Source: Planctomycetota bacterium
GTDB taxonomy: Bacteria; Planctomycetota; Planctomycetia; Pirellulales; Thermoguttaceae
Reading direction: 5' to 3'
DNA: 64,000 bases
Assembly (NCBI GenBank): GCA_029550925.1
Contig: JAKPGL010000001.1
Location: 1 to 64,000 of the forward strand
Position numbers and translations under genes: made by a program
The notes under the pieces: model-generated
Told to the model about the DNA's origin: nothing
The model's input: the letters and a program-made list of their open reading frames with translations, nothing else
The model's database searches: none
Part shown: piece by piece, positions 1 through 64,000 of the stretch
How the letters are laid out: each line of letters opens with the position of its first letter
Numbering within the stretch: the stretch's first letter is position 1

Positions 1-213
1 GGGGCCGATAATGCCCAGCACCTCGCCCCGCCGGACCTGAAAACTCACCTCCTGCAAGGCCCAGAATTCGCGCTGGCCGAGCTGGTCCGGCTGCGGCCGA
101 CGCCCAAAAAGCCGACCCACCAGCGCCGGCACCCAATCCCGCAAACTGTCGTAATACTCGCCTCGTGAAAATCGCTTCCAGAGATCGACAACTTCCAGAA
201 CGACGTCGGACAT
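1..213 (-). CDS. Polysaccharide ABC transporter ATP-binding protein (Wzt-like), N-terminal fragment
   Basis: Only the first 71 codons are inside the window; the gene runs off the left edge. The reverse-strand reading starts with ATG at 213 and gives an N-terminus (MSDVVLEVVDLWKRFSRG) followed near residue 48 by EFWALQEVSFQVRRGEVLGI and then GP at the edge. That is the strand leading into the Walker A loop of O-antigen/teichoic-acid type exporters (Wzt/TagH family), which couple ATP hydrolysis to export of a lipid-linked polysaccharide. The Walker A lysine itself lies outside. The gene sits 14 bp after the stop of the secreted helical-repeat gene, and its likely permease partner is 4.4 kb upstream in the same operon. 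Whether a C-terminal glycan-binding domain is present cannot be seen. Confidence 0.85.
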   Translation of the reverse strand, partial: MSDVVLEVVDLWKRFSRGEYYDSLRDWVPALVGRLFGRRPQPDQLGQREFWALQEVSFQVRRGEVLGIIGP

Positions 214-227
214 GCGAAAAGAGTTGG

Positions 228-1826
228 CTATTGATTCGGGACAGATTGACGAGTCGAAGAACCGGATATGCCTTTATTAGGGATAAACTGAAGATCATGA
301 ATAACAATTGCTGAGCCAGCTTTAAGAGACAAATGATAATGTAAATAATGTTTAGAATCGTGCGGTTCAAAATGAACGGGGCGGGAATCTAAAAGGGCTT
401 TCAATTCTTGGTTTTCTATCCATATTTCCACAGTATGTTTTTTGCCTTCAGAAGGGAGGATAATCCTCGGAAAGTCGGTTTTAAGTTCTACATTACATAT
501 ATTGAGATCACATCGTTCTTTTTCTACACTAAACGTCATTAGCATCCTATGATTAACAATCGGGACATGTGTGAAAATTAATACGATCCAACCTGACTCT
601 GGGTGGGCAACCAGCCGATAGCCGCCGCCGGGAGCCTTCTCGATTTGGAGAAACTTAGAGCCATCGCCGCGCCAGCCGCCCGACCACCAAAGAACCGCAA
701 TGTTTTTCCGATTCTGCGGGTCGAGGTAATGGCGGGGGGCGGATTGAGCGGCGGTTTTCGGGGCTGTAGCGCCGGCCTCTTGGATGCGGCGTTGAGCCTT
801 GATCTTATCCAAACCGCCCAATTTGGGCAGGGCCTCCCCGTACCAATGAGCGCATCGGCCTTGCATGGCCGAGCGGGCTTGGGTGTCTTTTTCCTCCTGG
901 GCCCGCTGCCACCAGGCTTCGGCCAGGGCCGTCTGTTGGGCCGCCTCCGTAGGCTTGGCCAGGTCGTCGGCGGCCAGCTTGCGGAGCGATTCGTCGGCCG
1001 ATTGGGCCAAATGCGGAAGCCCTTCCTCCCATCGGCCTTTTTCAAAACACAAATACCGGCCCATCAGTAAGTTGGCTTCGGGGTCGTTGGGATTTTGGCG
1101 TAAGGCGTCTTTGGCGGCCTGGATTTTTTGATAGGCCTTGGCGGCCTGTTCCACCTCTTTATTTTGGGCGGTCAGACGCTTGATCAGCTCGGCGTTTTTG
1201 GTCCGGCGGGCGGCATTGAGCCCGAGTCGGCTCAGCCGAACCGCCATGTCATACGCATCGTGATCGAGCGCCTCTTGAACCAGCGGTTCAGCGGCCTCGG
1301 CCAGCTCCACCGGCGAGACGGGCGATCCGGTTTTGCTCAGGCCCTCCAAAGCCTCCGCTTTAATGGCCACGGCGTCCACTTGGAACCGTTCGATCATGGC
1401 GTCGGCGGCCCGAAGGGCAAACGAGACGTCGCCGGCCTGGACCGCCCACTGGCGGGCCGCCTGCAAGAGGGCAAACTGCTCGGCCGGTATCTGGGCATCC
1501 AGGCCCTCGGCCAAGAGACGCCCAGCAAAGGATCGCTTTTTCTCTGGGGTTTTGGCGGCGGTCATGTCGTCTTTATACACCTCGTCGAGCATTTTGAGGG
1601 CCTTTTGCACAGCGGCTTGGTCCGGGACAGGCTGCCGATGTGTAATCGCCGGTTTCCCTTCGGCCGCCTGCAAGAGGTCTTCCAATGTCATCGGAGGCGA
1701 CTTAGGGTCGGCGGGCGGCTCCTTTGTCTGTTCGGCGAAAACGGAAGCGGCACTTAGGCCGCCGCTCAGGACCAGGCCCACAAGAACGCCCCAGAATTGC
1801 CCATGCCTAACCATGTCTGTTCTCAT
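228..1826 (-). CDS. Secreted helical-repeat (TPR-like) protein of the polysaccharide operon, function unknown
   Basis: About 532 residues. The ATG at 1826 is preferred over an in-frame ATG at 1841 because a GGAGGAG Shine-Dalgarno lies 8 nt before it. The N-terminus has a signal-peptide pattern: basic start, hydrophobic core (GVLVGLVLSGGLSAASVFA) and then a polar, proline-rich linker. Residues about 60-360 are Ala/Leu/Glu/Lys-rich helices with a TPR-like segment (NPNDPEANLLMGRY). The last 170 residues are different: beta-rich and AT-richer in DNA, with many aromatic residues, and could be a separate carbohydrate- or protein-binding domain. No catalytic motif is recognised. Its place between the phosphatase and exporter ATPase genes suggests a periplasmic or surface role in polysaccharide assembly, which is inference. 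Confidence 0.7.
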   Translation of the reverse strand: MRTDMVRHGQFWGVLVGLVLSGGLSAASVFAEQTKEPPADPKSPPMTLEDLLQAAEGKPAITHRQPVPDQAAVQKALKMLDEVYKDDMTAAKTPEKKRSFAGRLLAEGLDAQIPAEQFALLQAARQWAVQAGDVSFALRAADAMIERFQVDAVAIKAEALEGLSKTGSPVSPVELAEAAEPLVQEALDHDAYDMAVRLSRLGLNAARRTKNAELIKRLTAQNKEVEQAAKAYQKIQAAKDALRQNPNDPEANLLMGRYLCFEKGRWEEGLPHLAQSADESLRKLAADDLAKPTEAAQQTALAEAWWQRAQEEKDTQARSAMQGRCAHWYGEALPKLGGLDKIKAQRRIQEAGATAPKTAAQSAPRHYLDPQNRKNIAVLWWSGGWRGDGSKFLQIEKAPGGGYRLVAHPESGWIVLIFTHVPIVNHRMLMTFSVEKERCDLNICNVELKTDFPRIILPSEGKKHTVEIWIENQELKALLDSRPVHFEPHDSKHYLHYHLSLKAGSAIVIHDLQFIPNKGISGSSTRQSVPNQ

Positions 1827-1900
1827 GGGATACTCCTCCATGTGGGATTCTTTTGTCCATTTACGCGGATTAGGTTTCGATACGCCGGAAAAGTTTTGTA

Positions 1901-1954
1901 GTAACTTAGGCTGTCTAGCCTGAGCGATTCGCCGGCTGAACAGCCGACGTTACG
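1901..1954. repeat. Single copy of hairpin repeat family A
   Basis: This copy contains the two palindromic modules of a family found four times in the window: an AGGCTGTCTAGCCT-type hairpin followed by a GGCTGAACAGCC-type hairpin ending in GACGTTACG. It fills most of the gap between the helical-repeat gene and the KdsC-like gene inside the polysaccharide operon. If transcribed it would form two small stem-loops in the mRNA. Other clusters are at 21961-22106, 23995-24150 and 25559-25762. Confidence 0.8.
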
Positions 1955-1973
1955 GACATAAGCCTACGACTGA

Positions 1974-2534
1974 TTAAAATTCTACAGGAGGTTCCCCCAT
2001 TTCTGCAAGGAAGGCCCCCAAGGCCGCGGGAAGCCGACCTTGATATTGGAGTATCCACAAGGCCGCCTCTCGGACCGCCCCCTCGCCGCCCCGACTCTTG
2101 AGCACATGATGGGCATGACGAAGAAACAGGGGATTGGCGTCCTGGACGGCCAAGACCAGTCCACACCGGCGTGCCAGGGGCAGATCGTTGATCTCGTCGC
2201 CCAGGCAGGCGGTTTCCGGCCAGCCGATCCCTTGCCGATAGAGCCAGGGTTCGATGGTTTCGGCTTTGTTTCGGCAGCCGAAAAAGGCGGCATCGACCTG
2301 GAGCCGGCGCGCCCGCCGCTCCAAAAGCTCCAGCCGTTCGCCCGAAGCCATGACGACCAGAATGCCTGCCCGGCGAAGCAGGAGGATGCCGACGCCGTCG
2401 CGGACGTTGAACTGTTTGGCTTCGCCGCCGCCGTCGAGATACCACATGCCGCCGTCGGTCATCGTGCCATCGACATCGACGACGAGGGCGCGAACCCGTT
2501 CGACGCGCATCCGAAGAGAAAGATTTTCTTCCAT
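1974..2534 (-). CDS. KdsC-like HAD phosphatase (KDO-8-P / nonulosonate-9-P phosphatase family)
   Basis: A 186-residue HAD-superfamily protein of the short, cap-less KdsC type. HAD motif I is DVDGTMTDG with the nucleophile and acid aspartates at residues 20 and 22. Motif II is the serine of ASGE near 64, motif III a lysine near 90, and motif IV GDEINDLP near 112-119. KdsC enzymes remove phosphate from 3-deoxy-octulosonate-8-phosphate. Closely related proteins act on KDN-9-phosphate or Neu5Ac-9-phosphate. Here the next upstream gene is a NeuB-like synthase rather than KdsA, so a nonulosonate-9-phosphate is the more likely substrate. An in-frame GTG one codon earlier (2537) is an alternative start. 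No strong Shine-Dalgarno is visible, in keeping with translation from a polycistronic message. Confidence 0.88.
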   Translation of the reverse strand: MEENLSLRMRVERVRALVVDVDGTMTDGGMWYLDGGGEAKQFNVRDGVGILLLRRAGILVVMASGERLELLERRARRLQVDAAFFGCRNKAETIEPWLYRQGIGWPETACLGDEINDLPLARRCGLVLAVQDANPLFLRHAHHVLKSRGGEGAVREAALWILQYQGRLPAALGAFLAEMGEPPVEF

Positions 2535-2582
2535 CACACCGAAAATCCGAATCGGTTTGCCGAGGTTAGAGACAATCAGAAC

Positions 2583-3674
2583 CTACTGAAACATTTCAGG
2601 TTTTAGATGGACATGGGCGGGAATGGGGAGTTTAGCTTTTCGGCCCAGCAGTCGGTCTCGCTCCCGCCAGGGGAGGCCATCGCCGGGACTGAGCATCACG
2701 AGGTCGGCTTCGGCAAGGACTTCACCGGGTTGGATCGGCCGGGCCGAGGCCAAGGACCGCTCCAATTTGGCCCGCACGGGAGCAACGACAGCGGCGCGCT
2801 GGGCGTCGGAAACCGGGCGGCGCGCCCGCTCCATATTACGGATGTCGCGCGTCATGCGCCAAAGGCCGTCCGGCTCCAACGCGCCGGCGTGATCACTGCC
2901 CTTGAGCCGCCGACTAATGGTGATGTGCTTTTCGATCACCCCGGCGCCCATGCACACAGCCGCCACCGGCGCTACAATGCCGATCGAGTGGTCCGAATAG
3001 CCGATCCGATACTGCGGATAACGCTCCTTGAGCCGACCGAGCCGACCAAGATCAAGGTTCTCATAATGAGCCGGATATTCGGAAATCGAATGCAGGATGG
3101 TAATCTGCTCATGACGACGGGCGATCTCTTCCAAAGCGACGTCCAACTCCGACCAATCGGTCATCATCCCCGTAGAAAGCATGATCGGAATCCGCGTGTC
3201 GGCCAGGACACGCAACAAGGGAATGTTGGTCAGGTCTCGGGAAGCGACCTTGAGATAGTCAATTCGCACCATCTCGCAAAGCCGAACGCATCGCGGCGAA
3301 CAAAGCGTCTCGACCAGAAGCAGGCCCTTCTCATGGATATATTGGCCGAGGTCTCGATGCTCCTCATAACTCAGTTCCAGAGCCTCCCGATGCTTGCCGT
3401 AGGTGGGGCCGAAGGCGTGAGGCGAATCATAGGGCGCCTGGTAAGCGTCCACGGTCAGCTCTTCGCTCAGGTCGCGCTTTTGCAGCTTGACCGCATCGAC
3501 GCCGGGCAGTTGTTCATGGGTGAAATAGTCGATGATCGGCATGGCCGCTATATCGACCAACGCTTGGGCAAAGGCCATCGAACCGTTGTGGTTTTGGCCG
3601 ATCTCGGCCACGATCAGGGTATGTTCCTCTATGGCTTCGGAAGGAAGCTGAGAGCGAGGCAAAACGTCTTCCAT
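2583..3674 (-). CDS. NeuB/SpsE-family nonulosonic acid synthase with C-terminal SAF domain
   Basis: A 363-residue protein with the two-domain layout of sialic acid synthases. The TIM-barrel part (residues about 18-285) contains AEIGQNHNG, ISEYPAHYENLDL, GYSDHS and EKHIT; the last two carry the metal-binding histidines near 229 and 250. The C-terminal antifreeze-like SAF domain (about 300-360) has RPIQPGEVL and LLGRKA. The family condenses phosphoenolpyruvate with a hexose or hexosamine, or its 6-phosphate, to make a nine-carbon acid. GGAGGG precedes the ATG. The neighbours are a HAD phosphatase downstream and a cytidylyltransferase upstream. No UDP-GlcNAc 2-epimerase (NeuC) is in the cluster, which favours a mannose-6-phosphate or N-acetylmannosamine-6-phosphate substrate. 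Substrate assignment is inference. Confidence 0.9.
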   Translation of the reverse strand: MEDVLPRSQLPSEAIEEHTLIVAEIGQNHNGSMAFAQALVDIAAMPIIDYFTHEQLPGVDAVKLQKRDLSEELTVDAYQAPYDSPHAFGPTYGKHREALELSYEEHRDLGQYIHEKGLLLVETLCSPRCVRLCEMVRIDYLKVASRDLTNIPLLRVLADTRIPIMLSTGMMTDWSELDVALEEIARRHEQITILHSISEYPAHYENLDLGRLGRLKERYPQYRIGYSDHSIGIVAPVAAVCMGAGVIEKHITISRRLKGSDHAGALEPDGLWRMTRDIRNMERARRPVSDAQRAAVVAPVRAKLERSLASARPIQPGEVLAEADLVMLSPGDGLPWRERDRLLGRKAKLPIPAHVHLKPEMFQ

Positions 3675-3757
3675 GAGAGGCCCTCCATGCTAGGAACCAA
3701 CCGACGCCGAGAAAAACAAAAACCGATCCTCCTATCCTGTCTGAACCCAACGGAGAA

Positions 3758-4594
3758 CTACCGAGTGGGGATTCCTTTAGAGTTTCGCCCCCTGTCGGGG
3801 ATCGAAACCAATGGTTTAGGGTTGGCTTGGTTGGCCTGGCGCATGGCCTGGACCAAACCGGGCTGATCGGCGATCCATGCGATCAATTCCTCTCGCGAAG
3901 AATGAACCGGACCCGACGTAAAAATATACCGAAGCCGATCCAAGTCGTCCGCCGTGTCGCAGGTCAGGCGAAGCCAACTGCAATCCGCCCACTCCGGCAG
4001 CGGCAACCACGCAGTATCATACCCGGATTGACTATAAACGCCTAGAGTAACATGCTCGGCCATTTCGGAAGTAGGAGCGGAGCGGACCAAACGGCGAAGG
4101 GCGTCCGTGGCTACCCACTCGGCAGTGAGTCCTGCCGGCGTGCAGATGGCCGGGGTCCCCACCGCGGTACGATATCCCGCATAGTCCGGACGGCGTTGCT
4201 CGGCGAATTGCACCAGACACCGGATCAGGTGCGGGTCCAACAGGGGGTTGTCGGCACAGACCCGGAGCACGGCGTCGGCCTCGAATGCCTCGGCTGCTTG
4301 CACAAAACGCTCTAGGACGTTCTCGGCCTCTCCGCGAAAAAGGGCCGTTTGCCGGGCGCGACAATGTTCTGCAATGGCGTCGTCCTCCGGCCGGGTCGTG
4401 GCGGCTACCACCACGTCGGCCAAGAGGGCGTCGGCCGCGGACGAAACCGCTCGCTCTGCCAACAAGGCGCCTGCCTGTCGGAGACAGTCCAACACAGCGT
4501 CTAGGAGTGTTTGCCCCGGGGTAAGAGGCAGAAGGACTTTGCCCGGCAATCGGGTCGATCCCATGCGCGCTTGGACGATGGCTACCGTGCGCAT
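3758..4594 (-). CDS. SpsF-like cytidylyltransferase (CMP-nonulosonate/KDO synthetase family)
   Basis: The N-terminus, MRTVAIVQARMGSTRLPGKV, is the diagnostic nucleotide-binding signature of SpsF/NeuA/KdsB-type cytidylyltransferases. About 278 residues. The ATG at 4594 puts this signature at the start. A TTG at 4657 would add 21 residues with no family counterpart. Further family features are DDAIAEHC near 75 and RVCADNPLLDP near 120, where the aspartate of the RxCxDNPL loop coordinates metal. The enzyme is expected to activate the nine-carbon acid made by the adjacent synthase with CTP before transfer into the glycan. It follows the ABC permease gene and precedes the synthase, in the same orientation. 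Confidence 0.85.
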   Translation of the reverse strand: MRTVAIVQARMGSTRLPGKVLLPLTPGQTLLDAVLDCLRQAGALLAERAVSSAADALLADVVVAATTRPEDDAIAEHCRARQTALFRGEAENVLERFVQAAEAFEADAVLRVCADNPLLDPHLIRCLVQFAEQRRPDYAGYRTAVGTPAICTPAGLTAEWVATDALRRLVRSAPTSEMAEHVTLGVYSQSGYDTAWLPLPEWADCSWLRLTCDTADDLDRLRYIFTSGPVHSSREELIAWIADQPGLVQAMRQANQANPKPLVSIPDRGRNSKGIPTR

Positions 4595-4667
4595 CCGCTG
4601 GCGTCCGCAGTTTTCCAAAGATAGTATCCGACCCGACGGCGTCTGCAACCGTCCCAAACGCCGCGGT

Positions 4668-5645
4668 TTAAATATACTCGGCGTACAAAAACTCCAATCG
4701 GTGGAACATGCGCCAACAGAATAACAGCCCTCCCACAGCCCAGACGGCGGAATAGACTAGCCAGCCCGGATGCCATAGATGCATCTCGACGCCGGCGGCG
4801 GTCGATGCGGTCAACACATGGAGCAGCCCATGATGCTCCACCACGGCGAGCCGCAAACCTTCGAGGATCGGGGCCAAGGGATTGAGCATCATCAGGCGAG
4901 AACCGATCGGCCCTAATATCTCTGTCTCGTAAAAGACGGGGGTAAAAAATATCCCAAAGGTGATTAAAAGCTGTGCGATATATTTCACATCCCGGAAAAA
5001 GACATTCGCACAACTAAGTACCAGCGCCAAAGCCTGGGTAAAAGCCACTAGCAGCAGGACCAACGGCAAAGCCCAAAGGCCGGTCCAGCTCAGCCCCACC
5101 CCCGGCAAAGCCACCACCGCCACCAGGACCAACACCGTACCAATGGAAGTATCGAATGCCTGCACCAGGACCGCTGACAGAGGAAACACCTCTCGCGGAA
5201 AATAGATTTTTGTCACCAGGCCGATGTTATTCGTCAGGCTATTGACGGCAAACCCCAGGGAACCGGCGAAAAAGGTCCAGGCCAACGCCTTGACGGCCAT
5301 GCCGGCCACCGCCTTGGTTTCCAGAGCGGAACCAGCCGTCTGGGCCAACACATATTTGACCACAAAGCCAGACCCCACCACCAAAATCGGCATCAATAGC
5401 GCCCAGCCAAATCCCATGACCGCCTGCTTATATCGGATGCGGATGTCCCGAAGGATCATCTGCCAAAGGAGTTCCCGGTAATAGAAAAGCTCCAGAAACA
5501 TTTCCCGCCAGGAGGCGGCCCCCGCGCCAGCCTCGAACTCCATCCACTCGGTCTCCGCCAGTTGCAGGTGGAGAGATGACAAAAGATTGCCTTCCGCAGG
5601 CAGGGAGTTCGGAAAAGTTTTAGGGACCTGGGGATCCGTGTCCAT
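4668..5645 (-). CDS. ABC-2 type polysaccharide export permease (Wzm/TagG-like)
   Basis: A 325-residue integral membrane protein with about six hydrophobic segments in the ABC2_membrane pattern. A cytoplasmic N-terminus carries the ELFYYRELLWQMILRDIRIR amphipathic region typical of Wzm/TagG permeases, followed by KQAVMGFGWALLMPIL. The central stretch has the NLVTKIYFPREVFPLSA-type sequence (here NIGLVTKIYFPREVFPLSA) that contacts the ATPase. It would form the membrane channel that moves an undecaprenyl-linked glycan across the inner membrane. Its ATPase partner is most likely the truncated gene at the left edge; the three sugar-acid genes and a secreted protein lie between them. The ATG at 5645 is the first in frame after the upstream ligase gene, 40 bp away. 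Confidence 0.9.
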   Translation of the reverse strand: MDTDPQVPKTFPNSLPAEGNLLSSLHLQLAETEWMEFEAGAGAASWREMFLELFYYRELLWQMILRDIRIRYKQAVMGFGWALLMPILVVGSGFVVKYVLAQTAGSALETKAVAGMAVKALAWTFFAGSLGFAVNSLTNNIGLVTKIYFPREVFPLSAVLVQAFDTSIGTVLVLVAVVALPGVGLSWTGLWALPLVLLLVAFTQALALVLSCANVFFRDVKYIAQLLITFGIFFTPVFYETEILGPIGSRLMMLNPLAPILEGLRLAVVEHHGLLHVLTASTAAGVEMHLWHPGWLVYSAVWAVGGLLFCWRMFHRLEFLYAEYI

Positions 5646-5685
5646 GTTTCACTCTCTCCCTGAGGGGTCTCCGTTTTTGACGGTG

Positions 5686-6999
5686 TTAGGCGGGAGCGGG
5701 TTGCCAGGAACGGTTAGGTTCCGGCGGCCTTTGGGTCATGGGGGCCCACTGCATGGCTGGTTGGGCCAGCAGGGCGGAATTGACCTTAAGGACCGCCGCT
5801 CCGAGCAATACTAAGTAATACGCAATCTCTAAGTTCACCAGACTCACAAAGGCTCCGGAGACGGCATAGCCGACCAGCCCGGCAATGACCATCCGGGCCG
5901 CCTCCGGAAACCACGGATGCCCCACCCTGGCCTTTCGACGGGTCAATGGATAAAGATACAACACCGTTTGTCCGTAAAAGGCCAGAAGCAAGGCCAACCC
6001 AGGAAAGCCAGTCTCCGCTCCGGCTTGGAACCACACCGAATGGATGTAGATAGGCCGGATGCCCACCTGATGGCAGTAATGCATCCAATGTCCAGGTCCT
6101 ACGCCGAACAGGGGATTTCGCTGCATGGCCTGCCAGGCATGGCCCCAGTATTCCAGCCGGGTATTGGCCGAGGTATCCCGCTCCTCCGGATCGACAAATA
6201 CGGTCAGGAACCGCTCTCGGACCTGATCGCCGGCTAATCGGAAGGCCAAGGCCAAAAGCAGGAGGAACAAAAGGTAATGTTTCGGCTCCCGGTGGATGAG
6301 CAAAAAGCCGGCAATACCGACGAAGATCAGTCCCATCATCCCGCCTCGCGACCAACAGAACATCACCGTATGGGCGCACAGCACCGCAGAGATCAGGCCG
6401 ATGGCTTTCAGCCAAAGCCGACGTTCGCCGAAACCCAAAAACATGGCCAGCCCGGCCCCACAGGCCATTTCCACCGCCACACAGTTATTATCCATAGCGG
6501 CGAACCCTTCGTTGCCGGCCCGGTTGTAACCGGCGTAATAGCTGAGATTCAATTCGTAGGCCAAATAGCCGAGGCTCAACGCCATCGTCCATGCCAGGGC
6601 TTTGGCGCGTCGGGGGGTGTCGATCAGCGAAATCCCGATCAAAAACATCAGTAGAATTTTGGACTGGTCCACGACATGCCATTGGGCCAGAGCTGGTATA
6701 TCGCTGGCGGCCCAGCCCACCACCTGCCAAAAGAATAACAGGACCAGCGTCAAGGTGATTCGGCCAGCCTGTTTACCTAACTTCCAATTGCCGAACCCCT
6801 GGATCAGCCAGCCAATGATCACCGCAATGGCCACGGTGCGGTCGTAGTAGGCGCCGGCCGGCACCGACCAGTACCACATGGCGGGCGGCTTGATGATGGC
6901 AAAACAGACATAGATTAAAAAACCCACATAGGGATAAAACAGACTCACTGCCGCCCCGCCATAGGTCATCGCATACGTGAAAAGTAAACCTTTTTCCAT
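5686..6999 (-). CDS. O-antigen ligase/polymerase family membrane protein (Wzy_C)
   Basis: A 437-residue polytopic protein with about ten to twelve transmembrane helices. The N-terminal stretch (YPYVGFLIYVCFAIIKPPAMWYW region) resembles the exosortase-associated putative O-glycosylation ligases. A large loop in the second half carries GVGPGHWMHYC and HSVWFQAGAETGFPGL, the conserved histidine/glutamate pattern of the Wzy_C domain, which joins glycan chains to lipid or protein acceptors. GAGG precedes the ATG by about 8 nt. The gene lies between the GT2 gene and the export permease. Ligase and polymerase cannot be told apart from sequence alone. Confidence 0.85.
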   Translation of the reverse strand: MEKGLLFTYAMTYGGAAVSLFYPYVGFLIYVCFAIIKPPAMWYWSVPAGAYYDRTVAIAVIIGWLIQGFGNWKLGKQAGRITLTLVLLFFWQVVGWAASDIPALAQWHVVDQSKILLMFLIGISLIDTPRRAKALAWTMALSLGYLAYELNLSYYAGYNRAGNEGFAAMDNNCVAVEMACGAGLAMFLGFGERRLWLKAIGLISAVLCAHTVMFCWSRGGMMGLIFVGIAGFLLIHREPKHYLLFLLLLALAFRLAGDQVRERFLTVFVDPEERDTSANTRLEYWGHAWQAMQRNPLFGVGPGHWMHYCHQVGIRPIYIHSVWFQAGAETGFPGLALLLAFYGQTVLYLYPLTRRKARVGHPWFPEAARMVIAGLVGYAVSGAFVSLVNLEIAYYLVLLGAAVLKVNSALLAQPAMQWAPMTQRPPEPNRSWQPAPA

Positions 7000-7047
7000 T
7001 ATACCCTTGCCTCACTCTCAGGTTGATCTCATTCTATATGTTCTGTT

Positions 7048-7911
7048 TCAATCCGCCGCAGCGTATCGCAGGATACACCAGAATGCCCGCAAGGCGTCTC
7101 GCAGACCGATCTTTTTGCCCTCCTGATACGTTCGACCAAAATAGCTGATACCCACTTCGTATATCCGGCATCGCCGTCGGGCCACCTTGGCCGTCAGTTC
7201 CAGTTCGATCCCAAAGCCGCGCTCCTTTAGCGTAGGAGCAATGGCCTCGATCACTTCCCGTCGGAACGCCTTGTAGCAGGTCTCCACGTCCGTCAGGTTC
7301 AGGTCCGTCAGCATGTTCGACAGTGTGGTAAGGCAACGGTTCGCCACATAATGCCAAAAGTACAGCACTCGGTGCGGCCCGTCGCTGGCAAATCGAGAGC
7401 CATAAACCACATCGGCCTTTCCTTCCACGATCGGCTGAATTAGCCTCGGATACTCCGCCGGGTCGTATTCCAAATCCGCGTCTTGGATCAGGACCACCTG
7501 CCCCTTGGCCTGGGCGAAACCGGTCCTCAGTGCCGCCCCTTTGCCAAGGTTCATCGGATGAAGAATGACCCGGAAGTTCTCTTCCGTAGGCAAACCGCTC
7601 AGATATTCCCTCGTCCCATCCGTGCTGCCGTCATCGACCACCAAAATTTCTTTCGGGATAGGGACGGCCCGAACCCGTCGGAGCAGTTCCTCGATGGTCG
7701 GCCGTTCATTATAGACCGGGATTACCACCGAAAGCAGAAAATCTTTCGGCAAAAGAAAAAAACCTAACCGTCGGGCCGCCCATGGGCCTAAACATTGGAC
7801 GATCGTCTCCGGCCGAACCAAAACCGGCGTCTGCACGCTGCTCCCACAAACCGGACAATTCGCCGGTCCTGTCGGCGGCGCATTCGAAGCGTTTTCCTTT
7901 TCTATGTTCAT
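7048..7911 (-). CDS. GT2 family glycosyltransferase (dolichol-phosphate mannosyltransferase-like) with N-terminal CxxC motif
   Basis: The GT-A catalytic domain starts with [20 protein letters not shown]. It continues with [22 protein letters not shown] and the metal-binding QDADLEYDP, followed by GSRF. This matches the DPM1/DesPM-like GT2 subgroup that transfers sugar from a nucleotide donor to a polyprenyl phosphate or to glycan intermediates. The 35 residues before the domain contain CPVCGSS, which may be half of a zinc ribbon and is unusual for this group. The start is uncertain. ATG at 7911 is taken here; a TTG at 7968 overlaps the upstream stop as TTGA and would add 19 residues. No C-terminal membrane helices are seen, so the protein is probably cytosolic or peripheral. 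Confidence 0.85.
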
Positions 7912-7964
7912 CGGGGGGAACTCGTCGGAATGTTTTCTTCGTACTTTCTGGGGAAGCGATCCGT

Positions 7965-9275
7965 TCAATCTCTAGGCGACTCGGTAGTCCCGGCTTTTGC
8001 ATCCCTTAGGCAAAGCGATTCCGCTCCGGGGCTGGACTCCGCTATCCCTAAGACCCGGGCCAACGGCCGAAGCGTTTCGTCCCATCGGTGGTGGGTTTCG
8101 ACATAGGTGCGCCCGGCCTGGCCCAAGGCCGTTCGACGTTGTGGATCCGCCCACAGCGCAAACAGTTTTTCCACCCAAGCCGAGGGTTCCTCGGCCGATT
8201 CGGCTTCCCGGCCTGGCTGGACGGCCAAACCTTCTAGGGCCTGCGGCGTGGCCAGCACCGCCTTGCCCATCGCTAATCCTTCCAATACTTTATTCTGAAT
8301 CCCTCGGGCCACCCGCAGGGGGACCACCACCACTTCCGCCTCGGCCAAATAGGGTCGGACATCCGGCGCAGGGCCTACAAGCCGAACTCCAGGCGTCTGC
8401 TGGGCTAGCCGATGGACCTCGCCGCTCGGATTACTGCCGACCACCACGAACTCGGCCTTCGGACACCGGCGGCGAACCAGGGGCCAAACCTCCTGACAGA
8501 ACCACGCAATCCCGTCGATATTGGCCTGGTAGTCCAACGCTCCCACAAACACACATCGGGCCTCGGCGTCCGGCGACGATTCCCCAGCCTCGCCGATTTT
8601 CCGGCTGGGCGAAAAGTTTGGATGGAAATATTCGATATCCACTCCGTTCAGGACTACTTGGATATTGGCCTCTGGGGCGATTCTTCGGTACAGTGCCGCC
8701 TCGTGCGGAGTCGTCAGCACTACCGCCGAGGCCCGCCGACCGATCTGGACTTCCAACCGCCGGAGCCGGCGTCCTTCCTCCCGATATACCCACCGCCGCC
8801 ATCCTCGGCTCAGGTCGGCGTAGTCGAACCACTTCTGACTATCCACATCCACCAGATCGACCACGGTCCGGACGTTTTCCAACCCCGGCAAGTCCAAATA
8901 CTGCGCCATGCTGGAGCAGAAGACCAGCACGGCGTCGGGCTGATGGTCCTGGAGCCAATCACGCAATTTTCGCCGCAACGAGCCGGATGCGAATAGTCCT
9001 TCCGTAGCGGTCCTCCCACAGAGAAACGACCAGGCCGCCCGGAGCCATCGCCGCCATCGCCCCCATCGCGTCCAGCCCACCCAACCGCATCGGCCCTCAA
9101 TCTCCTCGATCGCCTCCGCCGACGGCGTCTGTTCGCTCAAAAAGGCCAGGGCCACCTCGGCTCGCCGGACCAAATAATCCAATATATGAAACGATCGTAT
9201 CCGATCGCCCCGGTTCGGCGGATACGGAATCCGATGCACCAGAAATAAAACGGTCGGTCGAGAATCGTTCTTCAT
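7965..9275 (-). CDS. GT4 glycosyltransferase of the TIGR03087 (PEP-CTERM/EpsH-associated) type
   Basis: About 436 residues. The start is the ATG at 9275, which overlaps the deacetylase stop as ATGA, a classic coupled junction. The open frame extends far upstream but only as a shadow of that gene. Recognisable features are [19 protein letters not shown] at the N-terminus, [17 protein letters not shown] at the start of the C-terminal Rossmann domain, and [20 protein letters not shown] near 320. These match the 'sugar transferase, PEP-CTERM/EpsH1 system associated' group, which accompanies exosortase systems. In other bacteria the same operons contain the deacetylase type found next door. Donor and acceptor sugars are unknown. 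Confidence 0.88.
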
Positions 9276-10234
9276 CGGTTCTCTGCCGCCCCCTGGGGAT
9301 GGGGCGTCAATCGCACGACGCTTTCCGTCTGTCGAACCGTCGCTGCATCCTGGTTGTCTATGTGTTTTCTCATCACTTCGCCCAAAGGGGCGAAACAAAA
9401 TTGCTCCATCAACGCCTCCAGCCGACGCACCGTGGCCGACAGGTTCCAATAGTGGCGGAATCGACTCAACAGCTTGCCGGGCAACCGCGGCTGGTGCGGG
9501 TCCAGCTCCCAAGGATGCACATAGAACACAAAAGGCCGACCTTCCCGCCGGATGGCCCGTAAAAGCCACAACGTCAGCCGAAGCGGATAAAGCCGAAAGT
9601 ATCCCCCTCCCGCACAGGGCACATTGATTCCGCCGATGCGACAAACCGCCGGCGGGAATTCCCAAATCGGCCCCGACGGCGTCTCCACCCGATAAATGCC
9701 CACTGGCCTGTCCGGCGCACCGTACCGATCATGTCGAATCGGATACACGCTCGAATCGTACCGAAACCCCTCTTCGGCCAGTATCTCGAAAGCCCACCAA
9801 GACCTTTCTGTTATCGAAAAACTAGGCGCTCGATAACTGAGGATTTCCCGGCCCGTCAAGTGGCTCAGTACTTCTTTGGTCCGAACCAGGTCTTCCCGAA
9901 ACGCCTCCGGCGATTGCCGATAGATGCACTGGTGCCAGAAACCGTGGGCCCCGATTTCATGCCCCTCGTCCTGAATACGGTGAACCAAGTCGGGACAATT
10001 CTGGGCCGTCCATCCGAGCACAAAAAACGTCGCCCGTACTTGCCGACGCCGCAGGAGGGCCAACAACCGCTCCGTATTCTCCTTCACCCGGCTCGGATAT
10101 TTTTCCCAGTCCTTTCGATCAATTCGGTCCTCAAACGCACTGACCTGATAATAGTCCTCTACATCCACAGTCAAGGCGTTCGGCGGCAGAGAGACCCTGG
10201 AAGCGTTTTTCTTCCGAGAAAACACCGGGAACAT
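9272..10234 (-). CDS. Polysaccharide deacetylase (NodB fold, DUF3473 type, XrtA/EPS-associated)
   Basis: A 320-residue CE4-type protein. Motif 1 is TVDVEDYYQVSAF, where the second aspartate is the expected catalytic/metal residue. HEIGAHGFWHQ supplies the HxxxH metal histidines and RAPSFSI the next motif. The C-terminal part, with FPPAVCRIGGINVPCAGGGYF and VFYVHPWELDPHQPR, is the DUF3473 extension of exopolysaccharide operon deacetylases. It would remove acetyl groups from the glycan or its lipid-linked precursor. No signal peptide is evident, as is common in this subfamily. The gene is translationally coupled to the downstream glycosyltransferase by a 4-nt overlap. No clear Shine-Dalgarno precedes the ATG at 10234. 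Confidence 0.9.
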   Translation of the reverse strand: MFPVFSRKKNASRVSLPPNALTVDVEDYYQVSAFEDRIDRKDWEKYPSRVKENTERLLALLRRRQVRATFFVLGWTAQNCPDLVHRIQDEGHEIGAHGFWHQCIYRQSPEAFREDLVRTKEVLSHLTGREILSYRAPSFSITERSWWAFEILAEEGFRYDSSVYPIRHDRYGAPDRPVGIYRVETPSGPIWEFPPAVCRIGGINVPCAGGGYFRLYPLRLTLWLLRAIRREGRPFVFYVHPWELDPHQPRLPGKLLSRFRHYWNLSATVRRLEALMEQFCFAPLGEVMRKHIDNQDAATVRQTESVVRLTPHPQGAAENR

Positions 10235-10352
10235 AGATCGTCTGTTAGAGAAAAATTCCCCCGTTCCGACGCCGCTTCGGGTTCTGCCCCGTTCGTCCGG
10301 TTGCCGCCCGACGCAAACCCAACCGACAAAAGAAAATCAGACGCCCCCTTTT

Positions 10353-11222
10353 TTAACTCAATGGCGCCGTGGTCTGGGGAAGGTGTGCCTTGCGAGCCCC
10401 GTTCCCGCCGGTGGAAAGCGTAACCAATTTCGGCAACAACTCCGCAGGAAATGTGGTAGGCGCTCCAGACGCCGGAGGCTTCGCTTCCGGTTTGGCGGTT
10501 TCCATCGCCGATTCCAGGGCGGCCGGCTCTCGATACAGGCCCAATTTCCGGGCAAGCCACATCCCCGGAAATCCAAACAGCCGCACCGCCGTACACAACA
10601 AAATCTTCAAATCCAATTTCCAATTGGCCGTCCGAATATATTCCAAATCCAACAGAAGCTTCTTCCGCACATTATCCACATCGGTATCCGGCGGCAGATT
10701 GATCTGCGCCAGCCCAGTGATTCCCGGCGGCACTACATAGCGCCTCATATACCCCGGCACTTCCTGGGCCAGATATTCGGTAAACTCCGGGCGTTCCGGC
10801 CTGGGACCGACGAGCGACATATGCCCCATCAGCACGTTGAAAAGCTGCGGCAATTCGTCCAGATGTACCGCCCGCAGAAGTTTACCGAATTTCGTAATCC
10901 GGGGATCGTTCGGCGCGGTCCAGACCGGTCCTGTCAGGGCCTCGGCGTTGTGGATCATCGTACGGATTTTGTACAGCGTGAACACCCGACCGTTCCGCCC
11001 CACCCGCTTCTGCCGATAAATCCCCGGCCCATACGAGGTCAGCCGAACCAAAAAGACCAACACCCCAATAATCGGAATCGCCGGCACGAGCAAAATCCCT
11101 GCCCCGATCCGATTCAGCCAACCCACCCAACGAAAATACCTCTCTGCCGCCTCCCCTGGCGCAGGCGACGGCGTCGGTGGGATATGGTACTCTGGCTCAT
11201 ATTTTCGCCAAAAAAAAGCCAT
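10353..11222 (-). CDS. Polyprenyl-phosphate glycosyl-1-phosphate transferase (WbaP/WcaJ catalytic domain)
   Basis: A 289-residue, single-domain monotopic phosphoglycosyl transferase. One hydrophobic re-entrant segment (GILLVPAIPIIGVLVFLV) is followed by IYRQKRVGRNGRVFTLYKIR, then by DPRITKFGKLLRAVHLDELP and LMGHMSLVGPRPE. The conserved aspartate-glutamate pair (LDELPQ) is the catalytic dyad. It starts glycan assembly by moving a sugar-1-phosphate onto undecaprenyl phosphate. The multi-span N-terminal region of full-length WbaP is absent, as in many planctomycetes. The C-terminal 70 residues are low-complexity and not conserved. It follows the antiterminator gene after 392 bp of repeat-bearing DNA. 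Confidence 0.92.
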   Translation of the reverse strand: MAFFWRKYEPEYHIPPTPSPAPGEAAERYFRWVGWLNRIGAGILLVPAIPIIGVLVFLVRLTSYGPGIYRQKRVGRNGRVFTLYKIRTMIHNAEALTGPVWTAPNDPRITKFGKLLRAVHLDELPQLFNVLMGHMSLVGPRPERPEFTEYLAQEVPGYMRRYVVPPGITGLAQINLPPDTDVDNVRKKLLLDLEYIRTANWKLDLKILLCTAVRLFGFPGMWLARKLGLYREPAALESAMETAKPEAKPPASGAPTTFPAELLPKLVTLSTGGNGARKAHLPQTTAPLS

Positions 11223-11452
11223 CTGCCAAATATCCTAACTGCCCTCAGGCACCCCGGACCCTATTGCCCCGAAATAATACCCCCTGCAAAGACTCTTTCC
11301 CTACCGTAGGCTCACTTACTTTCCAGGGTACTTGAAGAGGCAAAAGAAATCAAGCATTCGGCCTCCTTGAAAAACGCCTTTTTCAAGATAACCTCAAAGA
11401 GGGGATCGCAGCCCCTTCTCCCCCTGCCTCCTTCTCATCCTCGATACTCTGT

Positions 11453-11504
11453 AACATTTTAGCCGAATGCAAAGGAGGCTTATTTTGGGGCGAAATTTGC
11501 TCCG
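11453..11504 (+). repeat. Left arm of a ~45-bp inverted repeat (family C)
   Basis: This arm begins AACATTTTAGCCGAATGC and continues through AAAGGAGGCTTATTTT and a GGGCGAAATT segment. Its reverse complement is at 12577-12624 with two mismatches over the first 44 positions. A shorter partial copy is at 12414-12436. The two full arms enclose the antiterminator gene. The 392-bp gap before the sugar transferase gene contains this arm and one family B palindrome; nothing else was recognised there. Confidence 0.8.
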
Positions 11505-11526
11505 TGTTGTCTTTGCTCCGTGTTGT

Positions 11527-11551
11527 CATTCCCGCGGAAGCGGGAATCCAG
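11527..11551. repeat. Family B palindrome (CATTCCCGCGnAAGCGGGAATCCAG type)
   Basis: A near-perfect inverted repeat, ATTCCCGC/GCGGGAAT with a 2-nt centre, followed by CCAG. It matches a class of short intergenic palindromes common in bacterial genomes. Further copies are at 12446-12470 and 12482-12506, and a degenerate one lies at about 40262-40300. In transcripts of the polysaccharide operon it would form a stem-loop between the antiterminator and the first glycan gene. Confidence 0.8.
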
Positions 11552-11614
11552 AAAACAGGAACTCCTTTCCATCCCCCGGCGCCTTTTTGTTTCCGGTCGT
11601 TCACTCCTAGAAGG

Positions 11615-12178
11615 TTAGTCGATCCGTTCCAGTTGGAAGTCGGCGATTTCGACGGAAGCCCCTTTTTGCAAAAACTGCACCGCCACCAAAAGCCGATCCC
11701 CACTCCGACGCCGAATCACCACCCCTTCCAACCCCGCCAACGCTCCGCTGCGTATTCGCACCCGATGCCCCGCTTCCAATTGCGCCTCTGGCGTCAGCGC
11801 CATGCCGCTTGCGATCAACCGTTGGATCTGCCGAAGATCGTGGATCAGTTCTACTTCGTCCGGCACTTCCAGCGAGCGGCTTACACACTGGGTGGTCATC
11901 GCCTGGTACCGATCCATTTCCGTTCCCGCCAAAAACACATAGCCCGGGAAAAGCGGCGTCCAGACGCTCCGCGCCCGGCCCGACGGCGACCGATACCGTC
12001 GGCAAACAAGCGGACAGTAATGCCACACGCCCATCCGCCGAAGCCGACGCACGAGTTCCTTTTCCCGCCTGGGCAGTGTATAAAGAGCCCACCACCGGCC
12101 CTCGGCCAGTTCCTCTAGCCGCGTGGGCGATAAAAGGTCCTCGGGAAACGTGTCCGGCTCTTGGGGCAAAATCGGCAT
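11615..12178 (-). CDS. NusG/RfaH-like transcription antiterminator (UpxY-like), first gene of the polysaccharide operon
   Basis: A 187-residue NusG paralogue. The NGN domain contains WWALYTLPRREKELVRRL and PLFPGYVFLAG, the RNA-polymerase-binding face of NusG/RfaH/UpxY proteins. A KOW motif follows at the C-terminus (GHRVRIRSGALAGLEGVV). Specialised NusG paralogues at the head of capsule or EPS operons let RNA polymerase read through long clusters; here about 12 kb of same-strand genes follow. The ATG at 12178 is chosen because GGAGGAG lies just upstream; a TTG at 12229 would add 17 residues. It is unlikely to be the housekeeping NusG, since no ribosomal protein or secE gene is adjacent. Confidence 0.88.
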   Translation of the reverse strand: MPILPQEPDTFPEDLLSPTRLEELAEGRWWALYTLPRREKELVRRLRRMGVWHYCPLVCRRYRSPSGRARSVWTPLFPGYVFLAGTEMDRYQAMTTQCVSRSLEVPDEVELIHDLRQIQRLIASGMALTPEAQLEAGHRVRIRSGALAGLEGVVIRRRSGDRLLVAVQFLQKGASVEIADFQLERID

Positions 12179-12234
12179 GAACTCCTCCGATCCATCTTGA
12201 GGAAACGAAATGCTCCAACTTCTTATCAAATAGA

Positions 12235-12263
12235 AACTTACGTCGAATTCTCCCGCCCGTCAA
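12235..12263 (-). promoter_or_regulatory. Candidate promoter of the polysaccharide operon
   Basis: On the minus strand TTGACG (12263-12258) is followed after 17 nt by TAAGTT (12240-12235). Transcription would begin near 12228, about 50 nt before the antiterminator ATG. The -35 box is good and the -10 box weak. This is pattern matching only. Confidence 0.3.
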
Positions 12264-12381
12264 TTCCCACTTCTGCGCAGACTCCGTTCCCGTCGGTGGC
12301 AGATTCGCATTTGCAAAACCACCGTCCCATTCGTTCCCGTGTTCTGGGATTTCTTTAGGTCTTTAGGCCCCGTTGGCCCTG

Positions 12382-12506
12382 TTATGTTCTAGGAACGATT
12401 CTGCATTATGTTCTAGGAACATTTCAGCCGAATGCAGTCCCTTGTCATTCCCGCGCAAGCGGGAATCCAGGAGTCCCTTGTCATTCCCGCGCAAGCGGAA
12501 ATCCAG
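12382..12506. repeat. Clustered short palindromes: TTCTAGGAAC pair, partial family C and two family B copies
   Basis: Within 125 bp there are two copies of TTATGTTCTAGGAAC (about 12383 and 12407), a partial family C repeat (ACATTTCAGCCGAATGCA) and two tandem family B palindromes at 12446-12470 and 12482-12506, 36 bp apart. A relic of the same type (GTTCCCGCATCCGCAGGAAT) follows. This is intergenic DNA between divergent genes with no plausible coding frame. Confidence 0.8.
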
Positions 12507-12576
12507 GCTTGTTCCCGCATCCGCAGGAATAACGATCTACGGGGGATGGCCGCTAGAGCGGCAGTAACAATCCCGG

Positions 12577-12626
12577 ACCAATTTCGCCCTAAAATAAGCC
12601 TCCTTTGCATTCGGCTGAAATGTTCC
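12577..12626 (-). repeat. Right arm of the ~45-bp inverted repeat (family C)
   Basis: This is the inverted partner of 11453-11504. Reading the minus strand gives AACATTTCAGCCGAATGC, then AAAGGAGGCTTATTTT and a GGGCGAAATT segment. The arms are about 1.07 kb apart and enclose the antiterminator gene and its upstream palindromes, but no transposase. Confidence 0.8.
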
Positions 12627-13115
12627 ATGCTTCTATTGTTGTCGTTTTCGGGGCCTATTGGCTAGCAATGGGTGGTTCAACTGATGTTCCTAACCGGAAA
12701 AAAAGGGGAATCCCTACCGCCTGCATATTCCGTAACTTCTTGCAAAATAAGGACTTGAAATTTTTAGTATGGAGCGGACCTCTTCGGACGATTTTCTGCC
12801 GGTATGGCCTGGGTGGCTCAGTCGCAACAGCCGTGTTGCCCAAAGACATCAAGTCTCTGGTCTCTAAAACCCCTTCATGTACCCCACTTTCTGTGGGCAA
12901 AAATGCCTTCTATCGGGTGGTGAGACGCGGCCCGAGTCCCCCCCTAAAATCTAGGTTATCCCCCAAGAGCCGGGCACCCTAGTGCCTGGGTTCTTGCACC
13001 AAATTATTCCCCGGCTTGTTCCCCATCGTCCCCGGATACCCCTAGCGGAGGATACTCCAAGTATGCCCCCTTAAAGGAGGGGCTGTTAAAATTTGAAAAA
13101 TTTTCGGTAAATTCC
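12627..13115. other. Intergenic region without convincing genes; one GC palindrome
   Basis: An open frame at 12605-12982 begins inside the family C repeat, has no Shine-Dalgarno and resembles no family, so it is not called. A palindrome GCCGGGCACCCTAGTGCCTGGG lies at about 12969-12990; a closely related one follows the next gene at 14118-14143. Nothing else was recognised. Confidence 0.6.
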
Positions 13116-13144
13116 TTGACAAGCCCTTCTTCGGGGATTACTCT
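13116..13144 (+). promoter_or_regulatory. Candidate sigma-70-type promoter for the PEP-CTERM gene
   Basis: TTGACA (13116-13121) is followed, after exactly 17 nt, by TACTCT (13139-13144). The expected start near 13151 would give a leader of about 145 nt before the ATG at 13296. Confidence 0.45.
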
Positions 13145-13295
13145 GAAAAGCGGAATTGCTAGCTTCCTGCGCCGAGCAACAATGTCCCTTCGGTATGATG
13201 GTAGGTTTTCTGGAAGCTCCGGCGCGGGGCCAACCTAGCGGGCCAGGTTGGATAAGGGTAAACAAAAACACCCTATACGCAGAGGAGTTGCTTCC

Positions 13296-14075
13296 ATGTC
13301 TATGCGAACTCTAGCTCTGGTGAGTGTCGGCCTTCTGGCCCTCTTTATTCTCCCCTCCTACGCCCAAGCCGACTGGCTGTACGACTGGTATAGCCCTCCG
13401 CCATCAGATTGGGGACCGATAGCCGATCCATCGAATGATGTTTTAGTCCCGCCTTACTCCCTAGTAAAAGATATCCGAGCCTATGCTCTCTATCCCCCTC
13501 CTCCTCCAGATTCCTTTTGGGATAATTATGCGGCCTTTTATGCCGTCACGGATCGAGCGAATCTCTTTCAAGCGTTCCGCTTGGATCTAAAAGGAATTCC
13601 AGGGACGAATGGATACGCAGACTACTACGTGGTGGCTATTGACGGAGTTCCCGGTGAAGGAACATCCTTATTTGGTCAAACGGGCATTGACCGGCTGATT
13701 ATTAGTCCTTACGTATCTGGAACAGGATTAACTGTTCCTCTGCTCTACACCTGGACCGGATCAGGATTTGATGCCGTCACTCCCTTTAGCGATATTCCGG
13801 GTTCTGCTTATCAGTACGGTGAGGGAAACCAGCAGTATCCGGACGGTTATGGCTATACCCTTGAGTGGAAGTTGCCGATCGGCTATTTGGGTACCGGCCC
13901 GTTTACGATTGTCGGCGCTACCGCCGGAGGAGATTGGCCGAATTTTACCGTGTACGACATGACGAGCGGTATTGCTTTAGGCGCTGCATCGATCATCCCA
14001 GAGCCGTCGTCGCTGGCGCTCTTAGGTCTAGGGGCGTTGGGCTTTTTGGGCTATCTCCTCCGCCGCCGGGGCTAG
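13296..14075 (+). CDS. PEP-CTERM sorting-domain surface protein
   Basis: About 259 residues. The ATG at 13296 follows GAGGAG by 8 nt. The N-terminus is a signal peptide (RTLALVSVGLLALFILPSYAQA). The C-terminus, IPEPSSLALLGLGALGFLG followed by YLLRRRG, is a textbook PEP-CTERM tripartite signal: PEP motif, hydrophobic helix, basic tail. It is recognised by an exosortase for cleavage and surface anchoring. The middle is an aromatic- and proline-rich secreted domain with no known catalytic motif; the RLDLKGIPG and TLEWKLPIGYLG regions recall beta-sandwich domains. It stands alone between the repeat-rich region and the GH2 gene on the opposite strand. No exosortase gene is in the window. Confidence 0.85.
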   Translation: MSMRTLALVSVGLLALFILPSYAQADWLYDWYSPPPSDWGPIADPSNDVLVPPYSLVKDIRAYALYPPPPPDSFWDNYAAFYAVTDRANLFQAFRLDLKGIPGTNGYADYYVVAIDGVPGEGTSLFGQTGIDRLIISPYVSGTGLTVPLLYTWTGSGFDAVTPFSDIPGSAYQYGEGNQQYPDGYGYTLEWKLPIGYLGTGPFTIVGATAGGDWPNFTVYDMTSGIALGAASIIPEPSSLALLGLGALGFLGYLLRRRG

Positions 14076-14117
14076 CTAAATAAGTACCCATCTCCTTGCA
14101 AGGGCAGATCTGATCCC

Positions 14118-14143
14118 GAGCCGGGCACACCGGTGCCCGGGTT
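14118..14143. terminator. GC palindrome after the PEP-CTERM gene, possible terminator
   Basis: GCCGGGCAC-ACCG-GTGCCCGGG makes a strong stem followed by TTGTTTCT on the plus strand, 43 bp after the stop codon. The T-run is interrupted. A near copy at 12969-12990 upstream of the gene, where no gene ends on the plus strand, suggests that it may instead be a dispersed repeat. Confidence 0.45.
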
Positions 14144-14193
14144 GTTTCTGAGCTAGTTATCCGGATACCTGCCTCCGTGCGAGGCAGCTCAGA

Positions 14194-17142
14194 TTATCTG
14201 CCCTTTTGCGGGATCACCTCTGTGCTGCCCTCTGGGGCGTTCCAGGCCGTGGCGCGAAGGGCCGGGGGGCCTTGGCGGTTGGCCGACGCCTCCGGTACCG
14301 GTCCGCCAGGCGCAAGCCGAAGCCGAACCCATAGCCGTCGGCTCTGGCCCGGCTCCAGCCAGAAGAAGCCGTCCTCGGCCGCTGCCGGGGTAAGGTCGGT
14401 CGGCTGCACGCTGGTCATCACGGCAGGCCGGGGGCCGGTATTCCGGACCTCCACTTCCAGACGCAGTCGGCCGAACTCTTCTTTCTCCGCCCGGAGCACC
14501 TGGAGCGAGAGTTGGGTAGGCAGTTTTTCTAGTTGCGGCCGGAGCCAGGGGCCTTCTGCCAGCACAAACGCCTGGCTCGGTTTGGCCCGGTACTCTTTTC
14601 GGAATTTCTCGTCTTCTAACTGCGGCGGGCAGCGGAAGGGATATACATTCCGGGCCAGCAGATTGCCGCCGGCATCTTCCAACTCCACCAGCACAAAGAA
14701 GAATGCCCGGCGAGCGTCCTCCGGCACTTGAAATCGGACAGAGGGTCCTTGGAGCGGATTCGGCGAACCAGGCAGATCCACCGCTGCGAACTCCTTCCAC
14801 TCTTGCCGAACTGTCAGGTCCGGGCCTATCAAACGAGCTTTCACTCGCACCGCCTTTAAGTTCGGCTGCCGGGCTTCGCTCAGGAGCCAGATGGGCATTT
14901 CCACTTCTTCGCCCGGCGCATAGGTAAGGTGCGGCGGGGCCAGGCACACCCAGGGCGATCGGAAAGCGCGCTTCACCTCATAATAGACGGCCAGCGGATG
15001 GCCGAATCCGTCGCAAATCTGGATGCCGACGATCGGCCAGGGCCGTTTCCAGACCCAAAACAAAAGTCCACCATTCTGCGGGAAGCTTGCCCTGGCCGCC
15101 TCGGCCGACAGCTTGTAAAACTCGCCCGATCCGACGGCCACCGCCTCGCTGAATCGGCCTAACGGCGCCTGGGCCAAATGGTCGAAGGCCGATCCACGGG
15201 CCAGCATCTGCGGTAATCGGCTCGGCTCGAATTCCACCCAGTGATACGCAATCTCCGGAAACCGCTCTTCCATGAGTTTTTTATCCATCTGGAATAGGAT
15301 AGGCCCGATCACTACGTCGGCCTCTTCTGGCCGGACGATCTGCCGATAGGTAGCCCCCGACGGCATCCCGTGCGAACCCCATTCGCTCATAAATGGCCCC
15401 CGCACCAACTCCGATCGCCACGCCCACGAGGCCTCCCACTGCGGATAGCCGTGAATATCGTCCTCTTCCGGCGATGCGCCCATAAACGGTCGGCTTCCGT
15501 CCAAAAGTTCCACATAGCGCCGGAGCATGAGGATCAGGTCCGCATTGGCCGGATCATACGGCGGAAATTCATTCCCGCCGCACCAGAAGGCAAGCGACGG
15601 GTGGTTCCGCAGTCGGCAAATGTTCCAAAGGACCGTATTTTCCCATATCTGCCGAGGCAAAGCCTTTGCCTGCCAGCCGCAACTCAGCGGAAAATCCTGC
15701 CATACCAGGATGCCCCACCGGTCGCAAAGCTCATAAAAGATTTCCGGTTCCAGGATGCCGCCGCCCCAAATACGGATCATCTGTATCCCTGCCTCCCGGG
15801 CCATTTGCAGATGCCAATGGTAGTCTTCGTCGGCCAGGTTGGCCAGTACGTCAATAGGCATCCAATTGGTCCCTTTGACGAAAAACTCCTGGCCGTTGAT
15901 CCGGAAGACCCAGGGGCCGGTGCGGTAGGATTCCCACGGCCTGTCGGCCCTGGAACGTTCGATGGTGCGAATGCCGAACGGCGTCAGGAGTCGATCCAGC
16001 ACCCGGCCATCCCGCTCCAAGCGGATTTCCGCCTCGTACATCGGCTGATCGCCCAGGCCGTTGGGCCACCAAAGCCGAGGCTCCGGGACCGTCAAGTCCA
16101 GCTCGGCCAGTACCATGTGCGGCTTCGGCCGAAGGCCGGTTAGCCGACCTTGGACCGGCGGCGATTGGAACCCCCGGCCCCGGATAGTAACCGTCAGATC
16201 ACACGGCGATTCGTTCTCTTCCACCGTACATACTTCGACCGAAACACGCAGCTTGGCCTCTTTGTCGGCCAGATGGATGGTTCGGACAAAGGGCCGTTCC
16301 AGGCACGGCCAACCATTGCGCACTAGGCGGAGCGATCGCCAAATGCCGATCGTATTAAAATCTCTGGCCCCAATGGGCCAACCGCTCCAAAGTTCGGATT
16401 TCACCAGGGAGGCTTTGGCCGCTCCACCTGGTCGGCCTGTCTGGTAGCCGCCGCATTCGAGCCGAACCACCAGCTCGTTCTCTTGCCCATACCGAAGCAG
16501 TTGGCCGACCGGCAGACTCACCGCACCAAAGGCCCCCTCGGACCGGCCCAAATACTGCCCGTTGAGCCAGTAATGGGCGTAGTAATCTACCCCATCGAAT
16601 ACCAGGCGCACATACGTGGATCGAAACTCCTCCGGTACCACAAACCGCCGACGAAACCACCAGACCTTCTCTTCGACCCACCGCATCTGGGTGGCATTCA
16701 GGCCCACATACGGATGCGGCGCCTTACCGGCCCGATGCAACGCCCAGTGAACTTCTGCCGGCACTTGAACGTTAAACCAGTCTAGCTGATCGAGGTTGTC
16801 CGGCAAAGCGGGCGGGCCAGAAGGCACGGAGGACGCTTGGGGCTGGGCTTTTTCTTGGCCCTTGGCCGACGAAAGGGCGGCAGAAGTCTTTTGGACTTTC
16901 TGTTGGGCTGGGCTGGGCGAGGTCGGCGTCTGCGGACGATCCGTCCAGGCCAATTGCCACGGTCCATCCAGCAACATCTGATCCTCCCTGGGCCAGGCAT
17001 ATTTGGGACTGGTACGAAGGGTGGCGTCTTCTGCCTTCGGTGCCGCCACTGTTTGGGTCCGAAACCACCCTCCTAACCCCATCACCATAGCTGTAACCAA
17101 AACGCATCGAAAAATAAGGGGGATTTGGAGATATGTGCGCAT
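14194..17142 (-). CDS. Exported glycoside hydrolase family 2 enzyme, beta-mannosidase-like
   Basis: 982 residues. The ATG at 17142 follows AAAGGAG; an upstream alternative start would add 13 residues. A signal peptide or membrane anchor (LIFRCVLVTAMVMGLGGWF) is followed by a jelly-roll sugar-binding domain (about 120-270), an immunoglobulin-like domain (about 285-395), a TIM barrel (about 410-680) and C-terminal beta domains. The acid/base glutamate is E525 in CGGNEFPPYD and the nucleophile is E587 in FMSEWGSHG, both as in beta-mannosidases/mannosylglycoproteinases. Residues about 71-116 are a Pro/Ser/Gln/Lys-rich insertion inside the N-terminal domain. The next gene upstream on the same strand is a GH38-like alpha-mannosidase, so the pair could strip mannosidic glycans outside the cytoplasm. 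Confidence 0.9.
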   Translation of the reverse strand: MRTYLQIPLIFRCVLVTAMVMGLGGWFRTQTVAAPKAEDATLRTSPKYAWPREDQMLLDGPWQLAWTDRPQTPTSPSPAQQKVQKTSAALSSAKGQEKAQPQASSVPSGPPALPDNLDQLDWFNVQVPAEVHWALHRAGKAPHPYVGLNATQMRWVEEKVWWFRRRFVVPEEFRSTYVRLVFDGVDYYAHYWLNGQYLGRSEGAFGAVSLPVGQLLRYGQENELVVRLECGGYQTGRPGGAAKASLVKSELWSGWPIGARDFNTIGIWRSLRLVRNGWPCLERPFVRTIHLADKEAKLRVSVEVCTVEENESPCDLTVTIRGRGFQSPPVQGRLTGLRPKPHMVLAELDLTVPEPRLWWPNGLGDQPMYEAEIRLERDGRVLDRLLTPFGIRTIERSRADRPWESYRTGPWVFRINGQEFFVKGTNWMPIDVLANLADEDYHWHLQMAREAGIQMIRIWGGGILEPEIFYELCDRWGILVWQDFPLSCGWQAKALPRQIWENTVLWNICRLRNHPSLAFWCGGNEFPPYDPANADLILMLRRYVELLDGSRPFMGASPEEDDIHGYPQWEASWAWRSELVRGPFMSEWGSHGMPSGATYRQIVRPEEADVVIGPILFQMDKKLMEERFPEIAYHWVEFEPSRLPQMLARGSAFDHLAQAPLGRFSEAVAVGSGEFYKLSAEAARASFPQNGGLLFWVWKRPWPIVGIQICDGFGHPLAVYYEVKRAFRSPWVCLAPPHLTYAPGEEVEMPIWLLSEARQPNLKAVRVKARLIGPDLTVRQEWKEFAAVDLPGSPNPLQGPSVRFQVPEDARRAFFFVLVELEDAGGNLLARNVYPFRCPPQLEDEKFRKEYRAKPSQAFVLAEGPWLRPQLEKLPTQLSLQVLRAEKEEFGRLRLEVEVRNTGPRPAVMTSVQPTDLTPAAAEDGFFWLEPGQSRRLWVRLRLAPGGPVPEASANRQGPPALRATAWNAPEGSTEVIPQKGR

Positions 17143-17205
17143 GTTGTATAACTCCTTTCTGCACAAGGTACACCGAACCAATCCACGCAGAGATGGTAGT
17201 GAAGG

Positions 17206-20200
17206 TTATCTTTTTTCGGAAGGGACGGGCCGGGAAGTTTTCTCAGCAGAGGGCTTCCGGGAACTTTTTCGAGGAGCTGGATCACGGGTAGTGCCGCTCC
17301 AGACTGGAGAAAACGGCCCCCGCCGCCCCTCCATATCCACCGCCGCCACTCGATAGTAATAGGTAGTGCTAGGCGCCAGGCCCTGGTCATCGTAGCTTAC
17401 CACGGCAAACGGGCCTGGGGCCACCTTGGCCAGCAAAGTTTCCGCGGAAGGCGTAAAATCGGGCTGTCGGCTCCGATGCAGTTCATAGTACACGATCGTC
17501 GGATGAGGGATCCGGCCCCACAGCAGATGCAATAGATCCGGCCGGTCGCCATGCCAGGCGGTGGGTCGGTCAATCAGCCCTGTATAATGGACTCCGACCG
17601 GGCAGGGCGGCTCAGTGCCTTTGGATAATGTACGGGCTTCGACCGCTGCTGAGGGGACCCCTTGCTGGTTAACGGCCGAGACAGCGGCTACCCGATAATA
17701 CCACCGGCTGCCCGGCTCTAGATACTGGTCCATATATTCTGTGTGAGTTGTGGCGGCCACAAAATCCCAGATCTCCGAAGAAACCTCCGGTCTGGTGCTT
17801 CGGAAGATATGGTATTGGGCGGCTCCAGGCACAGGAGTCCATCGAATTCGGATGGCCTGTTCGTTCAGTGCCGTAGCCTCCGCTTTTGGGGCCGGTAGGA
17901 ACGGCTCCTGAGCAAAGAATCGGACGGTGGCGATTTCAAACGGTTTGAAGCTGATCTGGCCTTCAGGCAACTCCGCCCGATCTTCTTCCACCACCGAACA
18001 TTGCACCGCCCGGTTCAACTGTGGCCATGCCAGGCGAAAGGCCGTCGCCACAACAGGCACCCCTTCGGTTTCGACAAGCCGGGCCACAATCCCCTGGCCG
18101 GGTGTTTCGCTTAGCTTAAGTGTCAAAAGTTCCACATTGGACGCCGGCAGACTGGCAAAGCTATATTGTTCCGGCGGCAGAGAGCCGGTTTGCGCCCGAA
18201 GCACGACCGTCGCCAAAAGCGGATAGGCAAATCGGGCGCCGAAATGGGCTGCCTTGCCAGTCCGTGCATCCGCCAGATGGCTTCGGAGAGCATATTGATA
18301 GCGGAGCCGCACATGCCCCGGCCCAGGCCAGGCCGCCCAACCGTTCTGATACCAATTGTTGAAAAGATAGCTGTAAATATGAGAGCTGGTGGGTAGATAG
18401 TTATGGCTATTCTGGTTGGTGCGGATCTGTCCAAACTCTACCAGATGGCTTTCTCGCTGGGCCAACGTTACCCCAAACTCCTGATTGGCCACATCCACCC
18501 AGTCCTGCACCGCCAGCCAATCCCGAAGCCCAATAGGGCACTGGTCCCGGCCGGGTTCCACCACACACCCATTTAGCTGCGCCCGAAACCTTCCGCCCGG
18601 CGCCGCAAACGGAAATGCATAGTACCCATAGGCCGCATACCGGGGATACTCAAAGATCCCGGCCACATGCTCCAAACGGTTGTCGAGGTCGATCCGCTTT
18701 TCGTGGTCATAGAGAACCACTGTTTGGCAAACCTGGGCTTTGCTGCGGGGTTCTACGGTGCGGGCCACTATCCGCTGGCATAGTGGACTTTTCTCTATCA
18801 GAAAGCTAGCTTGCTCCGGCCTAGCAAAACTTCGGTGATCATCCCAGGTAAACACAAATTCGTTCAGTTTATAGGGCGCCTCAGGATCGACCAATTCCCG
18901 CTGAAGCTCTTTGTCGAAAAGGCTGGCAATCGAACCGTTGGGCGAAAACCGGAGCCGATAGAATCGGTTTTCGATTGTCGGCGGTTCGGTCGTCTCCTGT
19001 CGCTGACAGGTTGGCGGCGAGCCCTCCAAAAGCCGAAACACTTTATACCCCAACCCAGGCACTTCCGGGGCAACAAACCGGAGGAGATTGCCGTCCAGTT
19101 CAGCGGGCAGGGGTTCCGATCGGCCCAGGGGCATCACTTGTCCGATCCGGAGTCCCTTCGGTACCCGGACGGCAACCACATCGGTCCGCGTCTGCAACAG
19201 GGGATTGAAGACTATTACCACCGGCGGCAAGTCCACTGGGATGGCCGATGCCAGGGCGGCCAAGGCACGCTCCGATTCCGCCTGGGCCACCCGCAACGCA
19301 TGATCGATCCAGTGCCGCTTGTGCGCCCAGGTAACATAGACTTTCTTCCCCGTATATTGGCTCACGCCGTAGCCATGTTCATCGCTCTGGATTAGGCTGT
19401 TCCATGCTCGACGGAATTCTAGGGTGGGGTAAATAAAGTTCGGTTGGGCCAGGCGGGCGACGGTAGCTAGTTTTTCAGCAGTGGTGAGCAGCCGGTCGGC
19501 CGCCCGTTTTCGGCCCAGATAGTCCGGCGTAGAGACCGGATGCTGTGCCCAACTCGGAGTGATGTCACCTCGGCGCACTGGGATTTGATTCCGAAACCGT
19601 TCTTCCACCTGGCGGAAGACCTCTGCGGGGTCAGCGATGGTATGAATTTCTGGCCATCGCCATTGGGCGTTCCACTGGCGGGCCAGTTCGGCCAGTTGGA
19701 GGCTCGGGTCCTCGTTGTCTGCGTACCAGGGCACAAGCCAGACATCGTACGGCCATTTCGCCTCCAGCGCCCGCAGAGCAGAGGCCAACGGCTTTTTCAA
19801 CGTTTCCGGGGTGGCCTGCCTACTCATGCCGAACCGGGGGCCGCCGGTATAATGTAAAGATGCCCACACCAGGAGGCGACTTCGCCCACTCGGCCCTTCC
19901 CAATAGAAGAGTTCTGCCGGTATGCCTGTTTCATTATTCAGATCAACACTTCCCCGCCAGGGATTGGGATAAAAGCCGAGGTATCGGATACCAGCATCCG
20001 AATACACATCGGCCACCGGCCAACTCAAGCCATTGATGTCGGAAAAGATCGCAGCCTGCAAATCCAAGCCCCAGCGTCGCCGGGCTTCCCACCGACTGTA
20101 ATATGCGGATCGGCAAAGCTCTTCGGTGCCGAACTCTTGAGTGTGGTTGCCGCTGTGGCCGGCGCCGACGCCGATCCGGCCCCGCTCGATATACTCCCGA

Positions 20201-20805
20201 ACCAGTCGATCCACTTCCTCCGCAGGCCGGTCAGCAGCAAAGTTTAAAAACCACCACATGTGTTCTATAGTATATCGGAACCGACTTGGTTCCGGCCAAT
20301 CGGCTGTCTGGTCACAAAGCCGCATCGCCTCCTGGGTAAACCGCACCGTTAAATCCCGCTGCAAGTAGGCTTCGCTGTGCAGACCGATGTCGATATGAGC
20401 GGATTTCAGCACGTAGAGTTTCCACCGCCGGGGCGGCGACCAGTCTGTTCGGCGTTCTGCCCGCAGGTTGCCCTGGCCGTCCAACAGAAGCCATTGGGCT
20501 TGCAGCGACCTTTCCGGCACCGGCAGAAGAACTTCAAAATCGGTAACGCCTTTGGTCACCAAGCCTAGTTTCTCTTGGCCAATTACCCGTCCTTCGGCCA
20601 GGACCCGAAGCGACGCCTCGAACGGCTGCCCTGGATTTTCTACCTGGAGCCATATTACCTGCCGAGGGGGGCTGTCGGCGGTAACTAACACCGTCGGCTC
20701 TACCCGCCGCCATTGGAACTGAGTGCTCGGCTCTGCAGGAATAGCGGGGTCTGCACTCCAGACCAGGCCGATAAGCAGAAGAATCTCCGGGGCTGGCCAT
20801 CTCAT
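17206..20805 (-). CDS. Exported GH38-like alpha-mannosidase with C-terminal fibronectin type III domains
   Basis: 1199 residues from the ATG at 20805, preceded by AAGGA; the open frame upstream is not needed. A signal peptide (EILLLIGLVWSADPAIPA) leads to a beta domain. The GH38 catalytic region follows, with metal-binding HIDIG at about 137-141, SGNHTQEFG near 218-226, and the aspartate of FSDINGLSW (about residue 256) in the nucleophile position. A long beta-sandwich region carries YDHEKRIDLDNRLEH, typical of the GH38 C-terminal domain. Two FN3-like domains (about 960-1060 and 1070-1170) show PVPGAAQYHIFRS/YYRVAAVS and HPTIVYYELHRS/YYYRVAAVD. The tail is basic. The usual second catalytic-loop sequences are diverged, so substrate specificity is uncertain. 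Confidence 0.85.
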   Translation of the reverse strand: MRWPAPEILLLIGLVWSADPAIPAEPSTQFQWRRVEPTVLVTADSPPRQVIWLQVENPGQPFEASLRVLAEGRVIGQEKLGLVTKGVTDFEVLLPVPERSLQAQWLLLDGQGNLRAERRTDWSPPRRWKLYVLKSAHIDIGLHSEAYLQRDLTVRFTQEAMRLCDQTADWPEPSRFRYTIEHMWWFLNFAADRPAEEVDRLVREYIERGRIGVGAGHSGNHTQEFGTEELCRSAYYSRWEARRRWGLDLQAAIFSDINGLSWPVADVYSDAGIRYLGFYPNPWRGSVDLNNETGIPAELFYWEGPSGRSRLLVWASLHYTGGPRFGMSRQATPETLKKPLASALRALEAKWPYDVWLVPWYADNEDPSLQLAELARQWNAQWRWPEIHTIADPAEVFRQVEERFRNQIPVRRGDITPSWAQHPVSTPDYLGRKRAADRLLTTAEKLATVARLAQPNFIYPTLEFRRAWNSLIQSDEHGYGVSQYTGKKVYVTWAHKRHWIDHALRVAQAESERALAALASAIPVDLPPVVIVFNPLLQTRTDVVAVRVPKGLRIGQVMPLGRSEPLPAELDGNLLRFVAPEVPGLGYKVFRLLEGSPPTCQRQETTEPPTIENRFYRLRFSPNGSIASLFDKELQRELVDPEAPYKLNEFVFTWDDHRSFARPEQASFLIEKSPLCQRIVARTVEPRSKAQVCQTVVLYDHEKRIDLDNRLEHVAGIFEYPRYAAYGYYAFPFAAPGGRFRAQLNGCVVEPGRDQCPIGLRDWLAVQDWVDVANQEFGVTLAQRESHLVEFGQIRTNQNSHNYLPTSSHIYSYLFNNWYQNGWAAWPGPGHVRLRYQYALRSHLADARTGKAAHFGARFAYPLLATVVLRAQTGSLPPEQYSFASLPASNVELLTLKLSETPGQGIVARLVETEGVPVVATAFRLAWPQLNRAVQCSVVEEDRAELPEGQISFKPFEIATVRFFAQEPFLPAPKAEATALNEQAIRIRWTPVPGAAQYHIFRSTRPEVSSEIWDFVAATTHTEYMDQYLEPGSRWYYRVAAVSAVNQQGVPSAAVEARTLSKGTEPPCPVGVHYTGLIDRPTAWHGDRPDLLHLLWGRIPHPTIVYYELHRSRQPDFTPSAETLLAKVAPGPFAVVSYDDQGLAPSTTYYYRVAAVDMEGRRGPFSPVWSGTTRDPAPRKSSRKPSAEKTSRPVPSEKR

Positions 20806-20915
20806 AGGAATTCCTTCTGCGGCGGGATTGAAAAAATTGTCTGAGGCGTTACCAGAGGCAGGCTGGGAAAGCCGGTATTTTTCTGGTGCCTTTGCCGGGG
20901 GCAGGACCACCAGCA

Positions 20916-21869
20916 TTACGGCAATTGGGCTGCTTCGCGGCCGTCCACCGTGGCCAGGGCTTTATACACATCCAGGGCGATGTTCTCCGAAAGGAAATGG
21001 ACACTGGCGTCGGTCATCAGGAAGTTGCAGCCGCCCGGATGGTAGCTGCCCATGGGCAGGTGGTTGAACGGCACGCCGCCGGTTTGCCGCTCCACCCGGG
21101 CATTGATCGGATATTGGATCACTTTCAGCGTGTAGCAGCCTTTTTGGCTATCTTCCGAAGCGCCGAGGATCCAGGCACGGATGTTTCCTTGTACGTTGTT
21201 ATATTCAGTGCCGCTCCAGTCCCGGTGGACAAACTCGCCCATGGCCAGGGTGTTGCTGGTGCCGTCGAGCACCTCGTTGAGACGCCGCACCTTCTGCCAC
21301 TGGAACATGCCATTGGTGGGCAGATTGCCGTGGCCGGCAGAGACATAGGGCTGGCCCGTAATCAATACGCCGCCGTTGCCCTGATAGACGCACAAGGCTC
21401 CGTCGTGCCAATCGCTGGGGTTGGAGGGATTCTGACGCACCACGGCCGGCCCCGGATAACTGGGGCACATATACACCGGCACCACCGTATAACGCTGAGG
21501 GTCTCGGAAGGTATTGCCGGTCAGATTGCACTGGTCGTAGATGTTTTTGGCTTCCAGGTACGGCAAGATGAAGGTAAAAAGTCCATGCCGGGCGGTGGCG
21601 GGACTGCCCGGCGGGAAGTATTCCCGGTTGGAGTCCATGTAGTTATGGCAGGCCAGGCCGATCTGTTTGAGATTGTTGGTGCACTGGGCCCTTCGGGCCG
21701 CCTCCCGGGCCGCCTGAACCGCCGGCAACAACAGCGCAATCAAAATGCCAATAATGGCAATAACGACCAACAGTTCCACCAGGGTGAAGGCCCAAGGCCC
21801 TGGAATCTCCCCTTGTCTGCGGAACCGGCTTAATTTCGGATTAGCTTCTTTCCCCTTATGTATCCCCAT
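20916..21869 (-). CDS. DUF1559 protein with type IV pilin-like N-terminal signal
   Basis: 317 residues from the ATG at 21869, which has AAGGAG 9 nt upstream; an ATG 3 codons earlier sits directly on that site. A short basic leader ends in the prepilin motif [20 protein letters not shown]. It is followed by [20 protein letters not shown] and LKQIGLACHNY, the constant DUF1559 N-terminus. The C-terminus carries the H-X9-DG-like signature (SYHPGGCNFLMTDASVHFLS). DUF1559 proteins are expanded to large numbers in planctomycetes; they are thought to be pseudopilin-like and surface-located, but their function is unknown. Two more occur in this window. This one lies directly before the GH38 gene on the same strand. 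Confidence 0.92.
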   Translation of the reverse strand: MGIHKGKEANPKLSRFRRQGEIPGPWAFTLVELLVVIAIIGILIALLLPAVQAAREAARRAQCTNNLKQIGLACHNYMDSNREYFPPGSPATARHGLFTFILPYLEAKNIYDQCNLTGNTFRDPQRYTVVPVYMCPSYPGPAVVRQNPSNPSDWHDGALCVYQGNGGVLITGQPYVSAGHGNLPTNGMFQWQKVRRLNEVLDGTSNTLAMGEFVHRDWSGTEYNNVQGNIRAWILGASEDSQKGCYTLKVIQYPINARVERQTGGVPFNHLPMGSYHPGGCNFLMTDASVHFLSENIALDVYKALATVDGREAAQLP

Positions 21870-21960
21870 CTTATACATCTCCTTTGGTAAAGCTCCTTGA
21901 AGGACTTTGGCATGGGAGTCCTCTGCATCGGTGATCCACAGGGGTTGACAGGCAGTGGTA

Positions 21961-22106
21961 TGTAACTTAGCCTGTCCAGGTAACTTAGGCTGTCCAGCCT
22001 GAGCCAATCGCCGGCTAACAGCCGACGTTACGTAGCTTAGGCTGTCCAGCCTGAGTTATGCGCCTGACAGCCGACGGTACTACCGGCTAACAGCCGGCGG
22101 TACGAC
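21961..22106. repeat. Cluster of hairpin repeat family A (set 2)
   Basis: Several modules occur in tandem: CTTAGGCTGTCCAGCCTGAG twice (about 21984 and 22036) and the second-type hairpin CGCCGGCTAACAGCCGACG (22009-22027), plus CCGGCTAACAGCCGGCGG near 22083. The right end overlaps the last codons and the stop codon of the PEP-CTERM gene at 22087, so the repeat supplies that protein's C-terminal residues. Confidence 0.85.
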
Positions 22107-23760
22107 GGACAGCGGGCGTTCCTCTTCGGCGGAGCAGGCCGCTTAGGGTCAAAACTGTCCCTAGCGCTAGAAGCAGCCAACTGCTCGGCTCCGGCATCAC
22201 CATGCCGTAGATCTCAAACGTGTCGAACCGCATGGTGATCCCATCCGGTCCATACAGGTATAAACCTGCTCGGACGATCGGCCCCAGGGGCAACGGGTCG
22301 GTGCGGGCCGAGGAAGCCAGGCTTAATGTCTGCCCAGGGCTAAACGTCAAATCCCGCCACAGCGAGCCTTCTAGCGAGAACATCATCCCCCGCACCACCG
22401 CTTCCGTAGGGAATTCTCCGTAGGCGCCGGTCTGAAGCGGGCCGGTATTGGTAAACACCGCATCGCTGGCAAACCAGCGGATATCCTGTCCAACCTGGAT
22501 GCCCACTGCCAGCCGGAATTGGGTATTCTCTCCGCTGCTATGTTGCCGCCAGGAGAACCAAAGCTGCTGGTAATCCTGGGGATTAATCGGGGAGAATTCG
22601 TCGGTAAAGACGAGGAAGGGCAAGGCGCCGCCGACCGGCACAGCAAAACCAAATCCGCCGCCGTCAGGGGAACCGGTACCATAACTAGTGCCTGCTCGGG
22701 TACCAGAGCCTGGCACGGTATTCGTGTAATCCGTGGCCGTTGATCCGCCGTAGGCTTTCCAGCCGACCGCACTCATCGCCTGGTTCTGGTTGCCGGTGTT
22801 ATTGGGGAAATCTTCCCGGTAGAGATTGATCCAGCGGACCGGGGCGGGCGAAGCCACATCGGCCAGGCTTGTCCCGTACCGAAGCTGATCCACCACCGCA
22901 TTGCCTAAATAGACCGTGGACTGAAGCCAAATAGTCCCGGACAGAGTCGCCGAGGGTTGGCTGGTAACTGACAGTTTATCCACGCAGTGGGTATCCAAGG
23001 CCGCTTCCGACAGTCCCATGGCCAACACAGCGGCGTAATTTTCCTGCGTCAGAGCCCACCAACTGGCGGAACCAGATTGACCTACATTGGTATATTTGGC
23101 GATGAGAAGATAGACGGTACCGTCGTTTAAGTTTGGGCCATTAGCTGAGTATGCTGTATCACCGCCGCCCACACCGCCTTGGGAGGTTGAGCCCGATGCA
23201 TCACCGAGGTTCCGAAATCGTCGATTGCTGCTGGCAAACCGATTGCCTGAGCCCTCCGTAAACCGCACATCCTGGACAGTGTTTGCGCCCACGGAAATCG
23301 CCTGATAGAGATAACTCCCCCAAAGTTCTCCTGATGTATGGGTAACTCCAACGCCGCGAGAAAGGGTACCGAAGGAATCGCCGGAATGTTGGAGTTGCAA
23401 ACTTCCGCCTTCGGGCCAGAGATTATCAAAGCGAAGGGCCGGGGCCATCCCAGCTACAACACTTACATTCGTCGTTCCTCGGCCGATGCCCCATTCGCTT
23501 CCGGCGGCAAAGCCGACGCCGCCGTCCCACTGGGTGGTGGTAGGATTGGGTACGGTCAGGTCGCCGGTGCCGGTAAGGGAAAGCTGTTGGCCTGCTGGGT
23601 AGGCGAACGGTTCGTAAATGAGCAGGCCGGCCCAGGCCGCCTGCCCCAGACAGCAAATCCAAAGCCCTATCAGCCAGCCGACTAGCCGATTCCATTCCCC
23701 ATGTTTTCTTCGCATGTTCGCCGCTCGGCTTCCGGTTTGGTTAGGTAGTAGAGAGCTCAT
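22087..23760 (-). CDS. PEP-CTERM sorting-domain surface protein with repeat-derived C-terminus
   Basis: 557 residues; the ATG at 23760 follows AAGGGG. The signal peptide (LVGWLIGLWICCLGQAAWA) is preceded by a 27-residue basic leader. The body is rich in Gly, Ser, Thr and Asn, a typical secreted beta-structured planctomycete domain, with no catalytic motif recognised. The sorting signal is VMPEPSSWLLLALGTVLTL followed by SGLLRRRG. After it come TPAVRRTAGC and the stop, which are encoded by a copy of repeat family A. The original stop was therefore probably lost and replaced. About 140-170 bp upstream lies a direct repeat identical in layout to the one at the XylR-type regulator's operon, so it may belong to that regulon. 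A link to plant-polysaccharide use is inference. Confidence 0.85.
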   Translation of the reverse strand: MSSLLPNQTGSRAANMRRKHGEWNRLVGWLIGLWICCLGQAAWAGLLIYEPFAYPAGQQLSLTGTGDLTVPNPTTTQWDGGVGFAAGSEWGIGRGTTNVSVVAGMAPALRFDNLWPEGGSLQLQHSGDSFGTLSRGVGVTHTSGELWGSYLYQAISVGANTVQDVRFTEGSGNRFASSNRRFRNLGDASGSTSQGGVGGGDTAYSANGPNLNDGTVYLLIAKYTNVGQSGSASWWALTQENYAAVLAMGLSEAALDTHCVDKLSVTSQPSATLSGTIWLQSTVYLGNAVVDQLRYGTSLADVASPAPVRWINLYREDFPNNTGNQNQAMSAVGWKAYGGSTATDYTNTVPGSGTRAGTSYGTGSPDGGGFGFAVPVGGALPFLVFTDEFSPINPQDYQQLWFSWRQHSSGENTQFRLAVGIQVGQDIRWFASDAVFTNTGPLQTGAYGEFPTEAVVRGMMFSLEGSLWRDLTFSPGQTLSLASSARTDPLPLGPIVRAGLYLYGPDGITMRFDTFEIYGMVMPEPSSWLLLALGTVLTLSGLLRRRGTPAVRRTAGC

Positions 23761-23895
23761 ACGGATTCCCCTTTCTCAAAAAACTGAACGAGAAGATCGT
23801 CCCCGCACCGAAGTAATTTTTTCCGATCAGGAAATCACTTCAGCCCGCTTCATTCAATGTACCTGGTATGGGCTTCAGAATACAACTTAAAAAAA

Positions 23896-23928
23896 CTGAA
23901 CAATTTGAAAGAAAAACTATACTTTTTG
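23896..23928 (-). promoter_or_regulatory. Direct-repeat operator candidate for the XylR-type regulator, upstream of the PEP-CTERM gene
   Basis: Reading the minus strand, CAAAAAGTATAG (23928-23917) is followed by CAAATTGTTCAG (23907-23896), with start points exactly 21 bp apart. Two helical turns is the spacing used by AraC/XylR-type activators. The first half-site is identical at all 12 positions to the one at 25407-25418. A -10-like TACATT lies at 23861-23856, 35 nt from the last operator base, with no good -35 box, as expected for an activator-dependent promoter. Confidence 0.5.
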
Positions 23929-23994
23929 AAGGCGTCTGCTCCTATTCTGGTAACTGTTCCCAGGGTGGCCTGGATTGTAGCTTAGGCTATCGAG

Positions 23995-24150
23995 GTAACT
24001 TAGGCTGTCCAGCCTGAGCCAACCGCCCTCTAACAGAGGGCGTTACACCGCCGCCGGTTTGACAGCCGACGTTACGTAACTTAGGCTGTCCAGCCTGAGC
24101 AATCGCCGGCTAACAGCCGGCGGTACGAGGGATAGCCGGCGGTACGAGGG
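23995..24150. repeat. Hairpin repeat family A, set 3, including one arm of an 81-bp inverted repeat
   Basis: Positions 23995-24075 are the inverse of 25559-25639 (78 of 81 positions identical). The set also holds a second module pair ending in CGCCGGCTAACAGCCGGCG (24104-24122). The first module's second hairpin reads CGCCCTCTAACAGAGGGCG (24024-24042), so the stem sequences differ but stay complementary. It lies 25 bp downstream of the stop codon of the XylR-type regulator. Confidence 0.9.
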
Positions 24151-24174
24151 GCGGTACAGGTGGGCAGGAGCTGA

Positions 24175-25335
24175 CTATCCTCCGCCAGTTTTCCGGTATT
24201 GTTTGGGGGTCATGCCGGTGGCTTGGCGAAAGGCCCGCATCATGTATTCCGGATACCGAAAGCCGGTTTGCAGGGCGATCTGTTTAAGGGGCATATCGGT
24301 CTCCCGCAGCAGCTCTTTGACCCGTTCGATTTGGCGATGGCGGATTTCTTGGGCCACGGTGCGCCCTAGGACCGCTTTGATCCGGGGTTCCAAGGCGGCT
24401 CGCGACATGGCCACGTGCTGCAACACGTCGGCCGCCCGAATGCCTTCGTAAGCATGTTCTCGGATGAAACGAACGGCGCGGACCACGTCTTCGTCATCGG
24501 TGGCCAGTACATCCGTGGAGGCCCGAGCGACCACTCCACGGGGCGGAATCAGCACCGGTCGCTTGGGCGCCGCGCCGCCCGCCATGAGATGCTCCAACAG
24601 TTGAGCGGCCCGATAGCCGATCCGTTCCGCATCCAGATCGACGCTCGAAAGCGGCGGATTGGACACATGGCACAGACACTCGTCATTGCCCACGCCCAGC
24701 ACCGCCGCGGACTCTGGCGCCAAGACGTCCGCCCGCCGACAGGCGTCCAACACCCGCATCCCATAGTCGTCGTTGCATGTATAGATAGCCACCGGCTTGG
24801 CTAACCCCCAAACCCACTCGGCCAATCGTTCTTGTTCTTCGTCCCAGGCTTCCGACGACTGCCGCCGGGGGCGGAGACAAAACGTCTCGCACTGGACCCC
24901 GTAAGAGTGAGCTATCTGTTGGAAGTAATCCTGCCGACGATCCATTGGCGGCTGCAAGCCCCGCGGCATCCCACAGACGGCAAAATGCCGAAACCCATGT
25001 TCCAGAAAATGCTCCCAGGCCAACTGGGCGACCGCCCGATCATCCGGTCCAACCGTCGGCACGTCTAAATCCGGCAATACCCTCCGCAGGTCCACCACGG
25101 ATGCCCCAGTCTTTAGGACCGCCTCGGCCATCCGATGGTCATTAATGCGGGCTAGTATCCCGTCGCCCTGCCAACCGCGCAGCCATAGCGGCGGCGGGTC
25201 CGAGAGCCCGCGAGGCGTAAAGTCGATCGTCCAATGCCCGTGCTCGCGCACATATTGCGCCACCCCACGCACCAACCCTCGCGCATAGGCCCGCGAGGTT
25301 TCGATCAGCAATGCAACCCGACGGCGAACAGACAT
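24175..25335 (-). CDS. XylR-type transcriptional regulator (LacI-like sugar-binding domain plus AraC HTH)
   Basis: 386 residues. Residues about 5-270 form a periplasmic-binding-protein fold typical of LacI/XylR effector domains (RRVALLIETSRAYARGLVRG; YTCNDDYGMRVLDACRRADV; VLGVGNDECLCHVSNPPLSS). Residues about 285-386 are a C-terminal AraC-type double helix-turn-helix (LQHVAMSRAALEPRIKAVLG; PLKQIALQTGFRYPEYMMRA; RQATGMTPKQYRK). This is the E. coli XylR architecture, where sugar binding switches on catabolic promoters. The gene is divergent from the RraA-MFS-SDR-GH10-enolase operon, with a 21-bp-periodic direct repeat in the gap, and is bracketed by an 81-bp inverted repeat. The inducer sugar cannot be deduced; the GH10 gene makes xylo-oligosaccharide a reasonable guess. 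Confidence 0.92.
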   Translation of the reverse strand: MSVRRRVALLIETSRAYARGLVRGVAQYVREHGHWTIDFTPRGLSDPPPLWLRGWQGDGILARINDHRMAEAVLKTGASVVDLRRVLPDLDVPTVGPDDRAVAQLAWEHFLEHGFRHFAVCGMPRGLQPPMDRRQDYFQQIAHSYGVQCETFCLRPRRQSSEAWDEEQERLAEWVWGLAKPVAIYTCNDDYGMRVLDACRRADVLAPESAAVLGVGNDECLCHVSNPPLSSVDLDAERIGYRAAQLLEHLMAGGAAPKRPVLIPPRGVVARASTDVLATDDEDVVRAVRFIREHAYEGIRAADVLQHVAMSRAALEPRIKAVLGRTVAQEIRHRQIERVKELLRETDMPLKQIALQTGFRYPEYMMRAFRQATGMTPKQYRKTGGG

Positions 25336-25406
25336 GATACGGTGGACCTTATTTTGAATACCTCTTTTATTGTACCCCGTTAGAAATCCTGCCCCTACCC
25401 AGCTAG

Positions 25407-25439
25407 CAAAAAGTATAGGAATTCTAGCAAATTTTATAG
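25407..25439 (+). promoter_or_regulatory. Direct-repeat operator candidate between the XylR-type gene and the sugar operon
   Basis: CAAAAAGTATAG (25407-25418) and CAAATTTTATAG (25428-25439) start 21 bp apart and are each preceded by CTAG. A -10-like TAAAAT at 25474-25479 lies 35 nt beyond the last operator base, exactly the spacing seen at the second site (23896-23928). No -35 box is evident at 25451-25456. On the other strand TACAAT (25374-25369) could serve the regulator gene itself, with the same element just upstream, so one site may act on both divergent promoters. Confidence 0.55.
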
Positions 25440-25558
25440 TCCTTTCCGACTCCGCTTCTTTCGCCTGGGAGGCTAAAATAAATCTCCAGGGCTTCCAACC
25501 ATGAAGAAAACTTCGCAGTCGAGCAAAAAAACTTCCTACCTTGGTAACGCCCTAGACA

Positions 25559-25762
25559 GTAACGTCGGCTGTCAAGCCGGCGGCGATATAACGCCCTCTG
25601 TTAGAGGGCGGTTGGCTCAGGCTGGACAGCCTAAGTTACGTAGCGTCGGCTGTTAGCCGGCAGTAACGTCGGCTGTCAAGCCGGCGGCGATGTAACGCCC
25701 TCTGTTAGAGGGCAGTTGGCTCAGGCTGGACAGCCTAAGTTACCTGGACGGCCTAAGTTACA
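25559..25762. repeat. Hairpin repeat family A, set 4: two tandem 81-bp units
   Basis: Units 25559-25639 and 25663-25743 are direct copies 104 bp apart. Both are inverted relative to the unit at 23995-24075. Each contains CGTCGGCTGTCAAGCCGGCG-, CGCCCTCTGTTAGAGGGC- and GGCTGGACAGCC-type hairpins. They lie in the presumed leader of the RraA-first operon, between the candidate -10 box and the ATG at 25829, so they would be transcribed as a chain of stem-loops. Confidence 0.9.
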
Positions 25763-25828
25763 GCCAATCCGTCTCACAGACTGAGTGTCACTACAGTACG
25801 TTTTCCCTCCTAGAAAAGGCGCCTTTGG

Positions 25829-26533
25829 ATGAAACCCGACTACAAATTCGCTCCGCTTCAGTTGGATTACGATGTGTTGGATGTCAACCAGCGTTATCTA
25901 AAACTATATAGCGGCCTGGTGTATGACGCCTGCGAACATTTTGGACTGAAAGGGCGGGCTATGGAAGGCGGTATCTACCCGCTTACGCCCACGATGAAAC
26001 TGGCCGGGCCTGCCTTTACCGTCCATTGCGTCTCCACACCGAACCGGGATGAATATACGCACAATATCCGCCTGGGAATGCTCCGCAGCATGACGCCCGG
26101 GTGCATTCAGCTTCGAGACACCCAGGGGAACCAGAATTGCGGCCAATTCGGGGCCATTAGCGCCACGGCCGCCCGCGCCGCCGGCTGTGCGGGTGCGGTT
26201 ATCGACGGCAGCACCCGGGACAGCGTCCATCTTATCGAAATGGGCTTTCCCACCTTCTGCCGATTCCGAAACCCGGCGGAAGCCTTTGGACGTTTCATGG
26301 CCGTCGATTACCAAATCCCGATCTACGTACGCGGCATTGACGGGCAAATGCTCGTCCATCCGGGCGATTATATCTTCGGCGATAACGACGGCGTGGTCAT
26401 CGTGCCGAAAGAATATACCATGAAAGTCCTGGAACTGGCCGAGCAGTGGTTCGAGTCGGAGGCCAAGAGTCAGGCGGCCATGGCCGCCGGCATGGACCCG
26501 CTGGAAGTCTATGCCAAATACGGACGATTTTAA
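25829..26533 (+). CDS. RraA-like / HMG-CHA aldolase family protein, first gene of the sugar operon
   Basis: 234 residues of the RraA fold. The family signature is GQFGAISATAARAAGCAGAV followed by IDGSTRDS; the arginine-aspartate pair binds metal and substrate in the aldolase members. HPGDYIFGDNDGVVIVPKE near the end is also typical. Catabolic members cleave 4-hydroxy-4-methyl-2-oxoglutarate-type acids or act on keto sugar acids; RNase-E-regulating members are proteobacterial. Here it leads an operon with a transporter, a sugar dehydrogenase, a xylanase and an enolase-superfamily dehydratase, so a role in sugar-acid breakdown is likely. The stop is 23 bp before the MFS gene start. Confidence 0.88.
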   Translation: MKPDYKFAPLQLDYDVLDVNQRYLKLYSGLVYDACEHFGLKGRAMEGGIYPLTPTMKLAGPAFTVHCVSTPNRDEYTHNIRLGMLRSMTPGCIQLRDTQGNQNCGQFGAISATAARAAGCAGAVIDGSTRDSVHLIEMGFPTFCRFRNPAEAFGRFMAVDYQIPIYVRGIDGQMLVHPGDYIFGDNDGVVIVPKEYTMKVLELAEQWFESEAKSQAAMAAGMDPLEVYAKYGRF

Positions 26534-26556
26534 CCGTGGCCGGAGGAGACGCTCGG

Positions 26557-27813
26557 ATGCCGCCCAGGTCTCTCTACCGCTGGGAATTGCTGGGGCTGCT
26601 GTGGATCGCCTTTTTTCTGCACCAGGCAGATAGACAAATTTACAACAATCTGCTTCCGCTCATCGAAAAAGACCTCCAGCTTCCCCGCACCCAATTGGGA
26701 CTGGTAACCGCAGCGTTTACTTGGATTTACGGTCTGATGGTTCCGGTAGGCGGCTATGTGGGCGACCGGTGGAGCCGAAAACGGATCATCATCCTCATGC
26801 TCTTGATCTGGAGCCTGGGCACCCTGCTGACGGGCCTGAGCACAGGGCTTTTGGGGCTGATCGTGTTTCGAGGGATCGCCTCCGGATTTGGCGAGGCGTT
26901 TTATGCGCCGTCGGCCAATTCATTGCTGACCCAGTGGCACGATAAAACCCGGGCATTGGCGCTATCGCTTCACCAGACTGCCCTTTATACTGGCATTGTA
27001 GCCAGCTTTGCCGTCGGGATTTTGGCGGAAAACTTTGGCTGGCGGAGCGGATTTTATGCATTTGGCGGAGTGGGCCTTGTGTGGGCGGCCGTGTTGGCCT
27101 GGCGCATGGACGATACGCCCCAGCCCCGATCGGCCGAAACCGCCGACCGGGTGCGAGTATCGGGCAGAGAACTCTGGGAGCATGTGTTTAGCAAGCCGAC
27201 GGTCTGGCTTTTGACCTTCGGCTTTGCCGGCATGGTCTTTTGCCAGATCGGATATCTCACCTGGACGCCCACGCTGCTACACGAAAAACACGGTCTTTCG
27301 GTAACTTGGGCCGGGCTGAACGCCTTGCTTTATCACCATGCATGCGCCTTTTTAGGAGTGGTGGTCGCTGGCAACCTATCGGACCGATTGGCCCAACGTT
27401 GGCCTAGGAGCCGACTGGCCTTCCAATACGTCGGTCTTTTAGGAGCGGCGCCGTTTATCTACCTGATAGGTCGGGCCGACAGCTTAATGCTCTGCTGCAC
27501 CGGTCTCGCCCTTTTTGGTCTATTTCGAGGCGTCTATGATTCCAATCTGTTCGCCGGGCCGTTTGAAGTCACACCGGCGCCATACCGCTCGAGCCTATTG
27601 GGATTTATCCTATGTTTTGGATTTTTAACCGGGGCATTTGCGCCGGTGGTGCTGGCAGAACTTTCTAAGCAGCTAGGATTAGACCAAGCGGTGGGATTGC
27701 TCTCGGTAGTTCATGCGGGGGCAGGATGCGTGGTTCTTCTGGCCGCCATGGCCACGTTCGGCAAGGATTATAAGAAAACCCATCTGTTGGAGAGGAAGCC
27801 TAACCATGCCTGA
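26557..27813 (+). CDS. MFS transporter, sugar/sugar-acid type
   Basis: 418 residues and about 12 transmembrane helices. The ATG at 26557 is preceded by CGGAGGAGA; the longer open frame overlaps the RraA gene and is not needed. RQIYNNLLPLIEKDLQLPRT and GDRWSRKRIIILMLLIW (the loop 2-3 motif of the family) resemble the ACS/hexuronate and glucarate branch of the major facilitator superfamily. It probably imports the monosaccharide or sugar acid used by the operon. Its last 8 bp overlap the start of the SDR gene, so translation is likely coupled. Confidence 0.88.
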   Translation: MPPRSLYRWELLGLLWIAFFLHQADRQIYNNLLPLIEKDLQLPRTQLGLVTAAFTWIYGLMVPVGGYVGDRWSRKRIIILMLLIWSLGTLLTGLSTGLLGLIVFRGIASGFGEAFYAPSANSLLTQWHDKTRALALSLHQTALYTGIVASFAVGILAENFGWRSGFYAFGGVGLVWAAVLAWRMDDTPQPRSAETADRVRVSGRELWEHVFSKPTVWLLTFGFAGMVFCQIGYLTWTPTLLHEKHGLSVTWAGLNALLYHHACAFLGVVVAGNLSDRLAQRWPRSRLAFQYVGLLGAAPFIYLIGRADSLMLCCTGLALFGLFRGVYDSNLFAGPFEVTPAPYRSSLLGFILCFGFLTGAFAPVVLAELSKQLGLDQAVGLLSVVHAGAGCVVLLAAMATFGKDYKKTHLLERKPNHA

Positions 27814-28561
27814 TCTGCACGGAAAAACCGCTTTGGTTACCGGCGCCGGTCGAGGGATCGGCGCCGCCATCGCCCTGGACCTGGCCCGGGCAGGCGCTGA
27901 TGTGGTGATCAACTATTCGCGCAGCCAGGCCCAGGCCGCCGAAGTGCAAAAGGCCATCCAATCCCTCGGCCAACGGGCCATGACCGTACAGGCCGATGTA
28001 TCCCAAAAAACACAGATCGACCGCATGTTCGACCAGATCGAAGGCGCCTGGGGGCCGGTCGATATCCTCGTGAATAACGCCGGCATCGAATTCCGAAAAC
28101 CCGTGCGCGAAATCACCGAAGAACTTTATGACCAGGTGATGGACACGAACTTGAAAGGAGCCTTCTTCTGCGCCCAGCGGGCCTTGGAAGGAATGAAACA
28201 AAAAGGCTGGGGACGAGTGATCAACATTTCCTCGGTCCATGAAATCACGCCAACCGGCTTCTGCTGCGTCTATAGCATGAGCAAAGGCGGCATGCGACTC
28301 ATGATGCGAGAATTGGCCCTGGAATATAGCCGATTCGGAATTACCGTCAACAACGTCGCCCCCGGCGCTATCCGAACCGATATCAACCGAGAAGTGCTTT
28401 CCGACCCGGCCTACGAGGCCAAAGTGATCAGCAAAATACCGGCCGGGTTTATCGGCATGCCGGAAGATGTTTCCAAAATGGTTGTTTTTCTGGCCTCGGA
28501 CGAGGCGAGGTATATCACCGGCGCCGTCATCCTGATCGACGGCGGCCTGGGCTTGCGATAG
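27806..28561 (+). CDS. Short-chain dehydrogenase, glucose-1-dehydrogenase-like
   Basis: 251 residues; the ATG at 27806 lies inside the last codons of the MFS gene, after GAGAGGAAG. Classical SDR features are the cofactor loop TGAGRGIGAA, NNAG at about residues 90-93, and the catalytic Ser-Tyr-Lys in ISSVHEITPTGFCCVYSMSK. The SSVHE motif and the stretch SKGGMRLMMRELALEYSRFG followed by NNVAPGAIRTDIN recall Bacillus glucose 1-dehydrogenase more than fatty-acid reductases. The enzyme would oxidise a sugar or sugar acid with NAD(P)+ in the cytoplasm. Substrate unknown. Next to a glucarate-dehydratase-like gene, an oxidative sugar-acid route is plausible. Confidence 0.88.
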   Translation: MPDLHGKTALVTGAGRGIGAAIALDLARAGADVVINYSRSQAQAAEVQKAIQSLGQRAMTVQADVSQKTQIDRMFDQIEGAWGPVDILVNNAGIEFRKPVREITEELYDQVMDTNLKGAFFCAQRALEGMKQKGWGRVINISSVHEITPTGFCCVYSMSKGGMRLMMRELALEYSRFGITVNNVAPGAIRTDINREVLSDPAYEAKVISKIPAGFIGMPEDVSKMVVFLASDEARYITGAVILIDGGLGLR

Positions 28562-28632
28562 GGAACAGTGCGTCGAAACGACAACGATATAGTGGTGTGT
28601 TTCTTTCCATGTTACTAAAAAAGGAGGTCTGG

Positions 28633-30015
28633 ATGATGTTTGTTCTCAGAAAAGCGTTCGTTTCTCAAACCGGATGGGCTCTTGCGGCCGCAGCGGCGGT
28701 CCTTTTCTTCCAACCGACAAAAGCCGAAACCGGCGTTCCGGAGTCCTACCGGAAAGCTTGGTCTGACCCGGCTCTGGTGGCCGCCATGGAAAAGAACATC
28801 GAACAATACCGCAAACAAGAGGCCCAAATCGAGCTTGTGGACGCCCAAGGTCGTCCGATCCCCAATGCCGCCGTAGAAATCCAGCAGAAAACTCATGCTT
28901 TCTTGTTCGGATGCAATGCATTTGTCCTGGGGCAGATGGGCGAGAAAAACGCCAAATATGAGGAGATGTTTGCCCGGCTTTTTAACTTTGCCACCGTGCC
29001 GTTCTATTGGGAAGGAACCGAACCGACCCAGGGCGAACTGCGCTACCAGGAAGGAAGCCGGGACATCTGGCGTCGGCCTCCGCCGGATAGATTCTTGCCG
29101 TTTGCCAAAAAATACGGCATTACCCTCAAAGGCCACCCGCTGCTTTGGCACTCTCTGAATCCGCCCTGGATTCCCAAAGACCCGGAAGAGCTCAAGAAAC
29201 TCTACCAAAAGCGGTTTTCCGAGATCGCCCAACGATACGCCGAGTCCATCCTTATTTGGGACGTGGTGAACGAATCGCTTGTATGTACAAAAATATATCC
29301 ATTGTATAGTCCAGATCGGGAGTATGTGGCCTGGGCGTTTCAGGAAGCCCAGCGTGTGTTTCGTCCGGAAAATATCCTCATGATTAACGAAGTCCAATCG
29401 GTAAGCCACGACGGCGTAGGCGAGAAAAACGCTTATTTTCGCCAAGTGCGAAAACTACTTGCTCAAGGAGCGAAGGTGGAGGGAATCGGGTTTCAATTTC
29501 ATTTCTTCACCGGCCCTGTACTCAAGCAGCATTTGGAAGGGAAAATATATCTTCCCGATCGAATGATGAAGGTATATGAATCTTTTTGCGAACTGGGATT
29601 GCCGCTTTATGTAACCGAAATTACTATACCCACCACGGTGGACGACGGTCTGGAGGTGCAGGCGGAAGTATTGCGGAACTTATATCGGCTCTGGTTCAGC
29701 ATTCCGCGGATGGCCGGGATCACCTATTGGAACCTGGCCGACGGAACCGCCTACAAAAGCGAAAACGAGGGATTGGCCGGCCTGGTAGATAAAAACCTAG
29801 AGCCCAAACCCTCCTATTTAGCTCTGGAGCGGCTTATCCACCATGAGTGGAAGACCCGCTTGAGCGCGGCCTCGGATCAAAACGGAAAGGTAACTTTCCG
29901 CGGCTTCCGGGGAAAATATACAGTGCGGGTCAAAGCGGGGCAGTTGGAGCGGGAGTTTGAGATAGAACTGCCAGCCGAAGGCCCCCGCAGCCAGCATCGT
30001 CTTCAGGTAAAGTAA
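28633..30015 (+). CDS. Exported GH10 family protein (endo-1,4-beta-xylanase-like)
   Basis: 460 residues from the ATG at 28633; a strong AAAAAGGAGGT lies just upstream. A signal peptide (TGWALAAAAAVLFFQPTKA) is followed by a small beta domain (about 60-95: IELVDAQGRPIPNAAVEI) and a GH10 TIM barrel. The acid/base glutamate is E214 in WDVVNES and the nucleophile E329 in YVTEITIP, matching GH10 consensus. KGHPLLWHSLNPPW supplies substrate-binding histidines. A short C-terminal beta segment (about 410-455) looks like a carboxypeptidase-regulatory-like domain. It is placed in an operon with cytoplasmic sugar-acid genes, 71 bp after the SDR gene. Confidence 0.92.
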   Translation: MMFVLRKAFVSQTGWALAAAAAVLFFQPTKAETGVPESYRKAWSDPALVAAMEKNIEQYRKQEAQIELVDAQGRPIPNAAVEIQQKTHAFLFGCNAFVLGQMGEKNAKYEEMFARLFNFATVPFYWEGTEPTQGELRYQEGSRDIWRRPPPDRFLPFAKKYGITLKGHPLLWHSLNPPWIPKDPEELKKLYQKRFSEIAQRYAESILIWDVVNESLVCTKIYPLYSPDREYVAWAFQEAQRVFRPENILMINEVQSVSHDGVGEKNAYFRQVRKLLAQGAKVEGIGFQFHFFTGPVLKQHLEGKIYLPDRMMKVYESFCELGLPLYVTEITIPTTVDDGLEVQAEVLRNLYRLWFSIPRMAGITYWNLADGTAYKSENEGLAGLVDKNLEPKPSYLALERLIHHEWKTRLSAASDQNGKVTFRGFRGKYTVRVKAGQLEREFEIELPAEGPRSQHRLQVK

Positions 30016-30103
30016 CTCCTCTTTTCTCACAAAGACGCCAAGATCACGAAGAAACGAAAACATACGTCCCTATCTTTCGGAAAGACCAAGAGGAATGGTT
30101 GCC

Positions 30104-31294
30104 ATGAAAATCGTCGATTTGCGTGCTCGGACCGTGGCGATTCCGACCCAGGGAATGCTTCGGCACAATACGGGCGTGCATCCGGGGTATCTCATGCGCA
30201 CGGTCCTGGAGCTATTTACGGACGAAGGAATTGTGGGGTTGGGCGAGGTGGGCGGGGGCGATCAGCGGGCCGCCCTGGAAAAGCTCAAACCCCGCATTGT
30301 GGGCCTCAATCCGTTCGATCTGGAACAACTCAAGCTGAAGGCCCTCCGACCGATTTACTATCTGTCCAACGCCCGGCTTTACGGGGCCATTGAGATCGCC
30401 TGTTTGGACATTCAGGGGAAAGCGGCCGGTGTGCCGATGCACCAATTGCTCGGCGGCAAAGTCCGAGACGCTATTCCGATGATCGCCTATCTGTTTTGGC
30501 GGTACGATCGGCCCGGCGGCGGCGACGACGCCCGGGCCGAAGACCTGGCCGACTTCTGCGAAGAGCTCCATCACACCCTGGGTGTGCGGAGCATGAAACT
30601 AAAAGCCGGCGTCATGAACCCGTGGGAAGAAGCCCGTGTGCTGGAGCTTTGCCGGAAGCGATTGGGCGAGCGGTTCGGCCTGCGGATCGACCCAAACGGC
30701 GTCTGGAGCGTGCATACGGCGGTCCAGATCGGCCGTCGGTTGGAAGAGCTGGGACTTGAATACTACGAAGACCCTGCCTGGGGACTGGAAGGCATGCGGG
30801 CCGTGCGCCGGCAGGTTCGCATCCCGCTGGCCACCAACATGTATCCGAATAAGTTTGACGACCTGGGGCCGGCCATTCGGCTTGGGGCGGTGGACGTGAT
30901 ATTGACAGATTTACATTATTGGGAAGGTCCCCGCGGCGTCAAAGACCTTTGCGCCGTCTGCCGAACTTTCAACTTGGATGTGGCGATGCATTCTGGGGCG
31001 GAATTTGGCGTGGAGCTGGCGGCCATGCTGCACACGGCCTCGACCATTCCCCAGATGCACCTGGCCGGGGACGCCCATTACCATTATCTGGTCGATGACA
31101 TCATCGTGGGCGGGAAGCTGCCTTATGTGGATGGGGCCATTCGGGTGCCGGACGGCCCAGGGTTGGGCGTCCAGTTGGACGAAGACAAAATGGCCTTCTA
31201 CGCCCGCCTGTACGAAGAAAAAGGCGATTACTACGCCCGGTTCCACCAGGACCCCCGGCGGCCGGACTGGTATCCGAAGATTGGCGGCCTGTAA
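30104..31294 (+). CDS. Enolase-superfamily dehydratase, glucarate-dehydratase-like (MR/MLE family)
   Basis: 396 residues. The ATG at 30104 has AGAGGA at a normal distance; one at 30095 is only just past that site. An alpha/beta capping domain (about 1-120) precedes the barrel. The KxK motif is MKLKAG near 165-170. The metal ligands are in LRIDPNG and YYEDP, with a third acidic group near LATNMYPNKFDDL. The catalytic histidine sits in MHSGAEFGVELAAM, similar to the His-containing strand of glucarate dehydratases. The family abstracts the proton alpha to a carboxylate, usually dehydrating an aldonic or aldaric acid to a 2-keto-3-deoxy acid. The last gene of the operon. Exact substrate unknown. 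Confidence 0.88.
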   Translation: MKIVDLRARTVAIPTQGMLRHNTGVHPGYLMRTVLELFTDEGIVGLGEVGGGDQRAALEKLKPRIVGLNPFDLEQLKLKALRPIYYLSNARLYGAIEIACLDIQGKAAGVPMHQLLGGKVRDAIPMIAYLFWRYDRPGGGDDARAEDLADFCEELHHTLGVRSMKLKAGVMNPWEEARVLELCRKRLGERFGLRIDPNGVWSVHTAVQIGRRLEELGLEYYEDPAWGLEGMRAVRRQVRIPLATNMYPNKFDDLGPAIRLGAVDVILTDLHYWEGPRGVKDLCAVCRTFNLDVAMHSGAEFGVELAAMLHTASTIPQMHLAGDAHYHYLVDDIIVGGKLPYVDGAIRVPDGPGLGVQLDEDKMAFYARLYEEKGDYYARFHQDPRRPDWYPKIGGL

Positions 31295-31683
31295 GGGACG
31301 GTCGGGTTCCCAACGTGTTTTCGCCCTATCCGGCCTCGAGAAGGAGGACCGCTTTGTTTTTTGCTGGGATATTCAGGATGTTTTAGTTCTTGCTTCGCAT
31401 ATATTTTGTGTATATTGCCCAGATTGTCCAGACAAAAGCCTTGAGAATTCATCCGCTGTTTTTCTCTTTTTTTCTATTTTTTGCAGATTTTCAGTCTGCT
31501 TGCTTGGATTGACACTCTCGCCCCTTCTGGGTAGGGTAGAGGTTTTTCCCGGGCTTTCTGGAGTTGCCTGCCAGAATGTGGATCGCTTTCGGGGAAGAAG
31601 TGCTGTGCAGTAGAGCGGTTGGCAGGATAGGTCGCTTAGGAAAATAGCCTGGGCTAGGAACTGAAGCAGATACGGAACTCTCT
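31295..31683. other. Intergenic region with a candidate promoter
   Basis: TTGACA at 31509-31514 is followed after 17 nt by TAGGGT (31532-31537), a possible promoter about 150 bp before the EamA gene. The -10 box is weak. AAGGAGGA at about 31340 precedes only a 10-codon frame. No RNA gene or repeat was recognised. Confidence 0.35.
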
Positions 31684-32607
31684 ATGCCTCCGGTACCCTA
31701 TCTTGGTGAACTGGCCGCTCTTGGAACCGCCGTTTTATGGACGCTTTCTACGTTGGCCTGGACTTCGGCGGGCCGATATGTGCGGGCGTTGCCGATCAGC
31801 TTCGTCCGGCTAGTGATTACCCTGCTGATGGCGGTGGTTTATCAGATGGTGGTTTACGGGACGCCGTTTCCCTTGGAGGCGGATGAGCGGACCTGGCGAC
31901 TGTTGGGTATTTCTGGATTTATGGGGTTTTTCGTAACCGATGTGTGCTTGTTTCACGCATTTCTATTGATCGGCCCTCGGATCGCCCTGCTCGTGCTTTC
32001 GTTGAGTCCGCCGTTGGCGGCGGTGATTTCCTGGGTTTGGTTGCAGGACGCATTGACGGGATGGGATTGGGGGGCGTTGGGATTGACGCTTGTGGGGGTG
32101 CTTTGGGTGGTCTATGAACAGCCGGATAGCTCCCGGTCGCTGCACTACATTCGACCGGAACGGTACGGGTTGGGATTGTTTTTGGCCTGTTGCGGGGCGG
32201 TGGGGCATGCGTTGTCATTGGTGCTTTCCAAGGATGGGATTGGAAATTACGACTCTTTTTCCGCCACGTATATTCGGGTGTTGGGAGCGATGGGCGGATA
32301 TGTGATTCTGATCAGTCTGCTGCGGCGCTGGCCGGAGATTGGGGCCGCCTTTCGACATCGGAAAGCGATGAAGATTTTGACGGCGGGTTCTTTGGTCGGG
32401 CCGTTTTTGGGAGTCGCCTTTTCGATGACTGCTCTTCGCTACGTCCCGGCCGGGGTGGTGGCCGCCATCTTGAGCACCATGCCGGTCCTGATCCTGCCGT
32501 TTGTGGTGCTGGTGTATCGAGAACGGGTTAGCCTTCGGGCGGTGTTAGGAGCGTTGCTGGCCGTGGTAGGCGTAGCCAGCTTGATGCTTAACCACCGCCT
32601 AGGCTAA
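31684..32607 (+). CDS. EamA/DMT-superfamily transporter
   Basis: 307 residues with ten predicted hydrophobic segments arranged as two five-helix EamA repeats. The first covers about residues 5-140 (WTLSTLAWTSAGRYVRALPI; FLLIGPRIALLVLSLSPPLA). The second covers about 160-300 (ALRYVPAGVVAAILSTMPVL; ILPFVVLVYRERVSLRAVLG). Members export or take up amino acids, nucleotides or drugs; the substrate cannot be deduced here. The gene stands alone, with a long inverted repeat just after its stop that separates it from the convergent transglutaminase gene. Confidence 0.88.
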   Translation: MPPVPYLGELAALGTAVLWTLSTLAWTSAGRYVRALPISFVRLVITLLMAVVYQMVVYGTPFPLEADERTWRLLGISGFMGFFVTDVCLFHAFLLIGPRIALLVLSLSPPLAAVISWVWLQDALTGWDWGALGLTLVGVLWVVYEQPDSSRSLHYIRPERYGLGLFLACCGAVGHALSLVLSKDGIGNYDSFSATYIRVLGAMGGYVILISLLRRWPEIGAAFRHRKAMKILTAGSLVGPFLGVAFSMTALRYVPAGVVAAILSTMPVLILPFVVLVYRERVSLRAVLGALLAVVGVASLMLNHRLG

Positions 32608-32610
32608 GAA

Positions 32611-32693
32611 GCTCTAACAAAACGAAGCCTCCAACGATTCGACCTATTCTCCCCGCTGGAGGAAGTGAGTAGGAAAGGCCGTTTTGTTAGAGC
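32611..32693. terminator. Long imperfect inverted repeat between convergent genes
   Basis: GCTCTAACAAAACG (32611-32624) and its exact complement CGTTTTGTTAGAGC (32680-32693) are the outer arms. CCTCCAACG and CGCTGGAGG form inner arms with one mismatch. The element starts 4 bp after the EamA stop and could terminate transcription in both directions. There is no clean T-run, and a decayed mobile element (MITE-like) is an alternative. Confidence 0.45.
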
Positions 32694-32823
32694 CTCTAAG
32701 AAGAACTTGTAAAGAATCTCCGCCGCAAGGCGACCATTGTCCTGCCGAGTCTTCTTGCCGGCAAACCTTGGTCCACAGCGGGCCGTGGAATTTTATCCGC
32801 GCGCCGTCCACTCAGGAGGGCGA

Positions 32824-33915
32824 TTACGGGGCGGAGACCAATTGGCGGAAGAATTTATACTTTGGCTCGGCGTCCACATCGACGATCGACAGATGGACCG
32901 CCATGAAGCGTTGGACTTCCCGTTTGTTATAGGGCGGATGGAAACTGTCGCCTTTTTGGAGGATAGGGGCCCGATCGGGCATTTCGCCGAAGGCCCGGTT
33001 GCCTGCAATTTGGCAGGGGAACCAGTGGCCTTTGCCTTCGTCGTCTTCTAAGTAGAACTCGGCGTAAGCGTGGCCGGGAACCCAGACGGTGCGGGCGGGC
33101 ACATCCTTAGCCCGGCAAATGGCGATAAAGGTATTGATCATATCTTCATGGTTTGCTTTGCCGTCTTTCAGCGCCGCCAACGGTCCTTTGAGCGGGCCGC
33201 GTTCCTCCTGGATTTTTTCCCGCACATAGTCATAGACGGCTTCCACCTGCTCCCAGGCGGTTTTTTTATCCTGGCCAATCTCCTTGGCCAACGCCCGGAT
33301 TTTCGGATTACGAGGGTCGATAAAAGGGCTTCCTCCTAGATAGGCAAGCATTTTTCGATCCATTTTCTTTTTGTTCGGCAAGACATAGATCGCCGGGTTT
33401 TCCGGCGCCAATTGCGTACTGCGGCGGATTTCGAAAATCACCACGGCCTTGGCTTCTTCGTTGGCCGCCAGATGGGGAATCCGGATCACCATGACCCGAA
33501 CGCCGCCGTCGGCGGTGATGTAGTCGATCTTGGCCGATTTGGAAATGTCCTCCTTGGCGACGACCACTTCCTGCTCGGGCCAATCGGAAGGGATCGGCGC
33601 ATACGCTTCGATGCCTTTGCAAGGGCCGTCGCCCGCTTGAATGGTGAGTCCTGCTTGCCAATAAAAGGTTTGTCTTTCTCCGAGCCGACATCCTTTGGCG
33701 TCGTCCTGCTTAAACTGGGCCCAGACTGTTTGCTCCAGGCCGACCCATCCCGAGATCGCCCAAAACATTCCCAGCAGAACCTTACCAGCCTGAACCAGGT
33801 ACGGGGAAACACGATCCAGCAATCGCCGCAGAGGGTTCCGATACATACCAATTCCCTTTGCGAAATAGTCGCCAGACATTTGGACAACGAGGGGAGTTTT
33901 TTGGAAACTACTCAT
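32824..33915 (-). CDS. Transglutaminase-like protein lacking the catalytic cysteine
   Basis: 363 residues, paralogous to the next gene upstream over its whole length. A basic N-terminus and hydrophobic core (KVLLGMFWAISGWVGLEQTV) ending in WAQ look like a signal peptide. An internal ATG at 33846 (MYRNPLRRLL) with AAAGGG before it would give a more usual leader length and is an alternative start. The transglutaminase core reads LKDGKANHEDMINTFIAICR, then ARTVWVPGHAYAEFYLE. At the position of the nucleophilic cysteine of the paralogue there is a histidine (H256, codon CAT at 33150-33148), while the second catalytic histidine (PGHAYAEF) is kept. Probably exported and not proteolytic or acyl-transferring; a binding or regulatory role is inference. 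Confidence 0.85.
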   Translation of the reverse strand: MSSFQKTPLVVQMSGDYFAKGIGMYRNPLRRLLDRVSPYLVQAGKVLLGMFWAISGWVGLEQTVWAQFKQDDAKGCRLGERQTFYWQAGLTIQAGDGPCKGIEAYAPIPSDWPEQEVVVAKEDISKSAKIDYITADGGVRVMVIRIPHLAANEEAKAVVIFEIRRSTQLAPENPAIYVLPNKKKMDRKMLAYLGGSPFIDPRNPKIRALAKEIGQDKKTAWEQVEAVYDYVREKIQEERGPLKGPLAALKDGKANHEDMINTFIAICRAKDVPARTVWVPGHAYAEFYLEDDEGKGHWFPCQIAGNRAFGEMPDRAPILQKGDSFHPPYNKREVQRFMAVHLSIVDVDAEPKYKFFRQLVSAP

Positions 33916-33952
33916 GGAACAACCTTCTCTCGGGAAAGACGAATGGGGCGGA

Positions 33953-34984
33953 CTACGGCGAAGCGGATTTTTCCGGCTTCGCAGCGGAGGCGGTTACGGG
34001 TTCGCAGACCAGCTTCAGTTGGGGTTCTGCGCCCGGTTGGAAATGGCTCACCACCAAAGTTTCCGGCAGGAATCGGACTACTTCGGTCTGGCGGGTGCGA
34101 GGGTTTCTGGCCTTCATCGCATCGCCTTTTTGAAGGATTGGTTTGGGAACGAGGATTTGACCGAAGGAGCGAGTCCCCGCCACTTCGCACGGGAACCATC
34201 GGCCCTCGCCCTTGGCGTCTTCCAGGTAGAACTCGGCCCATACATGGCCGGGCACGCGCACTGTACGGGCCGGAATGTTGTTGGCCCGGCAAAGGGCGAT
34301 AAACAGGGCGGTCAGTTCATCGCAATCGCCGGTTCCATCTTTCATGGCGGCCCGGGCGCCTTTGAGCGGCGAATCTTTCTCGTACTGAACGTGTTGCCGG
34401 ACCCAGTCGTAGAGGGCTTCCGCCAGAGACCAAGCTTCTTTGTGCTCTTTGGCAATCCGCTCGGCCAAGGCTTTAATTTCTGGATCATTGCTTTCGATCA
34501 GGGGGCTGGGCTGCAAGTAAGGGCGTAGGGAAGGAGAGATTTTCTTCGGATCAGGTGCTCGAAGTTCGGAAGTATCTCCCGGTTCTGGCCAGCCGATCTG
34601 CACTTCCAGGGTCAAAATTGCCTTGGCCTCAGCGCCTTTTTCGAGCCGGGCAATGTTGAACATCATCTGCCGACCCGCTCCCTCGACCATCTGATACCGA
34701 ATCTTGACGCCGGGGGAGATATCTTCCTTCAGAATCCGGACAGATTGTTCGGGCCAATCGGTGGGAATGGTGATGGCGCCGTTTAAACTGGAGCAATTGC
34801 CCACGGCCTGAATCACAAAGCCGAACCGCCATTGTTGGGTGGTTTTCCGAACCGGTAGATTTGGTTCAGCCGACGAAGTCTCCCCGCCGCTGCTAACTCC
34901 CAGCATCTCCGGGGAGGCCAAAAGCAATCCAGCGAAAAGCCACCGAACCAGAAGATTGCTCCATTGGGGGGGTGGATTGGCCAT
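33953..34984 (-). CDS. Transglutaminase-like cysteine protease-fold protein, exported
   Basis: 343 residues. A hydrophobic N-terminal segment (LLVRWLFAGLLLASPEMLGV) suggests export. The first half is a beta domain shared with the next gene (ITIPTDWPEQSVRILKEDIS). The transglutaminase core holds C221 in DGTGDCDELTALFIALCR and H247 in RVPGHVWAEFYLE. The usual third residue (Asp in WxPxDPT) seems replaced by Glu or Asp nearby, in RWFPCEVAG. Such bacterial transglutaminase-like proteins are mostly peptidases or peptide ligases acting on cell-envelope substrates. It ends 37 bp before the cysteine-less paralogue, so they form an operon. No strong Shine-Dalgarno. Confidence 0.87.
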   Translation of the reverse strand: MANPPPQWSNLLVRWLFAGLLLASPEMLGVSSGGETSSAEPNLPVRKTTQQWRFGFVIQAVGNCSSLNGAITIPTDWPEQSVRILKEDISPGVKIRYQMVEGAGRQMMFNIARLEKGAEAKAILTLEVQIGWPEPGDTSELRAPDPKKISPSLRPYLQPSPLIESNDPEIKALAERIAKEHKEAWSLAEALYDWVRQHVQYEKDSPLKGARAAMKDGTGDCDELTALFIALCRANNIPARTVRVPGHVWAEFYLEDAKGEGRWFPCEVAGTRSFGQILVPKPILQKGDAMKARNPRTRQTEVVRFLPETLVVSHFQPGAEPQLKLVCEPVTASAAKPEKSASP

Positions 34985-35318
34985 AAGGATTCAGCCAAAT
35001 GAGAGAAAACCAACTCGTTATATTGTCCCTATTTTGTGTGTTTTACCTATTCTATTGTAACTCTAAAATTTGCCCCTATGCCAGATTCGTCTCCGTTTTT
35101 GCCCGGCCGTCCTCAGAGAGAAAATACTGTAACTCTTTTAATAAAAAGGACTTAGAAGAGTAATCGTCCGATTTTAAGAGGAGTTTCTGCCGTCGAAGGG
35201 CTGCCGACAAAGCCTGAGAGGAGTGGAGGACTTCGGACGCAGAAGGGGAGACCAGCACCTCAAGGCCCCCCTTCAACTTCTTTGAGCAGTCCCTCTACCT
35301 TTTAGATCACCCTCTGGG
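34985..35318. other. Intergenic region with no recognised feature
   Basis: AT-rich by local standards near 35030-35160. A 66-codon open frame at 35076-35276 (minus) has no Shine-Dalgarno, no family resemblance and no signal or repeat, so it is not called. No promoter with both boxes was found. Confidence 0.5.
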
Positions 35319-37595
35319 TTACCAGAACAGCAGATACAATCCCAGGGTTAGCAGAACCACCACCACGCCCCAGCGTTTGGCGCCGGAAGAGGCGGCCAGT
35401 TCGATTTTTTCTTGCTGGGGCAGGCGAATGGGTTCCGGCAGCGGCCGGGCCAACGTCAACAGGCCCAATACCACCAAAACACCCAGGAAGGTAAGGGCCA
35501 TCCGGTCCAGGAAGGCCATTTCCGGGGCCAGCAATTTCAACAGACCATAGACGATCGGGCTGAACACTAGGCCCACTACGCCGCAGGCCCGGGGCGCCTT
35601 GGGAACAAACAACCCATAGATAAACACGCCTAAAACGCCGGGCGAAATAAAACCTTGAAACTCCTGGATATAGGTAAAGATGCCGCCGAAGGCCGGATGG
35701 CCCAACAGCGGAGCAATCAGGCAGCCGATCACCGCAAAAACGGCCACCGCCGTTCGGCCCACCAGCACCAAATGCGTTTGGGAAGCGTTGGGCACGAGGT
35801 ATTGGCGGTACAAGTCCATCGTGAAGATGGTCGAGGCGGCGTTGAGCATAGCCGCCAAGGAACTGATGACCGCCCCCAAAATGGCCGCCAATACAAACCC
35901 CCGAAGCCCCGGAAAGACCAACCGTTTGATCAGCAGCCCAAACGCCGAGTCATATTCATAGCCGATCAGTTTTTTGGCGATTCTAAATTGTTCTGCCTGC
36001 GGCAGGGAGGCGTTTTTAGCCTGGACGAGTTTGAGCAGGGCGTCGTTTTGGGCGGCCAGTTGGGCGCCGGCGGCCGCCGCAGCCGTTGGACCGGCCCCTT
36101 CCGCGCCAGGGTTAGCAGGTTGGTTTTTGGGCGTCCCTTCTGGGGCAGAAGGAGCAACCGGTTCTTTGGGCAGAGCCTCCGGGCCAAGTATCCGGCTTGC
36201 TGCCTGCCGGTTAAAACCGAGCATCTCGCGGGCTAGCTCTGGATACAGACCGGCAAAATCGTCGTTGAACTCAAACAGAGTGCGGGCGGTTTCCGGGCTG
36301 GTTTTCAGTTTTTCCCACTCGGCCAAGCCATCTCGATTGGGGCCGGTTTGGGCGTCCTGACGCATTTCTTCGCTAAAGAGGTTAAAGGCGATCATGCCGG
36401 GAAAAACGACGATGAACGGGATGAGCAGTTTCAGCCCGGCGGCAAAGACGACGCCTTTTTGCCCCTCGGCTAGCGAGCGTGAGCCGAGCGTCCGCTGCAC
36501 GATATATTGGTTCAGTCCCCAGTAATAGAAGTTAGGGATCCATAGGCCCAGGACCAGGGCGGTCCAGGGGACGAAGATGTCTTTGGCCGGCAGGACCATA
36601 TGGAGTTTGCCGCGGTTGAGACGCCAAAAGCGTTGGGCGCCGCTGGCCTGGGCCAATTGATCGGGCGGAGGCGTCTGCCCGGCTGCCTGGGGGTTCTGTA
36701 CGAGTACCTTGGGATGAGGTTGGATGTGCTGGGGATCGGCCTGGCCGAGGGCGCCTAAAGCCAGGACTAAAATGATAGCCCCGCCCAGGATCAGAGCGGA
36801 GCCTTGCAACAGGTCGGCCCAGGCGCAGGCTTTCAGTCCGCCGGCCACCACGTAAACGGCCGCCAACAGGCCGATCAGCCAAGCCCCGGTGGTCAGGTTG
36901 ATCGGCACGCCCCACAACTTGGCTCGTTCGACGGCTTCTTCTTCGATCGGCGATGCTGCGGAATGGGCTTGTTGGCCGGGCTGGAGATCGTCGCCCTTTT
37001 GGCCCGAGTCGGGGAGGTGCTCCGAACCGGCTTGGGCAGATGGGGCTGAACCGGTTTTTTCCTGCTCGGTCGGCGCCGGGTGGGCGGTTTCCGCTTTGGG
37101 AGCGGCGGCCGGGGCCGATTGCCGGGTTTCCTTGGCCAATACTTCGATCGTCTTCGCCCCGGAATAAATCACCGCGGCAATGGTAACCAGCACATAGATG
37201 ACCATCATCAGAAGCGACATGATACTTCGGGCGGCCCGGCTGAACCGATACTCCAAAAACTCTGGAATCGTGTAAACGCCGGTTCGCAAAAAAGCGGGCA
37301 GAAAGCAAAAGGCGACTACGACCAGCGTTACGGCAGCCATCCATTCGTAGCTGGCGATGGCCAGCCCTACATAATTGGCCGCCTGGCCCGACATGCCGAC
37401 GAACTGTTCTGTGGAGATATTGGCGGCGATGAGCGAAAAGCCGATCAGCCACCAGCTCAGGCCCCGACCGGCCAGGAAGTAGGCTTCGGTGTCCTTTTCA
37501 TGGCGGCTCATGCCGACGCCGACCGCGATGACCGCGGCAATAAACCCGAAAAACACCGCCGCATCCAACAGCAGATAGACCAACGGTTCGCCCAT
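35319..37595 (-). CDS. Sodium/solute symporter (SSS family, SGLT-like) with long low-complexity insertions
   Basis: 758 residues, about 200 longer than typical SSS transporters. The ATG follows AAAGGA. Family features are YFLAGRGLSWWLIGFSLIAA near 39-58, directly followed by NISTEQFVGMSG (sodium/substrate site region), and FYYWGLNQYIVQRTLGSRS near 357-373. LAAILGAVISSLAAMLNAAS with TIFTMDLYRQY near 569-600 is the classical C-terminal signature. The extra length lies in three hydrophilic insertions rich in Ala, Pro, Gln, Glu and Ser, at about 156-228, 286-325 and 411-545, all between predicted helices. The transport core is intact, so the gene should be functional. The substrate is probably a sugar or other small organic solute. 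Divergent from the SAF-domain gene. Confidence 0.9.
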   Translation of the reverse strand: MGEPLVYLLLDAAVFFGFIAAVIAVGVGMSRHEKDTEAYFLAGRGLSWWLIGFSLIAANISTEQFVGMSGQAANYVGLAIASYEWMAAVTLVVVAFCFLPAFLRTGVYTIPEFLEYRFSRAARSIMSLLMMVIYVLVTIAAVIYSGAKTIEVLAKETRQSAPAAAPKAETAHPAPTEQEKTGSAPSAQAGSEHLPDSGQKGDDLQPGQQAHSAASPIEEEAVERAKLWGVPINLTTGAWLIGLLAAVYVVAGGLKACAWADLLQGSALILGGAIILVLALGALGQADPQHIQPHPKVLVQNPQAAGQTPPPDQLAQASGAQRFWRLNRGKLHMVLPAKDIFVPWTALVLGLWIPNFYYWGLNQYIVQRTLGSRSLAEGQKGVVFAAGLKLLIPFIVVFPGMIAFNLFSEEMRQDAQTGPNRDGLAEWEKLKTSPETARTLFEFNDDFAGLYPELAREMLGFNRQAASRILGPEALPKEPVAPSAPEGTPKNQPANPGAEGAGPTAAAAAGAQLAAQNDALLKLVQAKNASLPQAEQFRIAKKLIGYEYDSAFGLLIKRLVFPGLRGFVLAAILGAVISSLAAMLNAASTIFTMDLYRQYLVPNASQTHLVLVGRTAVAVFAVIGCLIAPLLGHPAFGGIFTYIQEFQGFISPGVLGVFIYGLFVPKAPRACGVVGLVFSPIVYGLLKLLAPEMAFLDRMALTFLGVLVVLGLLTLARPLPEPIRLPQQEKIELAASSGAKRWGVVVVLLTLGLYLLFW

Positions 37596-37819
37596 GCCAA
37601 CTGTCCTTTCTCTCAGTCAAGACGCTGTTCGGAAACCAGGCCCTCTGGAAGTTAGTCGGCTAACAAGGGGGGTGTTCCCCGGAGCCCAGTCCTTTTCGGC
37701 TCCAAAGATGGGCAGTATATTACATAGAGTTGGGTTTGACAATCGTGGGAGCCGGAGCTTTTGCAAAGGCTCTTCATCCAAAGCCCTTACCTTCGTATGC
37801 CGAATATAAGGACCATCCC

Positions 37820-38107
37820 ATGAGCAGTGCTTCCGCGGACGATCCCCGTTTGTATCGCCTGGCGTCAGAGGACAACATTCGGGTGGCCTTGCAGGAGCTC
37901 CAGCCGGGCGAACGGATTCTGGTGGACGGCCAATGGATCCAGGTACAAGACCGGATCCCATTAGGACATAAAATCGCAGTGCGTCCGATTGCTCCGGGAG
38001 AAAAGGTGCTGAAATATGGTTGTCCGATCGGCTCGGCCGCTCAGCCGATCCAGCCCGGCCAACACGTCCACACCCACAACCTCCGCAGCGACTACCTGCC
38101 AAGCTAA
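37820..38107 (+). CDS. SAF-domain protein, UxaA/altronate dehydratase N-terminal-like subunit
   Basis: 95 residues from the ATG at 37820, preceded by AAGGA; the open frame starts earlier but without support. The sequence follows the UxaA N-terminal (SAF) pattern closely: NIRVALQELQPGERI, then IPLGHKIAVRPIAPGEKVLK, YGCPIGSAAQPIQPGQHVHT and HNL. In two-part altronate/galactarate dehydratases this small SAF subunit accompanies a larger catalytic subunit, which is not seen in the window. It is 225 bp from the divergent SSS symporter, so transport and breakdown of a sugar acid may be linked. Could also be a stand-alone SAF protein. Confidence 0.88.
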   Translation: MSSASADDPRLYRLASEDNIRVALQELQPGERILVDGQWIQVQDRIPLGHKIAVRPIAPGEKVLKYGCPIGSAAQPIQPGQHVHTHNLRSDYLPS

Positions 38108-38138
38108 CCCGGCCAAACGTTCCGCCTGACTGCACTAT

Positions 38139-39179
38139 TTACTGCACTTTGGAGGCGTCCACGGGGTAGCCGTCGCTGGAGGCGATCAGGCGTTGCCAGG
38201 TGAGGAACTTTTCGGGGGCGGAATCGAACCCGGGCTGGTATTGGGCGCCGGTTTCAATGAAATTGCTGACAAAATGTACACTGCCATCTGCGAAGGCCAC
38301 GAAGACGCCGCCGGTATGACAACTCCGAGGGGCAGCCTGGGCCGATACAGAACCGCCAGCAGAATTGAAGCACCCCATGCAGTTCCGTTGGAGTGTGTCG
38401 GTCCCCGCGGCGCTAACGACTTGATCGCAATTGGCCAGGTCATCGTCGCCGAAAGCACAGCTATTGGGTCGAACCACATAATTGGAGCCGTGCCGACAGA
38501 CTCCGCTGGAGCCGCACAGCCCCATGGCCCACACGCCGCGGCGGTCCGTGGGGTGCAGGCCGGCCCGCAGCTCGGCCACCATGATGGTATTGCTGGTTCC
38601 GTCGCGGATTTCCGAAAGCGAGATCGCCTGGTTCACATCCATAACACCCCGCTGCAAGTTGTTGTTCCAGCCCGTCGTGCTGGCCGGATAATCGTTGAGC
38701 ATGTTGGCGCCGTAGCAACCCCGCGCCCAATTGCCGCCGCTTTGGGAACACATCTGCCGGGCAGAAGAATCGCTCGGACACATCATCACCGAGAGCATCG
38801 TGCCGCGCAGAGTGGAATGGACCGGATCGGAAATCGGCACGCCCCGCTGGAAACTGTTGTACAAGCCGACTTGTTCCAGATACGGTAGGATGCAGATGAC
38901 CCAGTTTTCGCGCAGGATAGCGCCGTCCCAGGGGCTTTCACTGCCTATCCTGGTAATGGCGGGCGGGAAAGACTTCATGGCCGATTCGTAGTTCAGTAGG
39001 GCCAGGCCGATCTGTTTGAGGTTGTTTTGGCATTGGGCGCGTCGGGCGGCTTCTCGGGCCGCCTGCACCGCCGGCAGTAGCAGGGCGATCAAAATCCCAA
39101 TAATCGTGATAACCACGAGCAGCTCGACCAAGGTGAACGCATGTACTCTCTGCCCACGTCCTTTTCCCATGCCTGCCAT
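38139..39179 (-). CDS. DUF1559 protein with type IV pilin-like N-terminal signal
   Basis: 346 residues. AGGAGG precedes the ATG at 39179. Leader [14 protein letters not shown] is followed by [20 protein letters not shown] and the invariant [20 protein letters not shown]. The C-terminal HxnDG signature is [20 protein letters not shown]. Several cysteine pairs in the middle suggest disulfides and export. It is followed 31 bp before by the stop-to-start gap of the lipoprotein gene upstream on the same strand; the usual planctomycete pairing of DUF1559 with a small lipoprotein is thus kept, although here the lipoprotein gene comes first. Confidence 0.92.
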
Positions 39180-39196
39180 CTTCCACCTCCTCCTAA

Positions 39197-39685
39197 TTAG
39201 GGACTCTTTTTGATTTTCAGTTCAAAATAGTTTCGGCCGCCTTTTTCCACAGTAACTTCTAGCGGCGTGGTCGAAACATTCCAGTACGGCTTGGGCACAG
39301 CCGGGAGCGGCTGTTCCATGGCGTCCACGGCAAGGACGGTTACTTTATGTCGGCCAATAATGGCACCGTCGCCGAACTGATAGGTGGTAAGCTCCGAAAA
39401 CGAGCCGTCGGGTTTTAGTGTCCCTTGGGCGGCTGTGGGATGGGCCTGACCAACCGGGGCGGCATCTTGCGGAACAAAAGCAATCCGCACCTGGCCTCCT
39501 TGGGGGACCTGGATCGGGCTGCCGTCCTCATAGGTAACCTTGCCCTGCACCGGAGCCAATCGAAACGGCGTATCCCCGCCGCAGCCGGCCCAGCCCACCA
39601 GAAGCAGCATCCCCACTAACCCACAGGCCGCCCTCCCACTACTTGGCCCAAAAACAACCGCCCCGATCCGATTGTCTCCATGCAT
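39197..39685 (-). CDS. Small planctomycete lipoprotein paired with DUF1559
   Basis: 162 residues from the ATG at 39685, preceded by AAGGAG. The signal peptide ends in a lipobox ([15 protein letters not shown]). The following [14 protein letters not shown] matches the common planctomycete lipoprotein opening, a transthyretin/carboxypeptidase-regulatory-like beta domain. The rest includes [20 protein letters not shown] and [16 protein letters not shown]. Such genes very often neighbour DUF1559 genes; function unknown. It is 17 bp upstream of the DUF1559 gene at 38139-39179 and likely co-transcribed. Confidence 0.85.
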
Positions 39686-39866
39686 CGGCAGTCTCCTTGG
39701 AGGATTATGAGCCAACCTCTCCGTCCCATCTGCCGCTAGTTGGCGGCGTCAGGGCACCCCCCGCACCCTCCGCCAGGTTCCAAGACAGTCGAACTAGGAG
39801 AACAAGGGGCGCTTAATCCGTGGGCCAGAGAGGTTCGCCCCGCTCCATCTCCGGTTGGCAAACCTT

Positions 39867-40319
39867 CTAGCTCCGACTCATCCGTCTCCGATTCTTTATA
39901 TAATACCCGATTCCACCAAACAGGGCAAACCCTAGGGCCAAGCCAAAACCAGAAGGTTCCGGCACAAAGTTCACGTCGATCTCCCACAACGTGGTGGCAT
40001 GATAAGGAGATACCGGCGAAGGACGCAGCACAAGCCGAAGTGTGTCAAACGGCGCTACCGGCACGGTAAAGTTGCTCAGCCGAATCTGGGCGCCTACCCC
40101 GGCAGCCACCGTGGTATCTTTGTCGGAGAAAAGCATCTGGAAGCTGTTGTGGTCGTTGGACATTCCATAAAGAAGATCAAAGTCCCAGTATCGCCGATCA
40201 TCGCCCGCCCCGTAAATCGTGATCGTAATGTCGCTTAAGGGGCGGTTCATCGAATAGGCCTGGATCCCCGTTTGTGCAGGAATCCGGGGTTCCTGCATTC
40301 CGCTGAGATATGAAAACAC
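39867..40319 (-). pseudogene. Truncated PEP-CTERM protein remnant
   Basis: The C-terminal part is a good PEP-CTERM signal (VPEPSGFGLALGFALFGGIG then YYIKNRRR), preceded by about 90 residues of secreted-type beta sequence. The N-terminal end lacks a signal peptide, which exosortase substrates need. The frame upstream of residue 24 (EPRIPAQTGIQAY) is the translation of a degenerate family B palindrome at about 40262-40300. Only about 115 bp then separate it from the next gene. It appears to have lost its 5' part next to the repeat. A short functional protein starting at ATG 40250 cannot be excluded. Confidence 0.6.
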
Positions 40320-40436
40320 TGATGAGGCCCGAACAGGCCGTTTTTTTCAATTCCTCTTCTACTCGAAGGATTGTCTGTACACCACACGAACAACCGAGAG
40401 ACCTTTTCCGAGGACTTGATAGCAGGCAACCGCAAC

Positions 40437-42056
40437 CTAAAACCGCCGGAGATAAATATCTTTAAACTGCACGCGCATGGGCGGGCCGACGTGCACCTGC
40501 AAGCCCAGCCAGCCGTGCTGCGGCCGCTTCGGGTCCTGGTCTTCCGTCACCTCACCCATGACCACATCATTGATCTTTAGCACGATATGGCCGCCGCGGG
40601 CAATGATCGTATATTCATTCCACTCCTTCGACCGAACCACCTGGAGCAACTTGGCCGGGTCGCCCACCGACCCGATCACCTCCTTTTTGCCGGTCTGGTC
40701 GATCCGCACCTTTTCCCCGCGGTCGGCCACGACTCCGCGGACCGGGTATTCTATCAAAACGCCGATCCATCGGCCCGATGCGTCGAAGTCGGCCTGAGGC
40801 CCGATCAGCAGATCGCCCTCGGTCTTGCCCGGCGGCCGCTTCTGCGCCCGAAAATAGATGCCCGAATTGCCGCTTTCCAACCGAAATTTCGCCCGCAGTT
40901 CAAAGTCCTCCACCTGGTCCTTCCAGACGAGAAACTGGTTTCCTTTCAAAGGTTTGTCGGGTCTGGTTTGGCCGGTGATGGCCCCGTCTTCGACGGTCCA
41001 GATTTCCGGATCGCCCTGCCAACCGGCTAGCGTCTTGCCGTCGAAAAGCCGGACAAACCCCGGCAACTCTGGCGCCGGCTCTCGCCCGGGGATATTGGTG
41101 CGAGTTGGCCGGGTGGGCCGAGGTTCTGCCGGCGCCTGCAAATCGCCACAAGCCCACTGAATCGCATCCAGATAAAATCGGAGCATCTGGGGATTGGAGT
41201 AAATCTGGCTCATGTGGCCGAAACTGGTAACAAAGACCCGTCCCTGGCCGTAAAGTTTTACCCAGGCCAGGGCGAAATCGTCGTCTTTTCGATGGATCCA
41301 GCGGGCGCCCATGTTGGTGGTGGCAGGGTCAATGGACAAAAGTACCCGCAACTTCGACCGATCATACGGCGGGCCGTATTCGTAGATTTCGTCGGCGATC
41401 CGAAAATCCTTGCCGCCAAAGGCCGCCAAAAGCGGATGGCCCGGCTCCTCCACCGTTACTCCCACCTCCTCGGTCCACGGATGGCCGGTAAACGTAGCCC
41501 CGAACAGTTCGGTAAACTCCGGCCAATGCCGATTGGCGGCCACGGCATAATGAATGCACACCACCCCTTTGCCGCCGGCAATAAACTCCAAAAAACCTTG
41601 CCGAAGTCGCTTTTCGATGGCCTCTTTGTCGGTCCCCAATGCTCGGAGGGCCGGTTTCTGGAGGTCCTCGTCGGTCGGCGTGATCCAAGGCCCAGAGGCG
41701 TTATTCAACACGATGGCATCGAACCGGGCCAGGCTTTCCGGCGTCATCAGGGCCAGATCGTCGCTCACTACCGGTTCGTACGCCTTGGTGGTTTCGCCCA
41801 GGATGCGGAAGGCGGCTTCGCCGTAGGGAATGCAATAACCTTTGTGGGGGTCTTTGGGCATAAGATGCGGCGGGGTATTCCAGATAAGCACCCGGCGGGG
41901 CCGTTGCGGCGTAGCCTGCGCCCGAACCTGCTCAGCCGCCTGCCGAATCAACTTTTCATGATGCGGCGGGATCGGCTGCCCACCGGCCCGATCCGCCCCC
42001 ACACCTGTCTCTAGAAAAACCCATAGGCCCAGAACCCATAAACTCGCTTTGCGCAT
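40437..42056 (-). CDS. Exported ThuA-like and DUF1080 (3-keto-disaccharide hydrolase-type) fusion protein
   Basis: 539 residues; AGGAGA precedes the ATG. A signal peptide (SLWVLGLWVFLETGVGADRA) leads to a ThuA-like flavodoxin/GATase fold (about 45-300; RRVLIWNTPPHLMP, GGKGVVCIHYAVAANRHWPE, SFGHMSQIYSN). A DUF1080 beta-sandwich follows (about 340-539; GFVRLFDGKTLAGWQGDPEI, FELRAKFRLESGNSGIYFR, VMGEVTEDQDPKRPQHGWLG). The DUF1080 domain is related to glucanase-type lectins and to 3-keto-glycoside hydrolases. Fusion with ThuA is frequent in planctomycetes. It lies just downstream of a Tat-exported Gfo/Idh/MocA protein, whose family includes sugar-oxidising enzymes, so the two may act on the same extracytoplasmic glycoside. 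Confidence 0.88.
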   Translation of the reverse strand: MRKASLWVLGLWVFLETGVGADRAGGQPIPPHHEKLIRQAAEQVRAQATPQRPRRVLIWNTPPHLMPKDPHKGYCIPYGEAAFRILGETTKAYEPVVSDDLALMTPESLARFDAIVLNNASGPWITPTDEDLQKPALRALGTDKEAIEKRLRQGFLEFIAGGKGVVCIHYAVAANRHWPEFTELFGATFTGHPWTEEVGVTVEEPGHPLLAAFGGKDFRIADEIYEYGPPYDRSKLRVLLSIDPATTNMGARWIHRKDDDFALAWVKLYGQGRVFVTSFGHMSQIYSNPQMLRFYLDAIQWACGDLQAPAEPRPTRPTRTNIPGREPAPELPGFVRLFDGKTLAGWQGDPEIWTVEDGAITGQTRPDKPLKGNQFLVWKDQVEDFELRAKFRLESGNSGIYFRAQKRPPGKTEGDLLIGPQADFDASGRWIGVLIEYPVRGVVADRGEKVRIDQTGKKEVIGSVGDPAKLLQVVRSKEWNEYTIIARGGHIVLKINDVVMGEVTEDQDPKRPQHGWLGLQVHVGPPMRVQFKDIYLRRF

Positions 42057-42139
42057 CGCTCAGTCTCCTAGAGCAGAAGGGACACGAACATGGAACTACC
42101 TTTGCCGAAAGGGATTCCTTCGGTTGGTATGGGCCAGGT

Positions 42140-43687
42140 TTACAGGGTCCAGCCCGGCCGGTACTGGCTGCGGAGCAGCCGGTCGGCTTCCGGCAGGTTG
42201 GTGATTTTCATTGCCAGCGGATCATATTCGATGGGTTCTTCAAACTGGGTGGCAATATTGCCCAGCATCAGGAATTCGTTTAGCGCCGCCGCGTAGTCGA
42301 ACTGGCTCCAAGGGGCAGGCCCACCCCGGCAAGCAGCCAACCAATCCTGTTCCGGCCCCCGGGACGACGGCACCGTCTCCGGCCGATCGCACTGCACGCC
42401 GGCAAACCGATCCGCCGGCAAAAGCCGAAACGTAGCATTATGTCCAGTTGTATGGATGGTCCCCTTCTCGCCGACGATCAGCGCCCCGGCAAAATGCCAG
42501 AGATTCCGCTGTTTTTCCGGGGCGTCTTGCACGATGGGTTTCAAGAACTCCTCCAGGCCGGGCGCCGGGCCGTTGTACCACTGGAAGGTAATCGGGGGCC
42601 ATTTGCCCCGGGCAGGGATTTGCCAGGAGATTTTTTCCCACCGGGGGAAAGAAAGGCGATTGATGCCAGAGGTTTCCGCCCGAGCGCGTATTTTCGGTCC
42701 TGAGCTGGACGGCGGCATCTGACCCGCCGTTGCGGAACTCGACTTGCCTGCCGACGCCGAACCCGACTCGGCCGACCAAAGCGTATGCACCTCCAGGGCC
42801 ATGAAGGCCAGGTTGGCCGTGTGCGAGGCCCAATTGCCCAACTGCCCGGTGCCAAACTCCCGCCAGAGGTTCCGGTGGAGCCAATCGGGATGGAACGGTC
42901 GGGCTTGGGCCGGGCCAAGCCAAAGGTCCCAGTCCAGATGGTTTGGTACGGGGACTTCGCCTTTGGGGGGTTCACGTCGGTCGGCCCCGCCGCCGTCGTT
43001 CCAGATATGGACCTCTCGGATTTGACCCAGCAGGCCGCTTCGGATCAGTTCCAAGGCCCGGCGGAACGGCCCGCTATAGGTCCCCTGGTTGCCCATGGCG
43101 GTGGCTACCTTGTATTGCCGGGCCAGCTCCCGAAGGCTGCGGGATTCGTGCAGCGTGCGGGTGAGCGGCTTTTCACAGAAGATATGTTTACCGGCCCGGA
43201 TCGCCGCCGCACTGGCCACGGCATGGGTGTGGTCCGGCGTGGCCACCACGACAGCGTCGATTTTACCACCTATTTCCTTGAGCATTTTGCGGAAGTCGGC
43301 AAAGGTGGGTGGCCGGTGCTCGACCAGACGGCGATAAATCTCTGCAGCCTGGCGCTCCCAGGCATGTTGAGAGTCGGCCCATCGGCGACCGGTTTCCTCC
43401 CAGAATCGGAAGGCCTCTTCTAGTTTCAGTTGGTTGACATCGCAGAGGGCGACGACATCGGCCATTTTGGGGATGGTTTCGACGAACCATCGTCCGCGGC
43501 CGCCCACGCCGATCAGGGCTACCGGCACTTTTTCGTTGGCCCCGTAGGCCCGGAGCAGTCGCGCAGGCAAAACCGCCCAGCCGACACCTGCCCCAACCAC
43601 CCGACCTAAACCCCTTTTTGCCAGGCCGGCCAGGGCCGCCCCACCACCCGCCTGCAACAACCGCCGCCGTGTGAACTTCCCGCTCAT
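42140..43687 (-). CDS. Tat-exported Gfo/Idh/MocA family oxidoreductase
   Basis: 515 residues. The N-terminus has a twin-arginine signal (KFTRRRLLQAGGGAALAGLA). The Rossmann domain starts VPVALIGVGGRGRW and continues with VVALCDVNQLKLEEA, AVVVATPDHTHAVASAAAIR and HIFCEKPL, the usual NAD(P)-binding and EKP catalytic motif. The C-terminal beta domain contains NHLDWDLWLGPAQARPFHPD, typical of the planctomycete branch. Residues about 306-341 are a Ser/Ala/Pro-rich insertion that breaks the otherwise conserved domain. It precedes the ThuA-DUF1080 gene by 83 bp. Substrate unknown; related Tat-exported members oxidise sugars using a tightly bound nucleotide. Confidence 0.9.
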   Translation of the reverse strand: MSGKFTRRRLLQAGGGAALAGLAKRGLGRVVGAGVGWAVLPARLLRAYGANEKVPVALIGVGGRGRWFVETIPKMADVVALCDVNQLKLEEAFRFWEETGRRWADSQHAWERQAAEIYRRLVEHRPPTFADFRKMLKEIGGKIDAVVVATPDHTHAVASAAAIRAGKHIFCEKPLTRTLHESRSLRELARQYKVATAMGNQGTYSGPFRRALELIRSGLLGQIREVHIWNDGGGADRREPPKGEVPVPNHLDWDLWLGPAQARPFHPDWLHRNLWREFGTGQLGNWASHTANLAFMALEVHTLWSAESGSASAGKSSSATAGQMPPSSSGPKIRARAETSGINRLSFPRWEKISWQIPARGKWPPITFQWYNGPAPGLEEFLKPIVQDAPEKQRNLWHFAGALIVGEKGTIHTTGHNATFRLLPADRFAGVQCDRPETVPSSRGPEQDWLAACRGGPAPWSQFDYAAALNEFLMLGNIATQFEEPIEYDPLAMKITNLPEADRLLRSQYRPGWTL

Positions 43688-43965
43688 GGCAGACCTCCTT
43701 TGTAGAGGGAAATTGGAAAAAGACTATTTCCGGGAGAATTCTTTGGTTGAAGAAGGAGGTAGGGGGGGTTGGTTTTCCGGCTTCCGGGAACATCCCTTTG
43801 GCTTATCATAGCGGACTGGCCCTGCCCCAGGCAACCGCCCGCTTCTGTCGCCCGATTTTTTCCATGCCGAATAGTTGCAATAGGCCTTTCGGAGGGTACA
43901 ATCAAAAACGTCGGGATGTTCGATGCTTGTCTGGCTGGTCTTCTGTTTTGGGAAAGGGTGGGACG

Positions 43966-45120
43966 ATGGCAGCTCGGCAAACGATCTGGCGGGTTGGGGG
44001 GATGGCTCTTCTGGTGCTGTTTTGTCTGCGAAGCGCTTCGGCGGAAATCATTGGCCCGGCCTTGATCAACCGAACCAATGTGGATACGGCCGCCAATTAC
44101 ATGTTCCTTTACGATAACGGCACGGCCACGCCTGGATTTACCCATTGGGGCACTGTTACCTCCTGGGCCTTTTACAACGATAACGGCCCGGCTCAAGGCG
44201 GCCGGCAGATCGAACCGGTCATCTTGAAAAAGACCGGCACGGACAGTTGGATTATTACCGGCGTGGGTCAGCCGATCACCACCCCGGCCAACATGACCGG
44301 AGTGCAAACATTTCCCTTTATCCTGGCTTCGGGCAGCTCGGTGGTAGGACCAGGATATACATTTGCACATAGGGATTTAAATAATCCGGGGAGTATCGAA
44401 TATGACTTTACCTCTCCTGGCACCCACCGCTATTTAGGCCGGGGCAGTAATGCAGATATGGTGGGCGATGTCCTCACAGGGTTTTCCTCGGCGGGCCGAA
44501 TTTATTCCGTCCAATTTACTACCCAGAACCAGCCGATGGTCCAGATCGGCAATCCGCTTATCAACCGGGCTGATGATGACGGCTCCGGCGGGATTTTCAT
44601 CCATACTCAGGAGTTTTCTTTCTGGGCGCCGGTGGTCGAATGGGCCTTCTATGATAATGACGCTTTCTCTCCCGATCGGCAAATTACGCCGCTCATCCTA
44701 GAGAAGGTCGGCAACAATTATATCATCCGGGGCATCGGCCGGACACGAACCACCACCGAACTCGGGGAACAACATTACATGTTTGACGTGGTTGCTGGCA
44801 GTAATCTACTCGGGCCGGGCTATTACTTCGGCTGGTGGAGCGGGGCGTGGGATGGGGCGCCTACGTCTTCTAACGCCGGGGTGATTGATTTCGACACGCT
44901 TGCCGGCGGCACGCTGGGAATTCTCTGGTTCAGTAGCCCTGGAAACTTTGGCCTCGGGAGTCAGCTTACGGCCACCGGTCAGGGGGGCACAGGCGGTTTC
45001 TTTCCCCGGATGTATTCGGTAGAGGTTACTTTAGCGGTTCCTGAACCGGCTAGCGCCCTGCTGGCTGGTCTGGCCCTGGTAGGTTTGGTATCTCTGCACC
45101 GTCGGTTTCGCTCCAGGTGA
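43966..45120 (+). CDS. PEP-CTERM surface protein with tandem duplicated domain
   Basis: 384 residues from the ATG at 43966 (AAAGGGTGGG upstream). Signal peptide ARQTIWRVGGMALLVLFC followed by LRSASA. The mature part is two homologous halves, about residues 30-185 and 187-345. Compare GPALINRTNVD with GNPLINRADDD, EWAFYDND with SWAFYNDN, RQIEPVILKK with RQITPLILEK, and VVGPGYTF with LLGPGYYF. The C-terminus is VPEPASALLAGLALVGLVSL followed by HRRFRSR, a PEP-CTERM signal. The domain type is not recognised. The stop is 45 bp upstream of a DUF1559 gene on the same strand. Confidence 0.85.
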   Translation: MAARQTIWRVGGMALLVLFCLRSASAEIIGPALINRTNVDTAANYMFLYDNGTATPGFTHWGTVTSWAFYNDNGPAQGGRQIEPVILKKTGTDSWIITGVGQPITTPANMTGVQTFPFILASGSSVVGPGYTFAHRDLNNPGSIEYDFTSPGTHRYLGRGSNADMVGDVLTGFSSAGRIYSVQFTTQNQPMVQIGNPLINRADDDGSGGIFIHTQEFSFWAPVVEWAFYDNDAFSPDRQITPLILEKVGNNYIIRGIGRTRTTTELGEQHYMFDVVAGSNLLGPGYYFGWWSGAWDGAPTSSNAGVIDFDTLAGGTLGILWFSSPGNFGLGSQLTATGQGGTGGFFPRMYSVEVTLAVPEPASALLAGLALVGLVSLHRRFRSR

Positions 45121-45165
45121 AGATTCCGCCGTTCAAGGAAGTCTTTTTTCCACAGGAGGGTTCCG

Positions 45166-46260
45166 ATGGGGAGGATGCTCTTTTTTCGGGCGCCGGATCG
45201 CTCTGGCCAATCTGGTTTTTCTCATCGGCCCGATTTGAGCTATGGAAGGACGCTGCAAACATGGACCGGTGGGAGGGCTATCCTATGCCGGCCGGTGGTA
45301 CATGGTTTCACGCTCGTGGAGCTTTTGGTCGTTATTGCGATTATTGGCATTTTGATTGCCCTGCTTCTGCCGGCGGTGCAGGCGGCCCGGGAGGCAGCCC
45401 GCCGGATGCAGTGCTCCAACAACCTCAAACAGATCGGCCTGGCCCTGCACAATTATCATACCGCCATGAAGACGCTGCCGTTCGGCTGCGCCAATTGGGA
45501 CGGCGTGGTGGTCGATCCGGTTACCGGCCGGCGGTCCTACGGCGGTACGTGGGCGGCTATGATCCTCCCCTATATCGAACAGCAGGGGCTCTACAGCCTG
45601 TTTGATTTCCGGATCCACATGAAGGATCAAAAGCCGGAAGCGCTAACGGCCGTGGTCGCCACCTATATTTGCCCGAGCGATCCAGCCTCGTCCAATCCGA
45701 TTTTCACTCTCCCGAGCGGCAGTTGCCAGGCGGGCAGCAGCAACCCGACGGCTTCGTTGGGGCTGTGGTATCCGGGCTCGATCGGGCCGACCTTTATGGA
45801 TTATGGGCCGTTCTGCCCGCTGGCTAAAAAACCTTGGACCTGCACCGATCCGGAGAGTTATTGCAGCCAAGGGTGCAACTTTGGGTCCAGCAATCCGCCG
45901 GGCAATTCGGTGGGCATGTTCGGCCGATGGGCGCGGAGCTTCCGGTTTGAGGATTGCACCGACGGCCTAAGCCATACCTTCATGAACGGCGAAACCCTCC
46001 CGAAACATTGCTGCTGGATGCGGGCCTACAATTCCAACTTTCCGGTAACCGGGACGAGCATTCCGCTCAATACGAAGGAATCGAAAGAGGATGGGTCGGA
46101 ATGGTACCGGACCTGTGGGTTCAAGAGCCAACATCCGGGCGGGGCCAACTTCCTGATGGCCGACGGCAGCGTCCATTTTGTCTCCGAGGCCATCGACTAT
46201 AAACTCTACAACGAGCTGGGCACCCGGGCCGGCGGGGAACCAGTCCGATTGCCGGAGTAA
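45166..46260 (+). CDS. DUF1559 protein with long leader
   Basis: 364 residues; CAGGAGGG lies 8 nt before the ATG at 45166. A 47-residue basic leader, longer than usual, precedes the prepilin-like segment [20 protein letters not shown], then [20 protein letters not shown]. The C-terminus carries [20 protein letters not shown]. Many cysteines suggest disulfide bonds. It follows the duplicated PEP-CTERM gene. The long leader might instead mean that translation starts inside, but no second Shine-Dalgarno is seen. Confidence 0.9.
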
Positions 46261-46319
46261 CGCCGCCGCTGCTGTTTCGCTGGCGGCCGTAATCTCTTCG
46301 GAAGACTGAACACCGGGGA

Positions 46320-46347
46320 TTGTCTTCCCATCGGGAGAAGGTATAAA
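46320..46347 (+). promoter_or_regulatory. Candidate promoter of lysA
   Basis: TTGTCT (46320-46325) and TATAAA (46342-46347) are 16 nt apart, giving a predicted start near 46354 and a leader of about 35 nt before the lysA ATG. A TGAGGA Shine-Dalgarno follows. Confidence 0.4.
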
Positions 46348-46388
46348 GAAATTTTCCACCTTTCGGAAATTGTTGAGGATAATAGCCT

Positions 46389-47657
46389 ATGTCAAAGCCG
46401 ATCTGTCCTCCCTTTGTTATGATACGCACGGAGATCGCGGGCGTTTCTGTCGGCCGATTGGCCGAGCAGTTTGGTACGCCGGTGTTTGTCTATGATACGG
46501 CGTGGATGCTGCGGCGTTTGGAGGATTTACGCCGGTTCGACTGCGTGCGGTACGCCATGAAGGCCTGCTCGAATGGGGCGGTGCTGGATTTGCTGCGTCG
46601 GCATGGAGCGCTGGTCGATTGTGTGAGCGCCGGCGAGGTGCGACGGGCCTTACGGGCTGGCTACCCTGCCCAAGGCGATCCGCCGCCGATCGTCTATACG
46701 GCCGACATTTTCGACCGAGAGTCGCTGGCCTTGGTGGTCGAGCAAAACATCCACGTCAATTGCGGCTCCCCGGACATGATCCGCCAATATGGGGCATTGG
46801 CGCCGGGACGAGAGATTACGCTGCGGATCAACCCCGGATTTGGGCATGGGCATCATTTGAAGACCAATACCGGCGGCGAGCGTTCCAAGCATGGCATTTG
46901 GCACGAACAGCTTGGGCAGTGTCTGGAAGAGGCGGCCCGGTTCGGGCTTCAGGTTACGGGGCTGCACATGCACATTGGCTCCGGGACGGATTTGGAGCAT
47001 TTGGCCCAGGTGTGCGGTGCCATGGAAAAAGCGGTGTTGCAAGTCGGCGCCGGTATCCGGTCCATTAGCGGCGGCGGCGGGCTGCCGATTCCCTACACCC
47101 CCGAACAACAGTATGTGGATTTGGACGAGTATTACCGGCTCTGGGACAGCACGCGCCAGCGACTCCAACAGGCACTAGGTCATCCGATTCGGTTGGAAAT
47201 CGAGCCGGGGCGATTCCTTGTGGCCGAGGCCGGGTACCTGATCACTGAAATCCGGGCGGTCAAACAGCAGGGCGGTTTTACGTTTTATTTGGTGGATGCG
47301 GGTTTCAATAATCTGGCCCGGCCGATCCTGTACGGAGCCTATCATCCGATTTCCATCTGTCCGGCGGACGGGAACCTCCATCGACCGGAGATCGAGGCGA
47401 TTGTGGGGGGGCCGTTGTGCGAATCGGGAGACATTTTCACCCAGCAAGAAGGGGGCGTGGTAACACCACGTCGGCTGCCGAAAGCCCAAGTCGGAGATTG
47501 GCTGATTCTGGAACGCGCCGGCGCTTACGGCTTTGTCATGGGGTCGAACTACAACAGTAAACCGTTGGCGCCTGAGGTGCTCATCCAGGACGGCCAAGCC
47601 CGCCTCGTTCGCCGCCGACAGACGTTCGACGACCTCATTCGGGAAGAAATGGGGTAA
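46389..47657 (+). CDS. lysA: Diaminopimelate decarboxylase
   Basis: 422 residues, normal length. LysA converts meso-diaminopimelate to L-lysine with pyridoxal phosphate in the cytoplasm. The cofactor lysine is in VRYAMKACSN near residue 57. LHMHIGSGTD supplies a cofactor-contacting histidine. SGGGGLPIPY matches the glycine-rich phosphate site, EPGRFLVAEAG the substrate loop, and CESGD the second-subunit cysteine that completes the active site. TGAGGA precedes the ATG. It begins a plus-strand run that includes a sigma factor, leuD and glycosyltransferases. The specificity is clearer than for arginine or ornithine decarboxylases of the same fold because of the CESGD motif. Confidence 0.93.
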   Translation: MSKPICPPFVMIRTEIAGVSVGRLAEQFGTPVFVYDTAWMLRRLEDLRRFDCVRYAMKACSNGAVLDLLRRHGALVDCVSAGEVRRALRAGYPAQGDPPPIVYTADIFDRESLALVVEQNIHVNCGSPDMIRQYGALAPGREITLRINPGFGHGHHLKTNTGGERSKHGIWHEQLGQCLEEAARFGLQVTGLHMHIGSGTDLEHLAQVCGAMEKAVLQVGAGIRSISGGGGLPIPYTPEQQYVDLDEYYRLWDSTRQRLQQALGHPIRLEIEPGRFLVAEAGYLITEIRAVKQQGGFTFYLVDAGFNNLARPILYGAYHPISICPADGNLHRPEIEAIVGGPLCESGDIFTQQEGGVVTPRRLPKAQVGDWLILERAGAYGFVMGSNYNSKPLAPEVLIQDGQARLVRRRQTFDDLIREEMG

Positions 47658-47809
47658 TCCTTCGTCCGTTGGAAGGAATGGCAATCCAGGATGGTTGTTT
47701 TCCCGGGAATGCGGCCGGACCAGTCTTCGTGCTTGGGCGGAAATGTTCCTGAAGGGGGTGGGGGAGTGGGGGAGGCAAAATGGGTCGAGGTGGGTTAGAA
47801 TAGATAGGC

Positions 47810-48496
47810 ATGGACGATCCAGCGCGGCAACAACCCACTCTACCGATGGGCGTAGGACCGCTAGGCGACAGCGGCGTGGAAGAAGAGGTATTGGCCCGTC
47901 TCCGACGGGGAGGACAGGCCGCCTTAGCCAGCGAGTTCATGCGTCATCGCCCTCGTCTGCACCGGATGGTCCAGATGCGGCTGGATCATCGGGCGGCTGG
48001 CCAGGTCGATCCTTCGGATGTATTGCAGGAGGCGTTTTTCGAGGCGGTTCGCCAGTTGGACCAGTACCTGGCCCATCCTCCGATGCCGCTTTTTTTGTGG
48101 CTCCGGTATCTGACAGGGCAGCGGATTTTGGCGATCCATCGGCGGCTTGGGGTGGATCAGAAACAGGACTCTTGCCAGGAGGTCCCGATGGAGTCGGTCC
48201 CGCGACCGGAGGCCGATTCCGTTTCCCTTTCGAGGCGTCTGGCGGATCAACTCCGCAGGACCGGTCCGGCGGCCGGCGGGGAGGAGTTGTATGCACGCCT
48301 GGAGCAAGCGATCGCCCAACTAGCGCCTTTGGACCGGGAAATCCTGGCGCTGCGGCATTTTGAACAACTGAACAATCAAGAGGCGGCTGAGGAATTGGGC
48401 CTCAGCCCGGCGGCGGCCAGTAGGCGATATGTCCAAGCCCTGCAAAAATTGCGAGAGGCGATGGCCCCATTGCCCGGCCCCCAAAGCGAACCTTAA
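47810..48496 (+). CDS. ECF-like RNA polymerase sigma factor, planctomycete type
   Basis: 228 residues. Region 2 includes [20 protein letters not shown] and [18 protein letters not shown], the core-binding and -10 recognition helices. Region 4 ends with [20 protein letters not shown] followed by [20 protein letters not shown], a helix-turn-helix. The layout matches the planctomycete-specific ECF group (TIGR02984-like). No anti-sigma gene is adjacent, unlike classical ECF operons. It lies between lysA and leuD, 14 bp before the latter, so it may be co-transcribed with leuD. Shine-Dalgarno weak. Confidence 0.9.
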
Positions 48497-48510
48497 AAGG
48501 AGCAATCATC

Positions 48511-49107
48511 GTGCAACCTCTTGTTCGTCATACAGGACTGGTGCTTCCGTTAGATCGGCCTAATGTCGATACGGATCAGATCGTACCCAAACAGTTTCTC
48601 AAACGGACCCAGCGGAGCGGCTTCGGCCAGGTGCTCTTTTACCACTGGCGTTACCTGGACGATCAGGGGACGCCGAACCCAGACTTTGTGCTGAATCGGC
48701 CGGAGTATCAAGGGGCGACGATCTTACTGGCCCGTCGGAACTTCGGCTGCGGCTCCAGCCGGGAACATGCGCCCTGGGCTTTGGCCGACTATGGGTTCCG
48801 GGTGCTCATCGCCCCCAGTTTCGCCGACATCTTCTACAACAACTGTTTCCAGAACGGCATGGCGCCCATCCGGTTGGAGGAGGCGACGGTCGAAGAGCTT
48901 TTCCAACGTGCGGCCAAGTACCCCGGGTATCGGCTGACCGTCGATCTGGAACAGATGACCATCGAAGATGCGTATGGTCTTCGGCTTTCGTTCGAGCTGG
49001 ACCCGTTCCGGCGAGAGTGCCTGCTGAAGGGGCTGGACGACATCGGCTGGACCCTGCAACACGAAGAAAAAATCGCCGCCTACGAACGCTCGCACGGCAT
49101 TGCCTAG
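48511..49107 (+). CDS. leuD: 3-isopropylmalate dehydratase small subunit
   Basis: 198 residues with a GTG start 8 nt after AAAAGGAG. LeuD forms, with the iron-sulfur LeuC subunit, the enzyme that isomerises 2- to 3-isopropylmalate in leucine synthesis. Recognised motifs are [16 protein letters not shown] near the N-terminus, [20 protein letters not shown] (substrate-binding swivel domain) and [20 protein letters not shown]. No leuC is in the window, so the two subunits are unlinked. It sits tightly behind the sigma factor gene. Confidence 0.95.
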
Positions 49108-49143
49108 TTGGATTGCATCGGACAGGACTAGCCGCCGTAATTC

Positions 49144-50784
49144 ATGGAGGACGGAAGAACTTCTCCCAATATGGCGGCGCCTTGGCCGTCCTTCTTTCGA
49201 ATTATTTGTTCCGCATTCATGGAAAACCAAGCGATTCCAAGCTGGTTTGGGCGGCAAGTTCGACGGTTTTTGCCGGTGGAGACGGTATGTTTTCTTGCCG
49301 TCTGGCTGATGTTGATGGCGGCGGGACGGGATCGGCTGTTTCAGGACCCCGGCACATTTTGGCACTTGGCCTGGGGAAAGCAGATGCTCCAGACAGGCCA
49401 CGTACCAAGGACCGATACGTTCAGCTTCACCCGCTGGGGCCAGCCGGTGGTCGATGACCAATGGTTGGCCGAGTTTCTGATGGTCGGGGTGCATCGACTG
49501 GCCGATTGGGAGGGGCTGTTGCTCCTGACGGCGGCGGCCTTGGCCGGGTTGTACGGATGGATTGGCGGTCGGCTGGTACGGGCCGGGATCGCTCCGTTAT
49601 GGGCCGTCCTCATATTGGCGCTGGTCTTTTTGGCCAGTGCGCATAATTTTCACGTTCGGCCTTTGATAGCTAGCCTGATTTTGCAGGCGGCCTGGTTTGC
49701 CGGGCTATTGGCGGTCGATGCGGGCCGGACGCCGATCTGGCGGTTATGGCTGTTTGTACCGCTGAGCACCCTTTGGGCCAATCTGCACGGCGGGGTGTTG
49801 GCCGGGTTGGGAACCCTGGGGCTTTGCAGCGTCTTTTGGATGGTTCAGTGGGGATTCCGCCGTCGGGGACCGATTCAGTCTCACGCCCAAGCCCTTCTGT
49901 TAGTGGCTATTTTGGGTGGGTGTCTTTTGGCCGTCTTGGTCAATCCCTATGGTCTGGACCTGCTGCGAAACTGGTACGCCACCTTGAGCATGGACTTGGG
50001 CCGGTGGATTCAGGAACATCGGCCCTGGACGGTAAGCGAACCGGCCGGTTGGGCCGCTCTGGTGTTGCTGGTTGGCTATCTGGCGGTTTTAGCGCCGATG
50101 GTCCGACAAGGACAGTTCCAGGCCGCATGGGCGATGCCGATCGTCTGGTTTCTGTTGGGGATGCAGCGGGTGCGGAACCTGCCGCTCTTTGCTGTCGTAA
50201 CGGCGTTAGGTATTGCCGAACTGGTTCGCTGTCGGCTGGGAGAGCGTCCGCTTGAGGGACGCAAAGACCCTGTTGAGGAGGACGGCGGGCCGTGTCCCTC
50301 TTTCTCCGCCGAAAGAGGCTTGTCAAAATACGTTATCCCCGCCCTATTGGTGGGGACGACCTTGGCCCTGCAAACAGCCGGTTGTCCAGCGCCGCTCGTG
50401 GGAAGTCCTTGGGTGCGGTTTTCCGCGGAGCGATGGCCGGTAGGATTGGCCGAGGAACTTCAGACGGCCAGCGCCCGGTGTCCGGAAGGGACGCCGATTT
50501 TCAATGACCTGGATTTTGGAGGCTGGATTATATATTTTACCCCACGTTGGCGAGTGTTTATCGACGATCGGTGCGCCTTGTATGGAGAAGAATTTTTGTC
50601 GGCCTATGACCAGGCACGTCGCCAGAACCCCGCCCAACTGGCCCGATGGCAAGAGGAATACGGGTTCCGATGGGCGTTGGTCCGGCGGGGTAGTGGATGG
50701 GATCGGTATTTGGCGTCCCTGCCTCTGTGGGAATGCTTGGGTCGGGACGAGGCCGCTGCTTGGTATCATCTCCGCGATCGTTGA
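49144..50784 (+). CDS. Polytopic membrane protein, glycosyltransferase-C-like, function unknown
   Basis: 546 residues with about ten hydrophobic helices. An early loop reads DPGTFWHLAWGKQMLQTGHV followed by PRTDTFSFT, resembling the D-x-DT/W-H segment after helix 1 in membrane proteins often annotated as putative glycosyltransferases or mannosyltransferases. The C-terminal hydrophilic part (about 420-546) would be extracytoplasmic, with PIFNDLDFGGWIIYF. The ATG at 49219 (MENQAIPSWF) just before the first helix is an alternative start; neither has a Shine-Dalgarno. Two GT4 genes follow at 21-bp intervals, which supports a role in glycan or glycolipid assembly. Confidence 0.75.
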   Translation: MEDGRTSPNMAAPWPSFFRIICSAFMENQAIPSWFGRQVRRFLPVETVCFLAVWLMLMAAGRDRLFQDPGTFWHLAWGKQMLQTGHVPRTDTFSFTRWGQPVVDDQWLAEFLMVGVHRLADWEGLLLLTAAALAGLYGWIGGRLVRAGIAPLWAVLILALVFLASAHNFHVRPLIASLILQAAWFAGLLAVDAGRTPIWRLWLFVPLSTLWANLHGGVLAGLGTLGLCSVFWMVQWGFRRRGPIQSHAQALLLVAILGGCLLAVLVNPYGLDLLRNWYATLSMDLGRWIQEHRPWTVSEPAGWAALVLLVGYLAVLAPMVRQGQFQAAWAMPIVWFLLGMQRVRNLPLFAVVTALGIAELVRCRLGERPLEGRKDPVEEDGGPCPSFSAERGLSKYVIPALLVGTTLALQTAGCPAPLVGSPWVRFSAERWPVGLAEELQTASARCPEGTPIFNDLDFGGWIIYFTPRWRVFIDDRCALYGEEFLSAYDQARRQNPAQLARWQEEYGFRWALVRRGSGWDRYLASLPLWECLGRDEAAAWYHLRDR

Positions 50785-50805
50785 TTTTGCAGGAGCCGCC
50801 GAAAA

Positions 50806-52032
50806 GTGGAAAAAACAAGGAGCGTCAAAAAAGCTCGTGTAGTGTGGATTAGCCGACGCTTTTGGCCTTTGGTAGGCGGCGCGGAACGGATGATCGGCTA
50901 TTTGGCCGCCGCTTGGGCCGAACAAGGGGGCGAGTCGATCATCTTAACCGCCCAGTGGGACCCCACGTGGCCGAGAGAGATATGCTTCCACCAGGTTCCA
51001 GTGATCCGGATGTCCCAACCGAACATGCGTTTCTGGGGTACGCTCCGCTACATGCAGGCCCTTGGCCGATGGCTCCGGCAACATCGAGAGCGGTACGATT
51101 GCGTGTGCGTGTCCATGCTCAAGCACGACGCATACGCGGCGGTGCGAGCGGTGGGCGGCAAAAGGCCCATTCTTCTCCGAGCCGAGGGCGGCGGTCGAAC
51201 CGGCGACTGCTATTGGCAGTTGGAGGCCCGGTGCGGACGAAGGATCAAATATCGTCTGATGCAGGCCGACGCCTTCATCGGTCCCAGCCAGGCCATCTAC
51301 CGGGAACTGCAAGCAGCCGGGTATCCCCGATCCAGGATTCATTACATCCCGAACGGGGTCCCGATTCCCCCGGCGCCCGACGCCGCCCGTCGGCAGTCGG
51401 CCCGAGCCGCCTTGGCTACATTGCACTTATTCTTGCAAGGCATTCTTCGTCCTGGACCGGAAGGGACAATGCCGATATTGGCCGTTTATACCGGCCGGCT
51501 GCACCCGGCCAAGGGGCTATCGGAACTGTTGGCCGTGTGGGATCGGATTCGGCTTCGTTGGCCGCAGGCGCATTTGTGTTTGGCGGGCGAAGGACCGATG
51601 CGCGCCGAATTGGAAGCTCAGATTGCCGAGCGGAATCTGACCGGTCGAGTCCATCTACTGGGCGTGTTCGACAGTGTGGAAGACCTGTTGGCAGCGGCCG
51701 ACCTATTTATTTTGCCTTCGTATGAGGAGGGGATGTCGTTGGCGCTACTGGAGGCCATGGCCGCCGGATTGCCTATTGTGGCCACGGAGATTCCCGGCAA
51801 CCGGCAGTTGGTCCGAGACGGGGAGGAAGCCCTTTTGACGCCGCCGGGTGATGTGGATGCGTTGACGGCAGCCGTCAGCCGCATTCTGTCGGAGCCGGCC
51901 TTTGCCGAGCAACTTGGCCGAGCCGCCCGCCAACGGGCCGAAACCGAGTTCTCTCTGGACTATTGCCTCCAGCAGCATCAGGCCCTATGGGAGGGCCTAG
52001 TTCACCAGCGTGCGCAGAGTCTTCTTCCATAA
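50806..52032 (+). CDS. GT4 family glycosyltransferase
   Basis: 408 residues, GTG start with AGGAG 10 nt upstream. N-terminal GT-B half: RFWPLVGGAERMIGYLAAAW. C-terminal half: AVYTGRLHPAKGLSELLAVW, HLCLAGEGPMRAELEAQIAE, VHLLGVFDSVEDLLAAADLF and LPSYEEGMSLALLEAMAAGL, the donor-binding E-x7-E motif of GT4 enzymes. It transfers a sugar from a nucleotide donor; acceptor unknown. It begins 21 bp after the membrane protein gene and ends 21 bp before a second GT4 gene, so all three form one unit, separate from the polysaccharide operon at the left end. Confidence 0.9.
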   Translation: MEKTRSVKKARVVWISRRFWPLVGGAERMIGYLAAAWAEQGGESIILTAQWDPTWPREICFHQVPVIRMSQPNMRFWGTLRYMQALGRWLRQHRERYDCVCVSMLKHDAYAAVRAVGGKRPILLRAEGGGRTGDCYWQLEARCGRRIKYRLMQADAFIGPSQAIYRELQAAGYPRSRIHYIPNGVPIPPAPDAARRQSARAALATLHLFLQGILRPGPEGTMPILAVYTGRLHPAKGLSELLAVWDRIRLRWPQAHLCLAGEGPMRAELEAQIAERNLTGRVHLLGVFDSVEDLLAAADLFILPSYEEGMSLALLEAMAAGLPIVATEIPGNRQLVRDGEEALLTPPGDVDALTAAVSRILSEPAFAEQLGRAARQRAETEFSLDYCLQQHQALWEGLVHQRAQSLLP

Positions 52033-52053
52033 AAAGCAGTTTGGTCTTCTAGC

Positions 52054-53169
52054 ATGAGATACCGCATTTTGCAGATCATACCTAGCCTGGATCGAGCCGG
52101 GGCCGAAAAACAGATGACCCTGTTGGCCTGCGGTCTGCCCAGGGACGAGTTCGAAGTGCATGTGTGCGCCCTGACGCGGGGGGGACCGTTGGAGGTCGAT
52201 CTGCGCGAGGCGGGCATCCCGGTCCATATCATCGGCAAACGATGGCGAGCCGACCCGCAGGCCTACTGGCGACTTCGACGACTGATCGCCCAGCTTCGGC
52301 CTGATCTGGTCCAGACCTGGCTTTTTGCCGCCAATGCGTATGGTCGGCAGGCGGCGATTGCCTGTCGGACGCCGGTGGTCATTGCCTCGGAGCGCTGCGA
52401 AGACCCCTGGAAAGGCGTCTTGGAAAAGATGATCGATCTGTATCTGGCCAAGAAAACGGACCGGATTGTGGTCAATAGTCAGGCGGTGCGAGATTTTTAC
52501 CTTCGGTATGGATTACCGGCGGACAAGTTGGTGGTTATTCCCAACGGTACGCCGCCGGCCCGGCCGAGTCCGGTAAGCCGCGGAGAGCTTCTGGGCGAAC
52601 TGGGCCTGCCGGAACATTGCTATCTGGTGGGCCTGATAGGCCGACTTTGGCCGCAAAAACGCATTAAAGACGCCATCTGGGCGGCCGACCTGCTGAAGGT
52701 GATTCGGGAGGATGTTCATCTGCTGATCATTGGCGATGGCCCCCAACGCGACCGGCTCGTGCGCTTCCGCGATCAGTGCCGGATTGCCGATAAAGTCCAT
52801 TTTCTGGGCCATCGGGAGGACGTGCCGCGGATTTTGCCGCACCTGGACGTGCTTTGGTCTTCAAGCGCCTATGAGGGCCAGTCGAATGCGATCATGGAGG
52901 CAATGGCCGCCGGAGTGCCCGTGGTAGCCACCAACATCCCCGGCACACGGGAGTTGGTGGAACACGGCGTGAACGGCTTTTTATTTTCGGTGGGCGACCG
53001 GGCCAGCCTGGCCCGATACACCCAGAAGTTGCTTTCCGACCGAGAGCTAGCGAGCCGCATCGGCCAGGCCGCCTCGGAGCACATGCGGCAAAACTTTTCC
53101 GTCGAAACGATGGTCTGCCGTTACGCCCAACTCTACCGGAGCCTGCTCCAAATGCGGATAAGCCCTTAG
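52054..53169 (+). CDS. GT4 family glycosyltransferase
   Basis: 371 residues. IPSLDRAGAEKQMTLLACGL opens the N-terminal Rossmann domain. The C-terminal domain has GLIGRLWPQKRIKDAIWAAD, LLIIGDGPQRDRLVRFRDQC, VHFLGHREDVPRILPHLDVL and SSAYEGQSNAIMEAMAAGVP, the GT4 donor site. About 30 percent of the obvious motifs are shared with the preceding gene, so the two probably add successive sugars. The gene converges on sat with 17 bp between the stop codons. Confidence 0.9.
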   Translation: MRYRILQIIPSLDRAGAEKQMTLLACGLPRDEFEVHVCALTRGGPLEVDLREAGIPVHIIGKRWRADPQAYWRLRRLIAQLRPDLVQTWLFAANAYGRQAAIACRTPVVIASERCEDPWKGVLEKMIDLYLAKKTDRIVVNSQAVRDFYLRYGLPADKLVVIPNGTPPARPSPVSRGELLGELGLPEHCYLVGLIGRLWPQKRIKDAIWAADLLKVIREDVHLLIIGDGPQRDRLVRFRDQCRIADKVHFLGHREDVPRILPHLDVLWSSSAYEGQSNAIMEAMAAGVPVVATNIPGTRELVEHGVNGFLFSVGDRASLARYTQKLLSDRELASRIGQAASEHMRQNFSVETMVCRYAQLYRSLLQMRISP

Positions 53170-53186
53170 GAGCGAAAAGGCGCAGG

Positions 53187-54449
<1,263 letters not shown>

Positions 54450-54827
54450 TGTAGTTACCTGAGAGGATAGAGAAATCTTCTGCTCGCTACGCTACCATGT
54501 CCCCACGTTGGAAGGCTTGATTCCAAAAGGGAGACAAGCAAAGGTTTTCTACCAACATAAAAGAACTTTTTAGTTTAGAATGGGAAAAGGCGATTGACAA
54601 GGACGGGACGTATCCGCTTTTTGAACCTTTCGGGGGTTTCGGCACCTCCCGAGTGGACAACAGCCCTAGGAGGAAAAGGGAGATACGGGAAAAATCCTCT
54701 TCGGTCGCGGAGGGGTGGAAAATCTTTTGGGAAAAGGAGTCTTTTCCTTTCCGAATTGTCCGGTCCTAGGAAAATTCCCCTAGAGAGAAGGATTTCCCAA
54801 AACCCAAAACATCCAGAAAACTCCCCC
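54450..54827. other. Intergenic region upstream of the small basic protein gene
   Basis: No repeat or RNA gene was recognised. A 118-codon open frame (54594-54950, plus) overlaps the promoter and the start of the small ORF, lacks a Shine-Dalgarno and resembles no family, so it is not called. The stretch is A/G-rich with several GGAAA and TTTCC runs. Confidence 0.5.
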
Positions 54828-54856
54828 ATGACAAATCGTTCCCGGGAGATTATACT
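54828..54856 (+). promoter_or_regulatory. Strong candidate promoter for the 48-residue basic protein
   Basis: ATGACA (54828-54833) and TATACT (54851-54856) are separated by exactly 17 nt. The -10 box is very close to consensus. Predicted start near 54863, giving a leader of about 59 nt. Confidence 0.55.
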
Positions 54857-54921
54857 AATAACTGAACGAGGGGTAGTCGTCTCATCCTTGGGGAAGGAAG
54901 GCTTTTCTGGAGGGAGTCTCT

Positions 54922-55068
54922 ATGTCCGGCAAAATGAAGATTCCTCGTAAAGGCAAACAACCTGTCCGGATGCCGGCGACCCGATTTGCCCATTTGCAGA
55001 AACGACTTCGGCGTCAGCGGGCGCCCAGCCCGCCGATCCCGAAAAAGTATGGGAAACAAGGCGTCTAA
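54922..55068 (+). CDS. Small, highly basic protein (48 residues), unknown function
   Basis: ATG at 54922, TAA ending at 55068. Translation: MSGKMKIPRKGKQPVRMPAT, then RFAHLQKRLRRQRAPSPPIP, then KKYGKQGV. Sixteen of the 48 residues are Lys or Arg and only a single acidic residue or none is present, so the protein should bind nucleic acid or sit in a ribonucleoprotein. GGAGGGAG lies 6 nt before the ATG and a good promoter starts 94 nt upstream, which is why it is called despite its size. It resembles no family I can name. The UbiD gene follows after 145 bp; whether they are co-transcribed is unclear. Confidence 0.6.
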   Translation: MSGKMKIPRKGKQPVRMPATRFAHLQKRLRRQRAPSPPIPKKYGKQGV

Positions 55069-55213
55069 CCTCGTTTCCGATAAGCGACTTTGGGAGAACC
55101 CAGTCTGTGAGACGAGAGGGAATACGGTCTTAACGAATGGTGTTACGTGTAAGCGGAGCCATCCATCCGGGCCAGTGAAGGGCAAATAAGATCGAAGCAA
55201 AGGCGTCGCACCG

Positions 55214-57061
55214 ATGGGATACCGGAATCTTCAGGAATGCCTTCGGGATTTAGAGGCTACGAAACAGCTTATTCGGATTGATCAGCCGATCGATCCCTAT
55301 CTGGAGGCGGCGGAAATCCAGCGGCGGGTGTTTCAGGCGCGGGGACCGGCCATTTATTACGCCCGGGTCAAGGGGTGCTCCTTTCCCATGGTGAGCAACC
55401 TGTTTGGCACGATCGAGCGGGTCCGATATATCTTTCGGGACACGCTCGAGAAGGTGGCCCAGATGGTCCAGTTGGGGATTGATCCAACGGACATATTTCG
55501 TCGGCCTCGGCTGTTTTTGACGATTCCTTGGTATGTACGACACGCCCGACCGCGGTTTGTGCGTCGGGGGCCTGTTCTGGAGGGAGAAACGACGCTCAAT
55601 CAACTCCCGCAACTGGTCTGCTGGCCCAAAGACGGCGGGGCCTATATCACGCTGCCTCAAGTCTATACGGAAGACCCCGAGCAGCCCGGTTGGCAGCGTT
55701 CCAACCTAGGGATGTATCGGATTCAAATTTCGGGAGGCCAATACGACCGGGCGATGGAGGCCGGACTGCATTATCAAATCCATCGGGGGATCGCCGCCCA
55801 TCATACGGCCGCTTTACGTCGAGGCGAGCTTTTGCGGGTCCATGTGTTTGTGGGCGGCCCGCCTGCGATGACCGTGGCCGCTGTCATGCCCCTGCCAGAA
55901 GGCATCCCGGAATTGGCTTTCGCTGGACTGTTGGCCGGTCGGCGGATCGACTTGATCCAACGCCCCGGACATCTCCCCATTTTGGCCGAGGCGGATTTTA
56001 CGATCACTGGCTATCTGGAACCTGGGCGAGTTCTGCCCGAAGGGCCCTTCGGCGACCACCTGGGGTACTATAGTCTGGAGCATCCTTTCCCGGTGCTTCG
56101 GGTGGAGCATGTGTATCATCGCAAGGATGCGGTTTGGCCGTTTACCGTGGTGGGCCGACCCCCGCAGGAAGATTCGGTCTTCAACCAGTTGATCCATGAA
56201 CTGGTCGGGCCGGTGGTTCCGAAGGCGGTTCCTGGCGTCCATGCGGTCCATGCGGTGGACGCCGCCGGGGTACATCCACTCCTATTGGCCATCGGCAGCG
56301 AACGGTACATTCCCTACGAACAGCCCCGACGGCCCAGAGAATTATTGACCTTGGCCAACGCTCTTTTGGGCTACGGCCAGATGGCCCTGGCAAAGTATCT
56401 ATTCATCGTCGCCAAGGAAGATAATCCTGAGTTGGACGTTCGGGACATCCCGGAGTTCTTCCGCCATCTATTGGAGCGGGTGGATTATCGACGGGATTTG
56501 CATTTTTATACCGCCATGACGCCCGACACGCTGGATTATACCGGTCCCAGTTGGCATGAGGGTTCCAAGTTGGTGATTGCGACGGCGGGGCCAACCCGTC
56601 GGGCCTTGCCGGTGGCTCTGGACAGCCGAATCCATACGCCCGAAGCCCTTGGCTTCCGAAATCCCCGTCTTTGTCTGCCCGGCATTTTAGTAGTCCAAGG
56701 CCCGCCGTATCAGGGGTCGCCGCAACAGCCGGACACTGCCGTCCAACGGTTCTGCGAGTCCTACACGCGGACGGACGCCATCAATAATTTCCCTTTGATC
56801 GTCATTGTGGACGACAGCGCCTTTGCATCGGCAAAATTGGAGAATTTTCTCTGGGTAACGTTTACCCGAAGCAACCCCGCAACGGATGTTTATGGGATTG
56901 AGTCCTTCACCGCCCATAAGCACTGGGGATGTCGGGGGGCGTTGGTGATCGACGCCCGGCTCAAACCGCATCATGCGCCGCCATTGGAAGAAGACCCCGA
57001 AGTGCGGAAACGGGTGGACGCTTTGGCCGCCCCGTTCGGCCCCCTGCACGGCGTTATCTAA
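55214..57061 (+). CDS. UbiD family decarboxylase (prenylated-FMN dependent)
   Basis: 615 residues, of the longer UbiD/MqnL-like type. N-terminal MGYRNLQECLRDLEATKQLI is typical. The prFMN/catalytic segment reads VLPEGPFGDHLGYYSLEHPF, with the Glu-(x)4-Asp pair of the E-R-E/D network. ATAGPTRRALPVALDSRIH and FTRSNPATDVYG come later. UbiD enzymes (de)carboxylate aromatic or alpha,beta-unsaturated acids and need prenyl-FMN made by UbiX, which is not in the window. Ubiquinone synthesis, menaquinone synthesis by the futalosine route (MqnL) and aromatic-acid breakdown are all possible. The gene converges on the GGDEF gene. Confidence 0.9.
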   Translation: MGYRNLQECLRDLEATKQLIRIDQPIDPYLEAAEIQRRVFQARGPAIYYARVKGCSFPMVSNLFGTIERVRYIFRDTLEKVAQMVQLGIDPTDIFRRPRLFLTIPWYVRHARPRFVRRGPVLEGETTLNQLPQLVCWPKDGGAYITLPQVYTEDPEQPGWQRSNLGMYRIQISGGQYDRAMEAGLHYQIHRGIAAHHTAALRRGELLRVHVFVGGPPAMTVAAVMPLPEGIPELAFAGLLAGRRIDLIQRPGHLPILAEADFTITGYLEPGRVLPEGPFGDHLGYYSLEHPFPVLRVEHVYHRKDAVWPFTVVGRPPQEDSVFNQLIHELVGPVVPKAVPGVHAVHAVDAAGVHPLLLAIGSERYIPYEQPRRPRELLTLANALLGYGQMALAKYLFIVAKEDNPELDVRDIPEFFRHLLERVDYRRDLHFYTAMTPDTLDYTGPSWHEGSKLVIATAGPTRRALPVALDSRIHTPEALGFRNPRLCLPGILVVQGPPYQGSPQQPDTAVQRFCESYTRTDAINNFPLIVIVDDSAFASAKLENFLWVTFTRSNPATDVYGIESFTAHKHWGCRGALVIDARLKPHHAPPLEEDPEVRKRVDALAAPFGPLHGVI

Positions 57062-57066
57062 CAGCA

Positions 57067-57117
57067 AGGCGTCCGGAGTCTTTGGCGGCGCCACTGCGAT
57101 TGGCGTGATGGACGCCT
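57067..57117. terminator. Inverted repeat between convergent UbiD and GGDEF genes
   Basis: AGGCGTCC (57067-57074) and GGACGCCT (57110-57117) are exact complements around a GC-rich centre that contains a further GGCGGCGCC palindrome. It starts 6 bp after the UbiD stop. There is no T-run, so a rho-independent function is uncertain. Confidence 0.35.
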
Positions 57118-57154
57118 AGAAATCTCCGGCCGCAGAGGCTCGCCGTTCTTTGGC

Positions 57155-59422
57155 CTATTTCCTCCACAGCCAAGAGAAAAATCCTCGTCGTTTTCCCTTG
57201 GGTGGTTCTTCCCAAGGAGAGTCAGGATTAGGATCGTTTTCGGCCATGAGATAGGCCCGGAGACTGAGTAAGACCTCCTTGGCCCGAGCCACCAGATCGG
57301 TGCGTCGGCGATCACGGGTGCGTTTGGGAGCGATGGCGACGTGGATGTTGGTTTGAGAACGGGACAAGCCGCTTTGTTGGTCTATCGTCGCATGGGTCTC
57401 TTTCATGCGGACATCCAACAGAAAGCTGAGCGGGCGATCGGCGGCCCGTCGGTTCCGACTCGGAGCGATGTCGATCTCCAAACGTAGTAAATTGTTTTGA
57501 GCGGAGACAATCCGGCCGCAATGATCCGCCACAAACCCGCGGAGTTTTTCCATCGCAAGGTTCAACGGCACGGGAGTAACCAGCCGTTGTTGCATGAGGA
57601 TGTCCGCTTCGGGAGGTTTTTGTTGGAAGAGGTTCAACAAAAGACCGCCCTCGGTGGATTCGGTTCCGGCGCCCAATTGGACCACTCGATTTCGTCCGCG
57701 GGATTTGGCCAGAAGCAAGGCGCGATCCGCCCGCCGAAGCATGGTTTCGGGGGTGTCGCCGGGTTGGACTTCCGTTACGCCAAAACTGACGGTGATGGGA
57801 CTGCCGCCCAAGCAAGGGAGTCGCAGTTGGCTGAAGGTTTGGCGTATCTCTTCCGCCCGGCGAGCGGCGGCGGCGTTATCGCAATTGGCGCAAAGGACGA
57901 CGAATTCTTCCCCTCCGTATCGGGCGACCAAATCTCCGGGGCGGGCGGCGTTTTTCAACAGCCCGGCCAAGGCCTTGATGACTTCGTCGCCCGCTTGATG
58001 CCCGTAGGTGTCGTTGACCAGTTTGAATCGGTCGAGGTCGCCTATGATCAGACTGCAAGGAAGTTGACGTTCTAAATGCGTGTGGATGAATGTTTCATAA
58101 ACTCGGTCGAACTCCGCTCGATTGCCGACCTGGGTCAACGGGTCCAGACTGGCTTGCTGGGAGAGGTTCTGGCAGCGTTGCTCCAGGGTGATTTCGGAAG
58201 AGGCGTCGTGCAACAAGAGAATGGCGCCTTCGGCGGCGCGCTCGCTGTTGACAGGAATAATGTGTACATCGACCGGGACCTTCCGACCGCTTCGGCCCGT
58301 TACGGTCAGACGCCGCAGGGACTGCACCCCTGAGCGAATCGTACAGGCCACCGGACACTCTTCCGACTCGATCGGGACGCCTCTCTCGTCTCGGATTTGG
58401 AGCAACTCCGGAGACCAAAGCCGACCGGAAATGCTTTCCCAACCGATCCCCGTGAGCCGTTCCGCGCCGTGGTTCCACAGCAAGATCCGCATCGCTCCGT
58501 CGATGAAGATCACTCCATCGTACATGTTTTCTAACAGACGACCTATAAATAAATCCAGCAGGTCAGGCTGCTGTCCCCATGCCAGACCTCCCGCAAATCC
58601 CCAGATGCGGTTGGCCGAGGTGGAATCGAGCGAGTCTAACCACCGTCCGGCGACCGCTTGGCGGATCGTGCTTAATCCGGTTTCTGCAAAAAGGGCGAAT
58701 TGCTCCACCAGATATGGGTCGAATTGGGTGCCGGCGCATCGGAACAGTTCCGCCATAGCCCGTTCCCGCGACATGGCCGACCGATACACTTGTTCGGTCG
58801 TCATCGCGTCGAAGGCTTCCACAATCGTCAGCATCCGAGCGCCCAGAGGAAGGTCCTGGCCGCTCCGATCATATCCCGATCGAGAACCGTCATACCAGGC
58901 GCCTGCGTATTCGGCGATTTCCAGGACCTCGGGCAGAAAACAACCCGCCCGGAGTATCTGGACCGTCTGCTTCCGAGCAGCGTCAATGACCACCCGTTCT
59001 TGAGGCGTCAAAGGCCCCGGTTTCAGGAGGACCTCGTCCGGCGCCCCGATCAGCCCAACGTCGTGCAGAAGGGCGGCGATTTCCAGAGCTTCCTGTTGGC
59101 TGGCCGAAAGCCCTAAGTGCTCCGCCCAAGCAGAACAGGTCATCGCTGTTCGAAGCGAATGGGCCGCCACAGGGGGAGATTTACACCGCAGAGCGGCAAA
59201 CAAGCCCGCCCCCACTCCTAAACGGGCTTGGACCAACGTATCGGCCCCAACCGCCGGAGGTCTCGTTCCTACCGCCGCCCCTTCCAACTCTTCCAGCAAA
59301 GAACCTACTTCCGACGCCAATTCTACGGCCGAATCCGCCGGCGGAATCGCATTTTTAGAACCCGACGCAGTAGATTCCGAAGAAGAAACCCAAGGAAAAG
59401 TTGGCCCGGAAGGGTGTGCCAT
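57155..59422 (-). CDS. Degenerate HD-GYP, PAS and GGDEF multi-domain signalling protein (diguanylate cyclase)
   Basis: 755 residues, no obvious membrane segment. Residues about 85-260 resemble an HD-GYP domain (H88, ALLHDVGLIG at 117-126, YDGSRSGYD at 177-185, TIVEAFDAMTTEQVYR at 199-214). However, the HDxGK lysine is leucine, the HHE metal histidines are replaced (EYAGAWYDG) and GYP is GYD, so c-di-GMP hydrolysis is unlikely. A PAS domain follows (about 295-420; DGVIFIDGAMRILLWNHGAE, RLTGIGWESI). The GGDEF domain (about 440-600) has DPLTQVGNRAEFD and RYGGEEFVVL, an intact active site for c-di-GMP synthesis. The last 155 residues are of unknown type. The N-terminal 60 residues are low-complexity. 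Confidence 0.88.
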   Translation of the reverse strand: MAHPSGPTFPWVSSSESTASGSKNAIPPADSAVELASEVGSLLEELEGAAVGTRPPAVGADTLVQARLGVGAGLFAALRCKSPPVAAHSLRTAMTCSAWAEHLGLSASQQEALEIAALLHDVGLIGAPDEVLLKPGPLTPQERVVIDAARKQTVQILRAGCFLPEVLEIAEYAGAWYDGSRSGYDRSGQDLPLGARMLTIVEAFDAMTTEQVYRSAMSRERAMAELFRCAGTQFDPYLVEQFALFAETGLSTIRQAVAGRWLDSLDSTSANRIWGFAGGLAWGQQPDLLDLFIGRLLENMYDGVIFIDGAMRILLWNHGAERLTGIGWESISGRLWSPELLQIRDERGVPIESEECPVACTIRSGVQSLRRLTVTGRSGRKVPVDVHIIPVNSERAAEGAILLLHDASSEITLEQRCQNLSQQASLDPLTQVGNRAEFDRVYETFIHTHLERQLPCSLIIGDLDRFKLVNDTYGHQAGDEVIKALAGLLKNAARPGDLVARYGGEEFVVLCANCDNAAAARRAEEIRQTFSQLRLPCLGGSPITVSFGVTEVQPGDTPETMLRRADRALLLAKSRGRNRVVQLGAGTESTEGGLLLNLFQQKPPEADILMQQRLVTPVPLNLAMEKLRGFVADHCGRIVSAQNNLLRLEIDIAPSRNRRAADRPLSFLLDVRMKETHATIDQQSGLSRSQTNIHVAIAPKRTRDRRRTDLVARAKEVLLSLRAYLMAENDPNPDSPWEEPPKGKRRGFFSWLWRK

Positions 59423-59797
59423 ATATCACCCTCGCTCAACCGCAAATTCTCCGTCCTCTCCCCTACAAACTGACCCAAGAGGCGCCGCCTCCATTCCTAC
59501 CTGCCTCCCTTTACAACTCTAGGTTATGGCCTCCCCCGGAGCAAACATCCTCGGCTTTTTGGCCGGTTTCCATGTCCAATCCTACAAGCGCAAGGGGCCT
59601 TCTTCCCTACAGAGAGCTTCTGTCCGGCGCAGAGATAGCCCCACGTGTTGCTTTTTGGCAACATCCCCAGAAGGCTCGTTCTCAGGGAGCATCAAAAGAC
59701 GTCGTTCAGGATTCTGAAATCATCCAGAACCGGCGGGCGGCAGTAGATGAGAATTCCTACCGCCAAGAAGCGGACGCCCCACAGCCTAACCCAGAAT
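59423..59797. other. Intergenic region with no recognised feature
   Basis: Between the GGDEF gene start and the sigma factor stop, both on the minus strand. Short open frames on both strands have no ribosome-binding site or family resemblance. No repeat, RNA gene or convincing promoter was seen. Confidence 0.5.
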
Positions 59798-61441
59798 TCA
59801 GGTCTTCGTTTTGTCCGTGGAGGGGATAGAAGCAGGGTTCTGGTCCGAATGGTTTTGGACCGCTCCAGTGAGATCGACAAAACCTGCTAGCAGCTTGGCT
59901 CGGACGGGATGCTGCAGTTTGCGGACCGCTTTTGACTCAATCTGGCGAACACGCTCCCTGGTTACCGAGAAAATCTTTCCGACTTCTTCCAAGGTATAAG
60001 CATATCCGTCGCTCAACCCATACCGAAGCCGAAGAATTTCTCGTTCTCGGTAACTCAAACCGGCCAAGGCTTCGTTGATCCGACGTTTTAGCATTTCCTG
60101 TTGCATTTCTTGCAGAGGGTCTGCTTCTCGGTAGTCTTCCAAAAATTCGCCGAAATAGCTTTCTTCGTGGTCGGTCAGGGGCTGATCTAACGATAGGGGT
60201 TCCCGGTTCATCTGGAGGATATTTTCGATCTCTTCCAGCGTGAGTCCTGCCTCCAAGGCCATCTCCTCCAGGGTAGGTTCTTTACCCCGGCGCTGGAAAA
60301 ACCGCCGGGAAGCCGCCCGCACTTTCCCCAGAGTTTCGATCATGTGGACGGGCACCCGGATGGTTCGGCTTTGTTCGGCAATGGCGCGGGTGATAGCCTG
60401 ACGAATCCACCACGTGGCGTACGTGGAGAACTTGAATCCTCGACGATACTGGAATTTATCGACCGCCCGCATCAGGCCCGTATTACCCTCTTGAATCAAA
60501 TCCAGAAAACTCAAGCCGCGATTTCGGTATCGCTTGGCAATCGAGACAACCAACCGCAGATTGCCCGCCGAGAGCCGACGCTTCGCCGCGTCGTATTCCT
60601 CCTGCAATTGGGCGACCTTCCGCATCCGTCGTCGCAACGAGGAAGGACTTTCCAGCGTGATTCGCATCAGATACCGGAGTTCTTCACGCACTTCTCGGAT
60701 ACGCTCCGGCGGCGCCTGGAGTTGTTTCATCTCCGCCAATCGCTGGGAAAGCGTTTCCATCCTGGCCGCGATCTCTCGAAACCGGTCCAGCAAGGGTTGT
60801 AACCGTTGAGTCCGAAGCCCCAATTCTTCGATCAGTCGGACGGCCTTCCTCCGTCGATAGGCCAGCCGTCGCCAGGCCCGGGAGCGTTGCCCCGCCGAAA
60901 GACTTTTCTGCATGGCGATCCGAAAATCCTCCGCATTTCGTCGTAAAAGCTCCCGCAGCGTCCGGAGATTCGGTTCCAACAGCTTGGCCAAACGCCGTTT
61001 CACCCGCACATTGGTCACCGAGACCTCGATGGTTCGATCCAAACGAAGCGCCCCCTGCTGGACTTTTTCCAGAAGTTCCACCGCTCCGTGGAGCATGTAA
61101 TCGGTGGCCAACATCGTTATGCGAAACCGCTCCCGAGCGCGTTCGATCTGTCGGGCGGCGGCAAGTTCTTCTTTTCGCGAAAGCAGCGGGATTTCTCCCA
61201 TCTGCATCAGATAGATCCGAATCGGATCGTCAATGTGCGGTTCGGAATCCAGAGCCTCGGCGTCTTCTGAGCCTAAGTGTTCTTCTGCCGGGAATTCTTC
61301 CCCCGCTTCCAGGGATTCCCAATCGAGTTCTTCTGCCCACAAGGGTTTCCTCTTCATGGGGGGGGTAGAGGACGCCTTTTTTTGATTCGGCTTCTTCAAA
61401 ACGACTTCCTGCTTCCCATTGCCAGAAGTTTTTACCACCAT
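59798..61441 (-). CDS. rpoD: Principal RNA polymerase sigma factor (sigma-70/RpoD)
   Basis: 547 residues from the ATG at 61441, with GAGG upstream; a TTG at 61483 would add 14 residues. Region 1.2 begins [21 protein letters not shown] long helical non-conserved region (about 120-285, rich in Arg and Leu) follows. Region 2 contains [40 protein letters not shown] and [20 protein letters not shown]. Region 3 contains [20 protein letters not shown]. Region 4 contains [20 protein letters not shown] and [20 protein letters not shown], the -35-binding helix-turn-helix. No auto-inhibitory region 1.1 of E. coli type is evident. No dnaG is adjacent, unlike the macromolecular synthesis operon. It could be one of several RpoD-like factors, but its full region 1.2-4 set supports the housekeeping role. 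Confidence 0.9.
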
Positions 61442-61951
61442 TCGATGCCTCTTTCGGGGAGCGGGACAATGACGGTTTGACAAGGGGTAATCCTCAAATG
61501 GTCCAAGTCCCAGATACCACCAGCAGTGCTGTCAACCGGATTTGACTAGGAGCACTTCGAGTGCCAAGACTCCATTTTAGGGCGGGTAAAGATGTAAGAT
61601 GTTATTAAATAAAGAGTTATGGTTAATTCTTAAAAAGAATTCCCCCTCCTTTGGGGAAAAAGTGTTGCGATTTTTAAACACCTGGCTACAAATGGGGCAA
61701 CACAAACACCCTTAACACTTGACGTATCTAACGCATACTTCCCATTTTTTTCAATATCCCCAAACAACCTATCCCCACAGAAAATATCCATCCCCATTGT
61801 TTTGTCAATAGGTCAGGGACGGAAAAATCGAGAAAATAGGAAATATAAGCAAACCTTTTGCCCTCTCTAGCCATCCCCACAAGGCAGTAGAACATCTCCC
61901 AGAGATGGCCAGGAACGGGAAAGAGAGAGCACCAAGCCCCGAAGACGATTC
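61442..61951. other. AT-rich intergenic region with a candidate rpoD promoter
   Basis: The minus strand has TTGACA (61808-61803) and TATTTT (61786-61781) 16 nt apart, which would give a leader of about 330 nt before the sigma factor ATG. GTGTTGC and GCAACAC at about 61662 and 61697 could form a hairpin in that leader, and AATTCTTAAAAAGAATT at about 61625 is a second palindrome. The local A+T content is much higher than in flanking genes. No coding frame is supported. Confidence 0.4.
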
Positions 61952-63784
61952 CTACGGACGGGCTTGCACGGCCTTGGCCTCATAAAGAGGCAGATACCGG
62001 TAATAGACTTCCAGCGTCATGATGGCCGCTGCGGTTGAAAAGAGCCGTCCGCCCGGCCGGGTATGTTGGCCGTCGAAATACCAACTACCGGCTTCGTGGC
62101 CTTGGGCGGCCTGAGTGCGGACCAGGTAGTCCCGCATGGCAGGGTTCCAACGTTTCCATTCCGGCCCGCCCCAATGGTGCATTAGTTGGGCGGCATAATA
62201 GTTGTAATAGATATCCTCCGACGAAGGCCCCCACTGATCGACATGGCTAATCCCCCGGCGGAGTGCAGGGTGTTCTGGACGCCAGCCCAAATACATCCGA
62301 CACAAAAGGCCAATGGCCGTCGTGCTTCGGCGGGGGGCTGCGTCCATATATCCATAGACGGCCCCTTGTTCCCCTTGGACGCTATCCAGAAACCTCCAGG
62401 CCAGAAGCAGCGAAGGAGAAGGTACGTTCAGGCCGGCCATCTGCCCGCTCCGCAAAGCCATCAGTTGCCAACCGGTTACCGTGGTATCCCCGGGTTGTCC
62501 CGGTTGATAGCGCCAACCGCCGCCTTTCTTGTCCTGGGCATAGACGATAAAGTCGATCGCCTCTTGGGCGTACTGTTTGAGCAGCGGATCGCCGGTCATG
62601 GCGTAGGCTTCACAAATGGCGATGGTTGCCAGGCCGTGGCCGTACATGGTGCCTTCCGTAAAGTCCAGCCCCCGTGGGGCTTTCACCCCTCGACTCAGCA
62701 GATAGTAAAAACCCCGATGTACCACATTGCGATAGGGGCCGTCTTGGTGGGTATAACCGGCCCCTAAGAACGCCAGCAGGGCCAGACTGGTAGCGGCCGT
62801 GGTGCAGCCATGGTCCCCGGGGTTTCGACACAAACCGGGACAATTTCCCTTCCGGTGGTCAAAATCCCATCCGCCATTGGGCATTTGATGGGCGGCCAGC
62901 CAACGCAGCCCCCGTTCGACCGCATCTTCGCTGGCCTGAGTAGCCCCCCGTTGCATGGCCCATTGGGTGCGGGTCTGAGGGTTTCTGGCCTCAAGACCGC
63001 CGCCGGGGACGAAACGAATCGCCGGCTCGACGAGCTGCTTGGATAAAGGGACAGGAGAGATAGAGGAGGACGCCTGTTGGCTGGACGAGGGGGCATCTGG
63101 GGAAGGAAGACGTTTCGGCCAGGGCGGGTCAATGTGGATCTGCTCAGAGATTTCCACAGGCGGCGATTCCACTTCCGGCAAGATCGTTCGGGAGGTAGGA
63201 CTCCATAGGGCGCTAGCCCACAGAAGCTCTTCGGACTCCCCCCCTGCATCCAAACTCCCTAGCCATTGACCGGTCGGTTGGCCCCGCACCCCCGGAAGCG
63301 TCCATATCCAGGCCAACAGGATGATCCCCAGCAGATGGACCACGAAGCTGGTGAGAAAGCCGGCAGTTTCCTTCCGACCCATCGGCGCCCACCAAGGGCG
63401 GACTTGCTCTCCACCGATCGACTCTGTTTGGGAAGCCATTTGGCGGAGCCATTGTTCCTGGGGGGTGGGCGGAGGAGAAATCTCCAGGGGAAGAACAGCT
63501 TCGGCATCTTCTACCGTGGAATGATTTTGGTGGACCGAGGCGGTTGCACGAATCTCCTTTTGGCGGGTATGGCGTTGAGGAGAAGAAGTTGGACGGGAGC
63601 CGGGGGTTTTCCCAGAATGCGAACCACTAGGAGGGGGGCTGGAGGGAGTACAAGAGGAAGAAGGGGGAACGGGCTTCGGGTCAGAAGCCATAGGATTGGA
63701 TTCCGAGGATGCCGGTCGGTCTCCTGGAGGGACACCGGAAAACTCGGAAAAATTGGGAGGTAAGGAAACCCCGTCCAAGACCAA
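61952..63784 (-). CDS. Membrane-anchored protein with prenyltransferase/squalene-cyclase-like alpha-toroid repeats
   Basis: About 610 residues. The start is probably the TTG at 63784 or 63778, after GGAGGGGGAGG; an ATG at 63691 lacks such a site. Residues 1-130 are Pro/Ser-rich and presumably disordered in the cytoplasm. A single transmembrane helix follows (TAGFLTSFVVHLLGIILLAW, about 140-160). The C-terminal 320 residues form an alpha/alpha-toroid: AVERGLRWLAAHQMPNGGWD, TTAATSLALLAFLGAGYTHQ, GHGLATIAICEAYAMTGDPL and TVTGWQLMALRSGQMAGLNV are QW-like repeats of the squalene-hopene cyclase and prenyltransferase fold. The DxDD cyclase motif is not seen, so catalysis is unlikely. Such proteins recur in planctomycetes, function unknown. 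Confidence 0.82.
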   Translation of the reverse strand: MVLDGVSLPPNFSEFSGVPPGDRPASSESNPMASDPKPVPPSSSCTPSSPPPSGSHSGKTPGSRPTSSPQRHTRQKEIRATASVHQNHSTVEDAEAVLPLEISPPPTPQEQWLRQMASQTESIGGEQVRPWWAPMGRKETAGFLTSFVVHLLGIILLAWIWTLPGVRGQPTGQWLGSLDAGGESEELLWASALWSPTSRTILPEVESPPVEISEQIHIDPPWPKRLPSPDAPSSSQQASSSISPVPLSKQLVEPAIRFVPGGGLEARNPQTRTQWAMQRGATQASEDAVERGLRWLAAHQMPNGGWDFDHRKGNCPGLCRNPGDHGCTTAATSLALLAFLGAGYTHQDGPYRNVVHRGFYYLLSRGVKAPRGLDFTEGTMYGHGLATIAICEAYAMTGDPLLKQYAQEAIDFIVYAQDKKGGGWRYQPGQPGDTTVTGWQLMALRSGQMAGLNVPSPSLLLAWRFLDSVQGEQGAVYGYMDAAPRRSTTAIGLLCRMYLGWRPEHPALRRGISHVDQWGPSSEDIYYNYYAAQLMHHWGGPEWKRWNPAMRDYLVRTQAAQGHEAGSWYFDGQHTRPGGRLFSTAAAIMTLEVYYRYLPLYEAKAVQARP

Positions 63785-64000
63785 AAGCCTCCCCCTCCAT
63801 TAAAAATGGGGATGTAGGAAAGATGCGTCAATCTAGTGAATTATAGACCAACCCCTGTTCGGTGCAGGCGGTGCAATTTGAACGAAAGCCGTCTTCCGAA
63901 AAATCAGCGCAAATATACCACTTTTGAGTAGAAAAATCCCCCCCCGTTAGATTCTAATAAGATAAGAAACCTAGGAAATCAACCAAACCGCTATTTTGAG
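63785..64000. other. Right-edge non-coding stretch
   Basis: Apart from the GGAGGGGGAGG ribosome-binding site (about 63785-63799, minus) no feature was recognised. A further gene may begin beyond the edge. Confidence 0.4.

Follow-up and report, generated by a model that had tools for sequence, protein, structure and literature searches.

Which nonulosonic acid could be made by a locus that encodes a synthase, a phosphatase and a cytidylyltransferase and no epimerase, and from which precursor? The question arises from the window analysed here (the whole stretch of 64,000 nucleotides), in which the first-pass annotation had described a NeuB/SpsE-like synthase, a KdsC-like HAD phosphatase and an SpsF-like cytidylyltransferase as consecutive genes. 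ORF calling returned the three genes at exactly the same positions, and profile searches confirmed their families. We regard a KDN-type nonulosonic acid pathway that feeds an exported glycan as the best explanation of this trio, and as a probable one. Judged separately from the sequence comparisons below, a phosphorylated route appears very likely, and KDN in particular is a likely product.

Gene content of the locus

All three genes lie on the minus strand in the order cytidylyltransferase, synthase, phosphatase, with intergenic gaps of 83 bp and 45 bp. The cytidylyltransferase (3758..4594; PF02348, CTP_transf_3, 75.6 bits; PDB 6oew, E 2.6e-15), an SpsF-like protein of the COG1861 type and the proposed CMP-KDN synthetase, comprises 278 aa when read from the ATG at 4594; the longest ORF starts at 4657. 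It is followed by the proposed KDN-9-phosphate synthase (2583..3674), which combines a NeuB-family domain (PF03102, 201 bits) with a C-terminal SAF domain (PF08666), and by a KdsC-like C0 HAD phosphatase (1974..2537; sub-cut-off matches to PRK09484 and NF058599), the proposed KDN-9-phosphate phosphatase. A co-encoded NeuB-family synthase, phosphatase and CMP-transferase is the gene set expected for a KDN-type 9-phosphate pathway.

The trio is part of a single minus-strand operon, with the gene for the permease of an ABC glycan exporter (Wzm) on one side and that for its ATPase (Wzt) on the other. The operon begins with a NusG/RfaH-like antiterminator (11615..12229; PF02357, 34 bits), followed by a WcaJ-like initiating sugar-phosphate transferase (10353..11222; PF02397, 188 bits), a polysaccharide deacetylase with DUF3473 (9272..10234; PF01522, PF11959), a group 1/GT4 glycosyltransferase (7965..9281; PF13692, 85.9 bits) and a family 2 glycosyltransferase (GT2, 7048..7968; PF00535, 128.9 bits). 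Next come a Wzy_C or O-antigen-ligase-like membrane protein (5686..6999; PF04932, 69.6 bits; DUF5935), which resembles the exosortase-A-associated O-ligases (TIGR03097, 146 bits against a cut-off of 188), and the Wzm-type ABC-2 permease (4668..5645; PF01061; galactan export Wzm, 44 bits, sub-cut-off). On the other side of the trio we found a secreted-looking protein of 537 aa (228..1841; TPR_17, 16.9 bits, sub-cut-off) and the 5' part of Wzt with its start codon (1..213; PF00005, PF14524), which is cut by the contig end. The flanking Wzm and Wzt genes support the earlier suggestion that a nine-carbon acid enters an exported glycan. The window also encodes two DUF1559/SBP_bac_10 pilin-like proteins and one PEP-CTERM protein, which make a planctomycete host plausible.

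The start of the window is the start of contig C32, and its first 141 bases match the beginning of contig C43 exactly, in the opposite orientation. As both contigs belong to the same assembly, this shared end allows the operon to be joined. The rest of Wzt, with its Wzt_C domain, lies on C43 (L151:1-1197) and is followed by UDP-galactopyranose mutase, a weak GT2 match and a phosphoribosyltransferase-like ORF. The last 141 bases of C43 matched no other contig, so there is no further overlap. A linked epimerase/aminotransferase set just beyond the left edge would have spoken against the KDN-type reading; the 3.6 kb on C43 hold Wzt, UDP-galactopyranose mutase and a glycosyltransferase instead. 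Two of the three WecB genes in the genome are cut by contig ends, and neither copy fits as a continuation of the left edge.

Residue signature of the synthase

With 238.1 bits against TIGR03569 (NeuB, cut-off 399.65) and 168.4 bits against TIGR03586 (PseI, cut-off 340.25), the synthase stays below both equivalog thresholds. Its nearest solved structures are SpsE, NeuB and PseI, and its AlphaFold2 model (pLDDT 89.4) matches NeuB best in the PDB. In an alignment with 55 homologues, NmNeuB and SpsE, the PEP- and metal-site residues are retained throughout. In the synthase tree, which was built without BT1714, the window synthase falls into the phosphatase-linked half, outside the half with the NeuC-linked, PseI and SpsE sequences, in a clade of 11 members with a support of 100. 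The first-pass annotation had treated phosphatase-linked bacterial synthases as unusual; this did not hold, since roughly one in two synthases of the sampled tree is of this kind.

The window synthase is characterized by K66-R67, Y92, R96, K303 and Ser329, the latter at the position of NmNeuB Arg314. Within the phosphatase-linked half K66 is present in 33 of 34 sequences, R67 and an Arg or Lys at position 96 in all 34, and K303 in 32 (plus one Arg). The other 21 sequences, of the NeuB, Leg and Pse types, lack this basic signature: they carry T, M or A at 66, F, Y or H at 67, L, Y or another uncharged residue at 96 and mostly V, I or R at 303 (Arg in four). The basic residues K66, R67, R96 and K303 may hold the 6-phosphate of the substrate. 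The position of Arg314, a residue that we take to contact the N-acetyl group of ManNAc and for which solved structures of the NmNeuB R314A and R314K mutants exist, is Arg or Lys in 9 of 9 NeuC-linked synthases and Ser in 16 of 16 members of the window clade; the window synthase has thus lost the equivalent arginine. In the SAF-less phosphatase-linked class the position is missing together with the SAF domain. The sole Arg-type synthase with a phosphatase nearby (L080:8742-9860) belongs to a cluster that also holds a SAF-less synthase. In a test for independence the association between the Arg314 position and the phosphatase came down to one tree split with one independent pair, and it is therefore to be read as a coherent signature and not as independent statistical proof. 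In seven loci from the window's phylum (L066-L071, L073) the basic signature occurs with Gly, Ser or Ala at the Arg314 position, and no phosphatase was recognised nearby.

K66-R67, Y92, R96 and K303 together with the lack of Arg at 329 separate phosphatase-linked from NeuC-linked NeuB homologues. Automatic annotation tends to lump such synthases as 'N-acetylneuraminate synthase'; if assays confirm it, the signature would allow KDN/9-phosphate synthases to be distinguished in genome surveys from those for Neu5Ac, Leg and Pse.

The same signature bears on an animal-type Neu5Ac route, in which ManNAc-6-phosphate would be the substrate, alone or in addition, and the HAD protein a Neu5Ac-9-P phosphatase. 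Such a route shares the logic of a 9-phosphate synthase followed by a phosphatase. Human NANS, which accepts both mannose-6-P and ManNAc-6-P, presumably holds much of the signature as well (Q27, K66, Y92-G93-H95, a basic residue at 96, K303 and a non-Arg residue at 329). For the barrel of human NANS we found no solved structure, only the 79-residue antifreeze-like domain 1wvo. We nevertheless consider this route improbable, as the related trios carry phosphatases of the KDN-9-P type and the genome offers no evident source of ManNAc-6-P (both below).

The phosphatase and its counterparts in related loci

With NF058599, the equivalog model for KDN-9-P phosphatase, the HAD phosphatase reached 109.9 bits (cut-off 180), with the KdsC model PRK09484 117.4 bits (cut-off 208) and with a second KdsC model, TIGR01670, 105.5 bits (cut-off 106.95); being below the cut-offs on both sides it is filed in neither equivalog. 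Its nearest solved structures are KdsC and BT1713, to which it is 36% identical. At position 56 (BT1713 numbering) it has Glu like BT1713, where three solved KdsC enzymes have Arg, and at position 67 it has Arg where BT1713 has Lys. We take Glu56 together with Lys67 to mark KDN-9-P phosphatases and Arg56 to mark KdsC.

The phosphatase could also be the genome's KdsC for Kdo synthesis, placed here by chance, with the synthase using an unphosphorylated sugar. KdsA is present in the genome (G000:C35:3786-4637, L139), no second KdsC-type phosphatase was found in it at E 0.01, and the KdsC model slightly outscores the KDN-9-P model (117 vs 110 bits). Against a chance placement stand the Glu instead of Arg at position 56, the basic signature of the synthase, the fact that no free-ManNAc enzyme was found in the genome, and the recurrence of phosphatases from two unrelated HAD families in the same slot among the synthase relatives, so that we rate it as very unlikely. 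As the only KdsC-type phosphatase found in a genome that encodes KdsA, the protein may serve Kdo as well as KDN.

In the loci of close relatives the order of SpsF-like cytidylyltransferase and synthase recurs, mostly with a phosphatase alongside. Homologues of the cytidylyltransferase adjoin the synthase in L018, L020, L123-L127 and L130; in three of these (L123, L125, L126) no phosphatase was recognised beside the two genes. Six loci (L124, L128-L132) encode a C0 HAD that scores 211-263 bits against NF058599, above the cut-off of 180, with 53-62% identity to BT1713. In L018, L020, L127 and L133 the slot is filled by a HAD-I protein of an unrelated family, and on the synthase tree the type of phosphatase must have changed three times or more. 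With the family swapped in the same slot, it is the dephosphorylation step and not the particular enzyme that appears to be conserved, which suggests that selection keeps the step. The KDN-9-P-type phosphatases of the relatives, this persistent slot, the Ser at the Arg314 position and the absence of NeuC and NanE all favour the 9-phosphate KDN-type route proposed by the first-pass annotation.

Fusions and further arrangements were seen around related synthases. In the planctomycete family, a SAF-less synthase lies beside a cytidylyltransferase-HAD fusion (L025, L027, L030). Cytidylyltransferase-synthase fusions of about 580-620 aa occur at L131:5870-7615, L132:6847-8640 and L133:6247-8118. Two ORFs of about 558 aa (L128:4841-6517, L129:7304-8983; Pfam shown for L128) fuse a second NeuB-family domain with a cytidylyltransferase and directly precede the ordinary synthase, giving two synthase domains in tandem in a KDN-type locus. 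In L134-L138 a SAF-less synthase adjoins a KdsC-like HAD with no neighbouring cytidylyltransferase, and in L134 an HSP90 gene lies beside them.

Close kin of the synthase are rare in the organism's own family: among the 119 genomes searched they were found only in G023 (45% identity) and G021 (43%), and neither of the two listed genomes of the same genus has any. Higher identities were obtained for a Melioribacteraceae MAG (57%), a contig from a viral collection (56%) and eight further genomes sampled from the phylum of this MAG (50-53%). This distribution fits acquisition of the surface-glycan module by horizontal transfer.

Gene content of the genome

The genome assembly is 97.5% complete and the absences reported here rest on family searches, which makes them likely rather than certain. 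By profile search the genome contains exactly one NeuB; a second match on contig C176 is a DAHP synthase. No epimerase was found in the locus itself or past its left edge on C43, nor a NeuC or NanE elsewhere in the genome, in agreement with the first-pass annotation, which had also proposed a search for neuC and pseB/legB elsewhere in the genome. Three Epimerase_2 matches are all non-hydrolysing WecB (309-317 bits) and reach 22-58 bits with the NeuC model, for which the cut-off is 236. Neither a hydrolysing NeuC nor NanE was detected in the assembly, which leaves no evident source of ManNAc-6-P. The genome does encode manA, a type I phosphomannose isomerase (mannose-6-phosphate isomerase) that scores above its cut-off, so that a supply of mannose-6-P is present where NeuC and NanE are absent. 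The earlier proposal of mannose-6-phosphate as the precursor is thus favoured by the sequence tests.

A legionaminic or pseudaminic acid pathway with its remaining genes elsewhere is extremely unlikely. LegI and PseI do belong to the NeuB family, and contig C46 encodes a 704-aa CapD/PglF-like protein as a dehydratase candidate. This protein and weak SDR matches were all that the PF02719 search returned, with no stand-alone match of PseB/LegB strength in the genome. Moreover, no aminotransferase or acetyltransferase is linked to the trio, on C43 or otherwise, and the synthase, which lacks Arg314, is not placed in the NeuC-linked/PseI/SpsE half of the tree.

Comparison with known systems

The closest parallel is the KDN route of Bacteroides thetaiotaomicron, in which a synthase (BT1714), a phosphatase (BT1713) and a CMP-KDN synthetase carry out the same three steps, likewise from a compact trio. 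Both phosphatases are KdsC-like HAD proteins with Glu56, and relatives of the window synthase adjoin close BT1713 homologues. The window differs in the distance of its own phosphatase from BT1713, in its probable planctomycete host and in the position of the trio inside an ABC-exporter operon. On its gene content, the trio is a member of the B. thetaiotaomicron kind at the pathway level. Our literature search, of partial coverage, found no publications on KDN genes in planctomycetes. The trio would extend the mannose-6-phosphate (KDN) route known from Bacteroides to an ABC-exported glycan operon of a probable planctomycete.

BT1714 and the Kdn-9-P synthetase of Prymnesium use mannose-6-phosphate, the Prymnesium enzyme exclusively, and the human enzyme is listed with both substrates (PMC6200933, Table 2). 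Prymnesium parvum is a eukaryotic alga in which a phosphatase homologue was not found (PMC6200933). With the animal NANS/NANP/CMAS route the window shares a 9-phosphate synthase with SAF domain and a HAD phosphatase, and the HAD-I proteins of the four relatives named above are NANP-like; it differs in the lack of NanE and hydrolysing NeuC for ManNAc and in an SpsF-like instead of a CMAS cytidylyltransferase. Fold, PEP- and metal-site residues and SAF domain are common to the window synthase and to Neisseria NeuB, Campylobacter PseI and Bacillus SpsE, but NeuB and SpsE retain Arg314 without the K66-R67/R96/K303 signature, and synthases of the NeuB and Leg types are found linked with NeuC and not with a phosphatase. 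The Serratia marcescens KL1/KL2 capsule likewise contains KDN in an exported bacterial glycan, but the NeuB encoded there is fused to a COG1082 isomerase/epimerase-like domain (PMC9000132), which is missing from the window synthase. Bacterial glycans with KDN are known from Klebsiella, Sinorhizobium, Streptomyces and Serratia (PMC9000132).

A different phosphorylated nonulosonate, made from PEP and another aldose-6-phosphate or modified later to an isomer or derivative of KDN, would be in keeping with the clade-specific residues adjoining the active site (R146-D147, Ser329) and with the several sub-clades that differ in their domain fusions; such a modification could be the work of the polysaccharide deacetylase and the 537-aa protein. 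Yet mannose-6-phosphate is the substrate of those enzymes of the route that have been characterised (PMC6200933), and the phosphatases in related loci belong to the KDN-9-P kind; we find such a product hardly probable. The preference for KDN rests on three points: mannose-6-P is what pathways of this kind are known to use, no source of ManNAc or ManNAc-6-P was seen and the arginine in contact with the N-acetyl group is gone.

Proposed pathway and export

In the KDN-type pathway that we infer for substrate, product, activation, transfer and export, the type I phosphomannose isomerase would supply mannose-6-phosphate, which the NeuB-family synthase would condense with phosphoenolpyruvate to KDN-9-phosphate. 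The HAD phosphatase would then strip the phosphate to give KDN, and the SpsF-like enzyme would activate it to CMP-KDN. A glycosyltransferase would add KDN to a glycan started by the WcaJ-like transferase, and Wzm/Wzt would export the KDN-bearing product.

Kdo or methyl caps act as export signal in some O antigens. It is conceivable, if unlikely, that KDN forms a cap at the non-reducing end which the C-terminal domain of Wzt reads as an export signal. On this view, coupling of cap synthesis to export would explain why the trio is found between wzm and wzt, and a planctomycete would display a surface glycan that is KDN-capped and Wzt_C-gated.

No CMP-KDN transferase was recognised; the GT2 and GT4 proteins of the operon and the glycosyltransferase on C43 are candidates only. 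In one related locus, the KDN-type trio of L124 is flanked by proteins with weak matches to alpha-2,8-polysialyltransferase (PF07388; L124:8825-10021 and 4601-5818), which are candidate KDN transferases or polymerases.
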